From Flaviflexus massiliensis (lineage in GTDB: Bacteria > Actinomycetota > Actinomycetes > Actinomycetales > Actinomycetaceae): 64,000 nucleotides of DNA. Position 1 is the first letter of the stretch; every line of letters begins with the position of its first letter. Below are positions 1 to 64,000 of this stretch, one piece after another. Both the position numbers and the translations under genes were made by a program. The DNA lies in contig NZ_LN831058.1 of the NCBI RefSeq assembly GCF_001375495.1, forward strand, positions 1,570,768-1,634,767, in the 5' to 3' direction. A model generated the notes under the pieces. The model was not told the DNA's origin, made no database searches, and worked only from the letters and a program-made list of their open reading frames with translations.

Positions 1-372
1 GGAGCCGCCGTAGACGGGGAGAACATTGAGATCATGATTGACCTTCGCGAAGTCGGAGATCGCGTCCGATACCTGGAGGGCGAGCTCGCGGGTGGGGGCA
101 AGCACGAGTGCCTGAACCCTGCGCTTGTCGGGGTTAACCTGGGCGAGAAGGGGAAGGCCGAAGGCTGCGGTCTTGCCGGTACCGGTCTGGGCCACGCCGA
201 CAACGTCACGGCCACTGAGCAGAACCGGGATGGTCTGCTCCTGGATGGCGGTGGGGGTTTCAAAACCGAGGGCCTGAACGGCCTCCAAGAGGTCCGCCGG
301 CAAACCAAGGTCAGCAAAGGTGGTGGGGTTTTCTTCTGTTTCGGGGGTGTTTGATGCGGGCGTATCCGCCAT
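1..372 (-). CDS. DEAD-box RNA helicase, N-terminal part (cut by window start)
   Basis: ATP-dependent RNA helicase of the DEAD-box family, probably acting in ribosome assembly or mRNA remodelling. Only the first 124 residues lie in the window. Visible are the Q-motif region (FETPTAIQEQTIP, about residues 37-49), Walker A motif I (AQTGTGKT, 61-68) and motif Ia (PTRELALQ, 93-100). Start is the ATG at 372-370. The N-terminal 17 residues are a polar, threonine-rich leader. Which DEAD-box subfamily it belongs to (DeaD/CsdA or RhlE-like) cannot be decided without the C-terminal half, so no symbol is given. Confidence 0.93.
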   Translation of the reverse strand, partial: MADTPASNTPETEENPTTFADLGLPADLLEAVQALGFETPTAIQEQTIPVLLSGRDVVGVAQTGTGKTAAFGLPLLAQVNPDKRRVQALVLAPTRELALQVSDAISDFAKVNHDLNVLPVYGGS

Positions 373-434
373 TGTGTTTCCTCATCTGCCAACCTGCCCG
401 AATCACACAAGAATGGCAGCGTCAGCTCTAATAC

Positions 435-451
435 CGCGCCACGTTGGCGCG
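435..451 (-). terminator. Short hairpin between MFS gene and helicase gene
   Basis: Perfect 7-bp stem CGCGCCA/TGGCGCG around a 3-nt loop, lying downstream of the MFS gene stop and upstream of the helicase gene, both on the minus strand. There is no clear U-tract, so it is only a candidate terminator of the MFS transcript. A second small hairpin (GGCGC-TAA-GCGCC, 477-489) lies just beside it. Confidence 0.3.
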
Positions 452-498
452 TGTCCGGCGCCTACTGACGCCTCCCGGCGCTAAGCGCCCTCATAACC

Positions 499-1914
499 TT
501 ACCGGGTCGATGCTTGATGCGTCAGGTCAGTTTCGGTGACGTTCGGCTCAACCCGGAACGACACCGCCAGCGAGGCGAGCGCCAGGAGCGACATGGCAAT
601 GAGCACGGCCGCGAATGACGCGGTGCCAAAGCCCGAGATGAGGGCGAAGACAATGCCGGCGAACGCAATACACAGGGAAGCGCCGAGCGTATCGGATACC
701 TGGAGGGCGGACGAGGTCTGACCCTGCGACTCGATCGGGGTGAGGGCGAGCGCGTGGGTTGCCATCGCCGGATAGGCGATACCGATCCCCAGGCCCGCAA
801 CCGCCCAGGCGACAATGAGGAACCAGGGGGCTACCGACACCCACGCAACGGGGATGGTGGCAGCGGTTCCGATCAGCAGGATTGCGCTACCAAAGCTTGC
901 GAGCCGCTTACGTTGGCCCGGATCGATGATGCGTGCCTGAACGAATGAACCAATCGACCAGGTGATGGAACCGACGGTGAGTGTCAGCCCCGCATCAAGC
1001 GGCTCCCAGCCATGAATGCGCTGCAGCATGAGAGGGAGATAGATTTCCACCGCCAGGAAGGTGCCGTTCAGCATGCCACGCAACGCAACCGTCGAGGGCA
1101 TACCCCGTTTTAGGAGAAGCGTGCCACTGGGAAGCATGGGGCGCACAAAGGCCAGTGCCGCGACAGCGGCGACCACGATCCCCGCGAAGACAAGGGGAGT
1201 GAAATCCTCAGAATCGGTTCCGGACATGACCTGGAGGGCAATGGCGGCAATGCCCGCACCGAGTGCCGGCAGGGCCACGGTCTTGAGCTTAGAGAGCTTG
1301 CCCGTGAACTCCATGGCCGGAAGCATCGACAGCACCTTCGCCAAGAGCGGCAAAAGTACGAGCAGAAGGACGGGAACGATGATGAACACGACACGCCAGT
1401 GCACGTGCTGAGCAAGGAAACCCGACAGTGCGGGACCGATGAGTGAGGGAACAACCCAGGCGGCACTGAAAGCCGCAAAGAACGTGGGTTGGCGCTTGCC
1501 CGGAACCAGCCGGCCCACGAGCACATAGAGGGGAACGATGCAGAGGCCACCTCCGAGCCCCTGAATGAGTCTGCCCAGCACGAGGATCTCAATCTCGGGA
1601 GCGAAAGTGCACATGACCAGACCGGCCGAGAAAACAATGAGACCCGTAAAGAGCGGTGCGCGCACACCCTTCGCATCGGCCCACGGCCCACACAGCGCGG
1701 TCGTGATGAGCTGAGCAGCGAGCGTAATACCGTTCGCGAGCGCAAACATGTGCTCACCATTGAGATCCTTCGTGACGGTGGGCATGGCCGTGGTAACCGC
1801 GAGTGCCTCGAAGGCGATGCACGTGATGATTGCTGTCGCGATCCAGAGGAGCCACCGTTGTGCGGTCTCGGATGCGGTGCGCTGTTTGCGGGGATGTCTG
1901 GCCATAATGGGCAT
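499..1914 (-). CDS. MFS drug/metabolite transporter
   Basis: Polytopic membrane transporter of the major facilitator superfamily, probably proton-driven efflux. The 471-residue protein is hydrophobic throughout. It carries an MFS motif-A-like loop (LCGPWADAKGVRAPLF), a LGRLIQGLGGG helix and a motif-C-like GPALSGFLAQHVHWRVVF segment typical of drug:H+ antiporters. I place the start at the ATG at 1914 because GGTGAGAG lies just ahead of it; a GTG 15 nt upstream is also in frame. It is divergent from aspS, with a 13-bp palindrome between them. Substrate unknown. Confidence 0.85.
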   Translation of the reverse strand: MPIMARHPRKQRTASETAQRWLLWIATAIITCIAFEALAVTTAMPTVTKDLNGEHMFALANGITLAAQLITTALCGPWADAKGVRAPLFTGLIVFSAGLVMCTFAPEIEILVLGRLIQGLGGGLCIVPLYVLVGRLVPGKRQPTFFAAFSAAWVVPSLIGPALSGFLAQHVHWRVVFIIVPVLLLVLLPLLAKVLSMLPAMEFTGKLSKLKTVALPALGAGIAAIALQVMSGTDSEDFTPLVFAGIVVAAVAALAFVRPMLPSGTLLLKRGMPSTVALRGMLNGTFLAVEIYLPLMLQRIHGWEPLDAGLTLTVGSITWSIGSFVQARIIDPGQRKRLASFGSAILLIGTAATIPVAWVSVAPWFLIVAWAVAGLGIGIAYPAMATHALALTPIESQGQTSSALQVSDTLGASLCIAFAGIVFALISGFGTASFAAVLIAMSLLALASLAVSFRVEPNVTETDLTHQASTR

Positions 1915-1948
1915 TCTCTCACCGCACAACTTCCGTCACTAGGTGGAC

Positions 1949-1961
1949 ACGAGTGACTCGT
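1949..1961. promoter_or_regulatory. Palindrome in the MFS/aspS divergent region
   Basis: ACGAGT-G-ACTCGT, a perfect inverted repeat in the 137-bp space between the divergent MFS and aspS genes. It could be an operator, but no regulator gene is adjacent and no promoter could be fixed beside it. Confidence 0.2.
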
Positions 1962-2051
1962 ATCCTAAACTGGGATGTGGCGCTGGCTCGTTTCGCCCCC
2001 GCCCGGGTTTGCCTGTCTCGCAAACCGGAACCGTCAACGAATTGAGGAATC

Positions 2052-3872
2052 GTGCTCCGTACGCACCACACGGGAAGCCTGCGTGCCTCCCACATTGGCC
2101 AAACCGTCACACTCGTGGGTTGGGTTGATCGCCGCCGTGACCACGGCGGCATTGCCTTCATCGACCTGCGTGATGCCTCCGGCATCGCCCAGATCGTGAT
2201 CCGCGAGGAAGTCGCGCACGAACTGCGTGCCGAATACGTCATTCAGGTGACCGGTACGGTCCGCGAACGCCCCGAAGGAAACGCCAACGCCGGTATTCCC
2301 ACCGGTGATGTCGAGGTTGTTGCTGACGAGGTCGAGGTTCTCAACACGGCAGCGGCGCTACCCTTCCAGGTCTCTGAGCATGCTGAGGATTCCGGCAAGG
2401 TTGGGGAAGAGACCCGACTGAAGTACCGTTACCTCGATCTGCGCCGTAAGTACGAACAGAACGCGATTCGCCTGCGTGCCAAGGTGAACCGCGCTGCCCG
2501 CACGGTCCTTGACGCAGCCGACTTCGTTGAGATCGAAACCCCGACGCTGACTCGCTCCACCCCGGAGGGTGCACGCGACTTCCTCGTGCCCGCACGCCTT
2601 GCCCCCGGATCCTGGTATGCACTGCCGCAGTCGCCCCAGCTGTTCAAGCAGCTCCTCATGGTGGCCGGCATGGAACGCTACTACCAGATCGCCCGCTGCT
2701 ACCGTGACGAAGACTTCCGTGCAGACCGTCAGCCCGAATTTACCCAGCTCGATGTTGAGATGTCCTTCGTTGAGCAGGACGATGTCATCGCGATTGCGGA
2801 AGATGTGCTCGCTGAGATCTGGAAGCTCATTGGCTACGAGATCACGACCCCGATCCCGCGCATGACCTACGCCGATGCCATGGCCAAGTACGGCTCCGAT
2901 AAGCCCGATCTGCGTTTCGGACAGGAACTTGTCGACCTCACCGAATACTTCAAGGACACCCCGTTCCGGGTGTTCCAGAACGAGTACGTGGGTGCGGTTG
3001 TCATGCCCGGTGGTGGCTCCCAGCCCCGCCGTACTTTCGATAAGTGGCAGGAATGGGCCAAAGCTCGCGGTGCCAAGGGACTCGCTTACGTCACGATCGC
3101 CCAAGACGGCACGCTCGGTGGCCCTGTTGCCAAGAACATTAGCGATGCTGAGCGCGAGGGACTCGCGGCCGCAACCGGTGCCCAGCCCGGCGACTGCATC
3201 TTCTTCGCTGCCGGCGATACCACCTCATCCCGTGCCCTCCTCGGTGCCGCCCGCCTTGAGATCGGTGAACGCTGCGGCCTCATCGACGGCAAGGAATGGT
3301 CGTTCGTGTGGGTTGTTGACGCCCCCATGTTCAAGCCCGCTTCCGAAGCGAAGGCCGAAGGAGATGTTGCTGTGGGTGGGGGAGCCTGGACCGCCGTCCA
3401 CCATGCGTTCACTGCACCCAAGCCCGAGCACCTCGACACGTTCGATACGGATCCAGGTTCGGCACTGTCGAACGCCTACGACATTGTCTGCAACGGCAAC
3501 GAGATTGGTGGCGGTTCCATCCGTATCCACCGTTCCGACGTTCAGGAACGCGTCTTTAAGACCATGGGACTGTCCCAGGACGAGGCCCAGGAGAAGTTCG
3601 GCTTCCTCCTCGATGCCTTCAAGTACGGTGCACCGCCCCACGGCGGTATCGCCTTCGGCTGGGACCGCATTGTCGCCTTGCTCGTGGATGCTCCCTCGAT
3701 TCGCGACGTCATCGCCTTCCCGAAGTCGGGTGGTGGGTACGATCCGCTGACCGATGCTCCCGCTCCCATTACCCCCGCACAGCGCAAGGAAGCAGGAGTG
3801 GATGCCAAGCCCAAGGCGAAGGATGCTGTCGCCGGTGAGGCAGAGGCTCAGCTTGAGGAATCTGCCAAGTAG
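2052..3872 (+). CDS. aspS: Aspartyl-tRNA synthetase
   Basis: Class IIb aminoacyl-tRNA synthetase that charges tRNA-Asp (and possibly tRNA-Asn if non-discriminating) in the cytosol. The 606 residues match the bacterial long form. An N-terminal OB-fold anticodon-binding domain (about 1-110) precedes the catalytic core with motif 2 ([18 protein letters not shown]), the bacterial insertion domain, and motif 3 ([15 protein letters not shown]) near the C-terminus. The last 30 residues form a Lys/Ala/Glu-rich tail. GTG start with GAGGA just upstream. The acetyltransferase gene follows after 2 nt. Confidence 0.97.
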
Positions 3873-3874
3873 CG

Positions 3875-4747
3875 ATGACCGAACCCGTCGAGTCGCGCCC
3901 GCTGTTAAACATCAGCCGGGCCGCCGAGATCTTCTGGTACACCTCCCAGACGGAGTGGATGGAACTCGTGGAGCAGGGACAACTCCTGCTCCACAAAACC
4001 TCACCCGACCACGCGGTCGTGCTCTACGTAGCCGAACCGGTCAAGAGCATGGCAGATCTCATTGCCAGATCAAGTGAGCCTGACCTCCTCCGCCTCCTCG
4101 CCCTCGGTGATCCGGGCAAAGTCAATGAGGCACTCGATCGATTGCGCGAGCAGGCGAGAAGCGGAACGCTGAATGGTTTGGCTGGTGCCGGGGAACTTCC
4201 CGGCCCGTCCCGGGCCATGCTCCAAGACGACACCAGTGCCGGACTTGCCGACCGCCACAAGGGTTGGCTGGGCCAATACGTGGGTAACAGGTGGATCTTC
4301 TTCTACGCGGAAGACAAGCTTGAGACTCCGACGCACGATGAGCACATCGAAAAGCTTGGACCCCAGTGGCGGGCAGAGATCGAGCGCGTTATTACCGCCT
4401 CGAACCCAACTACGTCAGCGCTCAGGGATATCGACGAGCTCACGTGGTACGGGTACGTCGATGGGAACCTGCTCGGTGGAGCCATGGGAGTAGAACGCCG
4501 ACGTAACAGCGACGGCACCCTCGGATCGCACTTTGCAGGGCTGGGTACGGACCCTGATATGCAGGGGAGAGGGATCGGCGGTTCGGTCATGGCAGGCACC
4601 ATCAACCGTGAACTCGACGAAACCGACCTCACCACGTTCGGCATGTGGAGCTGGAACGATAAGGCAAGACGCCTCTACAACCGCCTTGGAATCATAGAAG
4701 GGCACGAGTACATCACCTACTCGACCACACCCCTTCAAGAGTCGTAA
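3875..4747 (+). CDS. GNAT-family N-acetyltransferase
   Basis: Probable acetyl-CoA-dependent N-acetyltransferase, substrate unknown. The N-terminal half (about 1-130) is not recognisable. The C-terminal half has GNAT features: an acetyl-CoA-loop-like sequence DMQGRGIGGSVMAG, preceded by a beta-strand region (LGSHFAGLGTDP) and followed by a tail with ARRLYNRLGIIEGHEY, the usual GNAT ending pattern. It starts 2 nt after aspS, so the two are co-transcribed, and ends 20 nt before a strong intrinsic terminator. Confidence 0.75.
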   Translation: MTEPVESRPLLNISRAAEIFWYTSQTEWMELVEQGQLLLHKTSPDHAVVLYVAEPVKSMADLIARSSEPDLLRLLALGDPGKVNEALDRLREQARSGTLNGLAGAGELPGPSRAMLQDDTSAGLADRHKGWLGQYVGNRWIFFYAEDKLETPTHDEHIEKLGPQWRAEIERVITASNPTTSALRDIDELTWYGYVDGNLLGGAMGVERRRNSDGTLGSHFAGLGTDPDMQGRGIGGSVMAGTINRELDETDLTTFGMWSWNDKARRLYNRLGIIEGHEYITYSTTPLQES

Positions 4748-4767
4748 CCGAAGTTCCGCTGAATCTT

Positions 4768-4804
4768 AGTAGCCCCGCTTGGTTACCCTTGCGGGGCTAC
4801 TTTG
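4768..4804 (+). terminator. Intrinsic terminator of aspS-GNAT operon
   Basis: AGTAGCCCCGC and GCGGGGCTACT form an 11-bp GC-rich stem with a 12-nt loop, followed by a short U-run (TTTGT). It lies 20 nt after the GNAT stop codon. Confidence 0.9.
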
Positions 4805-4922
4805 TACCCTCGCAAGGGATTTATAAACGGCGCATCCGCTTCCTAGTCATCAACAGCATCCTCAACTCGCTTCGACATGCCGAGCGAAATTTGTCTCGCT
4901 TAGGAACTGTGCACACGGCTAA

Positions 4923-5046
4923 TTAGTTAAGCAAGCTTCGAACCGTGCAGCGCAATTCTGTTGGTGTCATGTCACTGCCTACGAACTCTTTGACTTGACG
5001 AAATATGCCGACATGCAATGGAAGCCAATACTGGAAAAGATTTGTC
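4923..5046 (-). pseudogene. Relic of an AraC-family HTH C-terminus (candidate)
   Basis: Read on the minus strand, one frame gives GFHCMSAYFVKSK and the adjacent frame continues with KEFVGSDMTPTELR. Joined, these follow the second helix-turn-helix of AraC-type regulators (GF-x-SxYF-x-x-xFK-x-x-x-G-x-TP-x-x-xR). The frame change between the two halves and the lack of an upstream N-terminal domain suggest a decayed fragment. The similarity is short and was judged by eye, so chance resemblance is possible. This otherwise gene-free stretch (4805-5111) holds nothing else recognisable except the probable promoter region of the small gene that follows. Confidence 0.3.
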
Positions 5047-5111
5047 CGAACCCATTTGTACGCTGAGACTGTGTCAGACGACACGTTTACAACAAAATAA
5101 AAGGAGGATGC

Positions 5112-5264
5112 ATGCGAGTAGATGCATATCACTCTATTAACCAGAGTGATCCAGATGTTCATCATGTATTCGACAACTGTCCTACTGGCCAGCAGATCCC
5201 TGCTCGCAACAAGCGACAAGGGAAAAACAATTGGCCTCTTTGTAAGCATTGCGACGATATGTAG
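5112..5264 (+). CDS. Small Cys/His-rich protein, putative zinc-binding, 50 aa
   Basis: Unnamed 50-residue protein. It begins MRVDAYHSINQ and has the spaced pattern HHVFDNC, then TGQQI, RNKR and finally PLCKHC, leaving His17/His18, Cys23, Cys43 and Cys46 as a plausible metal site. The layout (H-x4-C, an I-x-x-x-NK stretch, terminal C-x-x-C) recalls small treble-clef or Ada-type zinc modules, but I cannot assign a family. The case for a real gene is the strong Shine-Dalgarno AAGGAGG (5101-5107), 4 nt before the ATG, and a perfect 15-bp terminator starting 6 nt after the stop. It appears to be its own short transcript. A weak promoter candidate is TTGACT (4990) / TGCAAT (5014). Confidence 0.7.
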   Translation: MRVDAYHSINQSDPDVHHVFDNCPTGQQIPARNKRQGKNNWPLCKHCDDM

Positions 5265-5269
5265 GGCCA

Positions 5270-5316
5270 GAGTGGGACTCCAAGCGTTCAACTTGGAGTC
5301 CCACTCCATATTTTTC
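5270..5316 (+). terminator. Strong intrinsic terminator after the small Cys/His gene
   Basis: GAGTGGGACTCCAAG (5270-5284) and CTTGGAGTCCCACTC (5292-5306) form a perfect 15-bp stem with a 7-nt loop, followed by CATATTTTTC. Orientation of the U-tract fits a plus-strand transcript ending just after the 50-residue gene. Confidence 0.9.
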
Positions 5317-5319
5317 TAA

Positions 5320-5352
5320 GTAGCCAACGACATGCTGTGAGTAGTCAACGAC
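5320..5352. repeat. Two 12-bp direct repeats with 21-bp phasing
   Basis: GTAGCCAACGAC (5320-5331) and GTAGTCAACGAC (5341-5352) match at 11 of 12 positions and start 21 bp apart, two helical turns. This spacing is typical of tandem sites for response regulators, but no partner gene is known. The rest of the 5265-5711 stretch shows only a terminator, these repeats and a palindrome at 5659. Confidence 0.4.
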
Positions 5353-5658
5353 TGACCTTCAATCCCAACCCACAGCGTCCAATGCGAATTCTCGAGTCTC
5401 GGAAATATGCCTGGTTCTTTCAATCAAACCTCGCCAATATTGCAGTTGCTAGTCGGGCGAAGTTCCTATATTTCTGCGGAAATTCTCAGCGCAGCCCTCG
5501 AGTTAGTCGTGGCCTCAGTTTCAACATCGTTTCCTAGTTCCCAAGAGATTGCGACCATGGCCACGACTGTTGAAGATGGATTTGCAGGCAGCGCGACTGA
5601 AGCAGAAAATATTCGGACAAATTAGGACAGTAGTCCCGACACCTGCTTTTAAGTACGG

Positions 5659-5671
5659 ATTACTCTGTAAT
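5659..5671. promoter_or_regulatory. Palindrome upstream of the DUF2249 gene
   Basis: ATTAC-TCT-GTAAT, a perfect inverted repeat about 40 bp ahead of the DUF2249 start and next to an AT-rich stretch that could be a -10 region (TAATAAAT). It could be an operator for redox or nitrite-responsive control, but it does not match the FNR consensus. Confidence 0.25.
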
Positions 5672-5711
5672 AAATAAGCGGAGACAGTTTCACAAACACT
5701 TGGAGGCAAAA

Positions 5712-6002
5712 ATGGCTGAACTCTCACTCACCGATGTGTCGGGACAGGGCGGCGGATGCGGTTGCGGTGAACACGACCACGACGTTCCCGTACTTGACGT
5801 TCGCATCATCCCCCACGCAATCCGTCACGGTGCCGTCATCGGCTCCTTCTCTCAGCTACGTCCGGGAATGACCATGCATCTCATCGCCCCGCACAATCCG
5901 CTTCCCCTCCTTCAGCAGCTCAAGGACATCAATGGCGAAGATGCCATCGAGATCTCCTACGTTTCCGAGGAGCCTTGGACCATCGCTCTCACGCGCAAGT
6001 AG
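5712..6002 (+). CDS. DUF2249 domain protein
   Basis: Small soluble protein of 96 residues. After a Gly/Cys/His-rich head (GGGCGCGEHDHD, a possible metal site) comes a DUF2249 domain (about 28-96) with LDVRIIPHAIRH and RPGMTMHLIAPHNPLPLL. DUF2249 proteins are often encoded near denitrification and heme-copper oxidase genes and may be involved in metal or cofactor handling; the exact role is unknown. The ATG at 5712 is chosen because GGAGG (5702-5706) sits 5 nt ahead; an upstream ATG would overlap that site. A 15-bp hairpin follows the stop, so it may be a separate transcript from the nitrite reductase genes downstream. Confidence 0.85.
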   Translation: MAELSLTDVSGQGGGCGCGEHDHDVPVLDVRIIPHAIRHGAVIGSFSQLRPGMTMHLIAPHNPLPLLQQLKDINGEDAIEISYVSEEPWTIALTRK

Positions 6003-6012
6003 TCCAGATAAC

Positions 6013-6055
6013 TTGTGGCTGGGATGCGGAGGGTCGAGCTGCATCCCAGCCACAA
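6013..6055 (+). terminator. Hairpin after DUF2249 gene
   Basis: TTGTGGCTGGGATGC (6013-6027) and GCATCCCAGCCACAA (6041-6055) form a perfect 15-bp stem with a 13-nt loop, 10 nt after the DUF2249 stop. It lacks a U-tract, which is common for actinobacterial terminators; it could also be an mRNA-stabilising or processing hairpin. Confidence 0.65.
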
Positions 6056-6132
6056 CCATGCACGGGGCCGTGAACACTCACGCTTAAGAGCCCGGTGCAT
6101 CCTTGGGTAGTGTGGGATTGAAGTAAGGACGG

Positions 6133-7317
6133 GTGAACGGTATGTCTCTGGGTGCACTCCAGGCCCCCGCCCAAACGGGCGGCAAGAAGTCACGGCGAGT
6201 GTCGTGGCGGGTGGTTTTTCTGGTTCTCGGTGGTATTTCACTCCTCATGGGGATGAATGCGGGACTGCTCAATCTGGGATCGTGGGCACCTTCTGCAATC
6301 CAGGATGATTCTGTGCACGGATTTGTCATGACGGCAGGATTCCTCGGTACCTTAATTTCTTTGGAACGAGCCCAGGCGCTAGCCCACAATGCATCGAAGA
6401 ACAACTGGGCTTTCCTTGCTCCCGGACTACTTGGTGCGGGTGGCATCATGCTCGCCGTTGGGGGCACGGCATCGTTCTGGGGAATGGTTGGGCATCTCCT
6501 CATGATTCAGGGAGCACTCGTGTTCTCCCTCATCTACCTGTGGCTGTGGCGTAGGGCGCCACTCACCCTCCTTGCCACCCAGATCCTGTCGGCCGTTCCG
6601 CTGCTCGTCGCCACGATCCTCGTTTTGCGTTTCGATGTCTCCGCGCTCATTCCCCTCCTGGGAGCATTCCTCATCATTACGATTGTCTCTGAGCGAGCGG
6701 AGCTCGCTCAGCTTTCCATGGGCAGGCGTGCTGTCCCCACCCTGCTTGTCTTATCAACTGCCCTTGTGCTGGCAGCGACTGCATCGCTCCTGTGGCCCGA
6801 GGTTGGGGCACGAATATTCGGAGGCGTTCAATTCTTACTTGCCCTGTGGTTGATCAAGGATGATGTGCCCCGCCACCTCATCAAGTCCACAGGTTTACAC
6901 CGCTATACGGCATTCGCTCTGCTGACCGGATACTTCTGGCTCATCGTTGGAGCCATAACCTGGATTCTGACCGCGGGAGCGGTCGGCACCGCGTACTACG
7001 ATGTCGTGATTCACACGATCTTCATCGGATTCGCATTCACCATGATCATGGCTCACGCGCCCACGATCTTCCCTGCAGTCATGAGCATCCCCGTTCCCTA
7101 CAGGCCGATCATGTACCTGCCGCTGGTCCTGCTCAACATTGGCCTACTTATTCGGGTCTTTGCCGAGATTGCAGTGGGGCAGGGAAGTCTATGGTTGTTG
7201 GGCGGTCAAATCAATGTCATTGCGATCTTGATATTCCTTGTCACCATCATCGGTACTGTCGTTGCTGGTGAACCCAAGGAGACAGGTGAACCCAAGAAGA
7301 CAAAGGCCAGGGGATAG
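6133..7317 (+). CDS. Polytopic membrane protein of the nitrite reductase cluster (NnrS-like)
   Basis: Integral membrane protein of 394 residues with about twelve hydrophobic segments. A helix with VIHTIFIGFAFTMIMAHAP carries two histidines spaced as in NnrS and heme-copper oxidase-like membrane proteins. Function is not established; NnrS-type proteins are linked to protection from nitric oxide. It precedes a second membrane protein (2-nt gap) and the copper nitrite reductase, so it likely works with nitrite or NO metabolism. Start is uncertain between GTG 6133 and ATG 6142; neither has an ideal RBS. The C-terminus is a short charged tail with a repeated GEPKxTGEPKK element. Confidence 0.75.
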   Translation: MNGMSLGALQAPAQTGGKKSRRVSWRVVFLVLGGISLLMGMNAGLLNLGSWAPSAIQDDSVHGFVMTAGFLGTLISLERAQALAHNASKNNWAFLAPGLLGAGGIMLAVGGTASFWGMVGHLLMIQGALVFSLIYLWLWRRAPLTLLATQILSAVPLLVATILVLRFDVSALIPLLGAFLIITIVSERAELAQLSMGRRAVPTLLVLSTALVLAATASLLWPEVGARIFGGVQFLLALWLIKDDVPRHLIKSTGLHRYTAFALLTGYFWLIVGAITWILTAGAVGTAYYDVVIHTIFIGFAFTMIMAHAPTIFPAVMSIPVPYRPIMYLPLVLLNIGLLIRVFAEIAVGQGSLWLLGGQINVIAILIFLVTIIGTVVAGEPKETGEPKKTKARG

Positions 7318-7319
7318 TT

Positions 7320-8666
7320 GTGGAGCTAGGATCACGCCCGACGACGGGTACTCCCGGACCGAAGAAAGAACGCCGTGCGTTCAGCCCAATTAGGGACATC
7401 ATGGCCATAATCTGGCTCCTTGTCCTGGTGGTCGTTGTCATTTTCCATGAGCAGATCCTGTCCTCGGACTGGCTTGCTATCCACGTCACGTTCCTTGGTG
7501 CACTCACCCACTCCGCTCTCGTGTGGTCGGAATACTTCGCTAACACCCTGTTGAAGACAAGGCCGCAAGAGAATGAGCGGGAGATGCAGGACAGGCGCAG
7601 CCTCATCGTTGCGCTCGGTGCACTGTTCGTGTTTGCTGGCTTCCCGATGGACATGTGGGTCCTCGTCATGGTCGGAGCCATCCTCGTCACTGTTTCAGTT
7701 GTGTGGCATGCCATCTTTCTCATAAGGAAAGTGAAGGCGGCACTTCCCGGCAGGTTCCGGATCGTTATCCGCTACTACATCACCGCAGCATTCATGCTCC
7801 CCGTGGGAGCAACCTTCGGAGTGCTCCTCGCCTTCGGCTTTGGGGATGAATGGCGGGGCAGGCTCATGATCGCCCACATGACCTTCAACCTACTTGGCTG
7901 GATTGGGCTGACCGTGGTTGGCACACTCGTGACCTTCTGGCCCACGATGGTCAGGGCGCGGATGGATGACCGATCGGAACGGCTCGTCAAACAGGCACTG
8001 TACCCACTGCTTGCCGGGATCGTCATCGTGTCAAGCGGTGCGCTACTCGGCCAGACCATCATTTCCCTCATCGGCGTTCTTTGCTACGCCGGGGGACTGG
8101 TGTGGTGGGGGAGAACCCTGTGGAAGCCGGTTGCTTTGAAAGGCATTCGGGAGTTTGCTCCCGCTTCCGTTGGTGCCGCCATGGTCTGGGCCATTGTTGG
8201 ACTCATCTGGATCGGAGTCTTGCTCGCGGTATCTGAGGATTGGCCGGAGGTCACTGACCGCCTGGTTGATATGGCACCGGTCCTCGCCTTCGGATTCGCC
8301 ATCCAAATCCTGCTCGGTGCACTCTCGTACCTGCTCCCCGTGCTCATGGGCAGATCCCCTCAAAATGTTGTTGTCTACCAGGATGGCCTCAACACGTGGT
8401 CCACGTTCCGTATTACGGTGCCGAACATGGCACTCATCGTGTGGCTACTGCCCGTACCCGACACGGTTCGCATCGTGATAGCAGCACTGGGGATCTTTGC
8501 GCTCATGACCGCCATCCCCATCATGTTCCTGGCTGTCTTTAGAGGACTGAAGCACAGCAAGCAGCAGGAGGCTCATCGCCTGGAATCAACCAACCCCAAA
8601 CCCGTGACAAAGAATCCCGAGACACAGAACCTCGTGACGAAGAATGCGGAGGAAACGCATGAGTGA
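7320..8666 (+). CDS. Polytopic membrane protein upstream of nirK
   Basis: Integral membrane protein of 448 residues with about ten to twelve hydrophobic segments. Conserved-looking helices include IAHMTFNLLGWIGLTVVGT, with a histidine, and LSYLLPVLMGRSPQNV. Comparable membrane modules occur beside or fused to copper nitrite reductases in actinobacteria (recalled, not checked), possibly in electron transfer or as a heme-binding partner; this is inference. The C-terminal tail is hydrophilic with a KNPETQN/KNAEET pattern. It starts at GTG 7320, 2 nt after the previous gene, and overlaps the nirK start by 8 nt, so the three genes form one operon. Confidence 0.7.
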   Translation: MELGSRPTTGTPGPKKERRAFSPIRDIMAIIWLLVLVVVVIFHEQILSSDWLAIHVTFLGALTHSALVWSEYFANTLLKTRPQENEREMQDRRSLIVALGALFVFAGFPMDMWVLVMVGAILVTVSVVWHAIFLIRKVKAALPGRFRIVIRYYITAAFMLPVGATFGVLLAFGFGDEWRGRLMIAHMTFNLLGWIGLTVVGTLVTFWPTMVRARMDDRSERLVKQALYPLLAGIVIVSSGALLGQTIISLIGVLCYAGGLVWWGRTLWKPVALKGIREFAPASVGAAMVWAIVGLIWIGVLLAVSEDWPEVTDRLVDMAPVLAFGFAIQILLGALSYLLPVLMGRSPQNVVVYQDGLNTWSTFRITVPNMALIVWLLPVPDTVRIVIAALGIFALMTAIPIMFLAVFRGLKHSKQQEAHRLESTNPKPVTKNPETQNLVTKNAEETHE

Positions 8667-10107
8667 GAACAAGCCTGGTGTGATGAGGGGGCAGCAATCC
8701 AATTCTGGCGTGTCATCCGTGTGGTCAGCTGGCGGTCTCATCGCAGCCGTTGTGGCATTGCTCCTTGCCGTGTCCTTCGGTGTTGCTCTACCCGGCAGTG
8801 ATAGCTCACTGCCCGCGAACCCCAACTTTGGTGGTGGTCCGGCCGCGGCGGGAGCCGCAGTGGAACCAACGGGAGAAACAACCGAGGTCACGGTCGTGGC
8901 AACCGCAGACATGACCTACGAGCCAGCCGTCATTGATGTGCCTGCCGGCAACGAACTCGTTGTTACCCTCGTGAACGAGGATGACAAGAACGGGCACGAC
9001 CTCGTGATCGGGGACGTGCAGTCATCGCGCGTGCAGCCAGGTCAGTCAGAAACGATCAACTTCGGCACGCAGTCCTACTCCCAAGAAGGCTACTGTTCGG
9101 TTGCTGGGCACAGGCAGATGGGCATGACCCTCGACGTGGTTGTCGATGGCAGCGAAGCTGGCACTGGTGGCCACGACAGCCATGCGGCCACTCAAACCAT
9201 TCCCGATGTTGATGGTGCGGAGATTGGCGAGGTCTATCCTGCGGCTCTCGAGCCCCTGCCAGAATCTGATGGTCCGGTTACCCACGAAGTCACCTTCACG
9301 GTCACGGAAGTACCCCTCGAGGTAGCACCTGGGCTGTGGCAGACCAGGTGGACATTCAACGGCGGCTCCATGGGGCCAGTCCTGCGGGGACGGGTGGGAG
9401 ACACCTTCGAGATCACTCTCGTCAACGATGGCACCATTGGGCACTCGATCGACTTCCATGCTGGTGCACTCGCACCGGACGAGCCCATGCGAACGATCGC
9501 TCCCGGTGAAGAGCTGGTATACCGCTACACGGCAACCCGCTCGGGAATCTGGATGTACCACTGCTCGACAGCACCCATGTCCACCCACATTTCGGCTGGC
9601 ATGCACGGCGCGGTCATCATCGAACCCGATGACCTTGACCCGGTTGATCGCGAATATGTTGTTGTTCAATCCGAGGTATACCTCGCTAATGAAGCTCACT
9701 CTGCAGAGGAAGCGGAGGAACTCGACGCCGATAAGATCGTTGCTGGCAACCCCGACCGCGTTGTCTTTAACGGTGTTGCCAACCAGTACGACCAAGAACG
9801 CTTCGAAGCCCGCGTTGGTGAACGAGTCAGATTCTGGGTACTGGACGCCGGACCGAACGTACCGTTGGCATTCCACATCGTTGGGGGACAGTTCGATACC
9901 ACCTGGAGTGAGGGAACCTACCTCATCCGTCAAGGTGCATCCTGGACTGGGGCAACCGATGGTGGGTCGCAGGTACTGTCCCTGCTACCTGCCGAAGGTG
10001 GATTCGTGGAACTCGAATTCCCCGAGGCCGGCAACTACGCGGTCGTCAACCACATCATGAGTGAAGCCGAACGCGGCGCACACGGATTCGTGCACGTCAC
10101 TGAGTAA
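8659..10107 (+). CDS. nirK: Copper-containing nitrite reductase with N-terminal cupredoxin domain
   Basis: Reduces nitrite to nitric oxide outside the cytoplasmic membrane. Residues 22-44 are a membrane anchor. Residues 75-165 are an extra blue-copper domain with His113, Cys146, His151 and Met154 or Met156 as ligands. The two-domain NirK/AniA core follows: type 1 copper ligands His262, Cys302, His310, Met315; catalytic Asp265; type 2 ligands His267, His301 and a His in VNHIMSE; catalytic His in AFHIVGG. The Cys302-His310 spacing of 8 fits the AniA class. The start is the ATG at 8659, behind GGAGG. It is the last gene of the operon and is followed by a terminator. No nitric oxide reductase gene lies nearby. 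Confidence 0.93.
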   Translation: MSENKPGVMRGQQSNSGVSSVWSAGGLIAAVVALLLAVSFGVALPGSDSSLPANPNFGGGPAAAGAAVEPTGETTEVTVVATADMTYEPAVIDVPAGNELVVTLVNEDDKNGHDLVIGDVQSSRVQPGQSETINFGTQSYSQEGYCSVAGHRQMGMTLDVVVDGSEAGTGGHDSHAATQTIPDVDGAEIGEVYPAALEPLPESDGPVTHEVTFTVTEVPLEVAPGLWQTRWTFNGGSMGPVLRGRVGDTFEITLVNDGTIGHSIDFHAGALAPDEPMRTIAPGEELVYRYTATRSGIWMYHCSTAPMSTHISAGMHGAVIIEPDDLDPVDREYVVVQSEVYLANEAHSAEEAEELDADKIVAGNPDRVVFNGVANQYDQERFEARVGERVRFWVLDAGPNVPLAFHIVGGQFDTTWSEGTYLIRQGASWTGATDGGSQVLSLLPAEGGFVELEFPEAGNYAVVNHIMSEAERGAHGFVHVTE

Positions 10108-10190
10108 GCAGGTATCACGTATCGGAGGAGACATCGGACCTTCTGGAATGAGAAAACTGTCCTGAACGAATGAGATTGCTATCCTCAACG

Positions 10191-10222
10191 AATTGGCACC
10201 CCTGGCGGGGTGCCAATTTCCT
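10191..10222 (+). terminator. Intrinsic terminator downstream of nirK
   Basis: AATTGGCACCCC and GGGGTGCCAATT form a perfect 12-bp stem with the tetraloop TGGC, followed by TCCTTTAACTT. Confidence 0.85.
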
Positions 10223-10366
10223 TTAACTTCTCACATCAGAAAATACCTGGTCTCCATAGTCCATCCGCACCTCAGTGGAGTACGTTAGATAGGGAAGTCA
10301 TCACCGCGAGGTATTTGTTTGAATGCTGATTGCGTTGAACAAAGACCGGGAAGGGGAAAGGTTGAG

Positions 10367-10717
10367 ATGAACGTGGAAAATCGGATCACGGTAGATACCC
10401 CTGCGACATGTGTCTATGACGCCAATTGCACGATGTGTGCGAAGCTTGCGAGGTGGGCACAGAAGCGAACCGATGTGCAGTTCACCGGGTATGCAGACCT
10501 GACCCATCGCGGAGTAGACCCCAGCGAGTATGAGTCTTACCTGGTTTTTGCTGGTGAGACCGTTGAGCGCGGGCACTGTGCCGTTGCTGCAGTGCTCAAG
10601 ACCATGGGGCTCCCATGGAAGCTTCTTGGCACAGTGGTCGGGGCCCGGGTTTTCGATTCGCTGGGAAGAAAGGTCTATGCAGAAGTAGCTGAGCGCAGGA
10701 GCTGCTCAACCTCGTAG
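10367..10717 (+). CDS. DCC-family thiol-disulfide oxidoreductase-like protein (DUF393)
   Basis: Small cytosolic protein of 116 residues in the DCC (DUF393) family, thioredoxin-fold-like proteins with an N-terminal C-x-x-C. Seen here are VYDANCTMCAKLARW (Cys21 and Cys24), the later AVAAVLKTMGLPW helix and a C-terminal RVFDSLGRKVYAEVAERR that resembles the family end. Substrate and partners are unknown. I use the ATG at 10367, preceded by a purine-rich stretch (GGGAAGGGGAAAGG); an in-frame TTG lies 48 nt further upstream. It is a single-gene unit, convergent with the broken MMPL gene. Confidence 0.8.
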   Translation: MNVENRITVDTPATCVYDANCTMCAKLARWAQKRTDVQFTGYADLTHRGVDPSEYESYLVFAGETVERGHCAVAAVLKTMGLPWKLLGTVVGARVFDSLGRKVYAEVAERRSCSTS

Positions 10718-10751
10718 GTGCACCTGGCTCAGTATGTTCGGGAGTTAGAGT

Positions 10752-10786
10752 GACGGGTGGCGTTGCTGGTGGCAAGACCACCCGTC
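10752..10786. terminator. Terminator between DCC gene and MMPL pseudogene
   Basis: GACGGGTGG (10752-10760) and CCACCCGTC (10778-10786) form a 9-bp GC-rich stem with a 17-nt loop between two convergent genes. No strong U-tract on either side. Confidence 0.55.
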
Positions 10787-10793
10787 GATCAAC

Positions 10794-13351
10794 TCAATCG
10801 TGGGTGCCGAACCTGTTGTAGATCTTCACCAGTGGCTTTGGTGCCCACCAGTTCCATTTGCCCAGCAGGGTCATCGTTGCCGGAACGAGCAGCATACGAA
10901 CAAGGGTTGCGTCGAGTGCAACGATAATTACGAGGGCGACACCGACCTGTTGGACGACTGCGAGCTCGCCGAAGACGAAGCCAATGAACACGGCAATGAT
11001 GATCGCTGCGGCCGAGGTGATGATCCGACCGGACCGCTGAAGTCCGGATGCCACCGCATCATTGTTCGCGTAACCCCTGTCCCAATACTCCTTGATCCGA
11101 GCAAGGAGTAAAACCTCGCAGTCCATGGCCAGACCGAAAGCGAACGCGAGAGCAATAGCCACAACGTAGGCGTCAAGCCCAGGTAGGGCCTCGAGGCCCA
11201 GGTAACCGTTCTCAAAGAGATCCACACTGTGAGTCCAAGGGATGCTAAGAGTGAAAGCCCATTGAGAAGGACGGTCTTGAGAGGGGCCATGAGGGACACG
11301 GTCATGAGGAACAAGTAGGAAAAAGACTGCAATGACAATGATGAGGAGGGCAGGTGGGAGACCCTCAGCAAGCGACCCATTGAAGTCCATCTGCAACGCA
11401 GCATTGCCTCCACCCTGAACTCAACATCGACATGAATTGAGCGAATGTCAGAGACGATATTCCCGACTTCGATGCTGAGCGAATCTTCAACATCGAGATC
11501 AAGGCTAATACGAGTGAGATCGGCACTTGCACCCTCGGTGAAGGTCAGTGCCGCATCGGGATATGTTTCCGCCAAGATTGTTGCGAGCTTACTGTTGGCT
11601 ACCTGATCGACGGGGATTTCGGCGAGAACGGTGATGTCGGGGGTGGCGAATGCTGGGTACTGCTCCGATAGGAGGGCGATTGCTTGCCCATCATCAGATT
11701 TCTCGGGAATGTAATTCTTATAGGAGGAGCGCAGGTGTAGATTGCCGATCAGGAGTGCGATGATCACCAGCAGTGCCCCGAGAACGATGAAGATCGGCCA
11801 CGGACGATCGTGCACAAAGTGAGCGATTTTGGAGAATACTCCATGATCGGTAGCTTCGTCCCAAATACCTTGAGTGAGCTTCCGCAACCCCGGCACCTTT
11901 GACAGATTTGAAGGGGCGGGCCAGATTGTTTCCGAAAAGGCTGATGAGTGCGGGTACGAGGGTGATCGAAGTAAAAACTGCCAAGATCACCGTGATAACG
12001 CCGCCCATGGAAATCATCTGTAGCGTTTGTGCTTCCATGACCAGCGGGGCCGTAATGGAGGCGGCGATGGCCATGCCGGAGAAGAACACGGTGCGACGGG
12101 CCGTTGAGGTCGTGGTTTGGCTTGCGGTGGACCGCATACCATTCAATTCGCTTGCTTGTTCCTTTGTCGGGGCCTTTGGAATGTCACTGACATCTGGCTC
12201 ATACCCAAGATCGGGAAGATGTCGTTGATTCTCCTCCCGGTAGCGAGCAACAATCAGCAGGTCGTAATCGATCGATAATCCGAGACCAATAATCGAAATG
12301 ATGTTAATGACGAAGGAATCGACAGTCGTGACCTTAGCAAGAATCTAGAGCACTCCCATCCCTACCGCGATCGTAGAAATTGCCCCAATGAGTGGCGGTC
12401 CCGCTGCAAGCAAACCACCAAACACCACGACCATGAGGAAGGCGCGATGAGGAGGCCAATAGACTCAACCATCACCAGATCCTGCTGCACCCGAGCAATG
12501 ACAGCAGCCGTTGTCAAGTCCAATGAATGAACGTGAGTAGTAACTTCGGGAACGATCTCGGCTAGGCTGGATGATGCATCATCAAGCTCGGCAAGGACAG
12601 CTTCCTGGGTTGAGTTCTGCTCATCCTCCGATTGTCCGGATTCCAGTTCGATGACAACAACCTGGCCATTCTCATCACTTGCAATGAGCGAACTGAGACT
12701 CATTGCCATCAGATGCTGGTTCCTCTGCATTGCCAGATACCTCATTGTTAACAGGTGCTTCATCACCGCTACCGGTTCCCTCCGATGGGGTGATCGCGAG
12801 AAGTGAATTGAGCTCCCGATCGATCTCAGCACCGACTTGGTCGATGGCAGCCTGCTTTTCAGCGTCAATCTGCTCCTGTGCCACAGCGGCTGACTGAGGA
12901 TCGACTGAGGCAAGAGCATCAATTTCCTTCTGGGCTTCCGTGAAACCACTCTCCACCTCGGCGAGTGCCTGCTGCCGCTGGGATTCGACTTCTTGCCTAA
13001 TATCCAGAGCGAAGACCGGGTAGGAGAGAACACTCTCGACCCCGTCAAGTTCCATGAGGTCATCGGCAAGCGTGAGAACTCTTCTCGATACGGCGCAATC
13101 GTCGGCGAGCTGCTCCGCGGTCGACCCATTGATCAGATAGCTGACTGAGACTGCTTCATTCTCACTGTCGTCAAAGACCACCGATGATTCCGTGTTCGGC
13201 GAGACGGGATGCCAGTACTGAGGGAGCCAAACAGGGAGGTGCCACCTACCCCTGTGAAGACGAGCATGAGAGAAAGTCCGATAAAGACAATCCAACGTGA
13301 AGCGGTAGTGCGCGGATGATGTGACACAAGTCGACCAAGCCACGCTAACAC
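10794..13351 (-). pseudogene. Broken MMPL-family (RND-type) membrane transporter gene
   Basis: Remains of one large lipid or drug exporter of the MMPL family. The N-terminus (MLAWLGRLVSHHPRT), a coiled-coil-rich extracellular loop, the first transmembrane block (IDYDLLIVARYREE), the central HFVHDRPWPIFIVLG restart and the second block (FAFGLAMDCEVLLLARIKEYW) follow in the correct order, but in different frames. I count frame changes near 13210, 12700, 12445, 11900, 11400, 11320 and 11225, plus an in-frame TAG at 12347-12345. At least seven lesions make sequencing error unlikely as the sole cause. The last 60 codons to the stop are intact. Confidence 0.9.
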
Positions 13352-13604
13352 CAGTCCATCATCTCTGGTTCATTATGGGAAAATGCCCAGTACGCGGTAC
13401 CTCACATTCTGAACAATGCACAGCGAGGATCCAGTCTTCCGCCTTTGAGGAAAGACCGTGACCCGGGAAGATGCTGGATGGGCTCGGCCATCACGGTTGG
13501 CGCGCTCAGGTCCCTAACCCTTGAATGTTCAACTCGTCACAATGCCTTCGTGCAAGGGTACCGGACGTTACGGGAGCCTTGCATGGGGGCCGCGGACTTT
13601 CAAC

Positions 13605-15062
13605 TTAGGGGGTGCCCCACCCGTTGGTGGTCAATTTTCCGGGAAGTACTCCGCTGTGTGGCGCGAATTCAATGAGCTCGGAATCCTTTTTCTGATTTTC
13701 GTAGTCTTTGAGGCTGGCAACCACCCAGTTTGTGAGTGCAATGAGCCCGATGAGATTGACGATGGTAACGAATGCCATGGCAGTGTCCATCAACGTCCAC
13801 ACGAACGAGATCGCCAATAGAGCCCCGATACCGGAGCTAATGACTGCGGTGAGCTGTGCAGCGCGCTGACACGCAACTGAGGTCTTGCCGAGGAATACGA
13901 GATTTGCATCCGCATACGCGTACGCGCCAAGAATTGAAGAGAATGCGAAGAAGAAAACCATGATGGAAAAAGGAACCGCCATCCAATCACCAAGTGTTGC
14001 GGTCACAGCATCCGAGGTGATGTGTGAAGAAGCGGAGTCGTCAATACCTCGAAGATCAATGACTCCCGAGGTCAAAATAATGAAGCCAGTCGCGGTACTG
14101 ACAAGCATGGTGTCAAAAAAGACGCCAAGTGACTGAATCAGACCCTGAGAAACCGGGTGATCAACCGTCGCCGTCGCTGCGGCATTCGGATTGGTCCCCA
14201 TGCCGGCTTCGTTCGAGAAGAGACCTCGGCGCACACCATTGAGGATTGTGGCAAGAATTCCACCAGCGCTACCAGCGAGTGTCTCATTGAGTCCGAAAGC
14301 CGAGGCGAAAACATCCCGGAAGAAGCCAGGAAGAGCATCGATATTAAGAACAATGATCGCGAGCGCGGTGATGATGTAGCCAAGCGCCATGACCGGAGAG
14401 ATGAATTCGGTGGCCTTCGCGATGCTTCGAACTCCACCGATGAGAACCACTGCAGTACTGATAACGATGAGGGCAGCAGATACCCAGAGTGGAATGTTGT
14501 GGGTGCCGTAGAGCACACCCGAAATTGAGTTTGCCTGAACCATGGGCATGGCGACAATCATGGAAAAAACCATGAAAATCGCAAAAAGGTTGGCAAGTAG
14601 CTTGGAGCCCGTGCCGTGGAGAATATAGGTGGCAGGACCGCCCCGGAAAGTGCCACCCGCATGACGTTGCTTGAAGATTTGGGCCAGTGTTGCTTCCGCG
14701 AAAGCGGTTGCCATGCCGAAGAATGCGACCACCCACATCCAAAACAGTGCCCCGGGGCCACCAAGTATCATGGCGAGAGCGACACCTGTAATGTTGCCGA
14801 TCCCGATCCGGGTTGCCATACCGATAGCGAATGCCTGGAAGGAAGAAATTCCACCACGCGCTCCTCGCCTTGACTCTTTCAGGTGAGAGACCATTGACCG
14901 TACGTGACGGAACTGGACTCCACGAGTGCGAATCGTGAGGTAGATGCCGGTGCCGGTCAGTGCAAGAATGATGATCCATGTGTAGATCCAGTCATTGACT
15001 CCCGTCAGCCACTCCGTTGCCGATACGGTGAAACGTGAAATAGTTGCCTGGATCTCTGCCAT
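13605..15062 (-). CDS. Sodium:alanine/glycine symporter (AGCS family)
   Basis: Sodium-coupled amino acid importer of the AGCS (AlsT/DagA) family, 485 residues with about ten to eleven membrane segments. Family marks are GISSFQAFAIGMATRIGIGN near residue 75 (the sodium-binding/GNI region), the EATLAQIFKQR helix, and LFSNEAGMGTNPNAAATA, a hallmark AGCS signature. GGAG precedes the ATG at 15062. It stands between two decayed genes and appears intact. The upstream 180 bp hold its promoter, which I could not fix. The substrate is most likely alanine or glycine. Confidence 0.92.
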   Translation of the reverse strand: MAEIQATISRFTVSATEWLTGVNDWIYTWIIILALTGTGIYLTIRTRGVQFRHVRSMVSHLKESRRGARGGISSFQAFAIGMATRIGIGNITGVALAMILGGPGALFWMWVVAFFGMATAFAEATLAQIFKQRHAGGTFRGGPATYILHGTGSKLLANLFAIFMVFSMIVAMPMVQANSISGVLYGTHNIPLWVSAALIVISTAVVLIGGVRSIAKATEFISPVMALGYIITALAIIVLNIDALPGFFRDVFASAFGLNETLAGSAGGILATILNGVRRGLFSNEAGMGTNPNAAATATVDHPVSQGLIQSLGVFFDTMLVSTATGFIILTSGVIDLRGIDDSASSHITSDAVTATLGDWMAVPFSIMVFFFAFSSILGAYAYADANLVFLGKTSVACQRAAQLTAVISSGIGALLAISFVWTLMDTAMAFVTIVNLIGLIALTNWVVASLKDYENQKKDSELIEFAPHSGVLPGKLTTNGWGTP

Positions 15063-15245
15063 GTTCTTTTACTCCTCAATCTTCCAAGGGGAATCGTCCC
15101 ACAGGTCAGGGCCGCCACCTGAATCGAAGGTCACGGACTCCCACACGCTGGGACGGGTCAACTAATATTGCGAGATATTCGACCATCAAATTGCCTGAAT
15201 CGAACATTATTTGGGCGGTTGGATTCTCCTCAGATCTTCAGATAG

Positions 15246-16092
15246 GAAAGAGGGGAAGATCCCGTCAACATACTGATCTTGGGTTCCGACTCGAGAATCT
15301 CGGCGGGCGATCCAGGACAGTGGGAGGCTGGAGCGCAACGTACCGATGCGATCATGTTGCTCCACATTTCAGGTGATCGCCCGCGTGTTGCTGCCATCTC
15401 CACTCCCCGCGATACGTGGGTTGATTTCCCTGAACATGGTGAAGCGAAGATTAATGCCGCGTTCTCGTTCGGCGGCCCCACTTTCATGATTCATACGTTC
15501 GAACAACTAACGGATGTTCGTATTGATCATTTTGTTGTCACTGACTTTGAGTCGTTTTCAACCATGTCCGATGCGTTGGGTGGAGTACGTATTCGACTCA
15601 GCTCTCGTTTGGAAACCCCCGATGGGATGATTCCGGCAGGCGACCAGCGACTAAATGGAGAGCAAGCCTTGGCGTATGTTCGCCAACGCTATGGCCTGTC
15701 TGGCGGTGACTTTTCGAGAGTGCAACGGCAACCAGAACTGGATACGATCAATCATGAGCGAAATGTTCAATAAGAACATTCTCAGCGACATGGGAGAGCT
15801 AACGAAGTTTGTGGAAACGGTTGCCCAGTCGGTGTCGGTTGATGAAGGGTTCTCCATCGGAGAGATGAGGGACCTGCTGATTTCCAGCAGGAACTTGCGA
15901 TCCGGCTATATTAGCTCCCTGACGATTCCGCATGGAGGAACGGGATGGTCGCCCGATGGTCGCCAGTCAACCGTCCTCTCGGATGAGGAGCATGCCAGGC
16001 CGCTCTTCGAGGCAATCAAACACGATGATCTCAGAGCCTTCCTCGATACCGACCCCGAAGGCGTGACGAGGTTGCCGGTTGAGCCCGAATAA
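15246..16092 (+). pseudogene. Broken LytR-CpsA-Psr (LCP) phosphotransferase gene
   Basis: LCP proteins attach polymers such as teichoic acid or capsule to peptidoglycan. Here the domain starts abruptly with EDPVNILILGSDSR directly after an in-frame TAG (15243-15245), so the membrane anchor is missing. It continues with TDAIMLLHISGDRPRVAAIS, STPRDTWVDFP, KINAAFSFGG and GEQALAYVRQRYGL. Near 15732 one extra base shifts the frame; the rest (WIRSIMSEMFNKNIL to the stop at 16092) is in the next frame. Both lesions suggest a dead gene. It lies just ahead of rarA. Confidence 0.85.
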
Positions 16093-16180
16093 GGTCTCCA
16101 CTTGACCAAAGAGTACGGGCCAACCGAAGGGTTTGTGGCTCCGAACATCAGCAGTTGGCACCTGAAGCTAGACTAGTTCT

Positions 16181-17524
16181 GTGGATTTGTTCGATAACGC
16201 TGGGATGGAGCCCGAGGGGATTCCGAGTGATGCAGGGGCGCCCCTCGCAGTTCGTATGCGACCCCGCGGCATTGACGATGTGCTGGGGCAGGATCATCTT
16301 CTTGCCCCCGGTTCACCATTGCGTAGACTGATCGAATCTGACGGCACGGATGCCGGACCATCCTCCGTTATTCTCTGGGGCCCCCCAGGAACTGGAAAAA
16401 CCACGCTGTCCTATTTGATTGCTCGGAGCGGTGCACGCAAGTTTGTTGAACTATCCGCAGTATCGGCAGGAGTGAAGGAACTGCGTGCGGTCATCTCCGA
16501 AGCCCGCCGTCATCTCACCACCTCCGGCGCAGAGACAGTTCTCTTCATTGATGAGGTGCACCGGTTCTCAAAAACACAGCAGGATGCACTCTTGCCCGCC
16601 GTGGAGAACAGGTGGGTTATTCTTGTCGCTGCTACGACCGAGAATCCATCCTTTTCAATTGTGACGCCCCTCCTGTCGCGTTCCATCATGCTGACTCTGC
16701 AAGGCCTTGAACCCGAGCACATTGGTGAATTGCTTGAGAGAGCAGTGAAAGATAAGAGGGGACTGGCAGGGAAATTTACACTTCCCGAAGACTCCAGAGC
16801 CATGATTGTGCGGCTTGCAGGTTCAGATGCGAGGCGGAGCCTCACCGTACTGGAAGCCGCTGCTGGGACAACTGCCGCCCGCAAGGACAGCACCATCACC
16901 ATCGAGGACGTGTCGGAAGCGATCGATGTTGCGGCCATGGCCTACGACAGGGATGGCGATGCTCACTACGATGTGATCTCCGCCTTCATTAAGTCCATAC
17001 GCGGCTCCAATGTTGATGCAGCCATGCACTATCTGGCACGAATGTTGGAGGCGGGGGAGGACCCCCGCTTTGTTGCTCGCAGGCTCATGATCTCGGCTGC
17101 CGAGGATATTGGTATGGCGGACCCATCGGCACTGCAGACGGCAACGGCTGCAGCCCAATCCGTGGCTTTGGTGGGCATGCCCGAAGCCCGGATCATCCTT
17201 GCTGAAGCGGTTGTTCATCTCGCAACAGCGCCGAAGTCGAACGCAGCCTACAACGCAATCAATGCGGCGATTAAGGATGTGCGTGACGGCAAGGTTGGGA
17301 CCATCCCCAATCACTTGCGTGATGGCTCCGTATGGGCCTCCCGCCAAACCGGTGCCGGTGAGGGCTACAAGTATGCTCACGACTATCCCGGTCATGTGGT
17401 GGCCCAGCAGTATCTGCCCGATGAGCTGGTGGGTACCCGCTACTACGAGCCCACGGAGAACGGTTTCGAGTCACAAATCACGCCTAGATTGGCGAGATTC
17501 CGCTCCATTGTTGATGGAGAGTAG
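16181..17524 (+). CDS. rarA: Replication-associated recombination protein A (MgsA/RarA AAA+ ATPase)
   Basis: AAA+ ATPase of the clamp-loader clade that acts at stalled replication forks. Of 447 residues, the N-terminal part has [20 protein letters not shown], Walker [10 protein letters not shown], Walker [12 protein letters not shown] and sensor 1 [11 protein letters not shown]. The C-terminal oligomerisation region contains [20 protein letters not shown] and [13 protein letters not shown], both family signatures. GTG start at 16181 with a weak ribosome site. It is followed, after about 110 nt, by rpsD. Confidence 0.96.
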
Positions 17525-17560
17525 TGGTACGCTTGTTCGGTTGCTTCGGCAACTTTCCCT

Positions 17561-17585
17561 GGGGCCTTAGCCACGAGGTGGCCCC
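17561..17585 (+). promoter_or_regulatory. Hairpin in the rpsD leader
   Basis: Between rarA and rpsD, GGGGCC (17561-17566) can pair with GGCCCC (17580-17585), or GCCAC with GTGGC inside it. It ends about 50 nt before the rpsD start. It could terminate rarA or be part of an S4 autoregulatory leader, as known for rpsD in other bacteria; the sequence does not decide. Confidence 0.35.
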
Positions 17586-17633
17586 GCATCACTGATACCC
17601 AGTGGTGTGCAAATTGAATTCGACAGGAGAATT

Positions 17634-18254
17634 ATGGCTAATTCACGTTCCCGTAAGCAGGTGCGCCTTTCGCGTGCACTCGGTATTGCACTGACCCCGA
17701 AGGCTGAGCGCTACATGCAGCGCCGCCCCTACCGTCCTGGTGAGCACGGCCGTGGCCGCACCAAGGACTCGGACTACTCGGTCCGTCTGAAGGAGAAGCA
17801 GCGTCTGCGCGCCCAGTACGGCATTCGCGAGTCGCAGCTGCGCACCATCTTTGAAGAGGCACACCGCATTGAGGGCCAGACCGGTGAGAACCTGGTTGAG
17901 CTCCTCGAAATGCGCCTCGATGCTCTCGTGCTCCGTGCTGGCTTCGCCCGCACCATCGCACAGGCACGCCAGGTAGTTGTGCACCGCCACATTGTTGTTG
18001 ACGGCAAGATCGTTGACCGTCCCTCGTTCCGCGTGAAGCCCGGCCAGACCATCCAGGTCAAGGCCAAGTCGCAGGCTTCGGACCAGTTCCTCATGGCTGC
18101 CGCCGGTGTGCACCGTGACGTTCTGCCCGACGTTCCCGAGTACCTCGACGTTCAGATCGAAAAGCTGAACGCCACCCTCGTTCGTCGCCCGAAGCGTGCT
18201 GAGGTCCCCGTGACCTGCGACCACCAGCTGGTCGTTGAGTACTACTCGCGCTGA
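17634..18254 (+). CDS. rpsD: 30S ribosomal protein S4
   Basis: Primary 16S rRNA-binding protein that nucleates assembly of the 30S body. The 206-residue sequence starts MANSRSRKQVRLSRALG and has the S4 RNA-binding domain (LEMRLDALVLRAGFARTIAQ, VHRHIVVDGKIVDRPSFRV) at about 95-160. It lacks the N-terminal zinc cysteines, so it is the zinc-free type. I use the ATG at 17634 with AGGAGA just upstream rather than the longer open frame. It stands outside the main ribosomal operons, next to rarA, and has a strong terminator. Confidence 0.97.
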   Translation: MANSRSRKQVRLSRALGIALTPKAERYMQRRPYRPGEHGRGRTKDSDYSVRLKEKQRLRAQYGIRESQLRTIFEEAHRIEGQTGENLVELLEMRLDALVLRAGFARTIAQARQVVVHRHIVVDGKIVDRPSFRVKPGQTIQVKAKSQASDQFLMAAAGVHRDVLPDVPEYLDVQIEKLNATLVRRPKRAEVPVTCDHQLVVEYYSR

Positions 18255-18263
18255 TCTTCGTTT

Positions 18264-18306
18264 GTGCGCCCTGGGCAGGATATGCTCAGGGCGCACTGCT
18301 TTTTCG
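18264..18306 (+). terminator. Intrinsic terminator of rpsD
   Basis: GTGCGCCCTG (18264-18273) and CAGGGCGCAC (18287-18296) form a perfect 10-bp stem, followed by TGCTTTTTCG. It ends just ahead of the DUF948 gene. Confidence 0.9.
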
Positions 18307-18322
18307 TCCCAAAGGATCAGCC

Positions 18323-18664
18323 ATGGAGATCACGCTCGGCGGCATCGCCGCTATCATCGCAGCCCTCGCTTTTGTTGCGCTTGTCATCTTTCTTATTCGC
18401 CCGCTTACGAAGTTGGGGAAGACTTTCGATGAACTGACGGTCTCGGTTGAGAAGCTGACCGACGAGACCCTGCCCGCACTGACGAATGCTGCCGAGGCAG
18501 TAGCGCGTACCAATGGCCAGTTGGAGCGTATTGACACGATCACGTCGGCCGCAGCCAGGACCGCGGAAGACCTGTCTGCCACGACCACGCTCGTGACCTC
18601 CACAATTGCGGCACCGTTCTTGGCGGTGCGCCGCGCGTTCGGAAAGCGCGGTCAGCGGCGGTAG
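18323..18664 (+). CDS. DUF948 membrane-anchored protein
   Basis: Small protein of 113 residues with one N-terminal membrane segment (about 6-27, GGIAAIIAALAFVALVIFLI) and a cytosolic amphipathic, coiled-coil-like stretch rich in Thr, Glu and Leu (VSVEKLTDETLPALTNAAEA), as in DUF948 proteins. It ends in a basic tail. Role unknown; genes of this type often sit just before alaS in actinobacteria. Confidence 0.8.
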   Translation: MEITLGGIAAIIAALAFVALVIFLIRPLTKLGKTFDELTVSVEKLTDETLPALTNAAEAVARTNGQLERIDTITSAAARTAEDLSATTTLVTSTIAAPFLAVRRAFGKRGQRR

Positions 18665-18751
18665 AATAGCCGCTAGTTTGTCCCCGATAGGGGGAGGCCC
18701 GTAACTTCCCCTCATTCCATGAGCCGCTCCGCGGCATAGCAAAGAGGAACC

Positions 18752-21439
18752 ATGCGCACTGCAGAGATTCGCAACCGTTGGCTTGACTACTTCGCAAAGA
18801 AGAATCATCACGTAGCCGACTCGGTCCCACTCGTGTCCCCGGATCCCTCGATCCTGTTCACGATTGCGGGCATGGTCCCCTTCATCCCCTACATTCTCGG
18901 CACCGAGAAGGCACCGTGGCCCCGCGTTGCTTCCGTGCAGAAGTGCATCCGCACCAACGACATTGAGAACGTTGGTCGCACCACCCGTCACGGCACGTTC
19001 TTCCAGATGGCGGGGAACTTTTCCTTCGGTGACTACTTCAAGGAAGGTGCACTCGACCTCTCCTGGGAGCTGCTGACCACAAGCCAGGATGAGGGCGGCT
19101 ACGGCCTTGACCCGGAGCGCCTCTGGATCACCCTGTGGGAAGAAGACACGGTCTCCTACGAGCACCTGACAAAGAAGATCGGGATGGACGAATCCCGCAT
19201 CGTTCTCCTGCCCTGGGAAGAAGCCTGCTGGGATACGGGCCAGCCGGGTCCTGCCGGTTCCACGGCAGAGTGGCACTACGATCGCGGCCCAGAGTTTGGT
19301 CCCGATGCCAAGAGTGGCAAGGTTCCGGGATGGCCGGGCAATGCCGAATCCGAGGATCGCTACATCGAGATTTGGAACAACGTGTTTGACCAGTTCGTGC
19401 GCGGCGAGGGCCAGGGCAAGGAATACGAGCTCACGGGCGAACTCGAGCAGAAGTCGATCGATACCGGTCTCGGTGTTGAGCGCCTTGCCTACCTCCTGCA
19501 GGGCAAGAACAACATGTACGAAATCGATGAGGTTTTCCCCGTCATCGAGGCCGCACAGAAGCTGACGGGCAAGACCTACGGCACCGACAACGAGGATGAT
19601 GTCAAGCTCCGCATCATTGCCGACCACGTGCGTTCCGCACTCATGCTCATTGGGGATGGCGTGCGCCCGGGTAACGACGGTCGCGGCTACGTGCTGCGCC
19701 GCCTCATCCGCCGCGCGGTCCGTTCCGTGCGCCTGCTCGGCTACGACGAGGTTGCCCTGCCGACCCTGCTGCCGGTGTCAATGGAGGTCATGTCCGAGTC
19801 GTACCCCGAACTTAAGACAAACTTCGCCCGCATCTCCGAGGTTGCCTACGCGGAGGAGGAAGCGTTCCGCAGGACACTGGCATCCGGTACCACGATCTTT
19901 GAGAACGCTGTCAAGAACCTCAAGCAATCGGGGAAGAGCACCGTCCTGTCCGGATCCGATGCCTTCACTCTGCACGACACGTATGGTTTCCCGATCGACC
20001 TGACGCTGGAGATGGCGGAGGAAGCCGGGGTGTCCGTGGATGCGGATGGCTTCACGGCTCTCATGAAGGAACAGAAGGACCGGGCACGGGCCGATGCTCA
20101 GGCAAAGAAGACGGGCCACGTTGATGTTCAGGTCTACCAGGACCTGCTCGGCAAGTCCGGTGCCACCAACTTCCTGGGCTACACGGAATCAGTCACGGAC
20201 GGTACCGTCCAGGCGATTCTTGTGGATGGTCAGCCGGTTCCCGCTGCTGAGGCTCCCGCCGAGGTTGAGATCATCCTCAACCAGACTCCGTTCTGGGCAG
20301 AGCAGGGTGGTCAGCTTGCTGACCACGGCACTATTTCTGTTGCCGGTGGCGGTCTTGTCGATGTCATGGATGTTCAGTCACCCATCAAGGGGCTCATCGT
20401 GCACCGCGGCACCCTGACCGAAGGCTCTGTTGCCCTGGATGACCAGGTCCATGCCGAGATCGATGTGGACCGCAGGGGACAGATCGCGCGCGCCCACACG
20501 GCCACCCACATGGTCCATAAGGCTCTGCACGAGTTCCTCGGGGAGCAGGCCACCCAGGCCGGTTCCGAGAACTCTCCCTCCCGCCTCCGTTTCGACTTCC
20601 GTCACGGACAGCAGGTCCCCACCGATGTTTTGACGGACATTGAGGGTCGAGTCAACTCCCGCCTCCAAGACAACCTCCTGGTGACGGACGAGCAGATGAG
20701 CCTCGACGAAGCCAAGAAGCAGGGGGCAACCGCCCTCTTTGGTGAAAAGTACGGCGACAGGGTTCGCGTGGTGTCAATCGGTGGCGACTGGTCGAAGGAA
20801 CTCTGTGCCGGTACGCACGTTCCCGAAACCGGAAACATCGGTCTCGTGTCCGTTCTCGGTGAGGCCTCCATCGGATCCGGTGTCCGCCGCATCGATGCCC
20901 TCGTTGGTCAGGGAGCGTACGCGGCAGGTGCAAAGGAACGCGCCCTGGTCTCGCAGATCTCGGCCATGGTCGGCGCCCGCCCGAATGAGCTTCCCGACCG
21001 CATCGACTCGATCATGACCCGCCTGAAGAACGCGGAGAAGGAAATTGCCGCGATGCGGACGGCGCAACTCATGGCCGGCGCTGACGATATTGCGAAGTCC
21101 GCAACCCGCCACGGTAACGCCCTGTTCGCATGGAAGGACCTGGGTGATGGGGTGAGCGGTGACGACCTGCGTACCCTCGCACTCGACGTGCGCTCCAAGA
21201 TCGCCGAATCCGAGCCCGCCGTGGTGGCGATCTTTGGTCAGTCCAAGGGCCGACCCATGGTTGTTATTGCCACGAACGAGACGGCGCGTGAGAACGGCAT
21301 CAAGGCCGGAGCTCTCGTCAAGGTCGCATCGGGCGTGCTCGGTGGTGGCGGCGGCGGTAAGGACGATGTTGCCCAGGGTGGCGGACAGGATCCCACCAAG
21401 ATCGCAAATGCTGCGCGGGCGATTGAGAGCTCCCTCTGA
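18752..21439 (+). CDS. alaS: Alanyl-tRNA synthetase
   Basis: Class II synthetase that charges tRNA-Ala and edits mischarged Ser and Gly. The 895-residue length is standard. The catalytic domain begins MRTAEIRNRWLDYFAKKNHH and has motif 2 (RHGTFFQMAGNFSFGDYF). The editing domain has the zinc site HTATHMVHKALH and CAGTHV. The C-terminal Ala region has the glycine-rich VLGGGGGGKDDVAQGGG element. The start is ATG with AGAGGA upstream. ruvX follows within 14 nt and is probably translated from the same mRNA. Confidence 0.98.
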   Translation: MRTAEIRNRWLDYFAKKNHHVADSVPLVSPDPSILFTIAGMVPFIPYILGTEKAPWPRVASVQKCIRTNDIENVGRTTRHGTFFQMAGNFSFGDYFKEGALDLSWELLTTSQDEGGYGLDPERLWITLWEEDTVSYEHLTKKIGMDESRIVLLPWEEACWDTGQPGPAGSTAEWHYDRGPEFGPDAKSGKVPGWPGNAESEDRYIEIWNNVFDQFVRGEGQGKEYELTGELEQKSIDTGLGVERLAYLLQGKNNMYEIDEVFPVIEAAQKLTGKTYGTDNEDDVKLRIIADHVRSALMLIGDGVRPGNDGRGYVLRRLIRRAVRSVRLLGYDEVALPTLLPVSMEVMSESYPELKTNFARISEVAYAEEEAFRRTLASGTTIFENAVKNLKQSGKSTVLSGSDAFTLHDTYGFPIDLTLEMAEEAGVSVDADGFTALMKEQKDRARADAQAKKTGHVDVQVYQDLLGKSGATNFLGYTESVTDGTVQAILVDGQPVPAAEAPAEVEIILNQTPFWAEQGGQLADHGTISVAGGGLVDVMDVQSPIKGLIVHRGTLTEGSVALDDQVHAEIDVDRRGQIARAHTATHMVHKALHEFLGEQATQAGSENSPSRLRFDFRHGQQVPTDVLTDIEGRVNSRLQDNLLVTDEQMSLDEAKKQGATALFGEKYGDRVRVVSIGGDWSKELCAGTHVPETGNIGLVSVLGEASIGSGVRRIDALVGQGAYAAGAKERALVSQISAMVGARPNELPDRIDSIMTRLKNAEKEIAAMRTAQLMAGADDIAKSATRHGNALFAWKDLGDGVSGDDLRTLALDVRSKIAESEPAVVAIFGQSKGRPMVVIATNETARENGIKAGALVKVASGVLGGGGGGKDDVAQGGGQDPTKIANAARAIESSL

Positions 21440-21453
21440 GTAAGCGTAAGGGC

Positions 21454-21918
21454 GTGCGCCTGGCCTTCGATGTGGGCCGGGCGCGCATCGGCGTTGCATC
21501 CTGCGATGAGGATGCGATTCTCTGTTCCCCGGTGGAAACTCTCTACCGTGATCGACGTGGCGATAGTCACTTTGATGACGTGGATGACCTGATTGACGAA
21601 TATGAACCGATCGAGGTCATCGTCGGTCTGCCAATGAACATGGACGGAACCGAAGGCGCATCTGCGAAAGATGCTCGGAAATTTGCCCATCAGGTTGCGT
21701 TACGGCATCGTAACATTGGGGTACGTTTAGTAGACGAACGGCTAACAACAGTTAGCGCACACAAGACTTTGCACGAGGCAGGCAAGTCCGAGCGTCGCCA
21801 CCGATCCGTGGTTGACCAGGTCGCTGCTATCCTCATCCTCGAGCTAGCCCTCGACATCGAAGACCGAACGGGGTTACCACCGGGGGAGCAGGTAGGCAGA
21901 AAGGGCACGCATGGGTGA
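21454..21918 (+). CDS. ruvX: Putative pre-16S rRNA nuclease / Holliday junction resolvase-like (RuvX/YqgF)
   Basis: RNase H-fold nuclease thought to mature the 5' end of 16S rRNA. The 154 residues show the first acidic motif LAFDVGRARIGVA, the IVGLPMNMDGTEG loop, the VRLVDERLTTVSA motif with the catalytic Glu, and the final DQVAAILILELALD motif with Asp. GTG 21454 is the annotated start; the ribosome site is weak and translation may be coupled to alaS. It overlaps mltG by 8 nt. Confidence 0.93.
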   Translation: MRLAFDVGRARIGVASCDEDAILCSPVETLYRDRRGDSHFDDVDDLIDEYEPIEVIVGLPMNMDGTEGASAKDARKFAHQVALRHRNIGVRLVDERLTTVSAHKTLHEAGKSERRHRSVVDQVAAILILELALDIEDRTGLPPGEQVGRKGTHG

Positions 21919-23107
21919 CATCTTCGACGCGTTCAGTGACGAAACCGTCACAGAATCTGAGAAGGCACGGCCCCGTAAGAAACGCGGCAGCCGCTCCACC
22001 GCCATCGTCATTCTGGTCATTGCGATCCTCGCCGGCATTACCGCCGCCATCCTGCCCAACGTGAGGGACTGGATCACGAACGGACCCGCTTCCGAAATCT
22101 TTAGCAACAGCCCCGAGGACTATCCCGAAGGCCAAGAGGGTGAACCTGTGCAGGTCACGATTCCCGATGGGTCCACGGGATCGGACATGGCTGCGATTCT
22201 TGTTGAAGCCGATGTGGTCGCCTCCACGGGTGCGTTCATTGACGCATTCAACGCAGATTCCGGTGCCGGCAGCATTCAGCCTGGAACCTACGAGTTGCCG
22301 ACCCAGATCCCGGCCCAGCGCGCGATCTCGCTCCTGAAGGACCACGACGCGCAGCGCGTCGACGTCAACATCACGATCCCCGAAGGCTTCACCCGCACCC
22401 AGGTGCACGAGCGGATCGCGAACCTGCTCGATGTCGATATTGCCGATGTTGCGGCGGCCTCCGAGAACGCTGAAGCGATTGGCTTGCCCCCCGAGGCGGA
22501 AGGAAACGTCGAGGGCTGGTATAAGCCCGGCACGTACATGATTTCCCCCGACACCCCTGTACACGAAGTGCTTGCCGAGATGGTCTCGGCCCGCAAGTCC
22601 GAGCTCGACTCGCTCGGGATTCCCGAAGGTGAACGACAAGAAGTACTAATCAAGGCCTCCATCCTCGAACGCGAGGTCAACCTGCCCCAGTACTACGCTC
22701 AGGTCGCCCGGGTTATCGAAAACCGGCTGGTCGATACCGAGTCGGTCAACGGCAGGTTGCAGATGGACTCGACCGTGCTCTACGGGGTTGGCAAGTCCGG
22801 TGGCATTCCCACCGCGGAGGATCTCGCGAACGACAATCCCTACAACACGTACCGCCACGGCGGTTTGCCGCCCACCCCGATCGGGGCTGCTGGCAAGCCA
22901 GCCATCGAAGCCGTTCTCAACCCGGCTGATGGGGACTGGCTGTTCTTTGTCACTGTGGATCTGCACTCGGGTGAGACGCTGTTTGCGGCTACCCTGGAAG
23001 AACACAACGAAAACAAAGCTCGCCTTGACTCGTGGCTGGAACAGAACCCGGACTACGGGCGTTCCGATGCTCCCGAGGTTGGCGGGGATGAAGAAGGGGA
23101 AGGCTGA
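21911..23107 (+). CDS. mltG: Endolytic transglycosylase MltG
   Basis: Inner-membrane lytic transglycosylase that cuts nascent glycan strands and sets peptidoglycan chain length. A basic cytosolic head (residues 1-33) precedes one membrane segment (about 34-56). The extracellular part has a LysM-like region and the catalytic YceG domain with SILEREVNLPQYYAQVARVI (catalytic Glu), LQMDSTVLYG and NPYNTYRHGGLPPTPI. Length 398. It overlaps aroE by 1 nt. Confidence 0.95.
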   Translation: MGDIFDAFSDETVTESEKARPRKKRGSRSTAIVILVIAILAGITAAILPNVRDWITNGPASEIFSNSPEDYPEGQEGEPVQVTIPDGSTGSDMAAILVEADVVASTGAFIDAFNADSGAGSIQPGTYELPTQIPAQRAISLLKDHDAQRVDVNITIPEGFTRTQVHERIANLLDVDIADVAAASENAEAIGLPPEAEGNVEGWYKPGTYMISPDTPVHEVLAEMVSARKSELDSLGIPEGERQEVLIKASILEREVNLPQYYAQVARVIENRLVDTESVNGRLQMDSTVLYGVGKSGGIPTAEDLANDNPYNTYRHGGLPPTPIGAAGKPAIEAVLNPADGDWLFFVTVDLHSGETLFAATLEEHNENKARLDSWLEQNPDYGRSDAPEVGGDEEGEG

Positions 23108-23946
23108 TGAAGAAGGCAGGGATTGCCGGATACCCGGTGGATCACTCACTCTCACCGGTCATTCACAATGCCGCCTATAGGGACATGGGCGAAGATATCG
23201 AATACGGGTTCTATCCCACCCCGCTCGAACAGCTCGATGACCTGATCGGCGGTCTCGATGACACGTGGGCAGGCCTGTCGTTGACGATGCCGCTCAAGCA
23301 GGCCGTAATCGACAAGCTCGATTTTGTTGATGGCCTCGCCAAGACCGTCGGCGCGGTCAACACGGTCTGCTACCAGCCCAGTGGCGGGCAGGTCGTCGGA
23401 TTCAACACGGACGTGTACGGCATCGCCCAAGCAGTTCGTGAGTCCGGTGAAATCTCAACGCCCTCAGCGATCATCCTCGGTGCAAGAGCAACCGCTTCCT
23501 CGGCTCTCGCTGCATGCGTGGAGCTGGGCATCAAGCAGCACATCACGCTCGCCGCCCGCAATCACGGCGGTTTTGGTTCGGCGGTAGCTGCGGCCTCCCG
23601 CATGGACCTCAGCCCCTCACTGGTAAAGCTGACCGACAACATCGAGAGCTCACTCGCAGGCACTGGGCTCCTCGTCTCGACACTCCCGGGCGGTGTGGCG
23701 GACGATCTGGCGGACCGGATCACGGATGCCAACCTCAATCTGTCCGGACTCACCGTCCTTGACGTGAACTATCACCCGTGGCCGAGCAAGCTCGTGGCGG
23801 CGACCGAGGCGCGTGGCGCAACGATTGTTCCGGGCTGGGCCATGCTCCTTCACCAGGCCGTCTCCCAGGTCCGACTCTTCACGAACCGCACCCCGGATGT
23901 GGGGGTTATGAGGGCGGCTCTCGAGGCTGAACTGGCACGGCGATGA
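23107..23946 (+). CDS. aroE: Shikimate dehydrogenase
   Basis: Reduces 3-dehydroshikimate to shikimate with NADPH, step four of the shikimate pathway. Of 279 residues, the substrate domain has AGYPVDHSLSPVIHN and SLTMPLKQAV (with the catalytic Lys), and VGAVNTVCY. The nucleotide-binding domain shows ILGARATASSALAA, where the usual GAGG is GARA, a common actinobacterial variant. It begins a run of chorismate genes interrupted only by a prepilin peptidase. Confidence 0.95.
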   Translation: MKKAGIAGYPVDHSLSPVIHNAAYRDMGEDIEYGFYPTPLEQLDDLIGGLDDTWAGLSLTMPLKQAVIDKLDFVDGLAKTVGAVNTVCYQPSGGQVVGFNTDVYGIAQAVRESGEISTPSAIILGARATASSALAACVELGIKQHITLAARNHGGFGSAVAAASRMDLSPSLVKLTDNIESSLAGTGLLVSTLPGGVADDLADRITDANLNLSGLTVLDVNYHPWPSKLVAATEARGATIVPGWAMLLHQAVSQVRLFTNRTPDVGVMRAALEAELARR

Positions 23947-24491
23947 ACTGGACCAGGGGAGTTCCGGTCCTGTGGATTTCCCTTGCCTTGCTCGCTGGCG
24001 CTATTGCCGGTCTTGTTGTCGGCTGGGATCAGCTGTTCGGTGCCACCACCGTTTACTCAACCCTTTTGGGGGCGGTTCTCGGGGTGCTATTTCTCATCGA
24101 TGCGAGGACGCAGTACCTGCCCGACGGGTGGCTCATCATTGCCGGGATCCTCACAGTCCTTCATCCCATCACCGTCATGGTGGCGGTTGACTTTCCCGCG
24201 GGCGGCATCATGCTCCTCCTTGTCCTCGTGGGCGCAAGTATTGGCTTCTGCACGTTTGCGATCGCCCGGATCCTGTCCAACTATCAGCTTGGTCTAGGGG
24301 ACGTGAAACTGGCCGCCGTGCTCGGTGGCTGGTTGCTCCCACTCGGCTGGAAGGCGCTGGGACTCGCCCTTGTGGCGACCGTCGCAATCGGGGCGGTCTG
24401 GGTGCTTGTCAGCATTTTGAGGGGCCAGCGGACCGCACCCTACGGTCCGGCCATGGTCCTAGGGGCGATACTGGCAACCGGCCTGGCCTAA
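23943..24491 (+). CDS. Prepilin peptidase, short type (A24 family)
   Basis: Aspartic membrane peptidase that would process type IV pilin-like leader peptides. The 182-residue protein keeps only the peptidase domain, without the cytosolic zinc and methylase domain of PilD. Catalytic aspartates are visible as Asp53 (FLIDARTQYLPD) and Asp120 in the GxGDxK motif (LGLGDVKLAAVLGGW). About six membrane segments. It overlaps aroE by 4 nt; no pilin genes are in the window, so its substrates lie elsewhere. Confidence 0.88.
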   Translation: MNWTRGVPVLWISLALLAGAIAGLVVGWDQLFGATTVYSTLLGAVLGVLFLIDARTQYLPDGWLIIAGILTVLHPITVMVAVDFPAGGIMLLLVLVGASIGFCTFAIARILSNYQLGLGDVKLAAVLGGWLLPLGWKALGLALVATVAIGAVWVLVSILRGQRTAPYGPAMVLGAILATGLA

Positions 24492-24512
24492 AACTCTGGC
24501 AAGATAGTTGTC

Positions 24513-25724
24513 ATGTTGTGGATGACTGCTGGAGAATCACACGGCCCCGCCCTTGTCGGGGTCGTCGAAGGACTACCCGCCGGTATTGAGGTGCAGAGCT
24601 CCGACATTAGCTCGGCACTCGCTCGCCGCAGGCTCGGAGCCGGGCGCGGCTCCCGCCAGAAGTTTGAGAAGGACGAGCTGGAGATCCTTGCCGGCATCCG
24701 TCACGGCAAGACCATTGGTTCCCCCATTGCCCTCGTCATCCGGAACTCGGAATGGCCGAAGTGGACCGCTGTTATGAGTCCCGACCCGGTCGATCCCTCC
24801 GAGCTTTTAATTGATGCTGGGACTGGGGATGAAAGGGAGATTTCCCGCAACAAGAAGCTCACCAGGCCCCGCCCCGGTCACGCAGACCTCGTGGGCATGA
24901 TGAAGTACGGCTTCGACGAGGCCCGCCCGGTCCTCGAACGCGCCTCTGCGCGCGAGACCGCAACCCGCGTTGCTCTCGGTGAGATCGCTGCCCGCTTCCT
25001 CTCCCAGGCCGCAGGCATCGAACTTGTCTCCCACGTCGTGCGCGTCGGATCGGTTGCAGTTCCGGAGGATGCTGATAAGCCGTGGCCCGGGGATGTGACT
25101 CAGCTTGACGAGGATCCCGCTCGCTGCTTCGACAAGGACACGTCGGTGGCCATGCAGGAGGAGATCAAGGCCGCCCAGAAGGACGGTGACACCCTCGGAG
25201 GTGTCGTTGAGGTGCTCGTATACGGAATGCCTCCCGGTCTTGGTTCCTATATTTCTTCCCAGCGCAGGCTCGATGGGCGGCTCGCCCAGGCACTCATGGG
25301 TATCCAGGCCGTCAAGGGCGTCGAGGTCGGTGACGGCTTCACGACGGCAGCGCGCCGCGGCTCGGAGGCACACGATGAGATCGTGACCCAGGACGGCAGG
25401 ATTGTGCGCAAAACCAACCGTGCGGGAGGCACCGAGGGCGGAATGTCGAACGGTGAAGTTCTGCGCGTCCGTGCCGCGATCAAACCCATTTCGACCGTGC
25501 CGAGGGCGCTCGCCACAATCGACACCGAGACCGGTGAACCAGCAACCGCCATCCACCAGCGTTCCGATACGACCGCGGTCGTGCCCGGTGCCGTTATTGC
25601 CGAAGCCATGGTTGCCCTCACGCTAGCCGAGGCATTGCTGGAAAAGACCGGGGGAGACTCGCTTGCCGAGGTTCGCAGGAATCTTGCTGGCTACCTCAAG
25701 TCACGCGGGGAGCACCTCTCATGA
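24513..25724 (+). CDS. aroC: Chorismate synthase
   Basis: Makes chorismate from EPSP with reduced FMN. The 403-residue protein starts [20 protein letters not shown] and has the signatures [33 protein letters not shown] and the C-terminal [19 protein letters not shown]. Length matches the bacterial enzyme. It overlaps aroKB by 4 nt (ATGA), so the two are translationally coupled. Confidence 0.97.
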
Positions 25725-27271
25725 GCCGTCCCTACGCGGTCTTCATCGGCCTTCCCGGGTCCGGCAAGTCGACCATGGCCAAGCACATTGCCGAGATTCA
25801 CGGTCTCGAATCTGCCGATAGTGACGATCTCATCGTCGAAAAAGCTGGCAAGACCATTCCCGAGATCTTCGACGAGGTCGGCGAGGAGGGCTTCCGCAAG
25901 ATCGAGCTGGAGACCATCATCGAAGCGCTCTCAACTTTCGATGGTGTGCTGGCGCTCGGTGGGGGAGCAATCGTGTCCCCCGGTGTGCGCAAGGCACTGC
26001 GCGGGCAGCGCGTCGTCCTCATCGCCGCGGATCACGGAATCCTGCTTGAACGGGTCTCCCGACATCCCTCGCGCAGGCCACTGCTTGAGGCGAGCCCCGA
26101 AGAGTCGCTGCGGAGGCTCAGCGCTGAGCGCGAGCCCCTCTACCGTCAGGTCGCGACCCTGACGGTTAAGACCGATACGAGGCCCCCGGCGCGGCTGGCG
26201 AGCGAGATCTATGCCCAGCTCGAATCGGATGCGACGACAATCGATGTCGTCGACTACGCGGTGCACGTTGGTCACCACCTTGATCACCGGGTTGCCCAGG
26301 CCGCAACCTCCGCATCCTCCGCGCTCGTCGTTCACCCGGAAGCACTCACCGAGAAGGCGGACCGGATCCACCGTGAACTCGAGGCCCGTGGGATCCCCAG
26401 CCGCAGCTTTGTTGTGCCCGCGGGGGAAGAGCAGAAGCACCACCGTGAACTTGTTCGCGCCTGGGACACGCTCGGTGACATGAAGATGGCACGCGATGGC
26501 GTTGTTATTGGACTGGGTGGGGGAGCGACAACGGATCTTGCTGGCTTCATCGCCGCCACGTGGTTGCGGGGTGTTGACCTTATCCAGGTGCCCACGAGCC
26601 TGCTGGGCATGGTGGATGCTGCCGTTGGTGGCAAGACCGGGATCGATACCCCCGCAGGCAAGAACCTCGTGGGCGCATTCCACAAGCCCATCAGCGTCAT
26701 CGCCGATCTTGACTCACTACGCACTCTGCCGAACGAAGAACTGGTCGCCGGACTCGGCGAAGTTGTGAAGTGCGGGTGGATCGAGGACCGTGCAATCCTT
26801 GACCTGGACTCACACGAACTGCTCAATCCCGATAGTTCCGCACTGCGAGAGGCGATTGTTCGCTCCATTGCCGTCAAGGCCCGAATCGTCACCGAAGACT
26901 TCAAGGAGACCGGGGCCAGGGAATTCCTCAACTACGGGCACACCCTGGCACACGCGATTGAAAAAGTTGAGAACTTCTCCGTACGCCACGGCGAAGCCGT
27001 CGCCATCGGATCCGTGTTCGCCGCAGCACTTGCTCGTGCCGCCGGAGTTTCCGATCTCGTAGAACAACACATTGAATCCTTTGCGAGTGTGGGCTTGCCC
27101 GTCACCTACAAGCCCGGCAGACGGGCCGAACTCGTGGACGCGATGATGAACGACAAGAAGGTCCGCAACGGAAAACTGCGCTTCATCCTCTTGAGGCAAC
27201 AGGGTGAACCCTTTGTGTTCGAGCCTAGTCAGGCCCATCTTGATGCTGCGTGGGAAGCGGTTGGCGCATGA
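25721..27271 (+). CDS. aroKB: Fused shikimate kinase / 3-dehydroquinate synthase
   Basis: One polypeptide of 516 residues for two shikimate-pathway steps. Residues 1 to about 165 are shikimate kinase with the P-loop GLPGSGKST (10-18), shikimate-binding Asp35 in [14 protein letters not shown], and the GGG loop ([11 protein letters not shown]). Residues about 180-516 are dehydroquinate synthase with [40 protein letters not shown] and the zinc site [11 protein letters not shown]. The two are separate genes in most actinobacteria. The linker (about 165-185) is short. The stop overlaps the start of a kinase-like paralogue. Confidence 0.95.
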
Positions 27272-27789
27272 TTATTCTCGTAGGCCCGGTCGGATCCGGT
27301 GGCACCGAGTTGCTTGCTGAATTTCAGAGCCGAGGGCTATCGGTATGCGATGCTGAGCAGCTCCTGGAGGAGCGGGAGGGCGAGAGCGCATCAGATCTGC
27401 TGATCTTCCAGGGGGCGACCGCCTACGCGGAGGCTGAACGCGGTGCCTCACTCGCCGCACTGGACTCGGGTGCAGACGTGGTGCTGCTTGGTTCGGGTGC
27501 GCTCGGCAACTCGGGCGATGATGATCGCGGCGTGGAAGTCCGAGCCCGCGTGGATGAAGCTGTCCGCCAAGGCGCCACGAAGGTGTTCTTGACCGCCGAG
27601 GCCAAGGTATTGATGAACCGTGCCGGTCTCGATATCCCACGCTCGGTTGCGATCGGTTCACCCCGTTCGTCGTACCTGACCCACCTCAAAGCTCGTGAAC
27701 CCCTCTACTCGGTAGGGGCGACCACGATCAACACCGCAAGCGGTGAGTGGCCGGTTCTTGCCGATGAGATCATGAACCTGACCTACTAA
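27268..27789 (+). CDS. Degenerate shikimate-kinase-like protein
   Basis: A 173-residue protein whose layout follows shikimate kinase along most of its length, yet with key residues lost. The P-loop reads GPVGSGGTE (6-14), so the Walker A lysine is Gly12; the shikimate-binding DSDD is CDAEQ (27-31); and GEEGFRKIE is GATAYAEAE, without the Arg. The tail keeps KAREPLYSVGATTINTAS, as in the true kinase. The reading frame is intact, and the ATG overlaps the aroKB stop. It probably does not phosphorylate shikimate; a regulatory or structural role is possible but unproven. Decay after duplication is the alternative. Confidence 0.75.
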   Translation: MIILVGPVGSGGTELLAEFQSRGLSVCDAEQLLEEREGESASDLLIFQGATAYAEAERGASLAALDSGADVVLLGSGALGNSGDDDRGVEVRARVDEAVRQGATKVFLTAEAKVLMNRAGLDIPRSVAIGSPRSSYLTHLKAREPLYSVGATTINTASGEWPVLADEIMNLTY

Positions 27790-27912
27790 CCGATTTCGTA
27801 TCTTCCCTATAATCCGTTTTTGCTCGCTACTTGCCTCACATTGGTATGGTCTTCTTGGGCTGATGCTTCAGTTAGCGGTAGTGTTTGGGTGACTAAAACT
27901 TAAGGAGTTTTC

Positions 27913-28476
27913 GTGGCAACATCGAACGATCTCAAGAACGGCATGGTGCTCGTTTTCGACAACCAACTCTGGTCTGTCGTTGAATTCCAGCACGTGAAGC
28001 CCGGTAAGGGCCCCGCCTTTGTGCGTACCAAGCTGAAGAACGTCCTGTCTGGCAAGACCGTTGATCGCACCCTGAACGCGGGCGTCAAGGTTGAGACCGC
28101 GACCATTGACCGCCGTGACATGCAGTATCTCTACAACGACGGTACCGACTACGTGTTCATGGACCTGGAAACCTACGACCAGCTCACGATCTCTCCCGAG
28201 ATCGTTGGTGATGCCGCGAACTTCCTCCTCGAGAACCAGAACGTCATCGTCGCAACCAACGAGGGCATCGTCCTGTTCATTGAGCTGCCGACCTCGGTCG
28301 TTCTCGAGATCACCTTCACAGAGCCTGGCCTCCAGGGCGACCGCTCCTCGGCAGGCACCAAGCCGGCCACGTTGGAGACCGGTTACGAAATCCAGGTCCC
28401 GCTGTTCCTCAACGAGAACACCAAGGTCAAGGTTGACACCCGTACCGGTGAATACCTCGGTCGCGCCACAGACTAG
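27913..28476 (+). CDS. efp: Elongation factor P
   Basis: Relieves ribosome stalling at polyproline. The 187-residue protein has the standard KOW and two OB domains. The tip loop reads [14 protein letters not shown], containing PGKGP, the actinobacterial subfamily in which the lysine is reported to be unmodified. No epmA/epmB or similar modification gene is seen here. GTG start with AAGGAG (27902-27907). nusB overlaps its stop by 1 nt. Confidence 0.97.
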
Positions 28477-29195
28477 TGGCACGCCACCTCGAAACACAGC
28501 GCAGGCGCGCACTCGACATCGTCTTTGAGGCCGAACAGAAAGATATTCTCGTTCCCGGCCTGTTAAAGGAACTGCTCGCCGAACGCCAGGTTCTGTCCAC
28601 CGCACAGGTGCCCATCCAGCCGGCAGGAGTCAGGCTGGTGGAACTCGTGTCCAATCACCTGTACGAAATCGATGAGCTGATCGAACAGTACTCGAAGTGG
28701 GGTCTACGCAGGCTCGCAGCGCTCGATCGCGCAATCCTGCGCCTCGGCCTTGCCGAGATCTGCTTCGACAACCTCGAGATTGGCGTTGCCGTCAAGGAAT
28801 ACTCCGCGATCGTCCGGGAACTGGGAGACGAACGCTCGGTCGGTTTCATCACGGCAATCTTCAACCGCGCAGGTAAAGAACACCGCGCGGCTGCGCAGGC
28901 AAAGCCCGACCAGGACGTTACTGCTACTGAATCCACCACTCAAGCATCCGGTCAGTCCGATTCGGAACACGCCCGTGTATCCGAAGCGGATAATGTTCGT
29001 GTGTCTGATTCTGATGATGAAGGATTTGCGACTGACGCAGTTCGTAGTGATCTGGCTGCGAGCGGTGTTGGTGATGAGGGATCAATCACGGACAAGACCG
29101 CCCAGGCGGTTGCGGATGAGCATTTCCGTGAACAGCCAGGCCATTCCCTATCGGGAGAAACTCCCGATATTGCGGGGAAAGAGACCGATAAATAG
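28476..29195 (+). CDS. nusB: Transcription antitermination factor NusB with acidic C-terminal tail
   Basis: RNA-binding antitermination factor that works with NusE (S10) at boxA of rRNA operons. The helical NusB core covers about residues 1-135 (RRRALDIVFEAEQKDIL, DRAILRLGLAEICF, GVAVKEYSAIVRELGD, FITAIFNRAGKEH). About 100 further residues are low-complexity and acidic (Asp, Ser, Glu, Gln) without recognisable domain; NusB is usually 135-160 residues. GTG start. Followed by a 13-bp hairpin. Confidence 0.92.
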   Translation: MARHLETQRRRALDIVFEAEQKDILVPGLLKELLAERQVLSTAQVPIQPAGVRLVELVSNHLYEIDELIEQYSKWGLRRLAALDRAILRLGLAEICFDNLEIGVAVKEYSAIVRELGDERSVGFITAIFNRAGKEHRAAAQAKPDQDVTATESTTQASGQSDSEHARVSEADNVRVSDSDDEGFATDAVRSDLAASGVGDEGSITDKTAQAVADEHFREQPGHSLSGETPDIAGKETDK

Positions 29196-29198
29196 TTG

Positions 29199-29228
29199 AG
29201 TACAGGCAGGAGAAATCCTGCCTGTACT
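29199..29228 (+). terminator. Hairpin after nusB
   Basis: AGTACAGGCAGGA (29199-29211) and TCCTGCCTGTACT (29216-29228) form a perfect 13-bp stem capped by a GAAA tetraloop. It starts 3 nt after the nusB stop. No U-tract follows. Confidence 0.7.
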
Positions 29229-29316
29229 TGTGCATGGACGAGTGAGCGGCGCTCACCCGATCGTGCTTAGAATGACAGCACGGGTCCGGCCAGCCGGGTC
29301 GGATCTCCTTTAACTA

Positions 29317-29332
29317 CCGTCCGGAGAGGCGG
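29317..29332 (+). promoter_or_regulatory. PyrR-type RNA-binding element in the pyr leader
   Basis: CCGTCCGGAGAGGCGG fits the PyrR-binding loop consensus UCCnGnGAGGC, closed by a CCG/CGG stem. It ends 1 nt before the pyrR Shine-Dalgarno AAGGAGG (29334-29340). The site would let PyrR-UMP block ribosome loading, as proposed for mycobacterial pyr operons. No terminator follows it, in line with translational rather than antitermination control. Confidence 0.75.
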
Positions 29333-29345
29333 CAAGGAGGCCCAC

Positions 29346-29882
29346 ATGAGTCAGCGCACCGTTATGGATGGCGGGGATATTTCCCGCTCCATCACCCGCA
29401 TGGCACACGAAGTACTTGAACGTAACCACGGAGCAGAATCCGTTATCCTGCTTGGAATCCCATCCCGAGGTGTGCCGATTGCGCAGCGCCTCGCCGACGC
29501 GATCAAGAAGGCAAGCGGTGAAGTTGTTCCCGTCGGTGCCCTCGATGTCACTATGTATCGGGATGATCTGCGCCGGAACCCTACTCGTGCACCTTCCCCT
29601 ACCCGGATCCCCGAAGACGGGATTGACGACAAGATTGTTGTACTTGTCGACGACGTGTTTTTCTCTGGCCGCACCATCCGTGCGGCACTCGATGCTCTCA
29701 CGAACATCGGTCGCCCCACCGCCGTGCAACTCGCAGTCCTTGCTGACCGCGGGCACCGCGAACTTCCCATCCGCGCCGACTACGTTGGCAAGAACCTACC
29801 GACCTCCCGGGCGGAGCGCGTGTTCGTGCAGGTGGAGGAAGTTGACGAGACCGATGCCGTGATCATCGAGGATCCCCGATGA
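29346..29882 (+). CDS. pyrR: Pyrimidine operon regulator PyrR / uracil phosphoribosyltransferase-like
   Basis: RNA-binding attenuation or repression protein of the pyr operon, also with weak uracil phosphoribosyltransferase activity. The 178 residues show [17 protein letters not shown], the DVTMYRDDL segment and the PRPP site [23 protein letters not shown] with strong AAGGAGG. First gene of pyrR-pyrB-pyrC-carA-carB-pyrF; all six overlap or abut. An RNA element matching its own binding loop lies directly upstream. Confidence 0.97.
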
Positions 29883-30835
29883 GGCATCTGCTGTCGACAA
29901 GAGATCTGAGCCCGGAAGAGGCGCTCGTGATTCTCGATACGGCAGAGACCATGCGGGACACGAACAAGCGCTCGATCCGCAAGCTGCCAGCTCTAGCTGG
30001 CCGGACCGTTGCGATCATGTTCTTTGAAGACTCGACCCGCACCCGCCTCTCGTTCGAAGCGGCAGCCAAGAGGCTGTCCGCCGATGTGCTCAACTTTTCC
30101 GCCAAGGGTTCCTCCCTGTCCAAGGGGGAGTCCCTGAAAGACACGGCACAGACCCTGTCGGCCATGGGAGCTGAAGCATTCATCATCCGTCACTCCGCCT
30201 CGGGCGCAGCCCAGCGGCTTGCTGAGTCTGGCTGGATTGATGCCCCGATTATCAACGCGGGTGACGGTACCCACCAGCACCCAACCCAGGCACTCCTCGA
30301 TGCGTTCACGATTCGCCGCCACCTCATCGGTGCTGACCGCCTCGGAGCCGACCTCAAGGGCAAAAAGGTTGTCATTGTTGGCGACATTCTTCACTCCCGT
30401 GTGGCACGCTCGAATCTTGACCTGCTGACGACCCTTGGTGCCGAGGTCACCCTGGTTGCTCCGCCGACGCTCCTGCCGGTGGGCATGGACGGGTGGGACG
30501 CGAAGGTCACCTACAACCTGGATGATGCGATCGACGATGGGCCGGATGCGATCATGATGCTCCGGGTGCAGCACGAACGCATGAACGGGAGCGGGGGAGG
30601 GTTCTTCCCCTCGCCCGAGGAATACCACCGTCTCTACGGGCTCAACATGGAGCGCATGGGCAGGCTTCCGAACCACACGATCCTCCTTCACCCCGGGCCC
30701 ATGAACCGGGGACTGGAAATCTCGGCGGAAGCAGCCGACCAGGATCGTTCCGTTGTTCTCGAACAGGTAGAGAACGGAGTCTATGTTCGCATGGCAGTTC
30801 TTTATCTCACCCTGGCCAATGAGGAGGCAGCATGA
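29879..30835 (+). CDS. pyrB: Aspartate carbamoyltransferase catalytic subunit
   Basis: Condenses carbamoyl phosphate with aspartate, the first committed step of pyrimidine synthesis. The 318 residues contain the carbamoyl-phosphate motif [19 protein letters not shown], the Lys loop [13 protein letters not shown] and the [15 protein letters not shown] motif. There is no pyrI regulatory subunit, as is usual in actinobacteria. It overlaps pyrR and pyrC by 4 nt each. Confidence 0.98.
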
Positions 30836-32118
30836 GCACCCTATTCACCGGGGCAAACATTCTTGGTAAAAAAACAGCCGATATTCGCGTCAAGGACGGA
30901 TTCATTGCGGAGCTTGGCGAGAATCTCGAGGTGGGTGACAGCACGGTCGTTGACTGCACCGGCCTGATCGCGCTCCCCGGGCTCGTTGACCTCCACACCC
31001 ACCTGCGCCAGCCCGGCCGGGAGGATGCGGAAACGGTTCTGACCGGAACAAAGGCCGCGGCGGCTGGTGGCTATACGGCGGTGCACGCCATGGCCAACAC
31101 GACCCCCGTGCAGGACACTGCGGGCGTTGTCGAACAGGTCGCGAAGCTCGGGAAGCAGGCGGGCTATGCCTACGTGCAGCCGGTTGGTGCCGTCACGGTT
31201 GGCATCAAGGGGGAGCGGCTGGCCGAATTGGAGGCCATGCACGAGTCTCGCGCCAACGTCACCATGTTCTCTGACGATGGGAACTGCGTCTCCGACCCGG
31301 TTCTCATGCGCCGCGCACTCGAATACGTTCGCTCTTTCGGGGGAGTGATTGCGCAGCATGCGCAGGAGCCCCGCCTAACGGAGGGAGCGCAGATGCATGA
31401 GGGAAGCGTCTCGGCTGAGATCGGTTTGGCCGGCTGGCCGGCCGTTGCAGAAGAGTCGATCATTGCCCGGGACTGCCTGCTCGCCCAGCACGTCGGCTCC
31501 CGCCTCCACATCCTCCATGTGTCCACGAAGGGCAGTGTGGAACTCATCCGCTGGGCGAAGGCCCAGGGCATTGAGGTGACGGCCGAGGCGACGCCTCATC
31601 ACCTGTCGCTCGACCATGCCCTCGCCCGCACTTACGACCCGCGGTTCAAGGTCAACCCGCCCCTGCGCACCGAATCCGATATCGCGGCACTCAAGGCGGG
31701 CTTGGCTGATGGCACGATCGACACGATCGGGACCGATCATGCGCCCCACCCGGTAGAAGCCAAAGACTGCGAGTGGGCAGCCGGTGCGTTTGGTATGACG
31801 GGACTGGAAACAGCACTTCCTGTTATCCACCAGGAGATGGTTATGACCGGGCTGTTGACGTGGGCCGATGTTGCTCGCGTCATGTCCACCGCGCCCGCCA
31901 AGATCGCGGGCATGACCGACCAGGGTCAAGACATTGCAGTTGGCAACCATGCAAACCTGTGCTTCTACGATCCGGAGGACCCGGTCGTGGTCAAGGGAAG
32001 CGATCAGGTGACCAAATCAGCCAACACCCCCTACGAGGGACGGACCCTGCCGGGCAGGGTCAAGCACACAGTTTTTCGGGGACGACTGACGTTCCTCGAA
32101 GGAAAGGTAACCGAATGA
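30832..32118 (+). CDS. pyrC: Dihydroorotase (class I)
   Basis: Zinc amidohydrolase that closes carbamoyl aspartate to dihydroorotate. The 428 residues show metal ligands in [17 protein letters not shown], further histidines in [15 protein letters not shown] and the IGTDHAPH motif with the catalytic Asp. The class I length (about 430) distinguishes it from the short class II enzyme. It overlaps carA by 4 nt. Confidence 0.97.
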
Positions 32119-33287
32119 GAGAGCAAGCACTCCTCGTGCTCGAGGACGGTACGGTATTTCCGGGACTCGCGTGGGGAAAGCGAGGCCGAACCACCGGTGA
32201 GATCGTGTTCTCCACCGCGATGACCGGATATCAGGAAACCTTTACCGACCCCTCCTACCACCAGCAGATCGTGGTCATGACTGCCCCGCACATTGGCAAC
32301 ACGGGCGTGAACGACGAAGATGGTGAATCGGACCGAGTCTGGACCGCGGGCGTTGTGGTACGCGATCCCGCGAGGCGTGCCAGCTCGTGGCGTGCCACCG
32401 GCGAACTTGAGGACTACCTCATCGAACACGACGTTGTTGGTATCTGCGAGGTTGATACGCGTGCTATTACTCGGCACCTGCGCGATCGGGGTGTCATGAA
32501 GGCAGGAATCTTCTCGGCCTCTGCACTGCCCGCAGGTGCAGACACCGGCTCCCAGCAGGCCCGCGACATCCTCATTGGTCTCGTCAATGACTCGCCGGCC
32601 ATGGCCGGCGCCGAGCTTGCGTCGGTTGTCTCGACTCCCGCTCCCTACGTGGTGGAACCGCGCGGTAAGTTCGAGGGTCAGGACCCGGTCGTCAAGATCG
32701 TCGCCGTTGACCTCGGAATTAAGAACCGGACTCCGTGGCAGCTCGCCGAACGCGGCGCCCAGGTCACGGTCGTGCCGCAGGCTACGACACTGCAGGAACT
32801 GCTTACCCTTGAACCGGATGGCGTGTTCTTCTCCAACGGTCCCGGCGACCCTGCCGCTGCCACCCACGAGATCGAAATGCTGCGCGGCGTGCTTGACGCC
32901 AAGATTCCGTTCTTCGGTATCTGCTTCGGCAACCAGCTTCTGGGTCGCGCCCTCGGATTTGGCACCTACAAACTTGAATATGGGCATAGGGGAGCGAACC
33001 AGCCCGTTCTCGACCGCGAAACCGGCAAGGTAGAAATTACTGCCCACAACCACGGCTTCGCCGTGGACCTCCCGGTCGATGAAGCCACCGAAGCCCCCTA
33101 CGGGGAAGGACGATACGGCCGGGTGGCGGTCTCGCACGTCGGTCTCAACGACGGTGTCGTTGAGGGCCTGCGCTGCCTCGATATTCCCGCCTTCTCCGTC
33201 CAATTCCATCCCGAGGCCGCTGCCGGCCCGCACGATGGGGAACATATTTTCGACCGCTTCATCACCATGATCAAGGAGGTGGGCTGA
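32115..33287 (+). CDS. carA: Carbamoyl-phosphate synthase small (glutaminase) subunit
   Basis: Releases ammonia from glutamine for carbamoyl phosphate made by CarB. The 390-residue protein starts [17 protein letters not shown] at the ATG overlapping the pyrC stop. The class I glutaminase triad is visible: Cys in [16 protein letters not shown], and His and Glu in [13 protein letters not shown]. carB starts on its last base. The pathway feeds both UMP and arginine. Confidence 0.97.
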
Positions 33288-36200
33288 TGCCCCGCCGCAC
33301 AGACATTACCTCAGTTCTCGTCATCGGCTCCGGCCCCATTGTGATTGGCCAGGCCTGCGAATTCGACTATTCGGGCACCCAGGCCTGCCGTGTGCTCAAG
33401 GACGAGGGGCTGCGTGTCATTCTCGTCAACTCGAATCCGGCCACGATCATGACCGACCCCGATCTGGCTGACGCTACCTACGTGGAGCCCATCAGGGCGG
33501 ATGTTCTCACGACCATCATCGAGAAGGAACGTCCCGACGCGCTGCTACCCACCCTCGGTGGCCAGACCGCACTCAACGCCGCCGTGGAACTGTCGGAACT
33601 GGGCGTACTCGAAAAGTACGGTGTCGAAATGATCGGTGCCCGCCTCGAGGCCATCCAGGCGGGTGAGGACCGGGAAAAGTTCAAGGAGGTCGTCGAAAAG
33701 TGCGGTGCAGAATCCGCCCGCTCTGCGATCTGCAACACCCTCGAAGAATGCTTCGACGCCGCAGAGGAACTCGGCTACCCCGTTGTCGTGCGTCCCAGCT
33801 TCACCATGGGCGGGCTCGGCTCGGGCTTCGCGTGGAACAAGGAAGAGCTTGAGCGCATTGCCGGTGCAGGCCTGCACTACTCGCCCACCACCGAGGTTCT
33901 TCTCGAAGAATCGATTCTTGGCTGGAAGGAATTCGAGCTGGAGATTATGCGCGACCAGGCAGACAATGCCGTGGTCGTGTGCTCGATCGAAAACGTAGAC
34001 CCGGTTGGCGTGCACACGGGTGACTCCATCACCGTTGCGCCCTCGCTGACCCTGACCGACCGCGAATACCAAAACCTGCGGGACATCGGCATCGCCGTCA
34101 TCCGCGAGGTCGGTGTCGACACGGGCGGCTGTAATATTCAGTTCGCTGTCGAGCCCGACACGGGCCGCGTCGTCGTCATCGAAATGAACCCGCGCGTTTC
34201 CCGGTCGTCCGCACTCGCGTCGAAGGCAACGGGCTTCCCGATCGCGAAGATCGCCGCCCGCCTCGCGCTCGGCTACACCCTGGACGAGATCCAGAACGAC
34301 ATCACCGGCTCCACCCCGGCCTCGTTCGAACCCTCAATTGACTACGTCGTGGTCAAGATCCCGCGTTTCGCATTCGAGAAGTTCCCGGCAGCCGACAACC
34401 ACCTGACAACGACCATGAAGTCCGTTGGTGAGGCAATGGCGATTGGTCGTAACTACACTGAGGCCCTTCAGAAGGCCATGCGGTCCATTGACAAGAAGAA
34501 TTCCTCGTTCACCTGGAAGGTAACGCGGAGCCTCGACGAACTGCTCGAAGCAGCCTCCCATTCGACGGAGGACCGGATCCATGCGGTCCAGCAGGCCCTC
34601 TACCTCGGTGCCACCATTGAGCAGATGTTTGAGATCACGAGCATCGACCCCTGGTTCCTCGACCAGATGGTTCTGCTCAATGAGATCGCAACCGAGATCT
34701 CCGAATCGGACGCACTGTCCGCGTCCCTCCTGGGATATGCGAAGCGGCACGGATTCTCCGATGCTCAGATCGGTGAACTGCGGGACATGAGCGAGGAGGC
34801 GGTCCGCGAGATCAGGGCAGCCTACGACCTGCACCCGGTTTACAAGACAGTCGATACGTGCGCGGCCGAGTTCAAGTCCGATACCCCGTACCACTACTCG
34901 AGCTACGACAAGGAGAACGAGGTTGCGAAGCGCGAGCGTCCCGCAGTCATCATCCTCGGCTCCGGCCCGAACCGGATCGGTCAGGGCATCGAATTCGACT
35001 ACTCGTGCGTGCACGCCACCCTCGCGCTGCGTGACAAGTACGAGACCGTCATGATCAACTGCAACCCCGAGACCGTCTCCACGGACTACGACATGTCGGA
35101 CAGGCTCTACTTCGAGCCCCTCACCCTCGAGGATGTCCTCGAGGTCTACCGGGCAGAATGCGAAGCCGGGCCGGTCGAGGGCGTCATTGTTCAGCTTGGC
35201 GGCCAGACACCGCTCTCACTCGCAGCCGACCTCAAGGCGGCAGGCGTGCCGATTCTCGGCACCTCGCCCGAGGCGATTGATGCGGCGGAGGACCGTGCCC
35301 TGTTCGGAAACGTGCTTGAGGAAGCTGGCCTGCCGGCCCCCGCCTACGGCACGTCGACCACCGACCAGCAGGCGATCGATATCGCCTACCGAATTGGTTA
35401 CCCCGTTCTTGTGCGCCCCTCCTACGTGCTCGGCGGCCGCGGCATGGAAATCGTCTACGACGAGGCCCAGCTGCGCGACTACCTTGCCCGCCAGGCCAAC
35501 GCCATGGGAGACGCGACCCGGAGGGTTGCCCCGCTCCTCATCGATAAGTTCTTGGACGATGCGATCGAGATCGACGTGGATGCACTCTACGACGGAACGG
35601 AACTGTTCCTCGGCGGCGTCATGGAACACATTGAGGAGGCCGGCATTCACTCCGGTGACTCCGCCTCCGTCCTGCCCCCGCTGACCCTCGGTCAATCCAT
35701 GATCGATAGAATTCGCGCGTCGACCGAGGCGATCGCCAAGGGCGTGGGTGTACGCGGGCTCATCAACATCCAGTACGCGCTCGTCTCCGATGTTCTGTAC
35801 GTCATCGAAGCGAACCCTCGTGCCTCCCGCACGGTGCCGTTCGTCGCGAAGGCAACAAACGTGCCGCTCGCGAAGGCAGCAACGCTGATCATGGCTGGCT
35901 CCACCATTGCGGAGCTTAAGAAGGATGGGCTCCTTCCTACAGAGGATGCGACCAAGATCGAGAAGGCTCCCATGACCGCGGTCAAGGAAGCTGTCCTTCC
36001 GTTCAAGCGTTTCGCAACCAAGGACGGCAGGATCGTCGACTCCCTGCTCGGACCCGAGATGCGTTCCACGGGTGAAGTCATGGGCCTGGACCAGAACTTC
36101 CCGCTCGCCTTCGCGAAGTCCCAGGCGGGCGCCTTCGGCGGACTCCCGAGTGGAGGCAACGTGTTCGTTTCGGTCGCGGACCGTGACAAGGGGGCGATCA

Positions 36201-36571
36201 TCTTCCCCGTCAGCGGACTTGTGGAGATGGGATACACGATCTATGCAACCTCCGGGACGGCAACCCTACTCAACCGTTACGGGGTTCCCGCCACCGAGGT
36301 GCGCAGGAACTCGGCAGGTCGCGGCCCCAACGGCGAACCCACGATCATCGACCTCATCACCGAGGGCAAGATCGACATGGTCGTCAACACCCCCTCCGAT
36401 TCGGGTACCCGAGCCGATGGTTACGAGATCCGGGCCGCAACAACCGCGGCCGATAAGCCGATCATCACGACCGTCCAGGCCTTCGGTGCCGCCGTTCAGG
36501 CACTCCAGGCGTCGGGCGAGGGCTTCGATGTCATGAGCCTTCAAGAGCTCGGTGCGAGGAACGCGCGATGA
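33287..36571 (+). CDS. carB: Carbamoyl-phosphate synthase large subunit
   Basis: Makes carbamoyl phosphate from bicarbonate, ammonia and two ATP. The 1094 residues contain two homologous ATP-grasp halves: [19 protein letters not shown] at the start of the first and [16 protein letters not shown] at about 560 in the second. Both carry glycine-rich ATP loops ([29 protein letters not shown]). The C-terminal allosteric MGS-like domain (about 940-1094) has [16 protein letters not shown]. It overlaps pyrF by 4 nt. Confidence 0.98.
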
Positions 36572-37437
36572 CCTTCGCGTCACGACTCTCCAAGGCGCAG
36601 GAGCGCTTCGGACCGATCTGTGTCGGAGCAGACCCCCATGCTGCCATCCTTGGCAGCTGGGGGTTGCCCGACAGCCCCGCCGGCCTCCAGAGCTTTTCTG
36701 AGATCTTCACGGAGGCCTTCGCGGGGCGGGTCGCCTCAATCAAACCCCAGGTTGCGTTCTTTGAACGGCACGGATCGCGGGGACTCGCAGTCCTCGAAGA
36801 ACTCATCGGCGCCTTCCGTGAGGCTGGGACCCTCGTTATTGCCGATGCGAAGCGTGGCGATATTGGGTCGACTATGGCGGGGTATGCGGATGCGTGGCTG
36901 GGGGATGGGCCGCTCGGCTCCGATGCCGTTACGCTCAGCCCCTACCTCGGTGTCGGATCACTGGAGCCCGCCTTCGAGCTCGCAGCTCAGAACGATCGTG
37001 GCATCTTTGTGCTTGCGGCCACCTCGAATCCCGAGGGTGCCGCCATCCAGGGCGCACAAACCGCACCTGTCACACGGAAATCTGGTTCGGCGGATCCTGG
37101 ACAGGATCGTATCGATCTTCCGGGTGATGTGGCGGTTGCTCAGCGGGTGCTGGCGGAGCTCGGTGCCTACAACGTGTCGTACTGGCCGGGTGTTCCCGGT
37201 TCACTTGGTGCTGTGATTGGTGCCACAACTAGTCAAAGGCTGGCGGCCTGGGGCGTTGATGCAGCGGTGCTACATGGCCCAATTCTCGCTCCCGGGGTAG
37301 GTGCTCAGGGAGCATCGGTGCAGGATGCGGAAGGGGTTGCTCGTGGTAATCTTCTCTGCATCCCCGTGTCCAGGGCGATATTGCGTGCAGGTCCAGATGT
37401 CGATGCATTACAGAATGCCCAAGTCGCACTGAAGTGA
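36568..37437 (+). CDS. pyrF: Orotidine 5'-phosphate decarboxylase (type 2)
   Basis: Last step to UMP. The 289 residues match the actinobacterial type 2 enzyme: [18 protein letters not shown] at the N-terminus, [15 protein letters not shown], and the catalytic Asp-x-Lys-x-x-Asp in [19 protein letters not shown]. Last gene of the pyr operon. pyrD and pyrE are not in the window, so the pathway is completed elsewhere. Confidence 0.96.
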
Positions 37438-37521
37438 CATCATTTTGTTACCTTGTTTTGATAGGGTGACGACTGGTGCGCTGACGCACATCACAACCAC
37501 ATCTTCACAGGAGTATTACTC

Positions 37522-37833
37522 ATGGCTCTTCCCTCCCTTTCCCCCGAGCAGAGACAAGCCGCCCTCGAAAAAGCCGCCGTGGCACGTAAGCGCCGTGCAG
37601 AGCTCAAGAAGTCGCTCAAGGCTGGCGAGACTACTCTGTCCGAAGTTTTGACACTAGCGAAAGAGGACGAGATCATTGCAAAGCTCCGCGTTTCGGCTCT
37701 TCTTGAGTCCATGCCCGGAATCGGCACCGCCAAGGCACGCGCCATCATGGACCGGACCGGCATCTCACCCTCGCGTCGCGTGGGCGGTCTCGGACCCCAC
37801 CAACGTCAGGCTCTCATCACCCTGTTCTGCTAA
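37522..37833 (+). CDS. mihF: Integration host factor (mIHF), actinobacterial type
   Basis: Nucleoid-associated DNA-bending protein specific to actinobacteria. The 103 residues show a long N-terminal helix rich in Lys, Arg and Ala (RQAALEKAAVARKRRAELKK) and a helix-two-turn-helix core with MPGIGTAKARAIMDRTGI and RRVGGLGPHQRQAL. ATG with CAGGAG upstream. Followed directly by gmk, as is typical. Confidence 0.96.
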   Translation: MALPSLSPEQRQAALEKAAVARKRRAELKKSLKAGETTLSEVLTLAKEDEIIAKLRVSALLESMPGIGTAKARAIMDRTGISPSRRVGGLGPHQRQALITLFC

Positions 37834-38384
37834 TGCCGGCATTCGTCATCTGTGGGCCGACCGCGGTCGGCAAGGGAACAATCGTCCGTGAACTCCTTGC
37901 GGCACAGCCAAATATGTGGCTCTCCGTGTCTGCCACGACTCGCACCCCCAGGGAAGGGGAGCGTGACGGCACGGACTACTATTTTGTGAGCCCGCAGCGT
38001 TTCGATGAGCTGATTGCGGATGGCGACATGTTGGAATGGGCGACAGTGCACGGCGTGCACCGGTACGGAACTCCGCGCACTGCCGTCGATGAGGCAATGG
38101 CCAAGGGCAAAATCGTGATCCTTGAAGTGGATCTCGATGGGGCGAGACAGATCCGTGCCTCCATGCCCTCCGCCCACCAAATTTTCATTTCCCCACCCAC
38201 GTTCGAGGATCTCGAAACCCGGCTTGAAACCCGGGGGACCGAGGGACCCTCGGAACGTGCACGCAGGCTCGAGACGGCACGGGTGGAAATGGCAGCGAAA
38301 GACGAATTCGATTCGATCGTTATCAATGACGACGTGGCACGGGCCACGGGCGAAATCCTGTCAATCATGACGCAAATCAAGTAG
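37833..38384 (+). CDS. gmk: Guanylate kinase
   Basis: Phosphorylates GMP to GDP. The 183 residues show the P-loop CGPTAVGKGT near the N-terminus, the GMP-binding region SVSATTRTPREGERDGTDYYFVS (here a pattern, not quoted whole beyond key parts: TTRTPRxGE and DYYFV), and the LID region TRGTEGPSERARRL. Its ATG overlaps the mihF stop by 1 nt, so translation is coupled. Confidence 0.96.
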   Translation: MPAFVICGPTAVGKGTIVRELLAAQPNMWLSVSATTRTPREGERDGTDYYFVSPQRFDELIADGDMLEWATVHGVHRYGTPRTAVDEAMAKGKIVILEVDLDGARQIRASMPSAHQIFISPPTFEDLETRLETRGTEGPSERARRLETARVEMAAKDEFDSIVINDDVARATGEILSIMTQIK

Positions 38385-38414
38385 CATGAGTCGTTGAGCT
38401 AGAGGAAGGCTGAA

Positions 38415-38684
38415 ATGTACGGAACAGTACCCGAGCCGGAAGGCATCACAGACCCGCCGATCGACAATCTTCTCGATAAGGTTGACTCGAAGTACGCGCT
38501 GGCTGTCTATTCCGCAAACCGCGCACGCCAGATTAATGATTACCGTCAGGAACTCATGTCCGCTGATGGCAACGTTGTGCATGTCGGTCCCTTGGTATCC
38601 TCCGATCCGGAAGAGAAGCCGCTATCCATCGCGCTTCGCGAGATCGTTGAGGACAAGCTGGTTCTCGCACCCACCGAAGACTAA
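38415..38684 (+). CDS. rpoZ: RNA polymerase omega subunit
   Basis: Small subunit that helps assemble RNA polymerase by holding beta-prime. The 89-residue protein has [20 protein letters not shown] near its start, NRARQIND following, and a C-terminal [15 protein letters not shown], as in actinobacterial omega. Ribosome site GAGGAAGG is just upstream. coaBC begins on its stop codon. Confidence 0.96.
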
Positions 38685-39925
38685 TGACTGAAACAACCGT
38701 AAGGGCCCTCGGTGCATCCGCGGGCCCTTCGCGTATCGTCCTCGGAGTCACGGGCGGCATCGCCGCCTACAAATCCGCGATCCTTGCTCGCCTCTTCGTG
38801 AAGGCGGGCCACGACGTGCGCATCATCCCCACGGACTCGGCATTGCAAATGGTGGGGCGCACAACCTTTGCCGCACTGTCTTCCCACCCGGTCCACACGA
38901 GCGTGTTTGATGATCCGGAAGGTGTCGAACACGTCCGGGTTGGTGACGAGGCGGAGCTCGTCGTCATCGCACCAGCCACGGCCAATACCATTGCCAAGCT
39001 TGCCCACGGGGTCGCAGACAACCTGCTGACAACAACCACGCTGGTGGCAACATGCCCGATTCTTGTTGTACCTGCGATGCATACGCAGATGTGGAACCAC
39101 CCGGGCACCCAGGCCAATGTACAAACCCTCCGCGACCGCGGAGTCTATGTTCTCGATCCGGCTGTTGGCAGGCTGACAGGTGCCGACTCGGGTGTGGGGC
39201 GCATGCCCGAGCCGGAACAGATCGCACAAACGGCCTTCGGCATGCTGATCGACCAGGATCTTGCCGGCACCCGGTTTGTCATTTCCGCCGGCGGCACGCG
39301 CGAGCCCATCGACCCGGTCCGTTTCCTTGGCAACCGTTCCACTGGCCGCTTTGGCATTGCTCTCGCACTCAACGCAGCGCAGAGGGGAGCGAAGGTTGAT
39401 CTCGTTGCCTGCAACATCGATCGCGCGCTCCTGCCCAATCATCCGCGCATCACAGTCCACCCCGTCGGCACGGCCCGGGAATTGCAGGATGCCATGACGC
39501 AGAAGGCGGACGGGGCATCCGTGCTCATCATGACCGCGGCGGTTGCAGACTTCCGTCCCGCCCAATCCGGTGGATCAAAATTCAAGAAGGGTGCTGGCGC
39601 CACCCCCGACATCACCCTCATCGAAAACCCCGACATCCTCAAAGGCCTCGCATCCGACCGCTCCCATGGCGCACTCGTTGTCGGCTTTGCAGCCGAAACG
39701 GGTGACGAGCACGGCACCGTGCTCGACTACGGAAAGAAGAAGGCCATCGCCAAGGACGCTGACCTTCTCGTCGTCAACCGCGTGGGTGAAACCGTTGGTT
39801 TCGGCGACGTCGACACCGCCATCACCATCCTCGATCGGGAGGGCAATCCGGTGGCGGAGGACGAGGGAACGAAGTCTCACATGGCGGGAATCGTGCTCGA
39901 CACTATTGCCACGCATGTCCGTTAA
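38684..39925 (+). CDS. coaBC: Bifunctional phosphopantothenoylcysteine decarboxylase / phosphopantothenate-cysteine ligase
   Basis: Two steps of coenzyme A synthesis. Residues 1 to about 190 are the FMN-dependent decarboxylase CoaC: VLGVTGGIAAYKSAILARLF, catalytic His in VEHVRVGDEAEL, and PAMHTQMW where E. coli has PAMNxxMW. About 195-413 are the CTP-using ligase CoaB with ISAGGTREPIDPVRFLGNRS, TAAVADFRP and FKKGAG containing the catalytic Lys. ATG overlaps the rpoZ stop. Confidence 0.96.
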   Translation: MTETTVRALGASAGPSRIVLGVTGGIAAYKSAILARLFVKAGHDVRIIPTDSALQMVGRTTFAALSSHPVHTSVFDDPEGVEHVRVGDEAELVVIAPATANTIAKLAHGVADNLLTTTTLVATCPILVVPAMHTQMWNHPGTQANVQTLRDRGVYVLDPAVGRLTGADSGVGRMPEPEQIAQTAFGMLIDQDLAGTRFVISAGGTREPIDPVRFLGNRSTGRFGIALALNAAQRGAKVDLVACNIDRALLPNHPRITVHPVGTARELQDAMTQKADGASVLIMTAAVADFRPAQSGGSKFKKGAGATPDITLIENPDILKGLASDRSHGALVVGFAAETGDEHGTVLDYGKKKAIAKDADLLVVNRVGETVGFGDVDTAITILDREGNPVAEDEGTKSHMAGIVLDTIATHVR

Positions 39926-39934
39926 CTAAACTAG

Positions 39935-41131
39935 GTGATTGTGCAACCCTTTACTTCTGAATCAGTGACTGCCGGACATCCCGACAAAGTCTGCGATCTC
40001 ATTTCCGACCGCATCCTGGACGCCATCCTCACAAAGGATCCCGATGCTCGTGTCGCCATTGAAACCATGGTGACGACCGGCCTAGTCCACGTTGCTGGCG
40101 AACTTAACACCGAGAGCTACGTCGAGATCCCCCAGATCGTGCGCGACGCACTCCTTGACCTCGGCTACTCCTCGTCCGAGGTGGGATTTGATGGTCGTTC
40201 TTGCGGCGTCACCGTCTCGATCGGCCAGCAGTCCGCCGACATCTACGACGGTGTGCACAACTCTCTCGAGTCCCGCGAATCCGGCGGCAACGTCGAAGCC
40301 TATTCCCGTGAAGGTGCGGGCGATCAGGGCCTCATGTTCGGCTACGCAACGAACGAGACCGACGTTCTCATGCCCATGCCGATCTTCCTCTCCCACCGCC
40401 TCGCCGAGCGCCTGTGGGAGGTCCGCCGCGACGGGATCGTTGCGGGACTGCGTCCCGATGGCAAGACCCAGGTCACGGTCAACTACGACGAAACCGATCG
40501 TCCGGTCTCGGTCGATACGATCGTGGTCTCCTCCCAGCACGATGAAGACGTCACCCAGGAACAGCTCCGCGAATTGCTGACCACCCACGTGATCGAGCCC
40601 GTTCTCGACCAGTACGCTCCCAATCTTGACCGGAGCGATCTTACGATTCTCATCAACCCGTCCGGCCGATTCGTCATCGGTGGGCCGATGTCGGATGCTG
40701 GCCTCACCGGCCGCAAGATCATCGTCGACACCTACGGTGGCATGGCACGCCACGGTGGCGGCGCCTTCTCCGGTAAGGATCCGTCCAAAGTCGATCGCTC
40801 CGCATGCTACGCGGCACGCTGGGTGGCGAAGAATATCGTGGCAGCCGGTCTTGCCGAGCGCTGCGAAGTGCAGGTTGCCTACGCCATTGGACAAGCGAAC
40901 CCCGTCTCGGTCCGCGTCGATGCCTTCGGTACAAACGCGCGCCCCCTCGGCGAGATCACGAACGCAGTGAAGAAGGTTTTCGACCTGCGCCCGCTCGCCA
41001 TCATCGAGGCACTCGATCTCAAGCGCCCGATCTATGCTCAGACCGCTGCTTTCGGCCACTTCGGCCGCGAGATCCCGGACTTCACGTGGGAGCGCACAGA
41101 CCGTGTCGAGGCACTGCTTGCTGCTCTCTAG
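39935..41131 (+). CDS. metK: S-adenosylmethionine synthase
   Basis: Makes SAM from methionine and ATP. The 398 residues contain [20 protein letters not shown] near the N-terminus, [16 protein letters not shown] (the hexapeptide signature), and [20 protein letters not shown] (P-loop-like). Start is unclear between GTG 39935 and GTG 39941, both close to a weak ribosome site. It follows coaBC after 9 nt; there is no room for a SAM riboswitch. Confidence 0.97.
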
Positions 41132-41175
41132 CGAGTCTGCGAACACCAGCGTACGGAAGGTGATGAACTAGAGGA

Positions 41176-43101
41176 GTGCCTGACGCTCTCTTTGATCTTC
41201 CTAGCCAGCCCGCCCTGCTCAAGGCAGAGCGGGCTGTGCGCACAGTTGAGGCGGAGCACTCAGATCCGGTGGCGCAGGTTGTTCTCGATACTCCTTTTTC
41301 GTGGCCGGACAAGCTCTATGACTATCTCGTGCCCGCCAAACTCCACGACTCGGCATTGCCGGGCTCCCGAGTGCGGGTGCAGTTCGGCGCCAAGCGACTA
41401 ACCGGCTTCATCCGCCGCCGCACCAACACCACCACCTCCGTCCGACTCAAAGCGATCCTTAGCGTTCTTGGCGAACCCGTGGTCACCGACGACATGTTTG
41501 TCCTTGCGGAGAAAATTGCGATGCGGAACGTCTGCTCGCTCCACGATGTTCTACGCTCGGCAATACCTGCCCGTCACGCACGTGCTGCCACCAGCGTGGC
41601 TGCGCTCCCTCCACCCACATTCCCAACCGTCCCGCCGCTCAATGAGCAGGAGAGCAATAGCGATCTGAATCCAGGTGCTGATTCGGGCAGAGAGACCGTT
41701 ATTGCCGCGGGCCGGGATGTCTGGACCGACCTCGCTCGAGCATCGCACGAGGCCCTTACGCATGATAAGACCGTACTTATTGTTGTGCCTACGACACTAG
41801 AGATCGGGAAAGTGCGAACCAGTCTCTCCGAACTGATCCCGGGGGAACCGATTGGGATCATGGGTGCGCACCTCAGTGCAGAGGCCCGCTACCGGCACTT
41901 TCTGTCCATTCTTCAGGGGCGCACGCGTATTGTGATCGGTACCCGAACGGCTGCTTTCGCACCCATGAAACCGGGCCTCATGATCATCGTTGACGAGATG
42001 AATGGTGCGATGAGGGACAAGAGAAGCCCGTACATGTGGGCCGATGAGGTGTTGCGCATGAGGCAGGGCGATGCAACTCTGCTGCGCTATTCTTTCCCGC
42101 CACGCCTTTCTGAAACCCCGCCGCAGTTCACCGCCCGTGGTGCGTGGCCCAAGATCACGCGTGCCGAGCAGTGGGCCGGAGACCAGCGCGGACTCTTGCC
42201 GCCCGCGGCCTTCGAGGTAATCCGCGACGGATTGACAACGGGGCCGGTACTGATTTCCGCACCCCGTGCAGGCTACGTTCCGGCTCTTGCATGTGCTCGT
42301 TGCGGTAAGCGAGCGATCTGCCAGCACTGCGGCTCCAGCATCGCCGTACCCACCGCGGGCAGCATTGCCTCCTGCGGAAGGTGCGGAGCAGGTAAGTGGG
42401 TGTGCTCATGCGGATCAACGCAGATGCGCGCGGTTTCCCGCGGTTCAGACAGGCTTGCTCAAGAAGTTGCCCTGGCCTTCCCAGGAGTCGGAGTTGATGC
42501 CGTGCGGTCTGCCAGCGAGGAATCACAATCCCGCCTCGTTATCGCAACACCCGGGGCGGAACCCGATCGCGAGTTCGCGGCCGGGGTGATTGTTGATGCT
42601 GGGGCGAGGCTCGCATCTCTCAGACTCGATGCCGAGATCGAAGCTGTTGCCCGTTGGTCGCGCGTCGCATCCCGAATCACTGGACATCTGGTACTTACCG
42701 GGGGAGTGCCCGAGCACCTGGTTCGTGCCCTTGCCACTCGCTCGATCGATTTCATGGGCCCAGTTGCCGATGAACGCGAAGTGCTCGGACAGCCACCCTT
42801 CCACCGCTGGTTCCGGATCTCGGGTCAGCGCGGTGACCTGCAGCGACTGCTCGGCAGCGTCGCAAGCATGCTCGAAGGCGATACCCCGCCCGATACGGGT
42901 ATTGCCGCCATGCTCTCCGGCGGTGGTCGTCAGGTCTTCGCCCAGGGACTCCATCTTGTGGGACCTGTCGAGGAAGATGACGGGCTCGCCCTCTATCTAC
43001 ACGAGCGAGCCCCTGCGAGGAGGCTTGCGTCAGCTTTGCGTGAATCGCTCCAAGATCTCGGTCAACTCCAGATACGAATCGAAGCCGATCCAATCCTCTG
43101 A
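41176..43101 (+). CDS. priA: Primosomal protein N' (PriA), helicase motifs degenerate
   Basis: Replication restart protein. The 641 residues have the N-terminal DNA-binding part (VAQVVLDTPFSWPDKLYDYL), and a zinc region with eight cysteines (CARCGKRAICQHCGSS and later CGRCGAGKWVCSCG). Where PriA helicases have Walker A GxTGSGKT there is ETVIAAGRDVWTD, and the DEEH box is IVDEMNG. This loss of ATPase motifs is known for actinobacterial PriA, so it may act only as a structural loader. GTG start. Comes after metK with a 44-nt gap. Confidence 0.9.
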   Translation: MPDALFDLPSQPALLKAERAVRTVEAEHSDPVAQVVLDTPFSWPDKLYDYLVPAKLHDSALPGSRVRVQFGAKRLTGFIRRRTNTTTSVRLKAILSVLGEPVVTDDMFVLAEKIAMRNVCSLHDVLRSAIPARHARAATSVAALPPPTFPTVPPLNEQESNSDLNPGADSGRETVIAAGRDVWTDLARASHEALTHDKTVLIVVPTTLEIGKVRTSLSELIPGEPIGIMGAHLSAEARYRHFLSILQGRTRIVIGTRTAAFAPMKPGLMIIVDEMNGAMRDKRSPYMWADEVLRMRQGDATLLRYSFPPRLSETPPQFTARGAWPKITRAEQWAGDQRGLLPPAAFEVIRDGLTTGPVLISAPRAGYVPALACARCGKRAICQHCGSSIAVPTAGSIASCGRCGAGKWVCSCGSTQMRAVSRGSDRLAQEVALAFPGVGVDAVRSASEESQSRLVIATPGAEPDREFAAGVIVDAGARLASLRLDAEIEAVARWSRVASRITGHLVLTGGVPEHLVRALATRSIDFMGPVADEREVLGQPPFHRWFRISGQRGDLQRLLGSVASMLEGDTPPDTGIAAMLSGGGRQVFAQGLHLVGPVEEDDGLALYLHERAPARRLASALRESLQDLGQLQIRIEADPIL

Positions 43102-43342
43102 TCGAGCCGGTGCTCGTTTGAGTGGACTCGGTGAGACGGCGGGCAACTTGACCCCGCCCATGCACCTCGCAGGTGCGAAGTTCTGCCCTTGCCCGCACCC
43201 TGTTCTGAACGGGAGGGGGAGCGGGGCACGTCTGAAACCACATCACCGGTCCCTGCGCTTCTCCGTTCGAAGGAACATGTGTCTCCGTGATTGACGACAA
43301 CGGGCCTGAGCAGACCTGACAGCCCGTGCAGCTCACCCTTTG
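43102..43342. other. Gap between priA and the MarR pseudogene
   Basis: No gene is visible. Just after priA there is a short hairpin CGAGC-CGGT-GCTCG (43103-43116) followed by TTTG, a weak terminator candidate. A second weak pairing (ACGGGC with GCCCGT near 43290-43330) lies downstream of the MarR stop on the minus strand. Confidence 0.4.
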
Positions 43343-43791
43343 TCACACTTCAAAGAACTTCTGTGCAAAGACAGACAGCGCGGGCGACTGCTGCGAAACT
43401 GCCTTCGTGCCTGTGGCGGTCAGGAGGGCAATGAAGGTGCACTGTTCATCTAAGTCCGGTTCACGGAGGATCAAGCCAAGTTTCTCCAAGCGGAGATGCC
43501 GACCGAAACCGTGGCGGGTGGCATCAGTGAAATTTCCGCCAGCTGCCTAGGCGAGACCTTCCGACCAACTCCGTTGAGGCTGAGCGCTAAGAGCAGATGG
43601 ATTTCGGGAATTTCAAGCTCCTCATCGCTACTTGCGCTGCGAAATGCCTTGCCCAGGTAAGAAGTGGCGCGATGGAGTCGGCACACGGCTTCCATGGCAC
43701 TCAGTTCAAACGGATCTTCGTATGGCGCGAATGCACTCAACCGTTCGGTCACAATATCTTCCGCGGCACACCTGATTTCGTCCTCGATCAA
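43343..43791 (-). pseudogene. MarR-family regulator gene with one frameshift
   Basis: A winged-helix MarR repressor of about 149 residues broken by one frame change. The first frame starts MIEDEIRCAAEDIVTERL and runs through EIPEIHLLLALSLNG, the recognition region KVSPRQLAEISLMPPATVS and then VGIS. The next frame continues RLEKLGLILREPDLDEQCTF and ends FAQKFFEV at the stop (43345-43343). The match to the MarR plan (helix-turn-helix, then wing) across the junction near 43490 is clear. With one lesion only, a sequencing error or programmed change cannot be excluded. Confidence 0.75.
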
Positions 43792-44672
43792 GCGACTCTT
43801 ATTAAACTAACGTCGATTTACCGCGGTCACATATTTTTTACCGCTGAACGATCATCTCGACGCATAGCGATTGCTCTTCACAACGAACCCTTTCCCGAGT
43901 AGTTGCTAATTGATTGAGAGTGACAGTTCCACTTCGATCAAAGTATCCAACCGCTATGCGTCTATGCACAGAGTAGTGGTGAGAGCCAGAATAAGCGACA
44001 AGGTAATCCAATTGTGATGGAGTGAACGACGTGTACATATTGCGCAATGAATGCAACGAGTTTGCATTCATTTGATTGAAACTTTCCAGAGTGCGACATA
44101 TTAAGCTAATTCGGTCCTGTGACCACTGCATTTAGGTTCAACTTTCCTTGTGTGAAAGCCATTATTGTTGATCGGCTGTTCGTGGAATTGTGGCGAAAGT
44201 TGTCACGACCTGAGATGAACTATTCTGTATCATTCGTTTCTTTGCAATCCTCCGTGCTCGAGGAGGAGTGACTGTTGGTATCCGTTTTATGCATTCATAT
44301 TGGCGGCAAATTTCGATGTCCCATTTGTGTAATTTCAGAAAAGGGATGCTTTTCTCTCGGGTTTTCCTATAGTCGTTGTCGTGATGCGGATAATTGCTTA
44401 CGGCTGAGTGGTGCCGATCAGCTTAGGTGAACGGAAAATGCGCGATCCGGAACAGTGCAGTGACGAGAAGATGGGCTGGCATCGTGCCTGCGGCTGGGAT
44501 GATGGGGTGACTTGGAGGTGCTATTGCTGACTAGCGGGGACGGGTCGCCTAGTCGAGCGTCGGCACATGTAAGCCACGGCCTGAAATTGCAGCCTCGTTA
44601 TTGGGTGCTATCAGTGCGCCGTATGCTTAGCTGCCATCTGAAGCGTTTGGGTGTTGGCGATAGAGTAAGGGC
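43792..44672. other. Gene-poor, AT-richer stretch upstream of fmt
   Basis: About 880 bp without a convincing gene. It holds a long inverted repeat (43859-43962). A 51-codon open frame, TTG 44275 to TGA 44430, has a good AGGAGGAG site (44261-44268) and several cysteines (FRCPIC, CRDADNC), but no recognisable family. A 97-codon minus-strand open frame (43838-44131) has a weak ribosome site and no familiar motif. Base composition differs from the flanking operons. Confidence 0.5.
43859..43962. repeat. 15-bp imperfect inverted repeat, 104 bp end to end
   Basis: GACGCATAGCGATTG (43859-43873) and CAACCGCTATGCGTC (43948-43962) are inverted copies with one mismatch. The span of 104 bp could be a small non-autonomous element, a long-range hairpin or a pair of operator sites. 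No target-site duplication was identified. Confidence 0.45.
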
Positions 44673-45581
44673 ATGCGAATACTCTTTGCCGGTACCCCCG
44701 CAACCGCGGTGCCCACTCTGCTACGACTTGCTGACGAAAACGAAATCATCGGAGTCTTAACGCGGGCCCCAGCGCCCGTGGGGAGAAAACGAATCATGAC
44801 ACCGTCACCGGTTGAGAACTTTGCTCGAGAACGCGGCTGGTCGGTCCTCACGCCTTCAAGCCTGCGCGATGCGGGCGTGCAGCAACAGATTCACGAACTG
44901 CGGCCAGACGCCGTGGCAGTGGTCGCCTACGGTCTCCTTATCCCCAAGGCGCTCCTTGACGTTCCTACGCACGGCTGGATTAACCTGCACTACTCACTCC
45001 TTCCGCAGTGGCGCGGAGCCGCCCCCGTGCAATACGCAATCGCGGCAGGGCAAAAGCGAACGGGAATCTCCACCTTCCTGATCGAAGAAGGTCTCGATAC
45101 GGGGCCCGTGTTTGACACGCTGGAGGTTGAGATTGGTCACCGTGAAACTGCGGGAGAACTCCTCGACAGACTCTCGGATGTGGGGGCGGACTTGCTGGCG
45201 AAGACCCTGAAGGATCTGGAAACGGGTGAGGCACGGGGGAGGGAACAGGCCGGTGAGCCGAGCCACGCCCCGCAGCTCAAGACAGCCGACGGGAAGCTTG
45301 ACCTCACGAGACCAGCAGTTGAGCTTGACGCTCAAATCCGCGGATTTACGCCCGCTCCGGGAACCTGGACCACCTGGAATGGTGACCGGGTCAAGATCGG
45401 ACCCGCCACGCCAGTCTCTGACCAACTTGAGGTTGGGGAGGTATCGGTTGGTGATCGGGTTCTCCTCGGAACCGGGGAAGGTGCACTCGAGCTCGACCAG
45501 ATTGCGCCCCCGGGGAAACCGTGGATGAAGGCGGTTGACTGGGGTCGCGGTGTACGCGGAAAGGTAGTCTGGAACTCATGA
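44673..45581 (+). CDS. fmt: Methionyl-tRNA formyltransferase
   Basis: Formylates initiator Met-tRNA. The 302 residues show MRILFAGTPATAVPTLLRL, a VVAYGLLIPKALLDVP stretch and the catalytic HYSLLPQWRGAAPVQYAI (Asn/His/Asp set), with the C-terminal OB domain (about 205-302). ATG at 44673. It overlaps rsmB by 4 nt (ATGA). Peptide deformylase is not adjacent. Confidence 0.96.
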   Translation: MRILFAGTPATAVPTLLRLADENEIIGVLTRAPAPVGRKRIMTPSPVENFARERGWSVLTPSSLRDAGVQQQIHELRPDAVAVVAYGLLIPKALLDVPTHGWINLHYSLLPQWRGAAPVQYAIAAGQKRTGISTFLIEEGLDTGPVFDTLEVEIGHRETAGELLDRLSDVGADLLAKTLKDLETGEARGREQAGEPSHAPQLKTADGKLDLTRPAVELDAQIRGFTPAPGTWTTWNGDRVKIGPATPVSDQLEVGEVSVGDRVLLGTGEGALELDQIAPPGKPWMKAVDWGRGVRGKVVWNS

Positions 45582-46996
45582 GTGAAGACCGCCCCACGAA
45601 CTGGCGCCCCGCGCGCATGCAATCCGACCCGGCACGAGTCGTTGCCCTCGACGTCCTAGAGCAGGTACGCAACGGTGCCTACGCCAACATCGCACTTCCC
45701 GCGACCCTGCGCAGAGCAAACGTGCGCGGACGCGGGCGCGGCTTCGCCACCAACCTGACGTACGGAACGCTACGCATGCAGGGGCGTTGGGATGCGATTA
45801 TCGCCAACTGTGTCCAAGGGCGCCCCGTTGACGAGATTGATCCGCTCGTCATGGACATTCTCCGCCTCGGAGCCCACCAGATTCTCGGACTCCGGGTGCC
45901 GATCCACGCGGCCATGAACGAGACGGTCAACCTGGCACGCAACGAAGTTGGTTCCGGCGCCTCCGGCTTCGTCAACGCCGTCATGCACCGCATCAGCGAA
46001 CGCACGAACGAAGAATGGGATGAGCTCATTGCAGAAGAGCTGAAGGATCAGGGAGAGCGAGCAGTTCTCGCGGCCCAGACCTCTCACCCCGAATGGATTC
46101 TTGAAGTGTACGAGGATTCCTTCGATGCCTCCGGTCGCGACCGCGAGGATTTGCCCAAGCTCCTCGCCGCTAACAACGAACCCGCCCGTGTAGCCCTCGC
46201 ACCGCGTGCGGTTTCCCGAGAGACCGTCATGTCCGATGCTGCGGAAGCCGGCGTCCAGGTAGTTGACGGGGTGCTCGTGCCCGATGCTCTCGTCCTTGAG
46301 AAGGGCAATCCGGGACGCATGGCATCCGTGCGCGAGCTGAGTGCGGGTGTGCAGGACGAGGGCTCACAGCTCGTGGCTCACCTGCTTGCGGTTGCGCCAC
46401 TTGAAGGTAGGGATGAGGAATGGCTCGACCTATGCGCAGGCCCCGGCGGTAAGACCGCGACCCTTGCCTCTCTCACCGGAGACCGCGACGTCACAATCTT
46501 CGCGAACGAACTGCACCCGCACCGCCTCGATCTTGTTGCCGACGCCGTTGCTCCTTTCGGTGACATAGTGGTCATGAGAGAAGGGGATGGGCGTGAGCTG
46601 GCCGATGAGGAACCAGGCCGGTTCGACCGCGCCCTCGTCGATGTGCCCTGCTCCGCAATCGGTTCTCTGCGTCGGCGCCCCGAGGCTCGCTGGCGCAAGG
46701 ACGACGGCGACGCCGAAGGAATGACGGAATTGCAGGCAGGCCTCCTCGAGGCCGCCATTAACGCCACCCGGGAAGGCGGCATCATCTGCTATTCCACGTG
46801 CTCCCCGGATCTTCGAGAAACGAAGCAGATCGTTGATCGTTTTGTGGACCGTGTCGAGGTTCTCGACACGGTGGAACTGGCCTCCAGTATGGTCCTTCCG
46901 GGTAAGCTTGATGGCATGACCGGCCCGTACCTGCAACTGTGGCCGGACCTGCACGAATCGGATGCAATGTTTGCTGCCCTGCTGGTTAAGAAGTGA
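45578..46996 (+). CDS. rsmB: 16S rRNA (cytosine-967-C5)-methyltransferase
   Basis: SAM-dependent m5C methyltransferase. The 472-residue protein has an N-terminal NusB-like RNA-binding domain (about 10-150; RVVALDVLEQVRNGAYANI, FVNAVMHRISER) and a C-terminal Rossmann domain with LDLCAGPGGKTATLASL, VDVPCSAIGSLRRRPEARW (catalytic Cys) and CYSTCSPDLRE (second Cys). Length and order match Fmu/Sun. Coupled to fmt. Confidence 0.95.
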   Translation: MSEDRPTNWRPARMQSDPARVVALDVLEQVRNGAYANIALPATLRRANVRGRGRGFATNLTYGTLRMQGRWDAIIANCVQGRPVDEIDPLVMDILRLGAHQILGLRVPIHAAMNETVNLARNEVGSGASGFVNAVMHRISERTNEEWDELIAEELKDQGERAVLAAQTSHPEWILEVYEDSFDASGRDREDLPKLLAANNEPARVALAPRAVSRETVMSDAAEAGVQVVDGVLVPDALVLEKGNPGRMASVRELSAGVQDEGSQLVAHLLAVAPLEGRDEEWLDLCAGPGGKTATLASLTGDRDVTIFANELHPHRLDLVADAVAPFGDIVVMREGDGRELADEEPGRFDRALVDVPCSAIGSLRRRPEARWRKDDGDAEGMTELQAGLLEAAINATREGGIICYSTCSPDLRETKQIVDRFVDRVEVLDTVELASSMVLPGKLDGMTGPYLQLWPDLHESDAMFAALLVKK

Positions 46997-47007
46997 AAGA
47001 GTAGATT

Positions 47008-47673
47008 ATGAGTGTTCTTATTTCCCCCTCCATCCTCAACGCCGACATTGGTGACCTCGCCGGCGAACTGAAGAAGATTGAGGGCGCCGACTGGGCGCAC
47101 GTCGATGTCATGGACAACCACTTCGTTCCCAACCTGTCGTGGGGAATACCCGTGGTCGAGGCAGCAAAGAAGTATTCTCCCGTTCCGATCGATGCTCACC
47201 TCATGATTGAGGACCCGGATCGCTGGGCACCCGCCTATATTGAGGCTGGCGCGGCCTCCGCAACGTTCCATGCTGAAGCAGTGAAGTCCCCGATCCGCCT
47301 GGCACGGGAGATTCGGGCCATGGGTGGGCGTGCAGGCCTCGCCCTGAACCCAGCCACTCCGATCGATGCCTACATCGACATCCTCGATGAATTCGACATG
47401 GTGCTGTGCATGACCGTGGAGCCCGGTTTCGGCGGCCAGCCGTTCCTTGCCTCCGTCATGCCCAAGGTTGAGCGCCTGCGCGAACTCATCAACAAGAAGG
47501 GCCTCGAGACCTGGATCCAGGTTGATGGTGGAATCAGCGCCGACACGATTGCGCAGGCTGCTGAAGCGGGTGCCAACAACTTCGTGGCCGGCTCCGCCGT
47601 CTATAAAGCAGAGGATGCTGGTGAGGCAGTGGAGAACCTCAGATTGCTTGCCTCACAGCATGTGCACCCCTAG
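47008..47673 (+). CDS. rpe: Ribulose-phosphate 3-epimerase
   Basis: Interconverts ribulose 5-phosphate and xylulose 5-phosphate in the pentose phosphate pathway. The 221-residue TIM barrel has [34 protein letters not shown] with metal-binding His/Asp, [24 protein letters not shown], and [15 protein letters not shown] 47008. The FMN riboswitch begins only 18 nt after the stop. Confidence 0.97.
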
Positions 47674-47690
47674 TCATGCTAAAATCGTGG

Positions 47691-47805
47691 CGTGTTTCGG
47701 GGTCGGTGAAAGTCCGAGCCGGCGGTTAAAGTCCGCGACCCGCGCAAGCGGCTGATGAGGTGAAAGTCCTCAACCGACGGTGAAAGTCCGGATGGGAGAA
47801 ACACG
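47691..47805 (+). promoter_or_regulatory. FMN riboswitch (RFN element)
   Basis: Closed by the perfect P1 stem CGTGTTTC (47691-47698) / GAAACACG (47798-47805). Inside are the conserved arms of the RFN element in order: GGTGAAAGTCC, AGCCGGCGGTTAAAGTCC, CTGATGAGGTGAAAGTCC, and CCGACGGTGAAAGTCCGGAT. It directly precedes the flavin transporter genes and should lower their expression when FMN is plentiful. Confidence 0.95.
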
Positions 47806-47812
47806 TTAGGCT

Positions 47813-47868
47813 GTCACGCCCTGCGTGCGTGACGCGTGCCCGCTGTCCCCGAAATGCGCGGAGGACAG
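47813..47868 (+). promoter_or_regulatory. Riboswitch expression platform with SD-sequestering hairpin
   Basis: After the aptamer a hairpin GTCACGC (47813-47819) / GCGTGAC (47827-47833) is followed by CTGTCC (47843-47848), which can pair with GGACAG (47863-47868). The second stem covers the GGAGGA ribosome site of ribX and lies right against the TTG start. No U-tract follows either stem, so control appears to be at translation. Confidence 0.6.
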
Positions 47869-48618
47869 TTGAGGCGTTTCGCTCCACTCATTTTCGGACT
47901 TGGTGTCCTTGTCCTGTGGTGGGTTGTTGCCGAATCGGGTGCGGTCGAAAGCTACTTCCTGCCCCATCCCGTCAAGGTGTGGGACACGCTCTATCTCGGA
48001 CTGACCGAGGGGGATCTCCTTCGCGCGACTGGCGTGACGTTGACGTCCGCGGGACTGGGCTGTGTCATCGCCGCCCTGCTCGGGATCCCTCTCGGCTACG
48101 CGATTGCCAAGTCCCGTGTCGTGTCCGCAACGATCGGGCCCTATCTTGCTGCCTCGCAAGCGATTCCTGCCGTGGCGCTCGCCCCACTTCTCGTTGTGTG
48201 GATCGGCTATGGCCTGCCCTCGATCACGGTCCTGTGCGTCATTCTCGTCATCTTCCCGGTCGTCATTTCGACAGCCCTCGGTATTCGCGAACTCGATCCC
48301 GACATTATTGCGGCCGCTCGGCTGGACGGTGCGGGAACCGGGCCGCTCGTGTGGCACATCGAATTGCCGCTTGCTGCGCCATCGATTCTTGCTGGCCTGC
48401 GCACCGGCTTCACTCTCTCCATCACCGGTGCGGTGGTGGGGGAGATGGTCATGGGTGGTGATGGCCTGGGCGCTGCCCTGGCACGAGGCCAAGGCTCAAC
48501 AGCCAATGTTGCCCACCTCTTTGCCGTCATCGCGATCCTCGTCGTCCTTGCGGTCGGTATTTATCTACTCCTCACGCTCATCGAGCACATGGCGGATCAA
48601 CGAAAAGGAAACTCATGA
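47869..48618 (+). CDS. ribX: Riboflavin/flavin ABC transporter permease (RibX type)
   Basis: Permease of the NitT/TauT-like ABC class, here under an FMN riboswitch, which with the neighbouring binding protein points to RibX of the RibXY flavin uptake system. About six membrane segments. The EAA loop reads AARLDGAGTGPLVWHIELPL. I choose TTG 47869 as start because GGAGG is 4 nt upstream; GTG 47836 is in frame but without a good site. Length 249 residues. No ATPase gene accompanies it, so a shared ATPase is required. Confidence 0.85.
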   Translation: MRRFAPLIFGLGVLVLWWVVAESGAVESYFLPHPVKVWDTLYLGLTEGDLLRATGVTLTSAGLGCVIAALLGIPLGYAIAKSRVVSATIGPYLAASQAIPAVALAPLLVVWIGYGLPSITVLCVILVIFPVVISTALGIRELDPDIIAAARLDGAGTGPLVWHIELPLAAPSILAGLRTGFTLSITGAVVGEMVMGGDGLGAALARGQGSTANVAHLFAVIAILVVLAVGIYLLLTLIEHMADQRKGNS

Positions 48619-49571
48619 AAAAAATGGCGGTAGCGGCGCTCTCCCTGCTTATGCTCGCGGCCTGCGGCAGTGACGAAACTGATGAGACGATGACGGTGGG
48701 CCTCACTTACATCCCCGATGTGCAGTTCTTCCCGTTCTATGTCGCTGTCGACCGAGGCTATTTTGAGGATGCTGGGGTCACCGTTGGGCTGCGTCACCAC
48801 GGCACCCAGGAAGCCCTTTTCACCGCACTAGCAACCGGTCAGGAAGACGTTGTCTTCACGTCGGGGGACGAGGTCATGTCGGGACGGGATGAGGGAGTGG
48901 ACCTCGTGAGCATCGCGACTCTCTATAGCGACTATCCCGCCACCCTTATCGTCCCCGCCGACTCACCCATCACATCCCCGGAAGATCTCGAAGGGAAGAC
49001 CGTGGGAATTCCCGGCGAGTTCGGTGCCACCTACTTTGGGCTGCTCGCCATGATCGACCATTACGACCTGGATAACGTCGACGTGCAGTCGATTGGGTAT
49101 ACGCAGATGGCGGCGCTTTCCCGCGGGGATGTCGATGCCGTGGTCGGTTTCATCAACAACGATGCGGTCGCCATGCAGTCTCAGGGTTTTGACGTTCGCA
49201 CAATCGACCTCGCACCCGAGGTGCCTCTCGTTGGCCCCGGCCTTGCCGTCATGACCGACAACCTTGACGGGAATGAGGAGCAGTATGCCGGGCTCCTCGA
49301 GGGGCTCGATCGGGCCGTGACCTTTGCCGAAGAAAACCCTGAGGAAGCGCTCGACATTGTGTCGAACTACGTGACGAACATGAAAGATCCCGAAGTCTGG
49401 GAGGCAGCGCGCGCCACTTTCGAGGCAACCCTGCCCCTGTACAGCGGTCACGGCACCGTCGGTTTCCAGGACCGTGACCGCTGGGAGGCGATGAATGAGT
49501 TCATGGTTCAAGCAGGACTCATCACAGCCCCGATTGACATCGACGAGGCCATGTTCGAGATCGAACGATAG
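48615..49571 (+). CDS. ribY: Flavin-binding lipoprotein of ABC transporter (RibY type, NMT1/THI5-like)
   Basis: Substrate-binding lipoprotein of the NMT1/THI5-like family. A signal peptide ends in the lipobox LMLAAC with Cys17 as lipid anchor. The mature part has VGLTYIPDVQFFPFYVAVDR, GVTVGLRHHGTQEALFTAL and LEGKTVGIPGEFGATYFG, as in NitT/TauT/THI5 binding proteins. The riboswitch and ribX upstream (4-nt overlap) argue for riboflavin as ligand. Length 318. Likely the last gene of the riboswitch transcript; hisE follows after 114 nt. Confidence 0.87.
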   Translation: MKKMAVAALSLLMLAACGSDETDETMTVGLTYIPDVQFFPFYVAVDRGYFEDAGVTVGLRHHGTQEALFTALATGQEDVVFTSGDEVMSGRDEGVDLVSIATLYSDYPATLIVPADSPITSPEDLEGKTVGIPGEFGATYFGLLAMIDHYDLDNVDVQSIGYTQMAALSRGDVDAVVGFINNDAVAMQSQGFDVRTIDLAPEVPLVGPGLAVMTDNLDGNEEQYAGLLEGLDRAVTFAEENPEEALDIVSNYVTNMKDPEVWEAARATFEATLPLYSGHGTVGFQDRDRWEAMNEFMVQAGLITAPIDIDEAMFEIER

Positions 49572-49685
49572 TGACGATCGCCTTCTGTGGCGCTTGCAGT
49601 GTGCGGGATGCTTGTGGCGTGCGGGTACTTGCGGGGTGAAATGGACGGGTGTGCCCGGACCGAGTAAAGGTCGTAAGCTTGAGCC

Positions 49686-49949
49686 GTGAAGAACTTCGAA
49701 GAACTGTTCGCTGAACTGTCCCAAAAAGCCATTGAACGACCCGAGGGCTCGGGAACCGTTGAGGAGCTTGATGCTGGGGTCCATGCGATCGGCAAGAAGA
49801 TCATTGAGGAAGCCGGCGAGGTTTGGATCGCTGCCGAATACGAATCGGATGAGCAGCTGGCCCTGGAAGCTTCCCAACTCCTTTACCACCTGCAAGTCAT
49901 GCTCATCGCCCGAGGCCTCACCCTCGACGACGTGTACCGCTACCTGTAA
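49686..49949 (+). CDS. hisE: Phosphoribosyl-ATP pyrophosphatase
   Basis: Second step of histidine synthesis, hydrolysing PR-ATP to PR-AMP. The 87-residue protein is an all-helical MazG-like fold with [16 protein letters not shown] (metal-binding acidic residues) and [23 protein letters not shown] start. hisG follows after 11 nt; the pair hisE-hisG is the typical actinobacterial arrangement. Confidence 0.95.
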
Positions 49950-49960
49950 GGAATAGATCA

Positions 49961-50803
49961 ATGCTGCGAATTGCTGTCCCCAACAAGGGATCCCTGTCCG
50001 AACCTGCCTCCACACTCCTCAAGGAAGCCGGATACCGCCAGCGTCGGGACATGAAGGAACTCGTCCTCCTCGACGAAGTCAACGGCGTCGAATTCTTTTT
50101 CATCCGCCCTCGCGACGTTGCCGTCTACGTAGGCGCAGGAACGGTCGATGTTGGCATCACCGGCCGCGATCTACTCGTCGACTCCGAAGCCGATGCCGTT
50201 GAACACCGGGCTCTTGGCTTTGCTCGTTCGACGTTCCGCTTCGCATCCCCGGGCGGTTCCATGAGCACCATTGACGATCTCGCGGGCAAGCGTATCGCCA
50301 CCTCCTACGATGTCGTGGTCTCCCAGCACCTGAAAGAGAAGGGCATCGACGCGACGGTTGTGCACCTCGATGGTGCAGTCGAGTCCTCCGTCCAGCTCGG
50401 CGTCGCTGACGCGATCGCCGACGTTGTCGAAACCGGTTCCACTCTTCGCGCAGCTGGCCTCACGGTTTTCGGGGAGCCGCTCATGATGTCAGAAGCGGTC
50501 CTTATTCGCCGCGCCGACCGTGTCCCCGAAGGTTTGGAAGTTCTCGACCGCAGAATCCAGGGTGTTCTCGTCGCCCGCGGCTACGTGCTCATCGATTACG
50601 ACATCCGTGCCGACCACCTCGAAGAGGCCGTCGCCATCACCCCCGGTCTCCAGTCACCAACGGTATCGCCGCTGCACGACGGCGAATGGTTCGCTGTACG
50701 GGCCATGGTCAAGAAGGACGATCGCAATAAGGTGATGGATGGGTTGTACGAAGTGGGGGCCCGGGCAATCCTCGTGACCCCGATTCTGGCCTGCAGGTTG
50801 TGA
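49961..50803 (+). CDS. hisG: ATP phosphoribosyltransferase (long form)
   Basis: First, feedback-controlled step of histidine synthesis. The 280 residues match the long HisG form with a C-terminal ACT-like regulatory domain (about 205-280). Seen are [70 protein letters not shown] (PRPP loop). The stop overlaps the next gene start by 4 nt. Confidence 0.96.
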
Positions 50804-51240
50804 CACCCTTCCGTCCGAGACTCGCCCGCATCGTCTCAGTCGTCCTCGCCATCGCCCTTATCATCGGAACTGGTGCACTGTTTGCCGTCTCCCCGAGTTT
50901 CGGCATGTACGAATTCACGACCTGGGATTATGTGGGCACGATCGTCTTTGTTGCCCTGCTCCTTGGGTTGCTGTGGATCCAGTACCAGGTGCGCCTCGTG
51001 CCCAGTGAGGACGGCATCTACATCAAGAATCTCTTCCTATCCCACCGACTCACCTGGAACGAGATTATTGGCGTGGATTTTGGTCAGGGTCCCTGGGCCC
51101 GGATCGACACGGTCATGGGCGATACGATCAATATCATGGCCATCCAGAGTGCCGATGGTGAGTATGCCAAGCGGGAGGCGGTGCGTCTCGCAACGCTCAT
51201 CGACAATCATTCACCACAGGAACCGCCAACACCCGCCTAG
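50800..51240 (+). CDS. Membrane-anchored PH-like domain protein
   Basis: Small membrane protein of 146 residues with two hydrophobic segments (about 9-30 and 43-64) and a C-terminal bacterial PH-like domain ([38 protein letters not shown]). Such proteins follow hisG in many actinobacteria; the role is unknown. GTG start overlapping the hisG stop. It is convergent with the DUF3866 gene. Confidence 0.75.
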
Positions 51241-51349
51241 CCTAATCAGGTAACAATTTTCTGGCCGGTACTTTCTGGACGGTCGGTCCAGCCAGTCCCG
51301 CGCACTGTCGAGACAGTTCTTGATTCTACGGGCAGGTCTCGTTCGGCAC

Positions 51350-52420
51350 TCACGCCAGGAGCTGGGCTGCGAGAACTCCGCCCGCCCCGGCAAACGCAAA
51401 TGCAGCGTAATCGGCCTCGAGGTTCCGTCCCATGGTGCGAAGCGGCACGGGACTCGACTCGAGACCGGGCCGAATACCCGTGACTTCTCTCAGTGTCAGA
51501 AGGCCTGTTTCCTCCAAGGCCGGATAGTCAGCTTCTATGAGGCTGAGGGTTTGCGGATCGATGCCCTCGGTCGTGATGGGGATGAGAGCCGGGGTTAACG
51601 CGACCTTCGTGTAGGCGGTGAGGGAATGATGAGAGATCCCGCGGTGACGCGGCCTCTCATCGGCCTGCGAGACCCGGAGGGTGGCGATCGCGGTGCCTCC
51701 GAGGACATTGATGGCGTTGATGGCTTCACCAACGGCGGTGCCCGAGTAACCCCAGGGTGTTCCGGTCCCGATATTCCCGGGGCCTTGAATGACGATCGCA
51801 AAATCCGCATTGATCACATGGCGTGCTGTCAGGAGTGCGGTGTGGACGTTGACGGCCTCAAAGTCGCCCCCGTACGACTGCCCAGCCGTTACCGTCACGA
51901 TATTGCACGTGTCTTGCAAGGTGGCAACGGTCTTGGAGAAGGCGATGGGAAGGGCGGCGGTGTCGGTATGGACGTAGGCGATGGTGAGATCGGGATTGGC
52001 ATGGAGGGCGCAGGAGACAATAGCGGGGAGTGCGGAATGAAGGTCGGCCACCACTACCGGCATACCACCCACTTCGTGGGCGTTCTTCAAGGTCTCGTGA
52101 TAACGGGATTCCTGCTCGTCGACACCGAGGACCATCGCTTGCAGGGGCGTGTAGCGGGCCTTCATCATGTGCCCGGGAGCGCTCCGCGGGGGAGGGAGGG
52201 TGTCCGTTGGGGCGACGATAAACAGGTAGCCGCCCGTACCTAGGTTCCGGTCGGTTGCCGTGGAGGTCAGAAGAACCTCGGCACCCTCATGGAGGGAACC
52301 AACCATGTCCCGGTAGGAAAGTGCCTTGACGTCCTTTCCTTCGACACGTACGAGCCACTCGTCCGCCCCAGACCATGAGCCAAGTGCCTTCAGAAGGGTC
52401 CCTTTGCGCCAAGTAATCAC
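51350..52420 (-). CDS. DUF3866 family protein
   Basis: Protein of 356 residues in the actinobacterial DUF3866 family. The N-terminal strand-rich part has LSYRDMVGSLHEGAEVLL; the middle has VLGVDEQESRYHETLK and PVVVADLHSALPAIV; and the C-terminal part has VIQGPGNIGTGTPWGYSG and RVSQADERPRHRGISHHS, with histidines that could bind a metal. Biochemical function is not known. It shares a 33-bp divergent region with pafB. Confidence 0.85.
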   Translation of the reverse strand: MITWRKGTLLKALGSWSGADEWLVRVEGKDVKALSYRDMVGSLHEGAEVLLTSTATDRNLGTGGYLFIVAPTDTLPPPRSAPGHMMKARYTPLQAMVLGVDEQESRYHETLKNAHEVGGMPVVVADLHSALPAIVSCALHANPDLTIAYVHTDTAALPIAFSKTVATLQDTCNIVTVTAGQSYGGDFEAVNVHTALLTARHVINADFAIVIQGPGNIGTGTPWGYSGTAVGEAINAINVLGGTAIATLRVSQADERPRHRGISHHSLTAYTKVALTPALIPITTEGIDPQTLSLIEADYPALEETGLLTLREVTGIRPGLESSPVPLRTMGRNLEADYAAFAFAGAGGVLAAQLLA

Positions 52421-52429
52421 GAACCAACC

Positions 52430-52443
52430 CTATCGTGCGATAG
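52430..52443. promoter_or_regulatory. Palindrome in the DUF3866/pafB divergent region
   Basis: CTATCG-TG-CGATAG, a perfect inverted repeat in the 33-bp space between divergent genes. It may hold -10 elements for both directions or an operator. No match to the known PafBC-dependent promoter motif was seen. Confidence 0.35.
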
Positions 52444-52453
52444 TCTGAGTGAC

Positions 52454-53371
52454 GTGACTGAAACACGTTATGACCCCGGCAAGCGAACGTTTCGACTGCT
52501 TGCCAATCTCGTGGACCGTCCTCGCACGAGGAGTGAGCTGTACGAGCTGGGCTACGACCAGGCAGGCACGGACCGAGCAAAGGCGCTGTCCCGCGATATC
52601 GACAGGCTCGAGCAACTCGGTTATCCCGTGACGATCGACAGTGACGATACGGATCCTGTCTACCGATTGAAAAGAGACGGGCTCGTCGGAATTGACCTGA
52701 ACTCGGCCGACCTGACACTCCTGCGTCTCGCTGCCCAGTCCATGACCGGCAAGGACGAACTGCACCAGATCGCGCGCCGCACGGTCCGCAAGCTCCTTGG
52801 TGGTGCGAGTGTGACGGATGATCAGGCAACCGTACGCATCACCCTCCCCGAACACGGATTCTTGTTCACCATCATTGAGGCCATGGCGCAGCGGGCTCCC
52901 ATTCGCATCGAGTACGAGAATCCCCGCCACCCCGAACGCCGCTTCTATACGGTCGAGGTCACCGGCGTGTGGGAAACACTCGGAGCCTTCTATTGCCGCG
53001 GCACCAGGCTCGCTGTTGGTGCGGTCGTGGGGGATATGCAGGAGACGAAGCCGGAAGAACGAAACTTCCGCCTGTCTCGCATGAAGAGCGTTGAGATACT
53101 CGAGCCGACCGGTTACGAACCGAAGGGCACCCTCAACCGCTACTTTGATCCGATCGATGCCTCGGTTTTCCTCGCAGAAGGTGCGGGTGACCACCTGCGT
53201 GACGAAGCGCAGTACGTGGGCACGAGTGAAGGCTGGGACGAGTACCGGTTTGAGAACGTGAACTGGCCGCGACTCATGGAACAGCTGGGTGTCATCGGCA
53301 CGGGTGCACGCACCTCCCATCCCGACTATCGGGAGCGCCTCGAACACCTTGTCGGATTGGGGGAGTCATGA
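52454..53371 (+). CDS. pafB: WYL-domain transcriptional regulator PafB
   Basis: Half of the PafBC activator that controls the LexA-independent DNA-damage response in mycobacteria. The 305-residue protein has an N-terminal winged-helix region (KRTFRLLANLVDRPRTRSEL) and a WYL domain (about 135-230; RAPIRIEYENPRHPERRFYT, GAFYCRGTRLA). GTG start. It overlaps pafC by 4 nt. No pafA, pup or prcBA genes lie in the window. Confidence 0.88.
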   Translation: MTETRYDPGKRTFRLLANLVDRPRTRSELYELGYDQAGTDRAKALSRDIDRLEQLGYPVTIDSDDTDPVYRLKRDGLVGIDLNSADLTLLRLAAQSMTGKDELHQIARRTVRKLLGGASVTDDQATVRITLPEHGFLFTIIEAMAQRAPIRIEYENPRHPERRFYTVEVTGVWETLGAFYCRGTRLAVGAVVGDMQETKPEERNFRLSRMKSVEILEPTGYEPKGTLNRYFDPIDASVFLAEGAGDHLRDEAQYVGTSEGWDEYRFENVNWPRLMEQLGVIGTGARTSHPDYRERLEHLVGLGES

Positions 53372-54342
53372 GTAAACCCGATGTTGTGCTCCTGACCGCG
53401 ATCACAACCTATATCACCAACGCAAAACAAACATCCATCGGGGAGATTGCCGACGTTTTTGACCTCAAACTTGAAAATGCGATCGACGCGATCAAGACGA
53501 TCCTCTTTACCGAGGTCGAAGACCGGGTCGGACGCTACTATCTGGATTTCCACGTAGATGCTCAGGAAACTGAGGATGGCACGGACGTCATCTATTCCGA
53601 GGATGACGAGATCACCTACCAGCCCACCAAGTACGACGACCCGCACGTCTATCTGACCGTTGGTGAGGCCGCCGTATCGATCGAGATGCTCGACCAGCTC
53701 CTCAAGCTAGTTGCTCCCGACTCACCGTCGGCCGAGTCGCTCCTGTCCGTGCGCGGTAAGCTCCACGATGCGACCGGCCAGATCATCGGTGCAGAGCCAC
53801 CCACATCCCGCGGGTCAAAGGATGTGCTCACGACCGTCTGGGACGCGTTACGCCACTCGAAAGAACTGATTTTCCAGTACCACAGTCCCGAAGAGTACGG
53901 CGAGAAAGTTACCGAACGGACCGTCATTCCCTGCGCCGTCGTATCCGAATACGAGGGCTACCTGGCAGCACTCCAAGACAAGAAGGACCTGAGGTGGTTC
54001 CGTTTGGATCGAATGTCGCACGCACGCACGGGTAAGACCTTCACCACGACGGATGCGAACCGTGCGCGCAGGACGCTGCGCAGGCAGCCCGACACGCACC
54101 CCACCGGCGGTGCGACTGTGACGTTCACAACGAAACCGTCAGCCGTGTGGTTCGCGGAATCCACGCCCGGTGCGACGATGGTGGCAGGCGATAACAGCAT
54201 CCGGATCACGGTGCAGGCGATCTCCACGACCTGGGTGCGCAACTGCGCCCTCAAGATCGGCACCGACCTTCTCGACATTGAGCCGGCCGACATGAAGGCC
54301 GCGGTTGTCGAGCAGGCCAGGCGGATTCTGGAGGTCCAATGA
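53368..54342 (+). CDS. pafC: WYL-domain transcriptional regulator PafC
   Basis: Partner of PafB. The 324 residues start with a helix-turn-helix region (VVLLTAITTYITNAKQTSIG) and continue with a WYL domain (KELIFQYHSPEEYGEKVTER, YEGYLAALQDKKDLRWFRLD) and a C-terminal WCX-like part. ATG overlaps the pafB stop. The two proteins likely form the heteromer described for mycobacteria; a small membrane protein gene and tatA follow. Confidence 0.87.
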   Translation: MSKPDVVLLTAITTYITNAKQTSIGEIADVFDLKLENAIDAIKTILFTEVEDRVGRYYLDFHVDAQETEDGTDVIYSEDDEITYQPTKYDDPHVYLTVGEAAVSIEMLDQLLKLVAPDSPSAESLLSVRGKLHDATGQIIGAEPPTSRGSKDVLTTVWDALRHSKELIFQYHSPEEYGEKVTERTVIPCAVVSEYEGYLAALQDKKDLRWFRLDRMSHARTGKTFTTTDANRARRTLRRQPDTHPTGGATVTFTTKPSAVWFAESTPGATMVAGDNSIRITVQAISTTWVRNCALKIGTDLLDIEPADMKAAVVEQARRILEVQ

Positions 54343-54626
54343 GCGCGTGGCTCATTGCTGGTCTCCTCGTCCTGTTCGGTCTCGGCTATTTTGTTTACGC
54401 CGCCTGGAATCTGGTTCGGGGTTATTGGAAGCGACTCGCCGCACTCGGTGAAGAAGTTGGACGTAGCAGCGAAAAGCTCGCCAGCATCGAAGCCCCGGAG
54501 ATCCCCGCCGCCCCTGAACAAACCGCTCTTGAGGTCAAGAGGCGGGTCAGGGAGACTCGGCATAGTGGCAAGGCCACGAGGCTAGCTAGGACCATTGGAC
54601 GATGGTCGGGAGAAATGTCCGATTAG
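54339..54626 (+). CDS. Small membrane-anchored protein between pafC and tatA
   Basis: Unrecognised 95-residue protein with one N-terminal hydrophobic segment (about 4-26, WLIAGLLVLFGLGYFVYAAW) and a basic, Arg/Lys-rich cytosolic tail (EVKRRVRETRHSGKATRLAR). Its ATG overlaps pafC by 4 nt. Position suggests co-expression with pafC and the Tat genes, but no function can be assigned. Confidence 0.65.
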   Translation: MSAWLIAGLLVLFGLGYFVYAAWNLVRGYWKRLAALGEEVGRSSEKLASIEAPEIPAAPEQTALEVKRRVRETRHSGKATRLARTIGRWSGEMSD

Positions 54627-54669
54627 ACTCGAGTTACTATTAGGGTCTACACACATTTAGGGAGTCACA

Positions 54670-54930
54670 ATGAATCTCAGCGGATGGGAAATCATCATCA
54701 TCCTCGTCGTCCTCATTCTCGTTTTTGGGGCCGCGAAGCTTCCCACGATCGCCTCCTCGGTTGGTAAGTCGATGAAGGTGTTCAAGAAGGAAGTGTCCGA
54801 GCTCCGCGATGACACGAACGTCAATGGAGGTAAGACTCAGATCACGAACCCCGCTGACACCCCGATCCCGCCCGCCAGCTACGACACCACGGCACCGCGT
54901 GATCAGGGACAAGACCGCACCCAGCAGTGA
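54670..54930 (+). CDS. tatA: Sec-independent protein translocase TatA
   Basis: Forms the pore of the twin-arginine translocase that exports folded proteins. The 86 residues have the N-terminal membrane helix with WEIIIILVVLILVFGAAKLP, the FG-x-x-KLP hinge, the amphipathic SVGKSMKVFKKEVSEL helix, and a polar tail. GGAG precedes the ATG. tatC overlaps by 4 nt. Confidence 0.96.
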   Translation: MNLSGWEIIIILVVLILVFGAAKLPTIASSVGKSMKVFKKEVSELRDDTNVNGGKTQITNPADTPIPPASYDTTAPRDQGQDRTQQ

Positions 54931-55751
54931 CGGAACGGATCACCAAACGCCGTGATCCGGAAGGGCGCATGCCGCTTGCTCAGCACCTACGTGAACTACG
55001 AAACCGGATCATTTATGCGCTGATTGGCATCGCCCTTGCGTCCATTGCCGGATGGTTCCTGTACGAACCCTTCGCGGCGATCATGGCCGAACCCCTTGAC
55101 GGCATCAACGAGCGCGGGGGACATGCCGAGCTGAACTTCGGTTCGGTCGGCATTGGCTTCGAGCTGCAGTTGAAGATGTCGGTTTTTATCGGGCTGTTCA
55201 TCTCCTCACCCTGGTGGATCCTGCAGGGCTGGCTCTTCATCGCCCCCGCCCTCAAGCGCAAAGAAAAGATCATGGCCCTCAGCTTTGCTGGGGCAGCCGC
55301 GATCCTCTTCCTTGCCGGCGGGCTACTCGGCTGGTACATCCTCCCCAGAGCGGTTGTCATCCTGACCGGCTTCGCTCCGGACTTCGCTGTCAACCTGCTT
55401 GATGCTCGGACGTACTACCGGTTCTTCATGCAGATCATCGGTGCCTTCGGCGTGAGCTTCCTGCTCCCGGTGTTCATGGTTGGCCTCAACTTCCTTGGCA
55501 TCATCAAGGGCAAAACGTACCTGAGCGGATGGCGGTGGGCCCTGGTCTTCTGCGCCGTCCTTGGCGCACTCCTCAACCCCCTGCCAGACGCCTGGTCGAT
55601 GCTCATGATCATGCTCCCCATGTTCCTGTTCTACTTCCTCGCCACCGGTCTGTGTATTATTCACGACAAGAGGAAAGCAAAGCGCCGATCCAAAGAATTG
55701 GCGGAGCTTCTTGGCGATGAACAAGAAGGACAGGATTGGATTCAACCCTAG
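54927..55751 (+). CDS. tatC: Sec-independent protein translocase TatC
   Basis: Receptor for twin-arginine signals. The 274-residue protein has six membrane segments, the N-terminal MPLAQHLRELRNRIIYALIG (conserved HLxELRxR), the periplasmic FKLLxF-type loop region with LNFGSVGIGFELQLKMSVFI, and SSPWWILQGWLFIAPALKRK. GTG start overlapping tatA. No tatB appears, consistent with a minimal TatAC arrangement at this locus. Confidence 0.96.
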   Translation: MTERITKRRDPEGRMPLAQHLRELRNRIIYALIGIALASIAGWFLYEPFAAIMAEPLDGINERGGHAELNFGSVGIGFELQLKMSVFIGLFISSPWWILQGWLFIAPALKRKEKIMALSFAGAAAILFLAGGLLGWYILPRAVVILTGFAPDFAVNLLDARTYYRFFMQIIGAFGVSFLLPVFMVGLNFLGIIKGKTYLSGWRWALVFCAVLGALLNPLPDAWSMLMIMLPMFLFYFLATGLCIIHDKRKAKRRSKELAELLGDEQEGQDWIQP

Positions 55752-56638
55752 GTTTCGTCATCAGTCCCACGGCCGGCAACGGCCGTGGGACTTTCGTTGG
55801 ACGTACGGTCCGTGACCGCCTGCTCGAAGCGGGCCACCGGGTGATCCCACTCGGTGCCCCCACTCACGAAGAAACGAGCGCACTCCTCGAATCCGCACTC
55901 GATGCGGGCGAGCTCGACGGGATTGTGACGATGGGTGGGGATGGCACGATCCACCTCGCCATTCAGCACCTTGTCGGCCGGGACGTTTTCCTCGGACATG
56001 TCCCCTTCGGAACAGGCAGCGACATTGCCCGAGACCTGGGGCTGACAACCTCCTGGGACACGGGTCTCGACATCCTGATCGAAGCCCTGAACGAGCGCCA
56101 GCCCGGCACCATCGACGCTCTGGAAATCACCGGCAGCCACGGGGTGAGCTACGGGATGGCGGTGGTCTCAGCAGGGGTTGATGCGATCGTTAACCAGGCT
56201 GCCAACACCTATTCCTGGCCGCACGGGCACTCCCGCTACCTCCGCGCTGTGCTCGCGAAACTGCCGGGATATAGACCGCGCACATACAGGATCGAACACG
56301 ACGGCAAGCAGGCGACGGGCGAGGCTATCCTGATCGCTGTGGCGAACACGAAGTCGTTCGGTGGCGGGCTCACGATCTCACCGGACTCAGATCCGTTCGA
56401 CGGGAAGCTGGAACTCCTCATGGCGAAGAAACTGTCACTCCTCGAGGTGGCCGACGTGCTCCCCAGGCTTTACGAAGGCACCCACGTCGAGAAAGACTTC
56501 GTCCACGTACACGACGTGACCGAGGTCCGGCTCGACACGATCGGTGAGGGCGTTGTGGCCATGGTTGATGGTGAAGAAATTGGTCCACTTCCCGTGACCG
56601 TGCGAGTACGTCCACGCGCACTGAGGATCCTCCGCTAA
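55736..56638 (+). CDS. Diacylglycerol kinase-family lipid kinase
   Basis: Lipid kinase of the DagK/LCB5 family, likely phosphorylating diacylglycerol or a related lipid. The 300 residues contain VISPTAGNGRGTFVGRTVRD, the nucleotide-binding GGDGT in IVTMGGDGTIHLAIQHL, and VPFGTGSDIARDLGL. The start is taken as TTG 55736 with AAGGACAGGA upstream, giving a 16-nt overlap with tatC. helY follows after 9 nt. Confidence 0.88.
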   Translation: MDSTLGFVISPTAGNGRGTFVGRTVRDRLLEAGHRVIPLGAPTHEETSALLESALDAGELDGIVTMGGDGTIHLAIQHLVGRDVFLGHVPFGTGSDIARDLGLTTSWDTGLDILIEALNERQPGTIDALEITGSHGVSYGMAVVSAGVDAIVNQAANTYSWPHGHSRYLRAVLAKLPGYRPRTYRIEHDGKQATGEAILIAVANTKSFGGGLTISPDSDPFDGKLELLMAKKLSLLEVADVLPRLYEGTHVEKDFVHVHDVTEVRLDTIGEGVVAMVDGEEIGPLPVTVRVRPRALRILR

Positions 56639-56647
56639 CCTAGCCCC

Positions 56648-59263
56648 GTGGGCATTTACCTCGACAACTTCTCCGACGCCGTTTCCGCCACCGGAATCAC
56701 GCTCGATTCCTTCCAGGAAGATGCGGCACGGGCACTCGAAGAAGGACGAGACGTTCTCCTGTGCGCACCCACCGGGGCAGGGAAGACGATGGTGGCTCTT
56801 TTTGCCGTGGAAATGTCTTTCGCGACCTCCACCACCTGTATCTACACCACCCCGGTCAAGGCACTGTCGAACCAGAAGTATCGTGAGCTTGTCGCCCGGT
56901 ACGGAAGCGAATACGTGGGCCTGATGACCGGCGATGTCACGATCAATCGGGGCGCCAACATTGTTGTCATGACGACCGAAGTTTTGAGGAACCTGCTGTA
57001 CGCGGGGGAAGACCTGAAAAACCTCGGATACGTCATCCTGGACGAGGTTCACTACCTGGCTGATCCCGAGCGGGGGCCGACGTGGGAAGAAGTAATTCTC
57101 GAACTCGACACCTCCGTCCGGATCGTCTCACTGTCCGCCACCATAGCCAACGCCGACGAATTCCATTCCTGGCTCGAATCCGTACGCGGCAACACCACAC
57201 TCGTCCAAACCTCCCTCCGTCCCGTTCCGCTGCGCCAGCAACTCGTCGTGGGACGCAAACTCCACGACCTCTACGAGGGCGGGGCCTCCGCGACCCTCGG
57301 GGCCGGCAGGAATCCAAACGAACGGGCACTGGGGAGTCTCTCGCGCAAGAAACTCCCCGAACGCATCGGGCCCGGGCAGAGATACAGCCTGCTCCGCCTC
57401 ATGTCCGAACGCGACCTGCTCCCCGCGATCGAGTTTATTTTTTCCCGCAAGGGCTGCGATCAGGCCGTGGCTGACCTTGTCAAAGACAATGTTTCGCTCA
57501 CGACCCGAAATGAACGCAGACTCATTCACCAGGCACTCGACCCCATTCGCGAGCAACTGACCGACCAGGACAAGGCGGTGCTCCGCTTCCGGTCCTTCGA
57601 AAGAGCGCTTGCCAATGGCTATGCGGCCCACCACGCGGGGGTGTACCCGCCCTTCAAGGAACTCATCGAATCGCTCATGCAGCGGGGCCTCATCAAGATC
57701 GTGTACGCGACCGGAACGCTTGCCCTGGGGATTAACATGCCGGTGCGAACAACCGTCATTGAATCACTGACGAAGTTCAACGGCACCGAATTCACCGACC
57801 TGACCGGGATTGAGTACACCCAGCTCATCGGGCGTGCGGGCCGGCGCGGGAAGGACGAAATCGGTCACGCCCTCGTCTATCCCACCACCGACACCGATAC
57901 GGATGTCCTCCTCACCCTCGGAGCAGGCGAACTCGAACCGCTCGAATCGGCGTTCTTCCCCTCCTACAACACCGTGGTCAACGTGCTGGCCGACCACGAC
58001 TACGAGAGCGCCCGCGCCCTGCTCGCCCGTTCCTTTGCCCAATATCAGCGCAACCGGGAAGTCACCAAGCTCGAGGTGACCCGCGAGCGCGTCCGTCTCG
58101 CCCTCGATGAGGAGGCGGAGAAGCTGCGCGGTATGTGCGAGGCGGGGGATGTTGCTGATTATGCGAGACTGCGATCCTCGTCCGCCCGAGCATCATCGTC
58201 GGCACGCAAGAAGGCGAAGAAGGCTTACCGCCACAGGGTTGCCGACTCCTTTGAGTACGCGAACGGCGGCGAGATCATTGCCTACGCCTACGGGACCTCA
58301 CTCGAATATGCTTACGTCACGCAGGTGGATGATGATCGGCTGCGCGTGGCGACGTGGCTGGGGGATCTGGTGTGGCTCACACCTGAGTCAGTTAGATCCG
58401 AGCTGCGTCACGTTGGTGACTACGTGCTGCCGGCAGGGATGAAGCTGCGGGACCCGAGCCAGCGTGAGGTCTTGGCGGACAAGATTGCCGAGTTCGTTGA
58501 GGACCGCGTCACCATTGGCCTGGATGAGGACCTGTTGAAGTCCTGGGATCGCGGCGCGGTCCGGGAAACCCCTGAGCTTCTGGAGCATCCTGTCCATTCG
58601 TGCCCGGACAGGGAGAAGCATCTGGAGGAGGCGACCGCTTTCCTTTCCCTCTCTTCCCAGCTTCGTCATCTTGACTCGTTGCGTGAGTCCTACGATGACT
58701 CCGTCGGTGCGGAGTTCGATGCCACCTGCGACCTGCTTGCCACGGTGGGTGTTCTGCAGGGGGAGAGGGGCGCCTACGTGCTGGGTTCCGGTGCCGCACC
58801 GCTGCGCCGCCTCCATTCGAACGCTGACCTGCTCATCTACGAATGCTTGAAGGATCCGCACTTTGCCGGCCTGTCACCGGTCATGTTGGCTGGCATGCTG
58901 TCCTGCTTCGCATTCAAGGAGCGCAGGGGCCGGGCGCGGCCGCCCGCCGACCCACTGGCGTGGCGAGTGATTCGACACAACCACGAATACCTGAGCGACC
59001 TGGAGGAACGATTCGGGCTTGCCCGGCAACCCGAGATCAGTTCGCATCCGACCACGGCCGTCGTTGCGTGGGCTGAGGGAGCTACTCTGCAAACCTGCCT
59101 CACCATGTCTCAGTTCCTGCCCGGTGACTTCATTAATGGACTGCGTCGGACGGCGGACCTGTTGACGCAGGTCATGCATGCGGCCGAGGGCACACCGGTC
59201 GGGGATTCGGCAGCCACTGCGCGCCGTCTCATCGATCGCCCGGGTGTCACCTCCGTCTTCTAG
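56648..59263 (+). CDS. helY: Ski2/Mtr4-like DEAD/DExH helicase HelY
   Basis: ATP-dependent helicase of the Ski2-like group, an actinobacterial gene that usually follows tatC. The 871 residues show motif I CAPTGAGKTMVALF, motif II LDEVHYLADPERGPTWEE, motif III SLSATIANADEFHSWL, and motif VI YTQLIGRAGRRGKDEIG. The C-terminal half has the DSHCT-like region (LSPVMLAGMLSCFAFKERRG). RNA processing or DNA repair is likely but unproved. GTG start. Confidence 0.93.
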   Translation: MGIYLDNFSDAVSATGITLDSFQEDAARALEEGRDVLLCAPTGAGKTMVALFAVEMSFATSTTCIYTTPVKALSNQKYRELVARYGSEYVGLMTGDVTINRGANIVVMTTEVLRNLLYAGEDLKNLGYVILDEVHYLADPERGPTWEEVILELDTSVRIVSLSATIANADEFHSWLESVRGNTTLVQTSLRPVPLRQQLVVGRKLHDLYEGGASATLGAGRNPNERALGSLSRKKLPERIGPGQRYSLLRLMSERDLLPAIEFIFSRKGCDQAVADLVKDNVSLTTRNERRLIHQALDPIREQLTDQDKAVLRFRSFERALANGYAAHHAGVYPPFKELIESLMQRGLIKIVYATGTLALGINMPVRTTVIESLTKFNGTEFTDLTGIEYTQLIGRAGRRGKDEIGHALVYPTTDTDTDVLLTLGAGELEPLESAFFPSYNTVVNVLADHDYESARALLARSFAQYQRNREVTKLEVTRERVRLALDEEAEKLRGMCEAGDVADYARLRSSSARASSSARKKAKKAYRHRVADSFEYANGGEIIAYAYGTSLEYAYVTQVDDDRLRVATWLGDLVWLTPESVRSELRHVGDYVLPAGMKLRDPSQREVLADKIAEFVEDRVTIGLDEDLLKSWDRGAVRETPELLEHPVHSCPDREKHLEEATAFLSLSSQLRHLDSLRESYDDSVGAEFDATCDLLATVGVLQGERGAYVLGSGAAPLRRLHSNADLLIYECLKDPHFAGLSPVMLAGMLSCFAFKERRGRARPPADPLAWRVIRHNHEYLSDLEERFGLARQPEISSHPTTAVVAWAEGATLQTCLTMSQFLPGDFINGLRRTADLLTQVMHAAEGTPVGDSAATARRLIDRPGVTSVF

Positions 59264-59564
59264 ATAGCGTTCAAACGAGGCAACTCCGGTACCTATTTTG
59301 GCAACCCGGCAACCTACCGTTCGGTAGTGAATGTGGGCCGCTGAGACACGCTGGGAGTGGCGGACACGCCGCGGATTTGTTGGGATTGGCGGAACCTTCA
59401 CCACAATCTGTGACATCGACTTGCGCAAAGGGTGCAGGCTCCTTACCGTAGGTATGACGCACGGCCAGTCCGTGTCTCCCGTCGCCTCTTCGGTAGAAAA
59501 CGCTGGGCACCTGTCCACGGTCCGAGGGAGAGGCGGCGGGATCTTTTTTCGGTAATGTTGGACT
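59264..59564. other. Intergenic region between helY and lnt
   Basis: About 300 bp without a convincing gene. There is a small hairpin CTACC-GTTC-GGTAG (59314-59327) about 50 bp after the helY stop, a weak terminator candidate. Otherwise it must hold the lnt promoter, which I could not locate; a run of T (TCTTTTTTC, near 59545) lies just ahead of lnt. Confidence 0.4.
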
Positions 59565-61055
59565 GTGCTGACTCGTCTTCTCCTCCTGCTGGGTTCTGCC
59601 GCAGGCGGGACCCTCATGTGGGCGGCCTTCGATCCGGTCGATATCGGTTTCTTGGCCTTCCCCGCCCTCGCCATCCTCGCACTCTGCGTCAAAAACCAGC
59701 CCATGTGGTTCGGTTTCATGGCAGGCACCCTGTGGGGACTCGCATTCTTTCTTCCGCTCGTGGAGTGGACTTGGACGGCCGTGGGGGAGCCCCTGCCTTG
59801 GTTAGCCCTGTGCGTGTCGCAAGCCCTGTTCATCGGTGTTGTCGGCGCCATCTGGTCCCGGGTTCTGACATTGAAGGTGGTGCCGGCAGTTCTACTGGGC
59901 GGGTTTGCCTACGCGGGCGTTGAAGTGATCCGGACAAACTGGCCATTTAACGGTTTCCCGTGGGGAATGGTCGCCTTCTCACAGGTCGATACACCGCTCC
60001 TGCGCTCAGCCCCCTATCTCGCTGCCGTCGGGGTCACGCTCCTTACGGTCATGCTCAGCCTGCTCCTTGCCCTCGGCATCTATCAGCTCTTCTTTGAATC
60101 GCGCATAGGCGGCCTTGCCCTCATTCTCAGCGGACCCCTGGTTATTGCGCTGTGCCTGACGCTGTCTCTGCCCGTGCGAGCCGAAGAGACGCTCCGCGTG
60201 GGCTGGGTCCAGGGTGGTCCCGATGTGGGGAAGCACAACGAGGGTCGGGCCCTCAACGTCACCCTCCGCCACGAAGAGGAAACGATGCGGTTGCTCGAGC
60301 AGGGTCCCGAGCTTGACCTCATCGTGTGGCCGGAATCGGCCTCGGACCGCGACGTTCGGCAGACTCCGCAGGCACAGGAGATCGTTGAACGAGTCAGCAC
60401 GGAAGCGGGAGTGCCGCTCCTGCTTGGCACCCAGGAGTACGTGGATGATGGTCGGTATAACGACTACACGGTCTGGGTTGATGGCGAATTGATCGACACC
60501 TACTCCAAGTCACGACCCGTGCCTTTTGGGGAATATATCCCGCTTAGAGATTTCTTCTCCAACTTCACCGATGCCGTTGACCAGGTATCGACCGACATGC
60601 TCCCCGGTGAGGGGCCAGCCACCGTCACGGTTCCCGTGGCGGGAGTCGAGCACGTTCTGGCGGTGCCGATCTGCTTCGAGATCGCTGTCGATGATGTGGT
60701 CCGAGATGCTGTCATGGCAGGCGGCACCGCCCTGATCGTCCCCGTCAACTCCGCCTCCTTCGGAGACAGTGCCGAATCACGACAGCAGATGGCACAAACC
60801 CAGTTCCGTGCGGCCGAGTTTTCCCGTGCGGCACTCCAGGTCTCCACCATCGGAGTATCGGGAGTTGTCATGCCCAACGGCACCGTCACCGACATGTCAA
60901 ACAACGGTGAGGCCGCCTCAGGTGTCGCGACAATCCCGCTTCGCACCGACCTCACCTCCGCGGCCACCAATGGCTCCATCTACCGAGTCGGGGCGATCCT
61001 TGGCGCGCTTCTGTCTCTTGTGTGGGCGTTTGCCCTCAGGAAGGAACGATCATGA
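59565..61055 (+). CDS. lnt: Apolipoprotein N-acyltransferase
   Basis: Membrane enzyme that adds the third acyl chain to lipoproteins. The 496 residues begin with several membrane segments (about 1-205), followed by a nitrilase domain with the triad visible as Glu in IVWPESASDRDV, Lys in YSKSRPVPFGEYIP, and Cys in VPICFEIAVDDVV. A final membrane helix (about 468-490) closes it. GTG start. ppm1 overlaps by 4 nt; the two are fused in M. tuberculosis. Confidence 0.93.
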   Translation: MLTRLLLLLGSAAGGTLMWAAFDPVDIGFLAFPALAILALCVKNQPMWFGFMAGTLWGLAFFLPLVEWTWTAVGEPLPWLALCVSQALFIGVVGAIWSRVLTLKVVPAVLLGGFAYAGVEVIRTNWPFNGFPWGMVAFSQVDTPLLRSAPYLAAVGVTLLTVMLSLLLALGIYQLFFESRIGGLALILSGPLVIALCLTLSLPVRAEETLRVGWVQGGPDVGKHNEGRALNVTLRHEEETMRLLEQGPELDLIVWPESASDRDVRQTPQAQEIVERVSTEAGVPLLLGTQEYVDDGRYNDYTVWVDGELIDTYSKSRPVPFGEYIPLRDFFSNFTDAVDQVSTDMLPGEGPATVTVPVAGVEHVLAVPICFEIAVDDVVRDAVMAGGTALIVPVNSASFGDSAESRQQMAQTQFRAAEFSRAALQVSTIGVSGVVMPNGTVTDMSNNGEAASGVATIPLRTDLTSAATNGSIYRVGAILGALLSLVWAFALRKERS

Positions 61056-61792
61056 AACCGATCGTCATCATCCCTACCTACAACGAGATCGAGACCCTTC
61101 CGTCGACACTCGACCGGGTGAAAAGTGTTCTTCCCGAGATCGACATCCTCGTGGTCGATGATGGGTCTCCTGACGGGACGGGAGACTACGCAGACACGAG
61201 AGCGGCAGCGGATGCCACGATTCACGTTCTCCACCGCCCCGGTAAGGGTGGCCTTGCCGCCGCCTATCTCGCGGGATTCGCCTGGGCCTTGGAATCGGAC
61301 TACACGCATGTGGTGCAAATGGATGCCGATGGTTCTCATCGGGCAGGGGATCTGAAGAACATGCTCGAGCGGGCTGATGGGGCGGATGAACCGGATCTCG
61401 TCATCGGCTCGCGGTGGGTTCCCGGAGGGGGAGTGGTGAATTGGCCGCGCAGCCGCCAATACCTCTCCCGCTTAGGCAACCTTTACAACCGGGCGGCTCT
61501 CGGCCTGCCGTACGCCGACATCACCGCTGGCTTCAGGGTGTACCGTGCCGATACGCTCCGGGCACTCGATCTCAACGATGTCGAGATCGTCGGCTACTAC
61601 TGGCAGACGGATATGACCCAGCGGCTCCATGACCATGGCGCCCACATTGTTGAGGAACCCATTACGTTCCACGAACGGGAGGCGGGCGAATCCAAGCTGT
61701 CATCGACAATCTTCTTTGAATCCCTCAAAGAGTCGACGAAGCGCGGATTCCGCCACCACACCTCGCTAGCGAAGTCGATCACCAAACGATAG
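61052..61792 (+). CDS. ppm1: Polyprenol monophosphomannose synthase
   Basis: GT2 glycosyltransferase that loads mannose from GDP-mannose onto polyprenyl phosphate, the donor for cell-wall mannolipids and protein mannosylation. The 246 residues show IIPTYNEIETLPSTL, DILVVDDGSPDGTGDYAD, VVQMDADGSHRAGDL, and GSRWVPGGGVVNWPRSRQYL. I use the ATG at 61052, behind AGGAAGGA, overlapping lnt by 4 nt. This gene and lnt both serve lipid-linked surface synthesis. Confidence 0.94.
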   Translation: MKPIVIIPTYNEIETLPSTLDRVKSVLPEIDILVVDDGSPDGTGDYADTRAAADATIHVLHRPGKGGLAAAYLAGFAWALESDYTHVVQMDADGSHRAGDLKNMLERADGADEPDLVIGSRWVPGGGVVNWPRSRQYLSRLGNLYNRAALGLPYADITAGFRVYRADTLRALDLNDVEIVGYYWQTDMTQRLHDHGAHIVEEPITFHEREAGESKLSSTIFFESLKESTKRGFRHHTSLAKSITKR

Positions 61793-61899
61793 CCGGGCAC
61801 TCTCGGGGCTCACTTGGGCTCCCAATGGTTGGCACCGTACGTTAGGTCGATTCGTAGGCCCCGGATCGTTGAATTGGGTCTGAGAATGAGTTGAAGGAT

Positions 61900-61944
61900 G
61901 AGGAGGGGCCGGCATGATCCAAGTGGATCGACCGGCCCCTCCTC
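61900..61944. terminator. Bidirectional terminator between ppm1 and rbpA
   Basis: GAGGAGGGGCCGG (61900-61912) and CCGGCCCCTCCTC (61932-61944) form a perfect 13-bp GC-rich stem, with a second hairpin GATCC-AAGT-GGATC inside. It lies between convergent genes and could stop both. Confidence 0.85.
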
Positions 61945-61966
61945 GACTTCTTAGTACCCGGGTGGG

Positions 61967-62317
61967 TTATGACATGCGGGAGCGCATACCCCTCTTGTTG
62001 ATGAGAGCCATGCGTTCATCAAGCAGTTCGTCAAGCTCTTCAATGGTGCGACGTTCGCGAAGCATGTCCCAGTGGGTGCGCTGTGGCTTCACCTTCTTGG
62101 TGTCCTCCGGCTCCTCGGCATTCTCGAGGAGCGCGTTCGCGCCACAGTGGCATTCCCACAGTGCCGGCACGTCTGCTTCCTCCGCGAAAGTCTTGTGGAA
62201 CACGTGACCGTTCGGGCAGGTGTACGTGTGCTCGGACCGTGGAACAAAGCGCACGCCCTCGTCGGTTTCGAGCGAGGAAGCACCAATTTTCATGCCACGA
62301 AGTGATCGTTCAGCCAT
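61967..62317 (-). CDS. rbpA: RNA polymerase-binding protein RbpA
   Basis: Actinobacterial activator that binds RNA polymerase sigma-A holoenzyme and stabilises promoter opening. The 116-residue protein starts MAERSLRGMKIGASSLETD at the ATG at 62317, with AAGGAGAAG upstream; a longer in-frame opening is rejected. A zinc-binding core shows CPNGH and WECHCGANALLEN, and the sigma-interacting tail has THWDMLRERRTIEELDELL. Confidence 0.96.
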   Translation of the reverse strand: MAERSLRGMKIGASSLETDEGVRFVPRSEHTYTCPNGHVFHKTFAEEADVPALWECHCGANALLENAEEPEDTKKVKPQRTHWDMLRERRTIEELDELLDERMALINKRGMRSRMS

Positions 62318-62378
62318 TCTTCTCCTTAAATCTGCACCTAGTGCAACGCGGGTGAGCCCCACTTTGTTCCAAATACGG

Positions 62379-64000
62379 CTAATTCAGTTTATTGCCCAGG
62401 CTGTCGGCCGCCCGGATGAGACCCAGGTGGGAGAATGCTTGGGGAAAGTTCCCAGCAAGGCGCGACTGAACCGGTGAATATTCCTCTGCCAAGAGACCTA
62501 GCGGAGAGGCAATGCCCACGAGTGCATCCATCAGTTTTCTCGCTTCTTCAATTCGTCCTGTCATGGCGTACTGCTCGACCAGCCAGAAGGTGCAGATGAG
62601 GAAAGGATATTCATCCCCTTCCAAGCCATCCACCCGACCAGCGGTCCGGTAGCGGTGTACAAATCCAGCATTATCCACCAGGTCTTTTTCAATCCGGGCC
62701 ACGGTCGAGAGCATCTTCGGATCGTCATAGGCGCAGTAGCCCACCTGGGGAAGCTGGAGAAGAGAAGCATCGACTTCGGCCGCACCGTAGGTCTGGGTGT
62801 AGGACTGAATTTCCTCATTCCAGCCCTTTTCTTCGATCTCCTGTGCGAGCCTGTCTCGCAACTGCTCCCAGTGTTCAATCGGCCCATCATAGCCAAAGTC
62901 GCGTACGGCGCTGATCCCGCGGTCGAATGCCGCCCACATCATCACCCGCGAATGGGTGAAGGTCGTCAGTTCGCCCCTCATCTCCCAAATGCCGTGCTCG
63001 GGTCGATCAAAGTTTTCTTCCGCAAACTTCAGGAGTTCTTTTTGAAGCCCCCAGGAGCGCTCAGTTTCCTTCATCCCGGCGCGGCGCAACTTGTCGAGAG
63101 CCAGCATGACCTCGCCGACAACGTCGCCCTGGAATTGCCCCGCGGCCCCGTTACCGATGCGGACCGGGGTCGAGCTTTCGTAACCGGGCAGGTGGTGGAG
63201 CTCAAACTCGGGCAGGTGCCGTTCCCCCGCGAGCCCATACATGATCCGCAGCGAATGCGTGTCACCGGCGATTGCACGCAGGAGCCAGTCGCGCCACGCG
63301 AGTGCCCCGTCGGTGAAGCCGTGGGCGACGAGTGCCTCAATCGTGAGTGCCGAATCGCGCAGCCACGTGTAGCGGTAGTCCCAGTTCCTTGAGCCACCGA
63401 ACTCCTCGGGAAGCGAGATGGTGGCGGCCGCAACGATCCCACCGGTGCGGTTGTCGGTCAGTGCACGCAGCACGAGCAGGGAGCGAACAATCTCTGCCGA
63501 GTAGGGACCGCGAACATCGATCTTCTCCGCCCACTTGTTCCAGTAAACAGCGGTGATCGCTTCAAGGACGGTATGGTCTTCCACTTCGGGGACCGGTTCG
63601 TACGAGGGCGACCACACCATGGTCCAGCACTCGCTCTCGCCCTCCCTCAGTGTGTACGTGCCGCCGTGCGAGTAGCCTTCAGGGGAGAGCCTGGGACCAA
63701 ACAGGTGGATCGAGGTCGGTCCCGCAATTGCCGCGAGCGCCCACTCATCCCGTACCTTGACTTTCTCCACCCACGGAACCGAAGCACCGTAGTTGAATCG
63801 GAGGCGAAGATCATGCTCAATCTCGACCGTGCCCTCGGTGCAGGTTACAGACCGCACCACGTCGGATTCTTTGAACTGTCGTGTGTTGACGGGCATGAAC
63901 TCGGTGATGGTGGCTTTCCCGGTGGGCGTTACCCACTGCGAGTCAACAATGAACGTGTTGTCCCGGTAGCTGCGGTGCAGGAGTGTCCCGTCCTTGGGGG
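62379..64000 (-). CDS. Glycoside hydrolase family 15 protein (trehalase/glucoamylase-like), cut by window end
   Basis: (alpha/alpha)6-barrel glycosidase; family members split trehalose or related alpha-glucans. About 540 C-terminal residues are in the window and the frame runs off the upper edge, so the N-terminus is missing; an internal ATG at 63896 is not the real start. Family marks are GGSRNWDYRYTWLRDSALTI and EFGGSRNWDY context, ITAVYWNKWAEKID, and the C-terminal FSHLGLIRAADSLG. Substrate cannot be decided; a trehalase role is plausible in actinobacteria. It lies upstream of rbpA on the same strand. Confidence 0.9.
   Translation of the reverse strand, partial: PKDGTLLHRSYRDNTFIVDSQWVTPTGKATITEFMPVNTRQFKESDVVRSVTCTEGTVEIEHDLRLRFNYGASVPWVEKVKVRDEWALAAIAGPTSIHLFGPRLSPEGYSHGGTYTLREGESECWTMVWSPSYEPVPEVEDHTVLEAITAVYWNKWAEKIDVRGPYSAEIVRSLLVLRALTDNRTGGIVAAATISLPEEFGGSRNWDYRYTWLRDSALTIEALVAHGFTDGALAWRDWLLRAIAGDTHSLRIMYGLAGERHLPEFELHHLPGYESSTPVRIGNGAAGQFQGDVVGEVMLALDKLRRAGMKETERSWGLQKELLKFAEENFDRPEHGIWEMRGELTTFTHSRVMMWAAFDRGISAVRDFGYDGPIEHWEQLRDRLAQEIEEKGWNEEIQSYTQTYGAAEVDASLLQLPQVGYCAYDDPKMLSTVARIEKDLVDNAGFVHRYRTAGRVDGLEGDEYPFLICTFWLVEQYAMTGRIEEARKLMDALVGIASPLGLLAEEYSPVQSRLAGNFPQAFSHLGLIRAADSLGNKLN

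Follow-up and report, generated by a model that had tools for sequence, protein, structure and literature searches.

A 50-residue Cys/His protein gene of Flaviflexus massiliensis and its relatives: patchy horizontal spread, a candidate PafBC-type promoter, and a possible Ada-like zinc fold

Introduction

PafBC promoters are LexA-independent DNA damage promoters, and the known targets of the PafBC response are mostly core repair genes. In Ada, whose N-terminal domain is a small zinc fold linked to DNA damage, the Cys that acts as the first ligand is the methyl acceptor. Short Ada-like modules that match PF02805 occur on thermonuclease-like and methyltransferase-like proteins and share the layout H/C-x3-C ... 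I-x3-N ... G-Y-x-x-C-x2-C. The PafBC (RecA-independent) promoter motif is given as tTGTCRgtg-8 nt-TannnT (PMC5656591) and as TGTCGG-10N-TA-3N-T (PMC8151990).

Here, we compare with these systems a short gene in a 64-kb stretch of Flaviflexus massiliensis DNA, the whole of which is referred to below as the window. A preliminary description, made from the letters alone, had drawn attention to this gene as that of a possible metal-binding protein in a compact transcription unit. Loci carry L numbers and genomes G numbers.

Results

The gene and its nearest signals are as follows.

5112 to 5264, + strand: gene for a 50-residue Cys/His protein with proposed ligands H18, C23, C44, and C47, supported by homologues, selection, and ligand conservation
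5101 to 5107, + strand: ribosome-binding site AAGGAGG, read directly, 4 nt before the ATG at 5112
5270 to 5306, + strand: intrinsic terminator hairpin with a perfect 15-bp stem, close to the stop of the ORF

Between the ATG at 5112 and the stop codon at 5262 to 5264 lie 50 codons, translated as MRVDAYHSINQSDPDVHHVFDNCPTGQQIPARNKRQGKNNWPLCKHCDDM. Rereading thus returned the ORF of the preliminary description, together with its AAGGAGG and its HHVFDNC and PLCKHC elements. The terminator reported there also stands as a perfect 15-bp stem (arms 5270 to 5284 and 5292 to 5306, loop of 7, then the T-rich tail CATATTTTTC), but it begins 5 nt after the stop and not 6. GGAG-type sites were seen by eye 5' of many homologues. 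Stems of at least 10 pairs no farther than 25 nt from the stop were found in 14 of 28 loci of the subgroup to which the window belongs, in 4 of 13 of a Cellulomonas-type clade, and in 5 of 11 far members, against means of 0.53, 0.37, and 0.15 (maxima 4, 2, and 3) in 60 shuffles; by this sign, therefore, about half of the subgroup is a one-gene unit. A sigma-70 scan over 4700 to 5800 returned no promoter.

The ribosome site, the terminator, purifying selection, and the existence of homologues confirm that the ORF is a real gene. Differences between the window copy and L062 number 4, 10, and 26 at codon positions 1, 2, and 3 (pN/pS 0.15), and three homologue comparisons with the window copy gave pN/pS values of 0.15 to 0.24 at pS values of 0.83 to 0.90, so that synonymous sites are near saturation in these comparisons. 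The less diverged pair L015 and L062 gave 0.19; two other pairs gave weaker values of 0.54 and 0.63. The homologues keep the reading frame, and changes fall mostly at third codon positions. The ORF is short and lies within a low-GC intergenic region, as a chance ORF might, but homologues, a pN/pS of 0.15 to 0.24, fixed ligands, and a terminator leave that explanation a negligible probability.

Conservation was assessed in an alignment of 54 rows, drawn from 60 gathered loci after near-duplicates or truncated copies (L010, L014, L042, L083, L114, and L115) had been left out. H18, C23, and C47 are present in 54/54 rows and C44 in 53/54; the other conserved columns are S8 and G26 (52 each), G37 (51), and H7 (47). 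Fourteen further matches lie outside this alignment (L029, L031, L032, L034, L051 to L053, and L055 to L061). By eye, the four ligands are all present in six of them (L034, L051, L052, L053, L055, and L060), and three decayed or truncated ones have lost some (L029 has a stop before C44, L031 is without C23 and C44, and L056 is without C47). L032 and L057 to L059 were set aside by eye as weak or false matches, the one in G746 (L057) having the look of a GMC oxidoreductase. Conserved homologues with the same four ligands, which the preliminary description had named as support for its proposal, thus extend down to 26% identity. The conserved Cys/His pattern is very likely a metal site, and we infer from it that the protein binds zinc or another metal.

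As regards architecture, L049, L052 to L055, and L060 carry an N-terminal extension of about 25 to 35 residues (MATDKDKG-like) ahead of the module. In L034, the zinc module is located at the C terminus of a membrane protein with, by eye, the look of a P-type ATPase, apparently as a fusion.

The small-protein family is uncatalogued in the libraries searched. Pfam gave no match for the window protein or for five divergent members and a single unrelated match at E 0.3 for the sets of 7 and 26 members; NCBIfam gave nothing meaningful for the 26 members, PHROGs gave matches at E 0.03 or worse only, and the PDB sequences showed no significant match to the 7-member profile. This agrees with the preliminary description, which could name no family; the defence linkage raised there found no backing, since PADLOC assigned 0 families to the 26 members. 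The candidate phrog_6800 (E 0.032) was rejected; it was detected in 0 of 19 genomes (the window's own included) and 0 of 14 controls, counts that do not in themselves show its absence. A literature search turned up no paper that names the protein family.

One of five tested congeners, G005, has a convincing copy (72 to 73% identity), which is located at a different locus and aligns with the window over the gene itself only; weak matches in G001, G030, and G055 (E 0.026 to 0.058) were excluded from use. The closest protein found (80% identity) belongs to another family, f8, in genome G269. Seventeen of 396 genomes match in the order sample (E 1e-3) and 17 of 396 in the phylum sample, counts that include the window's own genome and some decayed, truncated, or false matches. 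Within G269's own family, matches at 1e-6 were found in 26 of 221 genomes, 19 of them from one genus. With the window protein as the query, 4 of 72,556 plasmid records match, and with a divergent member 15 records match at E up to 1; the hosts are Dietzia, Arthrobacter, Curtobacterium, Rhodococcus, Mesorhizobium, and Bradyrhizobium, the seven Bradyrhizobium matches being at E 0.2 only. At the 15 plasmid places, the gene table, itself incomplete, lists no gene in 7, a hypothetical protein in 7, and another gene in 1, so that expression studies can miss the gene.

None of 50,697 phage records matched any of three protein queries, and the protein is therefore not one that those phages commonly encode. 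IMG/VR yielded four loci with one query and four with a rhizobial member, L085 being the same place as L036. Seven of ten neighbouring proteins in the viral loci L037, L035, and L082 match a PHROG; among these, L037 has minor tail and replication initiation proteins nearby, L035 has an RNase H and an exonuclease, and L082 has a member of the PAPS-reductase family. Judged from these sequences, the gene moves horizontally and is spread patchily over actinobacteria, rhizobial plasmids, and viral contigs, and the earlier suggestion of a mobile gene fits the plasmids, the viral contigs, and the differing loci within one genus.

The setting of the window copy likewise fits the accessory gap that had been proposed. 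GC content is 44 to 50% across most of 4800 to 5700 versus roughly 53 to 65% on both sides, and the congener G001 has the same two flanking genes, but other DNA of about 1.3 kb separates them, and a clean empty site is thus lacking there. The neighbours are a GNAT-like gene at 3875 to 4747 and a small gene from 5712, followed by an NnrS-like gene; all three were named by eye, with no name assigned to any by NCBIfam. Tandem repeats, which had also been described alongside the ORF, were not detected in 4700 to 5800. An 11-bp inverted repeat (5040 to 5050 and 5612 to 5622) brackets the gene and was considered as the sign of a MITE-like element, a candidate that was dropped; by our own estimate, 1.1 kb should contain about 0.1 to 0.2 such pairs.

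When the neighbouring ORFs of 39 loci were compared all against all, no partner proved common to most of them. The most frequent neighbour, a convergent gene, occurs in 5 of 39 and was not found in the window. That the protein is a toxin or antitoxin forming a module with its neighbours, as the ImmA/IrrE-like and PIN-like genes (by eye) adjoining the G005 copy might suggest, is in our estimation very improbable: these neighbour counts argue against it, as do the gene's own terminator and candidate promoter. L038, L075, L082, L083, and L084 encode related proteins on the opposite strand just downstream, with ESCxGGxGH present in the L038 and L082 copies; the L082 copy has no PHROG match.

A recurrent TGTC-G-N10-TAnnnT was first noticed when the upstream regions of the homologues were printed. 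In the window, it corresponds to the following features.

5042 to 5064, + strand: PafBC-type promoter site TTGTCCGAA-CCCATTTG-TACGCT at -70, scoring 8.0/10 against the consensus tTGTCRgtg-N8-TAnnnT
5059 to 5064, + strand: proposed -10 element TACGCT (TAnnnT), part of the PafBC-type motif

The core of the motif is kept in this site, which has mismatches at three positions, namely, R, where it has C, and the lower-case t and g that follow. The window holds 64 sites with at most three mismatches to the full consensus versus 49 by chance, so that its own site is unremarkable taken alone. It is the sole TGTCNG-N10-TANNNT on either strand of the 64 kb (0.66 expected), a pattern loosened at R to fit. 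The exact PafBC consensus has no match in the genome.

Across the family, the PMC5656591 consensus was scored on 52 of the 60 loci (L010, L014, L042, L083, L114, L115, L122, and L124 were dropped as near-duplicates or truncated), with a cutoff of at least 8/10 within -130 to -8 and 300 dinucleotide shuffles as the control. The motif is present in 10 of 28 nonredundant members of the subgroup that includes the window, against a shuffle mean of 0.22 and a maximum of 3, while 18 have no site at this score; the motif had been noticed in these sequences before the test, the division into three groups by protein type also came later than this first sighting, and some of the ten upstream regions are related to each other. 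Random windows of the same loci reach the score in 0.71% of cases, and only the 8-nt spacer gives enrichment, other spacers from 3 to 15 yielding 0 to 2 of 28. The best site, 10.0, is that of L015, which is the G005 copy; L062 scores 9.5, L067 and L104 score 9.0, L069, L011, and L012 score 8.5, and L071, L036, and the window score 8.0. The site is located at -66 to -79 in nine of these ten and at -89 in L036. The motif was found in 0 of 13 members of the Cellulomonas-type clade and in 1 of 11 far members, a plasmid-borne Mesorhizobium copy from outside the actinobacteria, so that 11 of 52 have it overall. PafBC damage control of part of the subgroup is likely on this pattern; for the window's own copy, we are less sure. 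Such control would be a lead beyond the reading given in the preliminary description.

In most of the loci L116 to L127, which belong to the Cellulomonas-type clade, another conserved block was seen by eye upstream of the gene. It resembles GGACCGAGGTCCCTGGTCC and precedes TAgCCT-type hexamers by about 17 nt, which suggests another regulator for part of that clade. The distant member L077 has a perfect SOS-box-like site, CGAAC-N4-GTTCG, at -36, and other LexA-box-like sites, for which no control was run, occur with one mismatch in L084 and with two in five others.

A competing explanation is that the protein is an accessory zinc protein of phages or plasmids with another job, such as taking over the host or interfering with one of its enzymes, and that the damage promoter is one of several host promoters picked up. 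Viral contigs with phage genes nearby (L037 and L035), plasmid copies in both actinobacteria and rhizobia, the 41 of 52 nonredundant members without the PafBC motif at a score of at least 8, and the different upstream block in part of the Cellulomonas-type clade all favor it. It is, however, at odds with the one damage-type promoter common to ten subgroup members, nine of them at near-equal distance, and with the empty phage record search; we consider it rather unlikely.

A candidate regulator pair is encoded in the same window.

52454 to 53371, + strand: pafB-like gene (WYL domain, Pfam match), proposed regulator, adjoining the pafC-like gene
53368 to 54342, + strand: pafC-like gene (WYL domain, Pfam match), proposed regulator, matching PDB chains 7p5x_AY and 9fnd_X at E 2.6e-07

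We take 7p5x_AY and 9fnd_X to be PafBC complexes. The pafB-like gene has no PDB sequence match, and neither gene has an NCBIfam match. The genome contains only these two WYL-domain matches, in adjacent genes (52454 to 54342) followed by tatC at 54927, an arrangement that would supply the pafB and pafC that a PafBC regulon calls for. Upstream of recA in the same genome, an SOS-like box and TGTCTA-N10-TAGCGT were seen by eye.

As for structure, AlphaFold2, run on an input of eight sequences, gave a best model with pLDDT 85 and pTM 0.59; the other four models had pLDDT values of 48 to 70. Foldseek against the PDB gave a best E of 4, a second look found nothing at Z 2, and no match in the PDB and viral-model libraries reached E 0.001. 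The best viral model is unnamed (E 0.1, probability 0.94), the third, from Haloferax tailed virus 1, is annotated as an Ada-like Zn-binding protein (E 0.66, probability 0.75, TM 0.65, rmsd 2.2), and the seventh, at E 3.8 and probability 0.15, is annotated as a "metal binding domain of Ada." With hhalign, the protein scored 22.7 to 23.6 (probability about 50%) against 20 of 22 short PF02805-matching modules, L157 and the truncated L178 being excluded, whereas 40 shuffles that kept the three Cys columns reached at most 15.6 and the reversed sequence reached 13.7. Against 26 classical Ada domains, it scored 13.1 to 13.6, with a poor alignment. PF02805 (Ada_Zn_binding) did not exceed the Pfam cutoff for the window protein, the 7- and 26-member sets, or the five divergent members, and it has no match at 1e-5 in the window genome. 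Nor does the protein have the classical four-Cys ligand set, the first position being H18 throughout; His at the first ligand is also found in some of the short PF02805-matching modules. These modules are located at the C terminus of a methyltransferase-like protein in L157 and of a thermonuclease-like protein in L158 (names by eye). The predicted fold and the profile scores give a hint of a minimal Ada-like zinc module (H-x4-C-x20-C-x2-C) whose first ligand is His.

A stand-alone Ada-like sensor of alkyl damage, taking methyl groups onto its zinc site, would be in keeping with the Ada-like fold matches and the damage-type promoter. We nevertheless give this explanation little credence, given that the first ligand in all 54 rows is His and not Ada's methyl-acceptor Cys and that the alignment with classical Ada domains is poor.

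Discussion

We favor, at a probability of roughly 60%, a mobile, damage-inducible one-gene cassette whose product, a small zinc protein, would have nucleic acid or a repair partner as its target. The cassette would consist of a PafBC-type promoter, a ribosome site, a 50-codon gene, and a hairpin terminator and would be spread horizontally. What was read from the DNA, namely, the gene and its selection, the conserved ligands, the motif enrichment in the subgroup, the pafBC-like pair, and the patchy distribution, forms the groundwork of this proposal, and the sites upstream of recA and of L077 also speak for it. Weighing against it are the subgroup members that have no such site, the off-consensus site of the window, the sigma-70 scan, the poor alignment with classical Ada domains, the low Foldseek significance, and the decayed copies. 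DNA damage would activate the PafBC activator, which would switch on the gene; the product is predicted to take the fold of a minimal Ada-like zinc module in which the site is His-Cys-Cys-Cys. It might then bind damaged DNA or a partner in repair or replication, binding to nucleic acid or a repair partner being our best guess, and so could help either the host or the mobile element to withstand genotoxic stress. About a third of the closer relatives lie behind a damage-type switch, so the protein may belong to an accessory DNA damage response.

An uncatalogued small-protein family thus has a named candidate regulator. If the gene is PafBC induced, it would be an accessory component that the LexA-independent damage response has gained by horizontal transfer, and it could reveal what minimal Ada-like zinc modules do. 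More tentatively, and at less than even odds, these proteins may form a new class, "mini-Ada" zinc proteins that are mobile and inducible by damage, whose independent one-gene cassettes join the PafBC response of any actinobacterium they enter and which recognise lesions or stalled DNA without methyl-acceptor chemistry.

Compared with the PafBC regulon of mycobacteria, a RecA-independent damage response, the present gene differs in being accessory and patchy, in coming from the sample of another actinobacterial order, and in having an off-consensus site in the window; the likeness lies in the motif and spacing of the candidate promoter (PMC5656591 and PMC8151990) and in the pafBC-like pair of the genome. 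With the N-terminal domain of Ada, the protein would share a small zinc fold tied to DNA damage, but His replaces the first Cys and the profile score is only 13. From the short Ada-like modules, it differs in being a stand-alone protein of about 50 residues, in having H-x4-C instead of H/C-x3-C, and in being without a 7-residue stretch and without a Pfam match, and it resembles them in its general layout, in a profile score above all 40 controls, and in its Ada-like fold matches.
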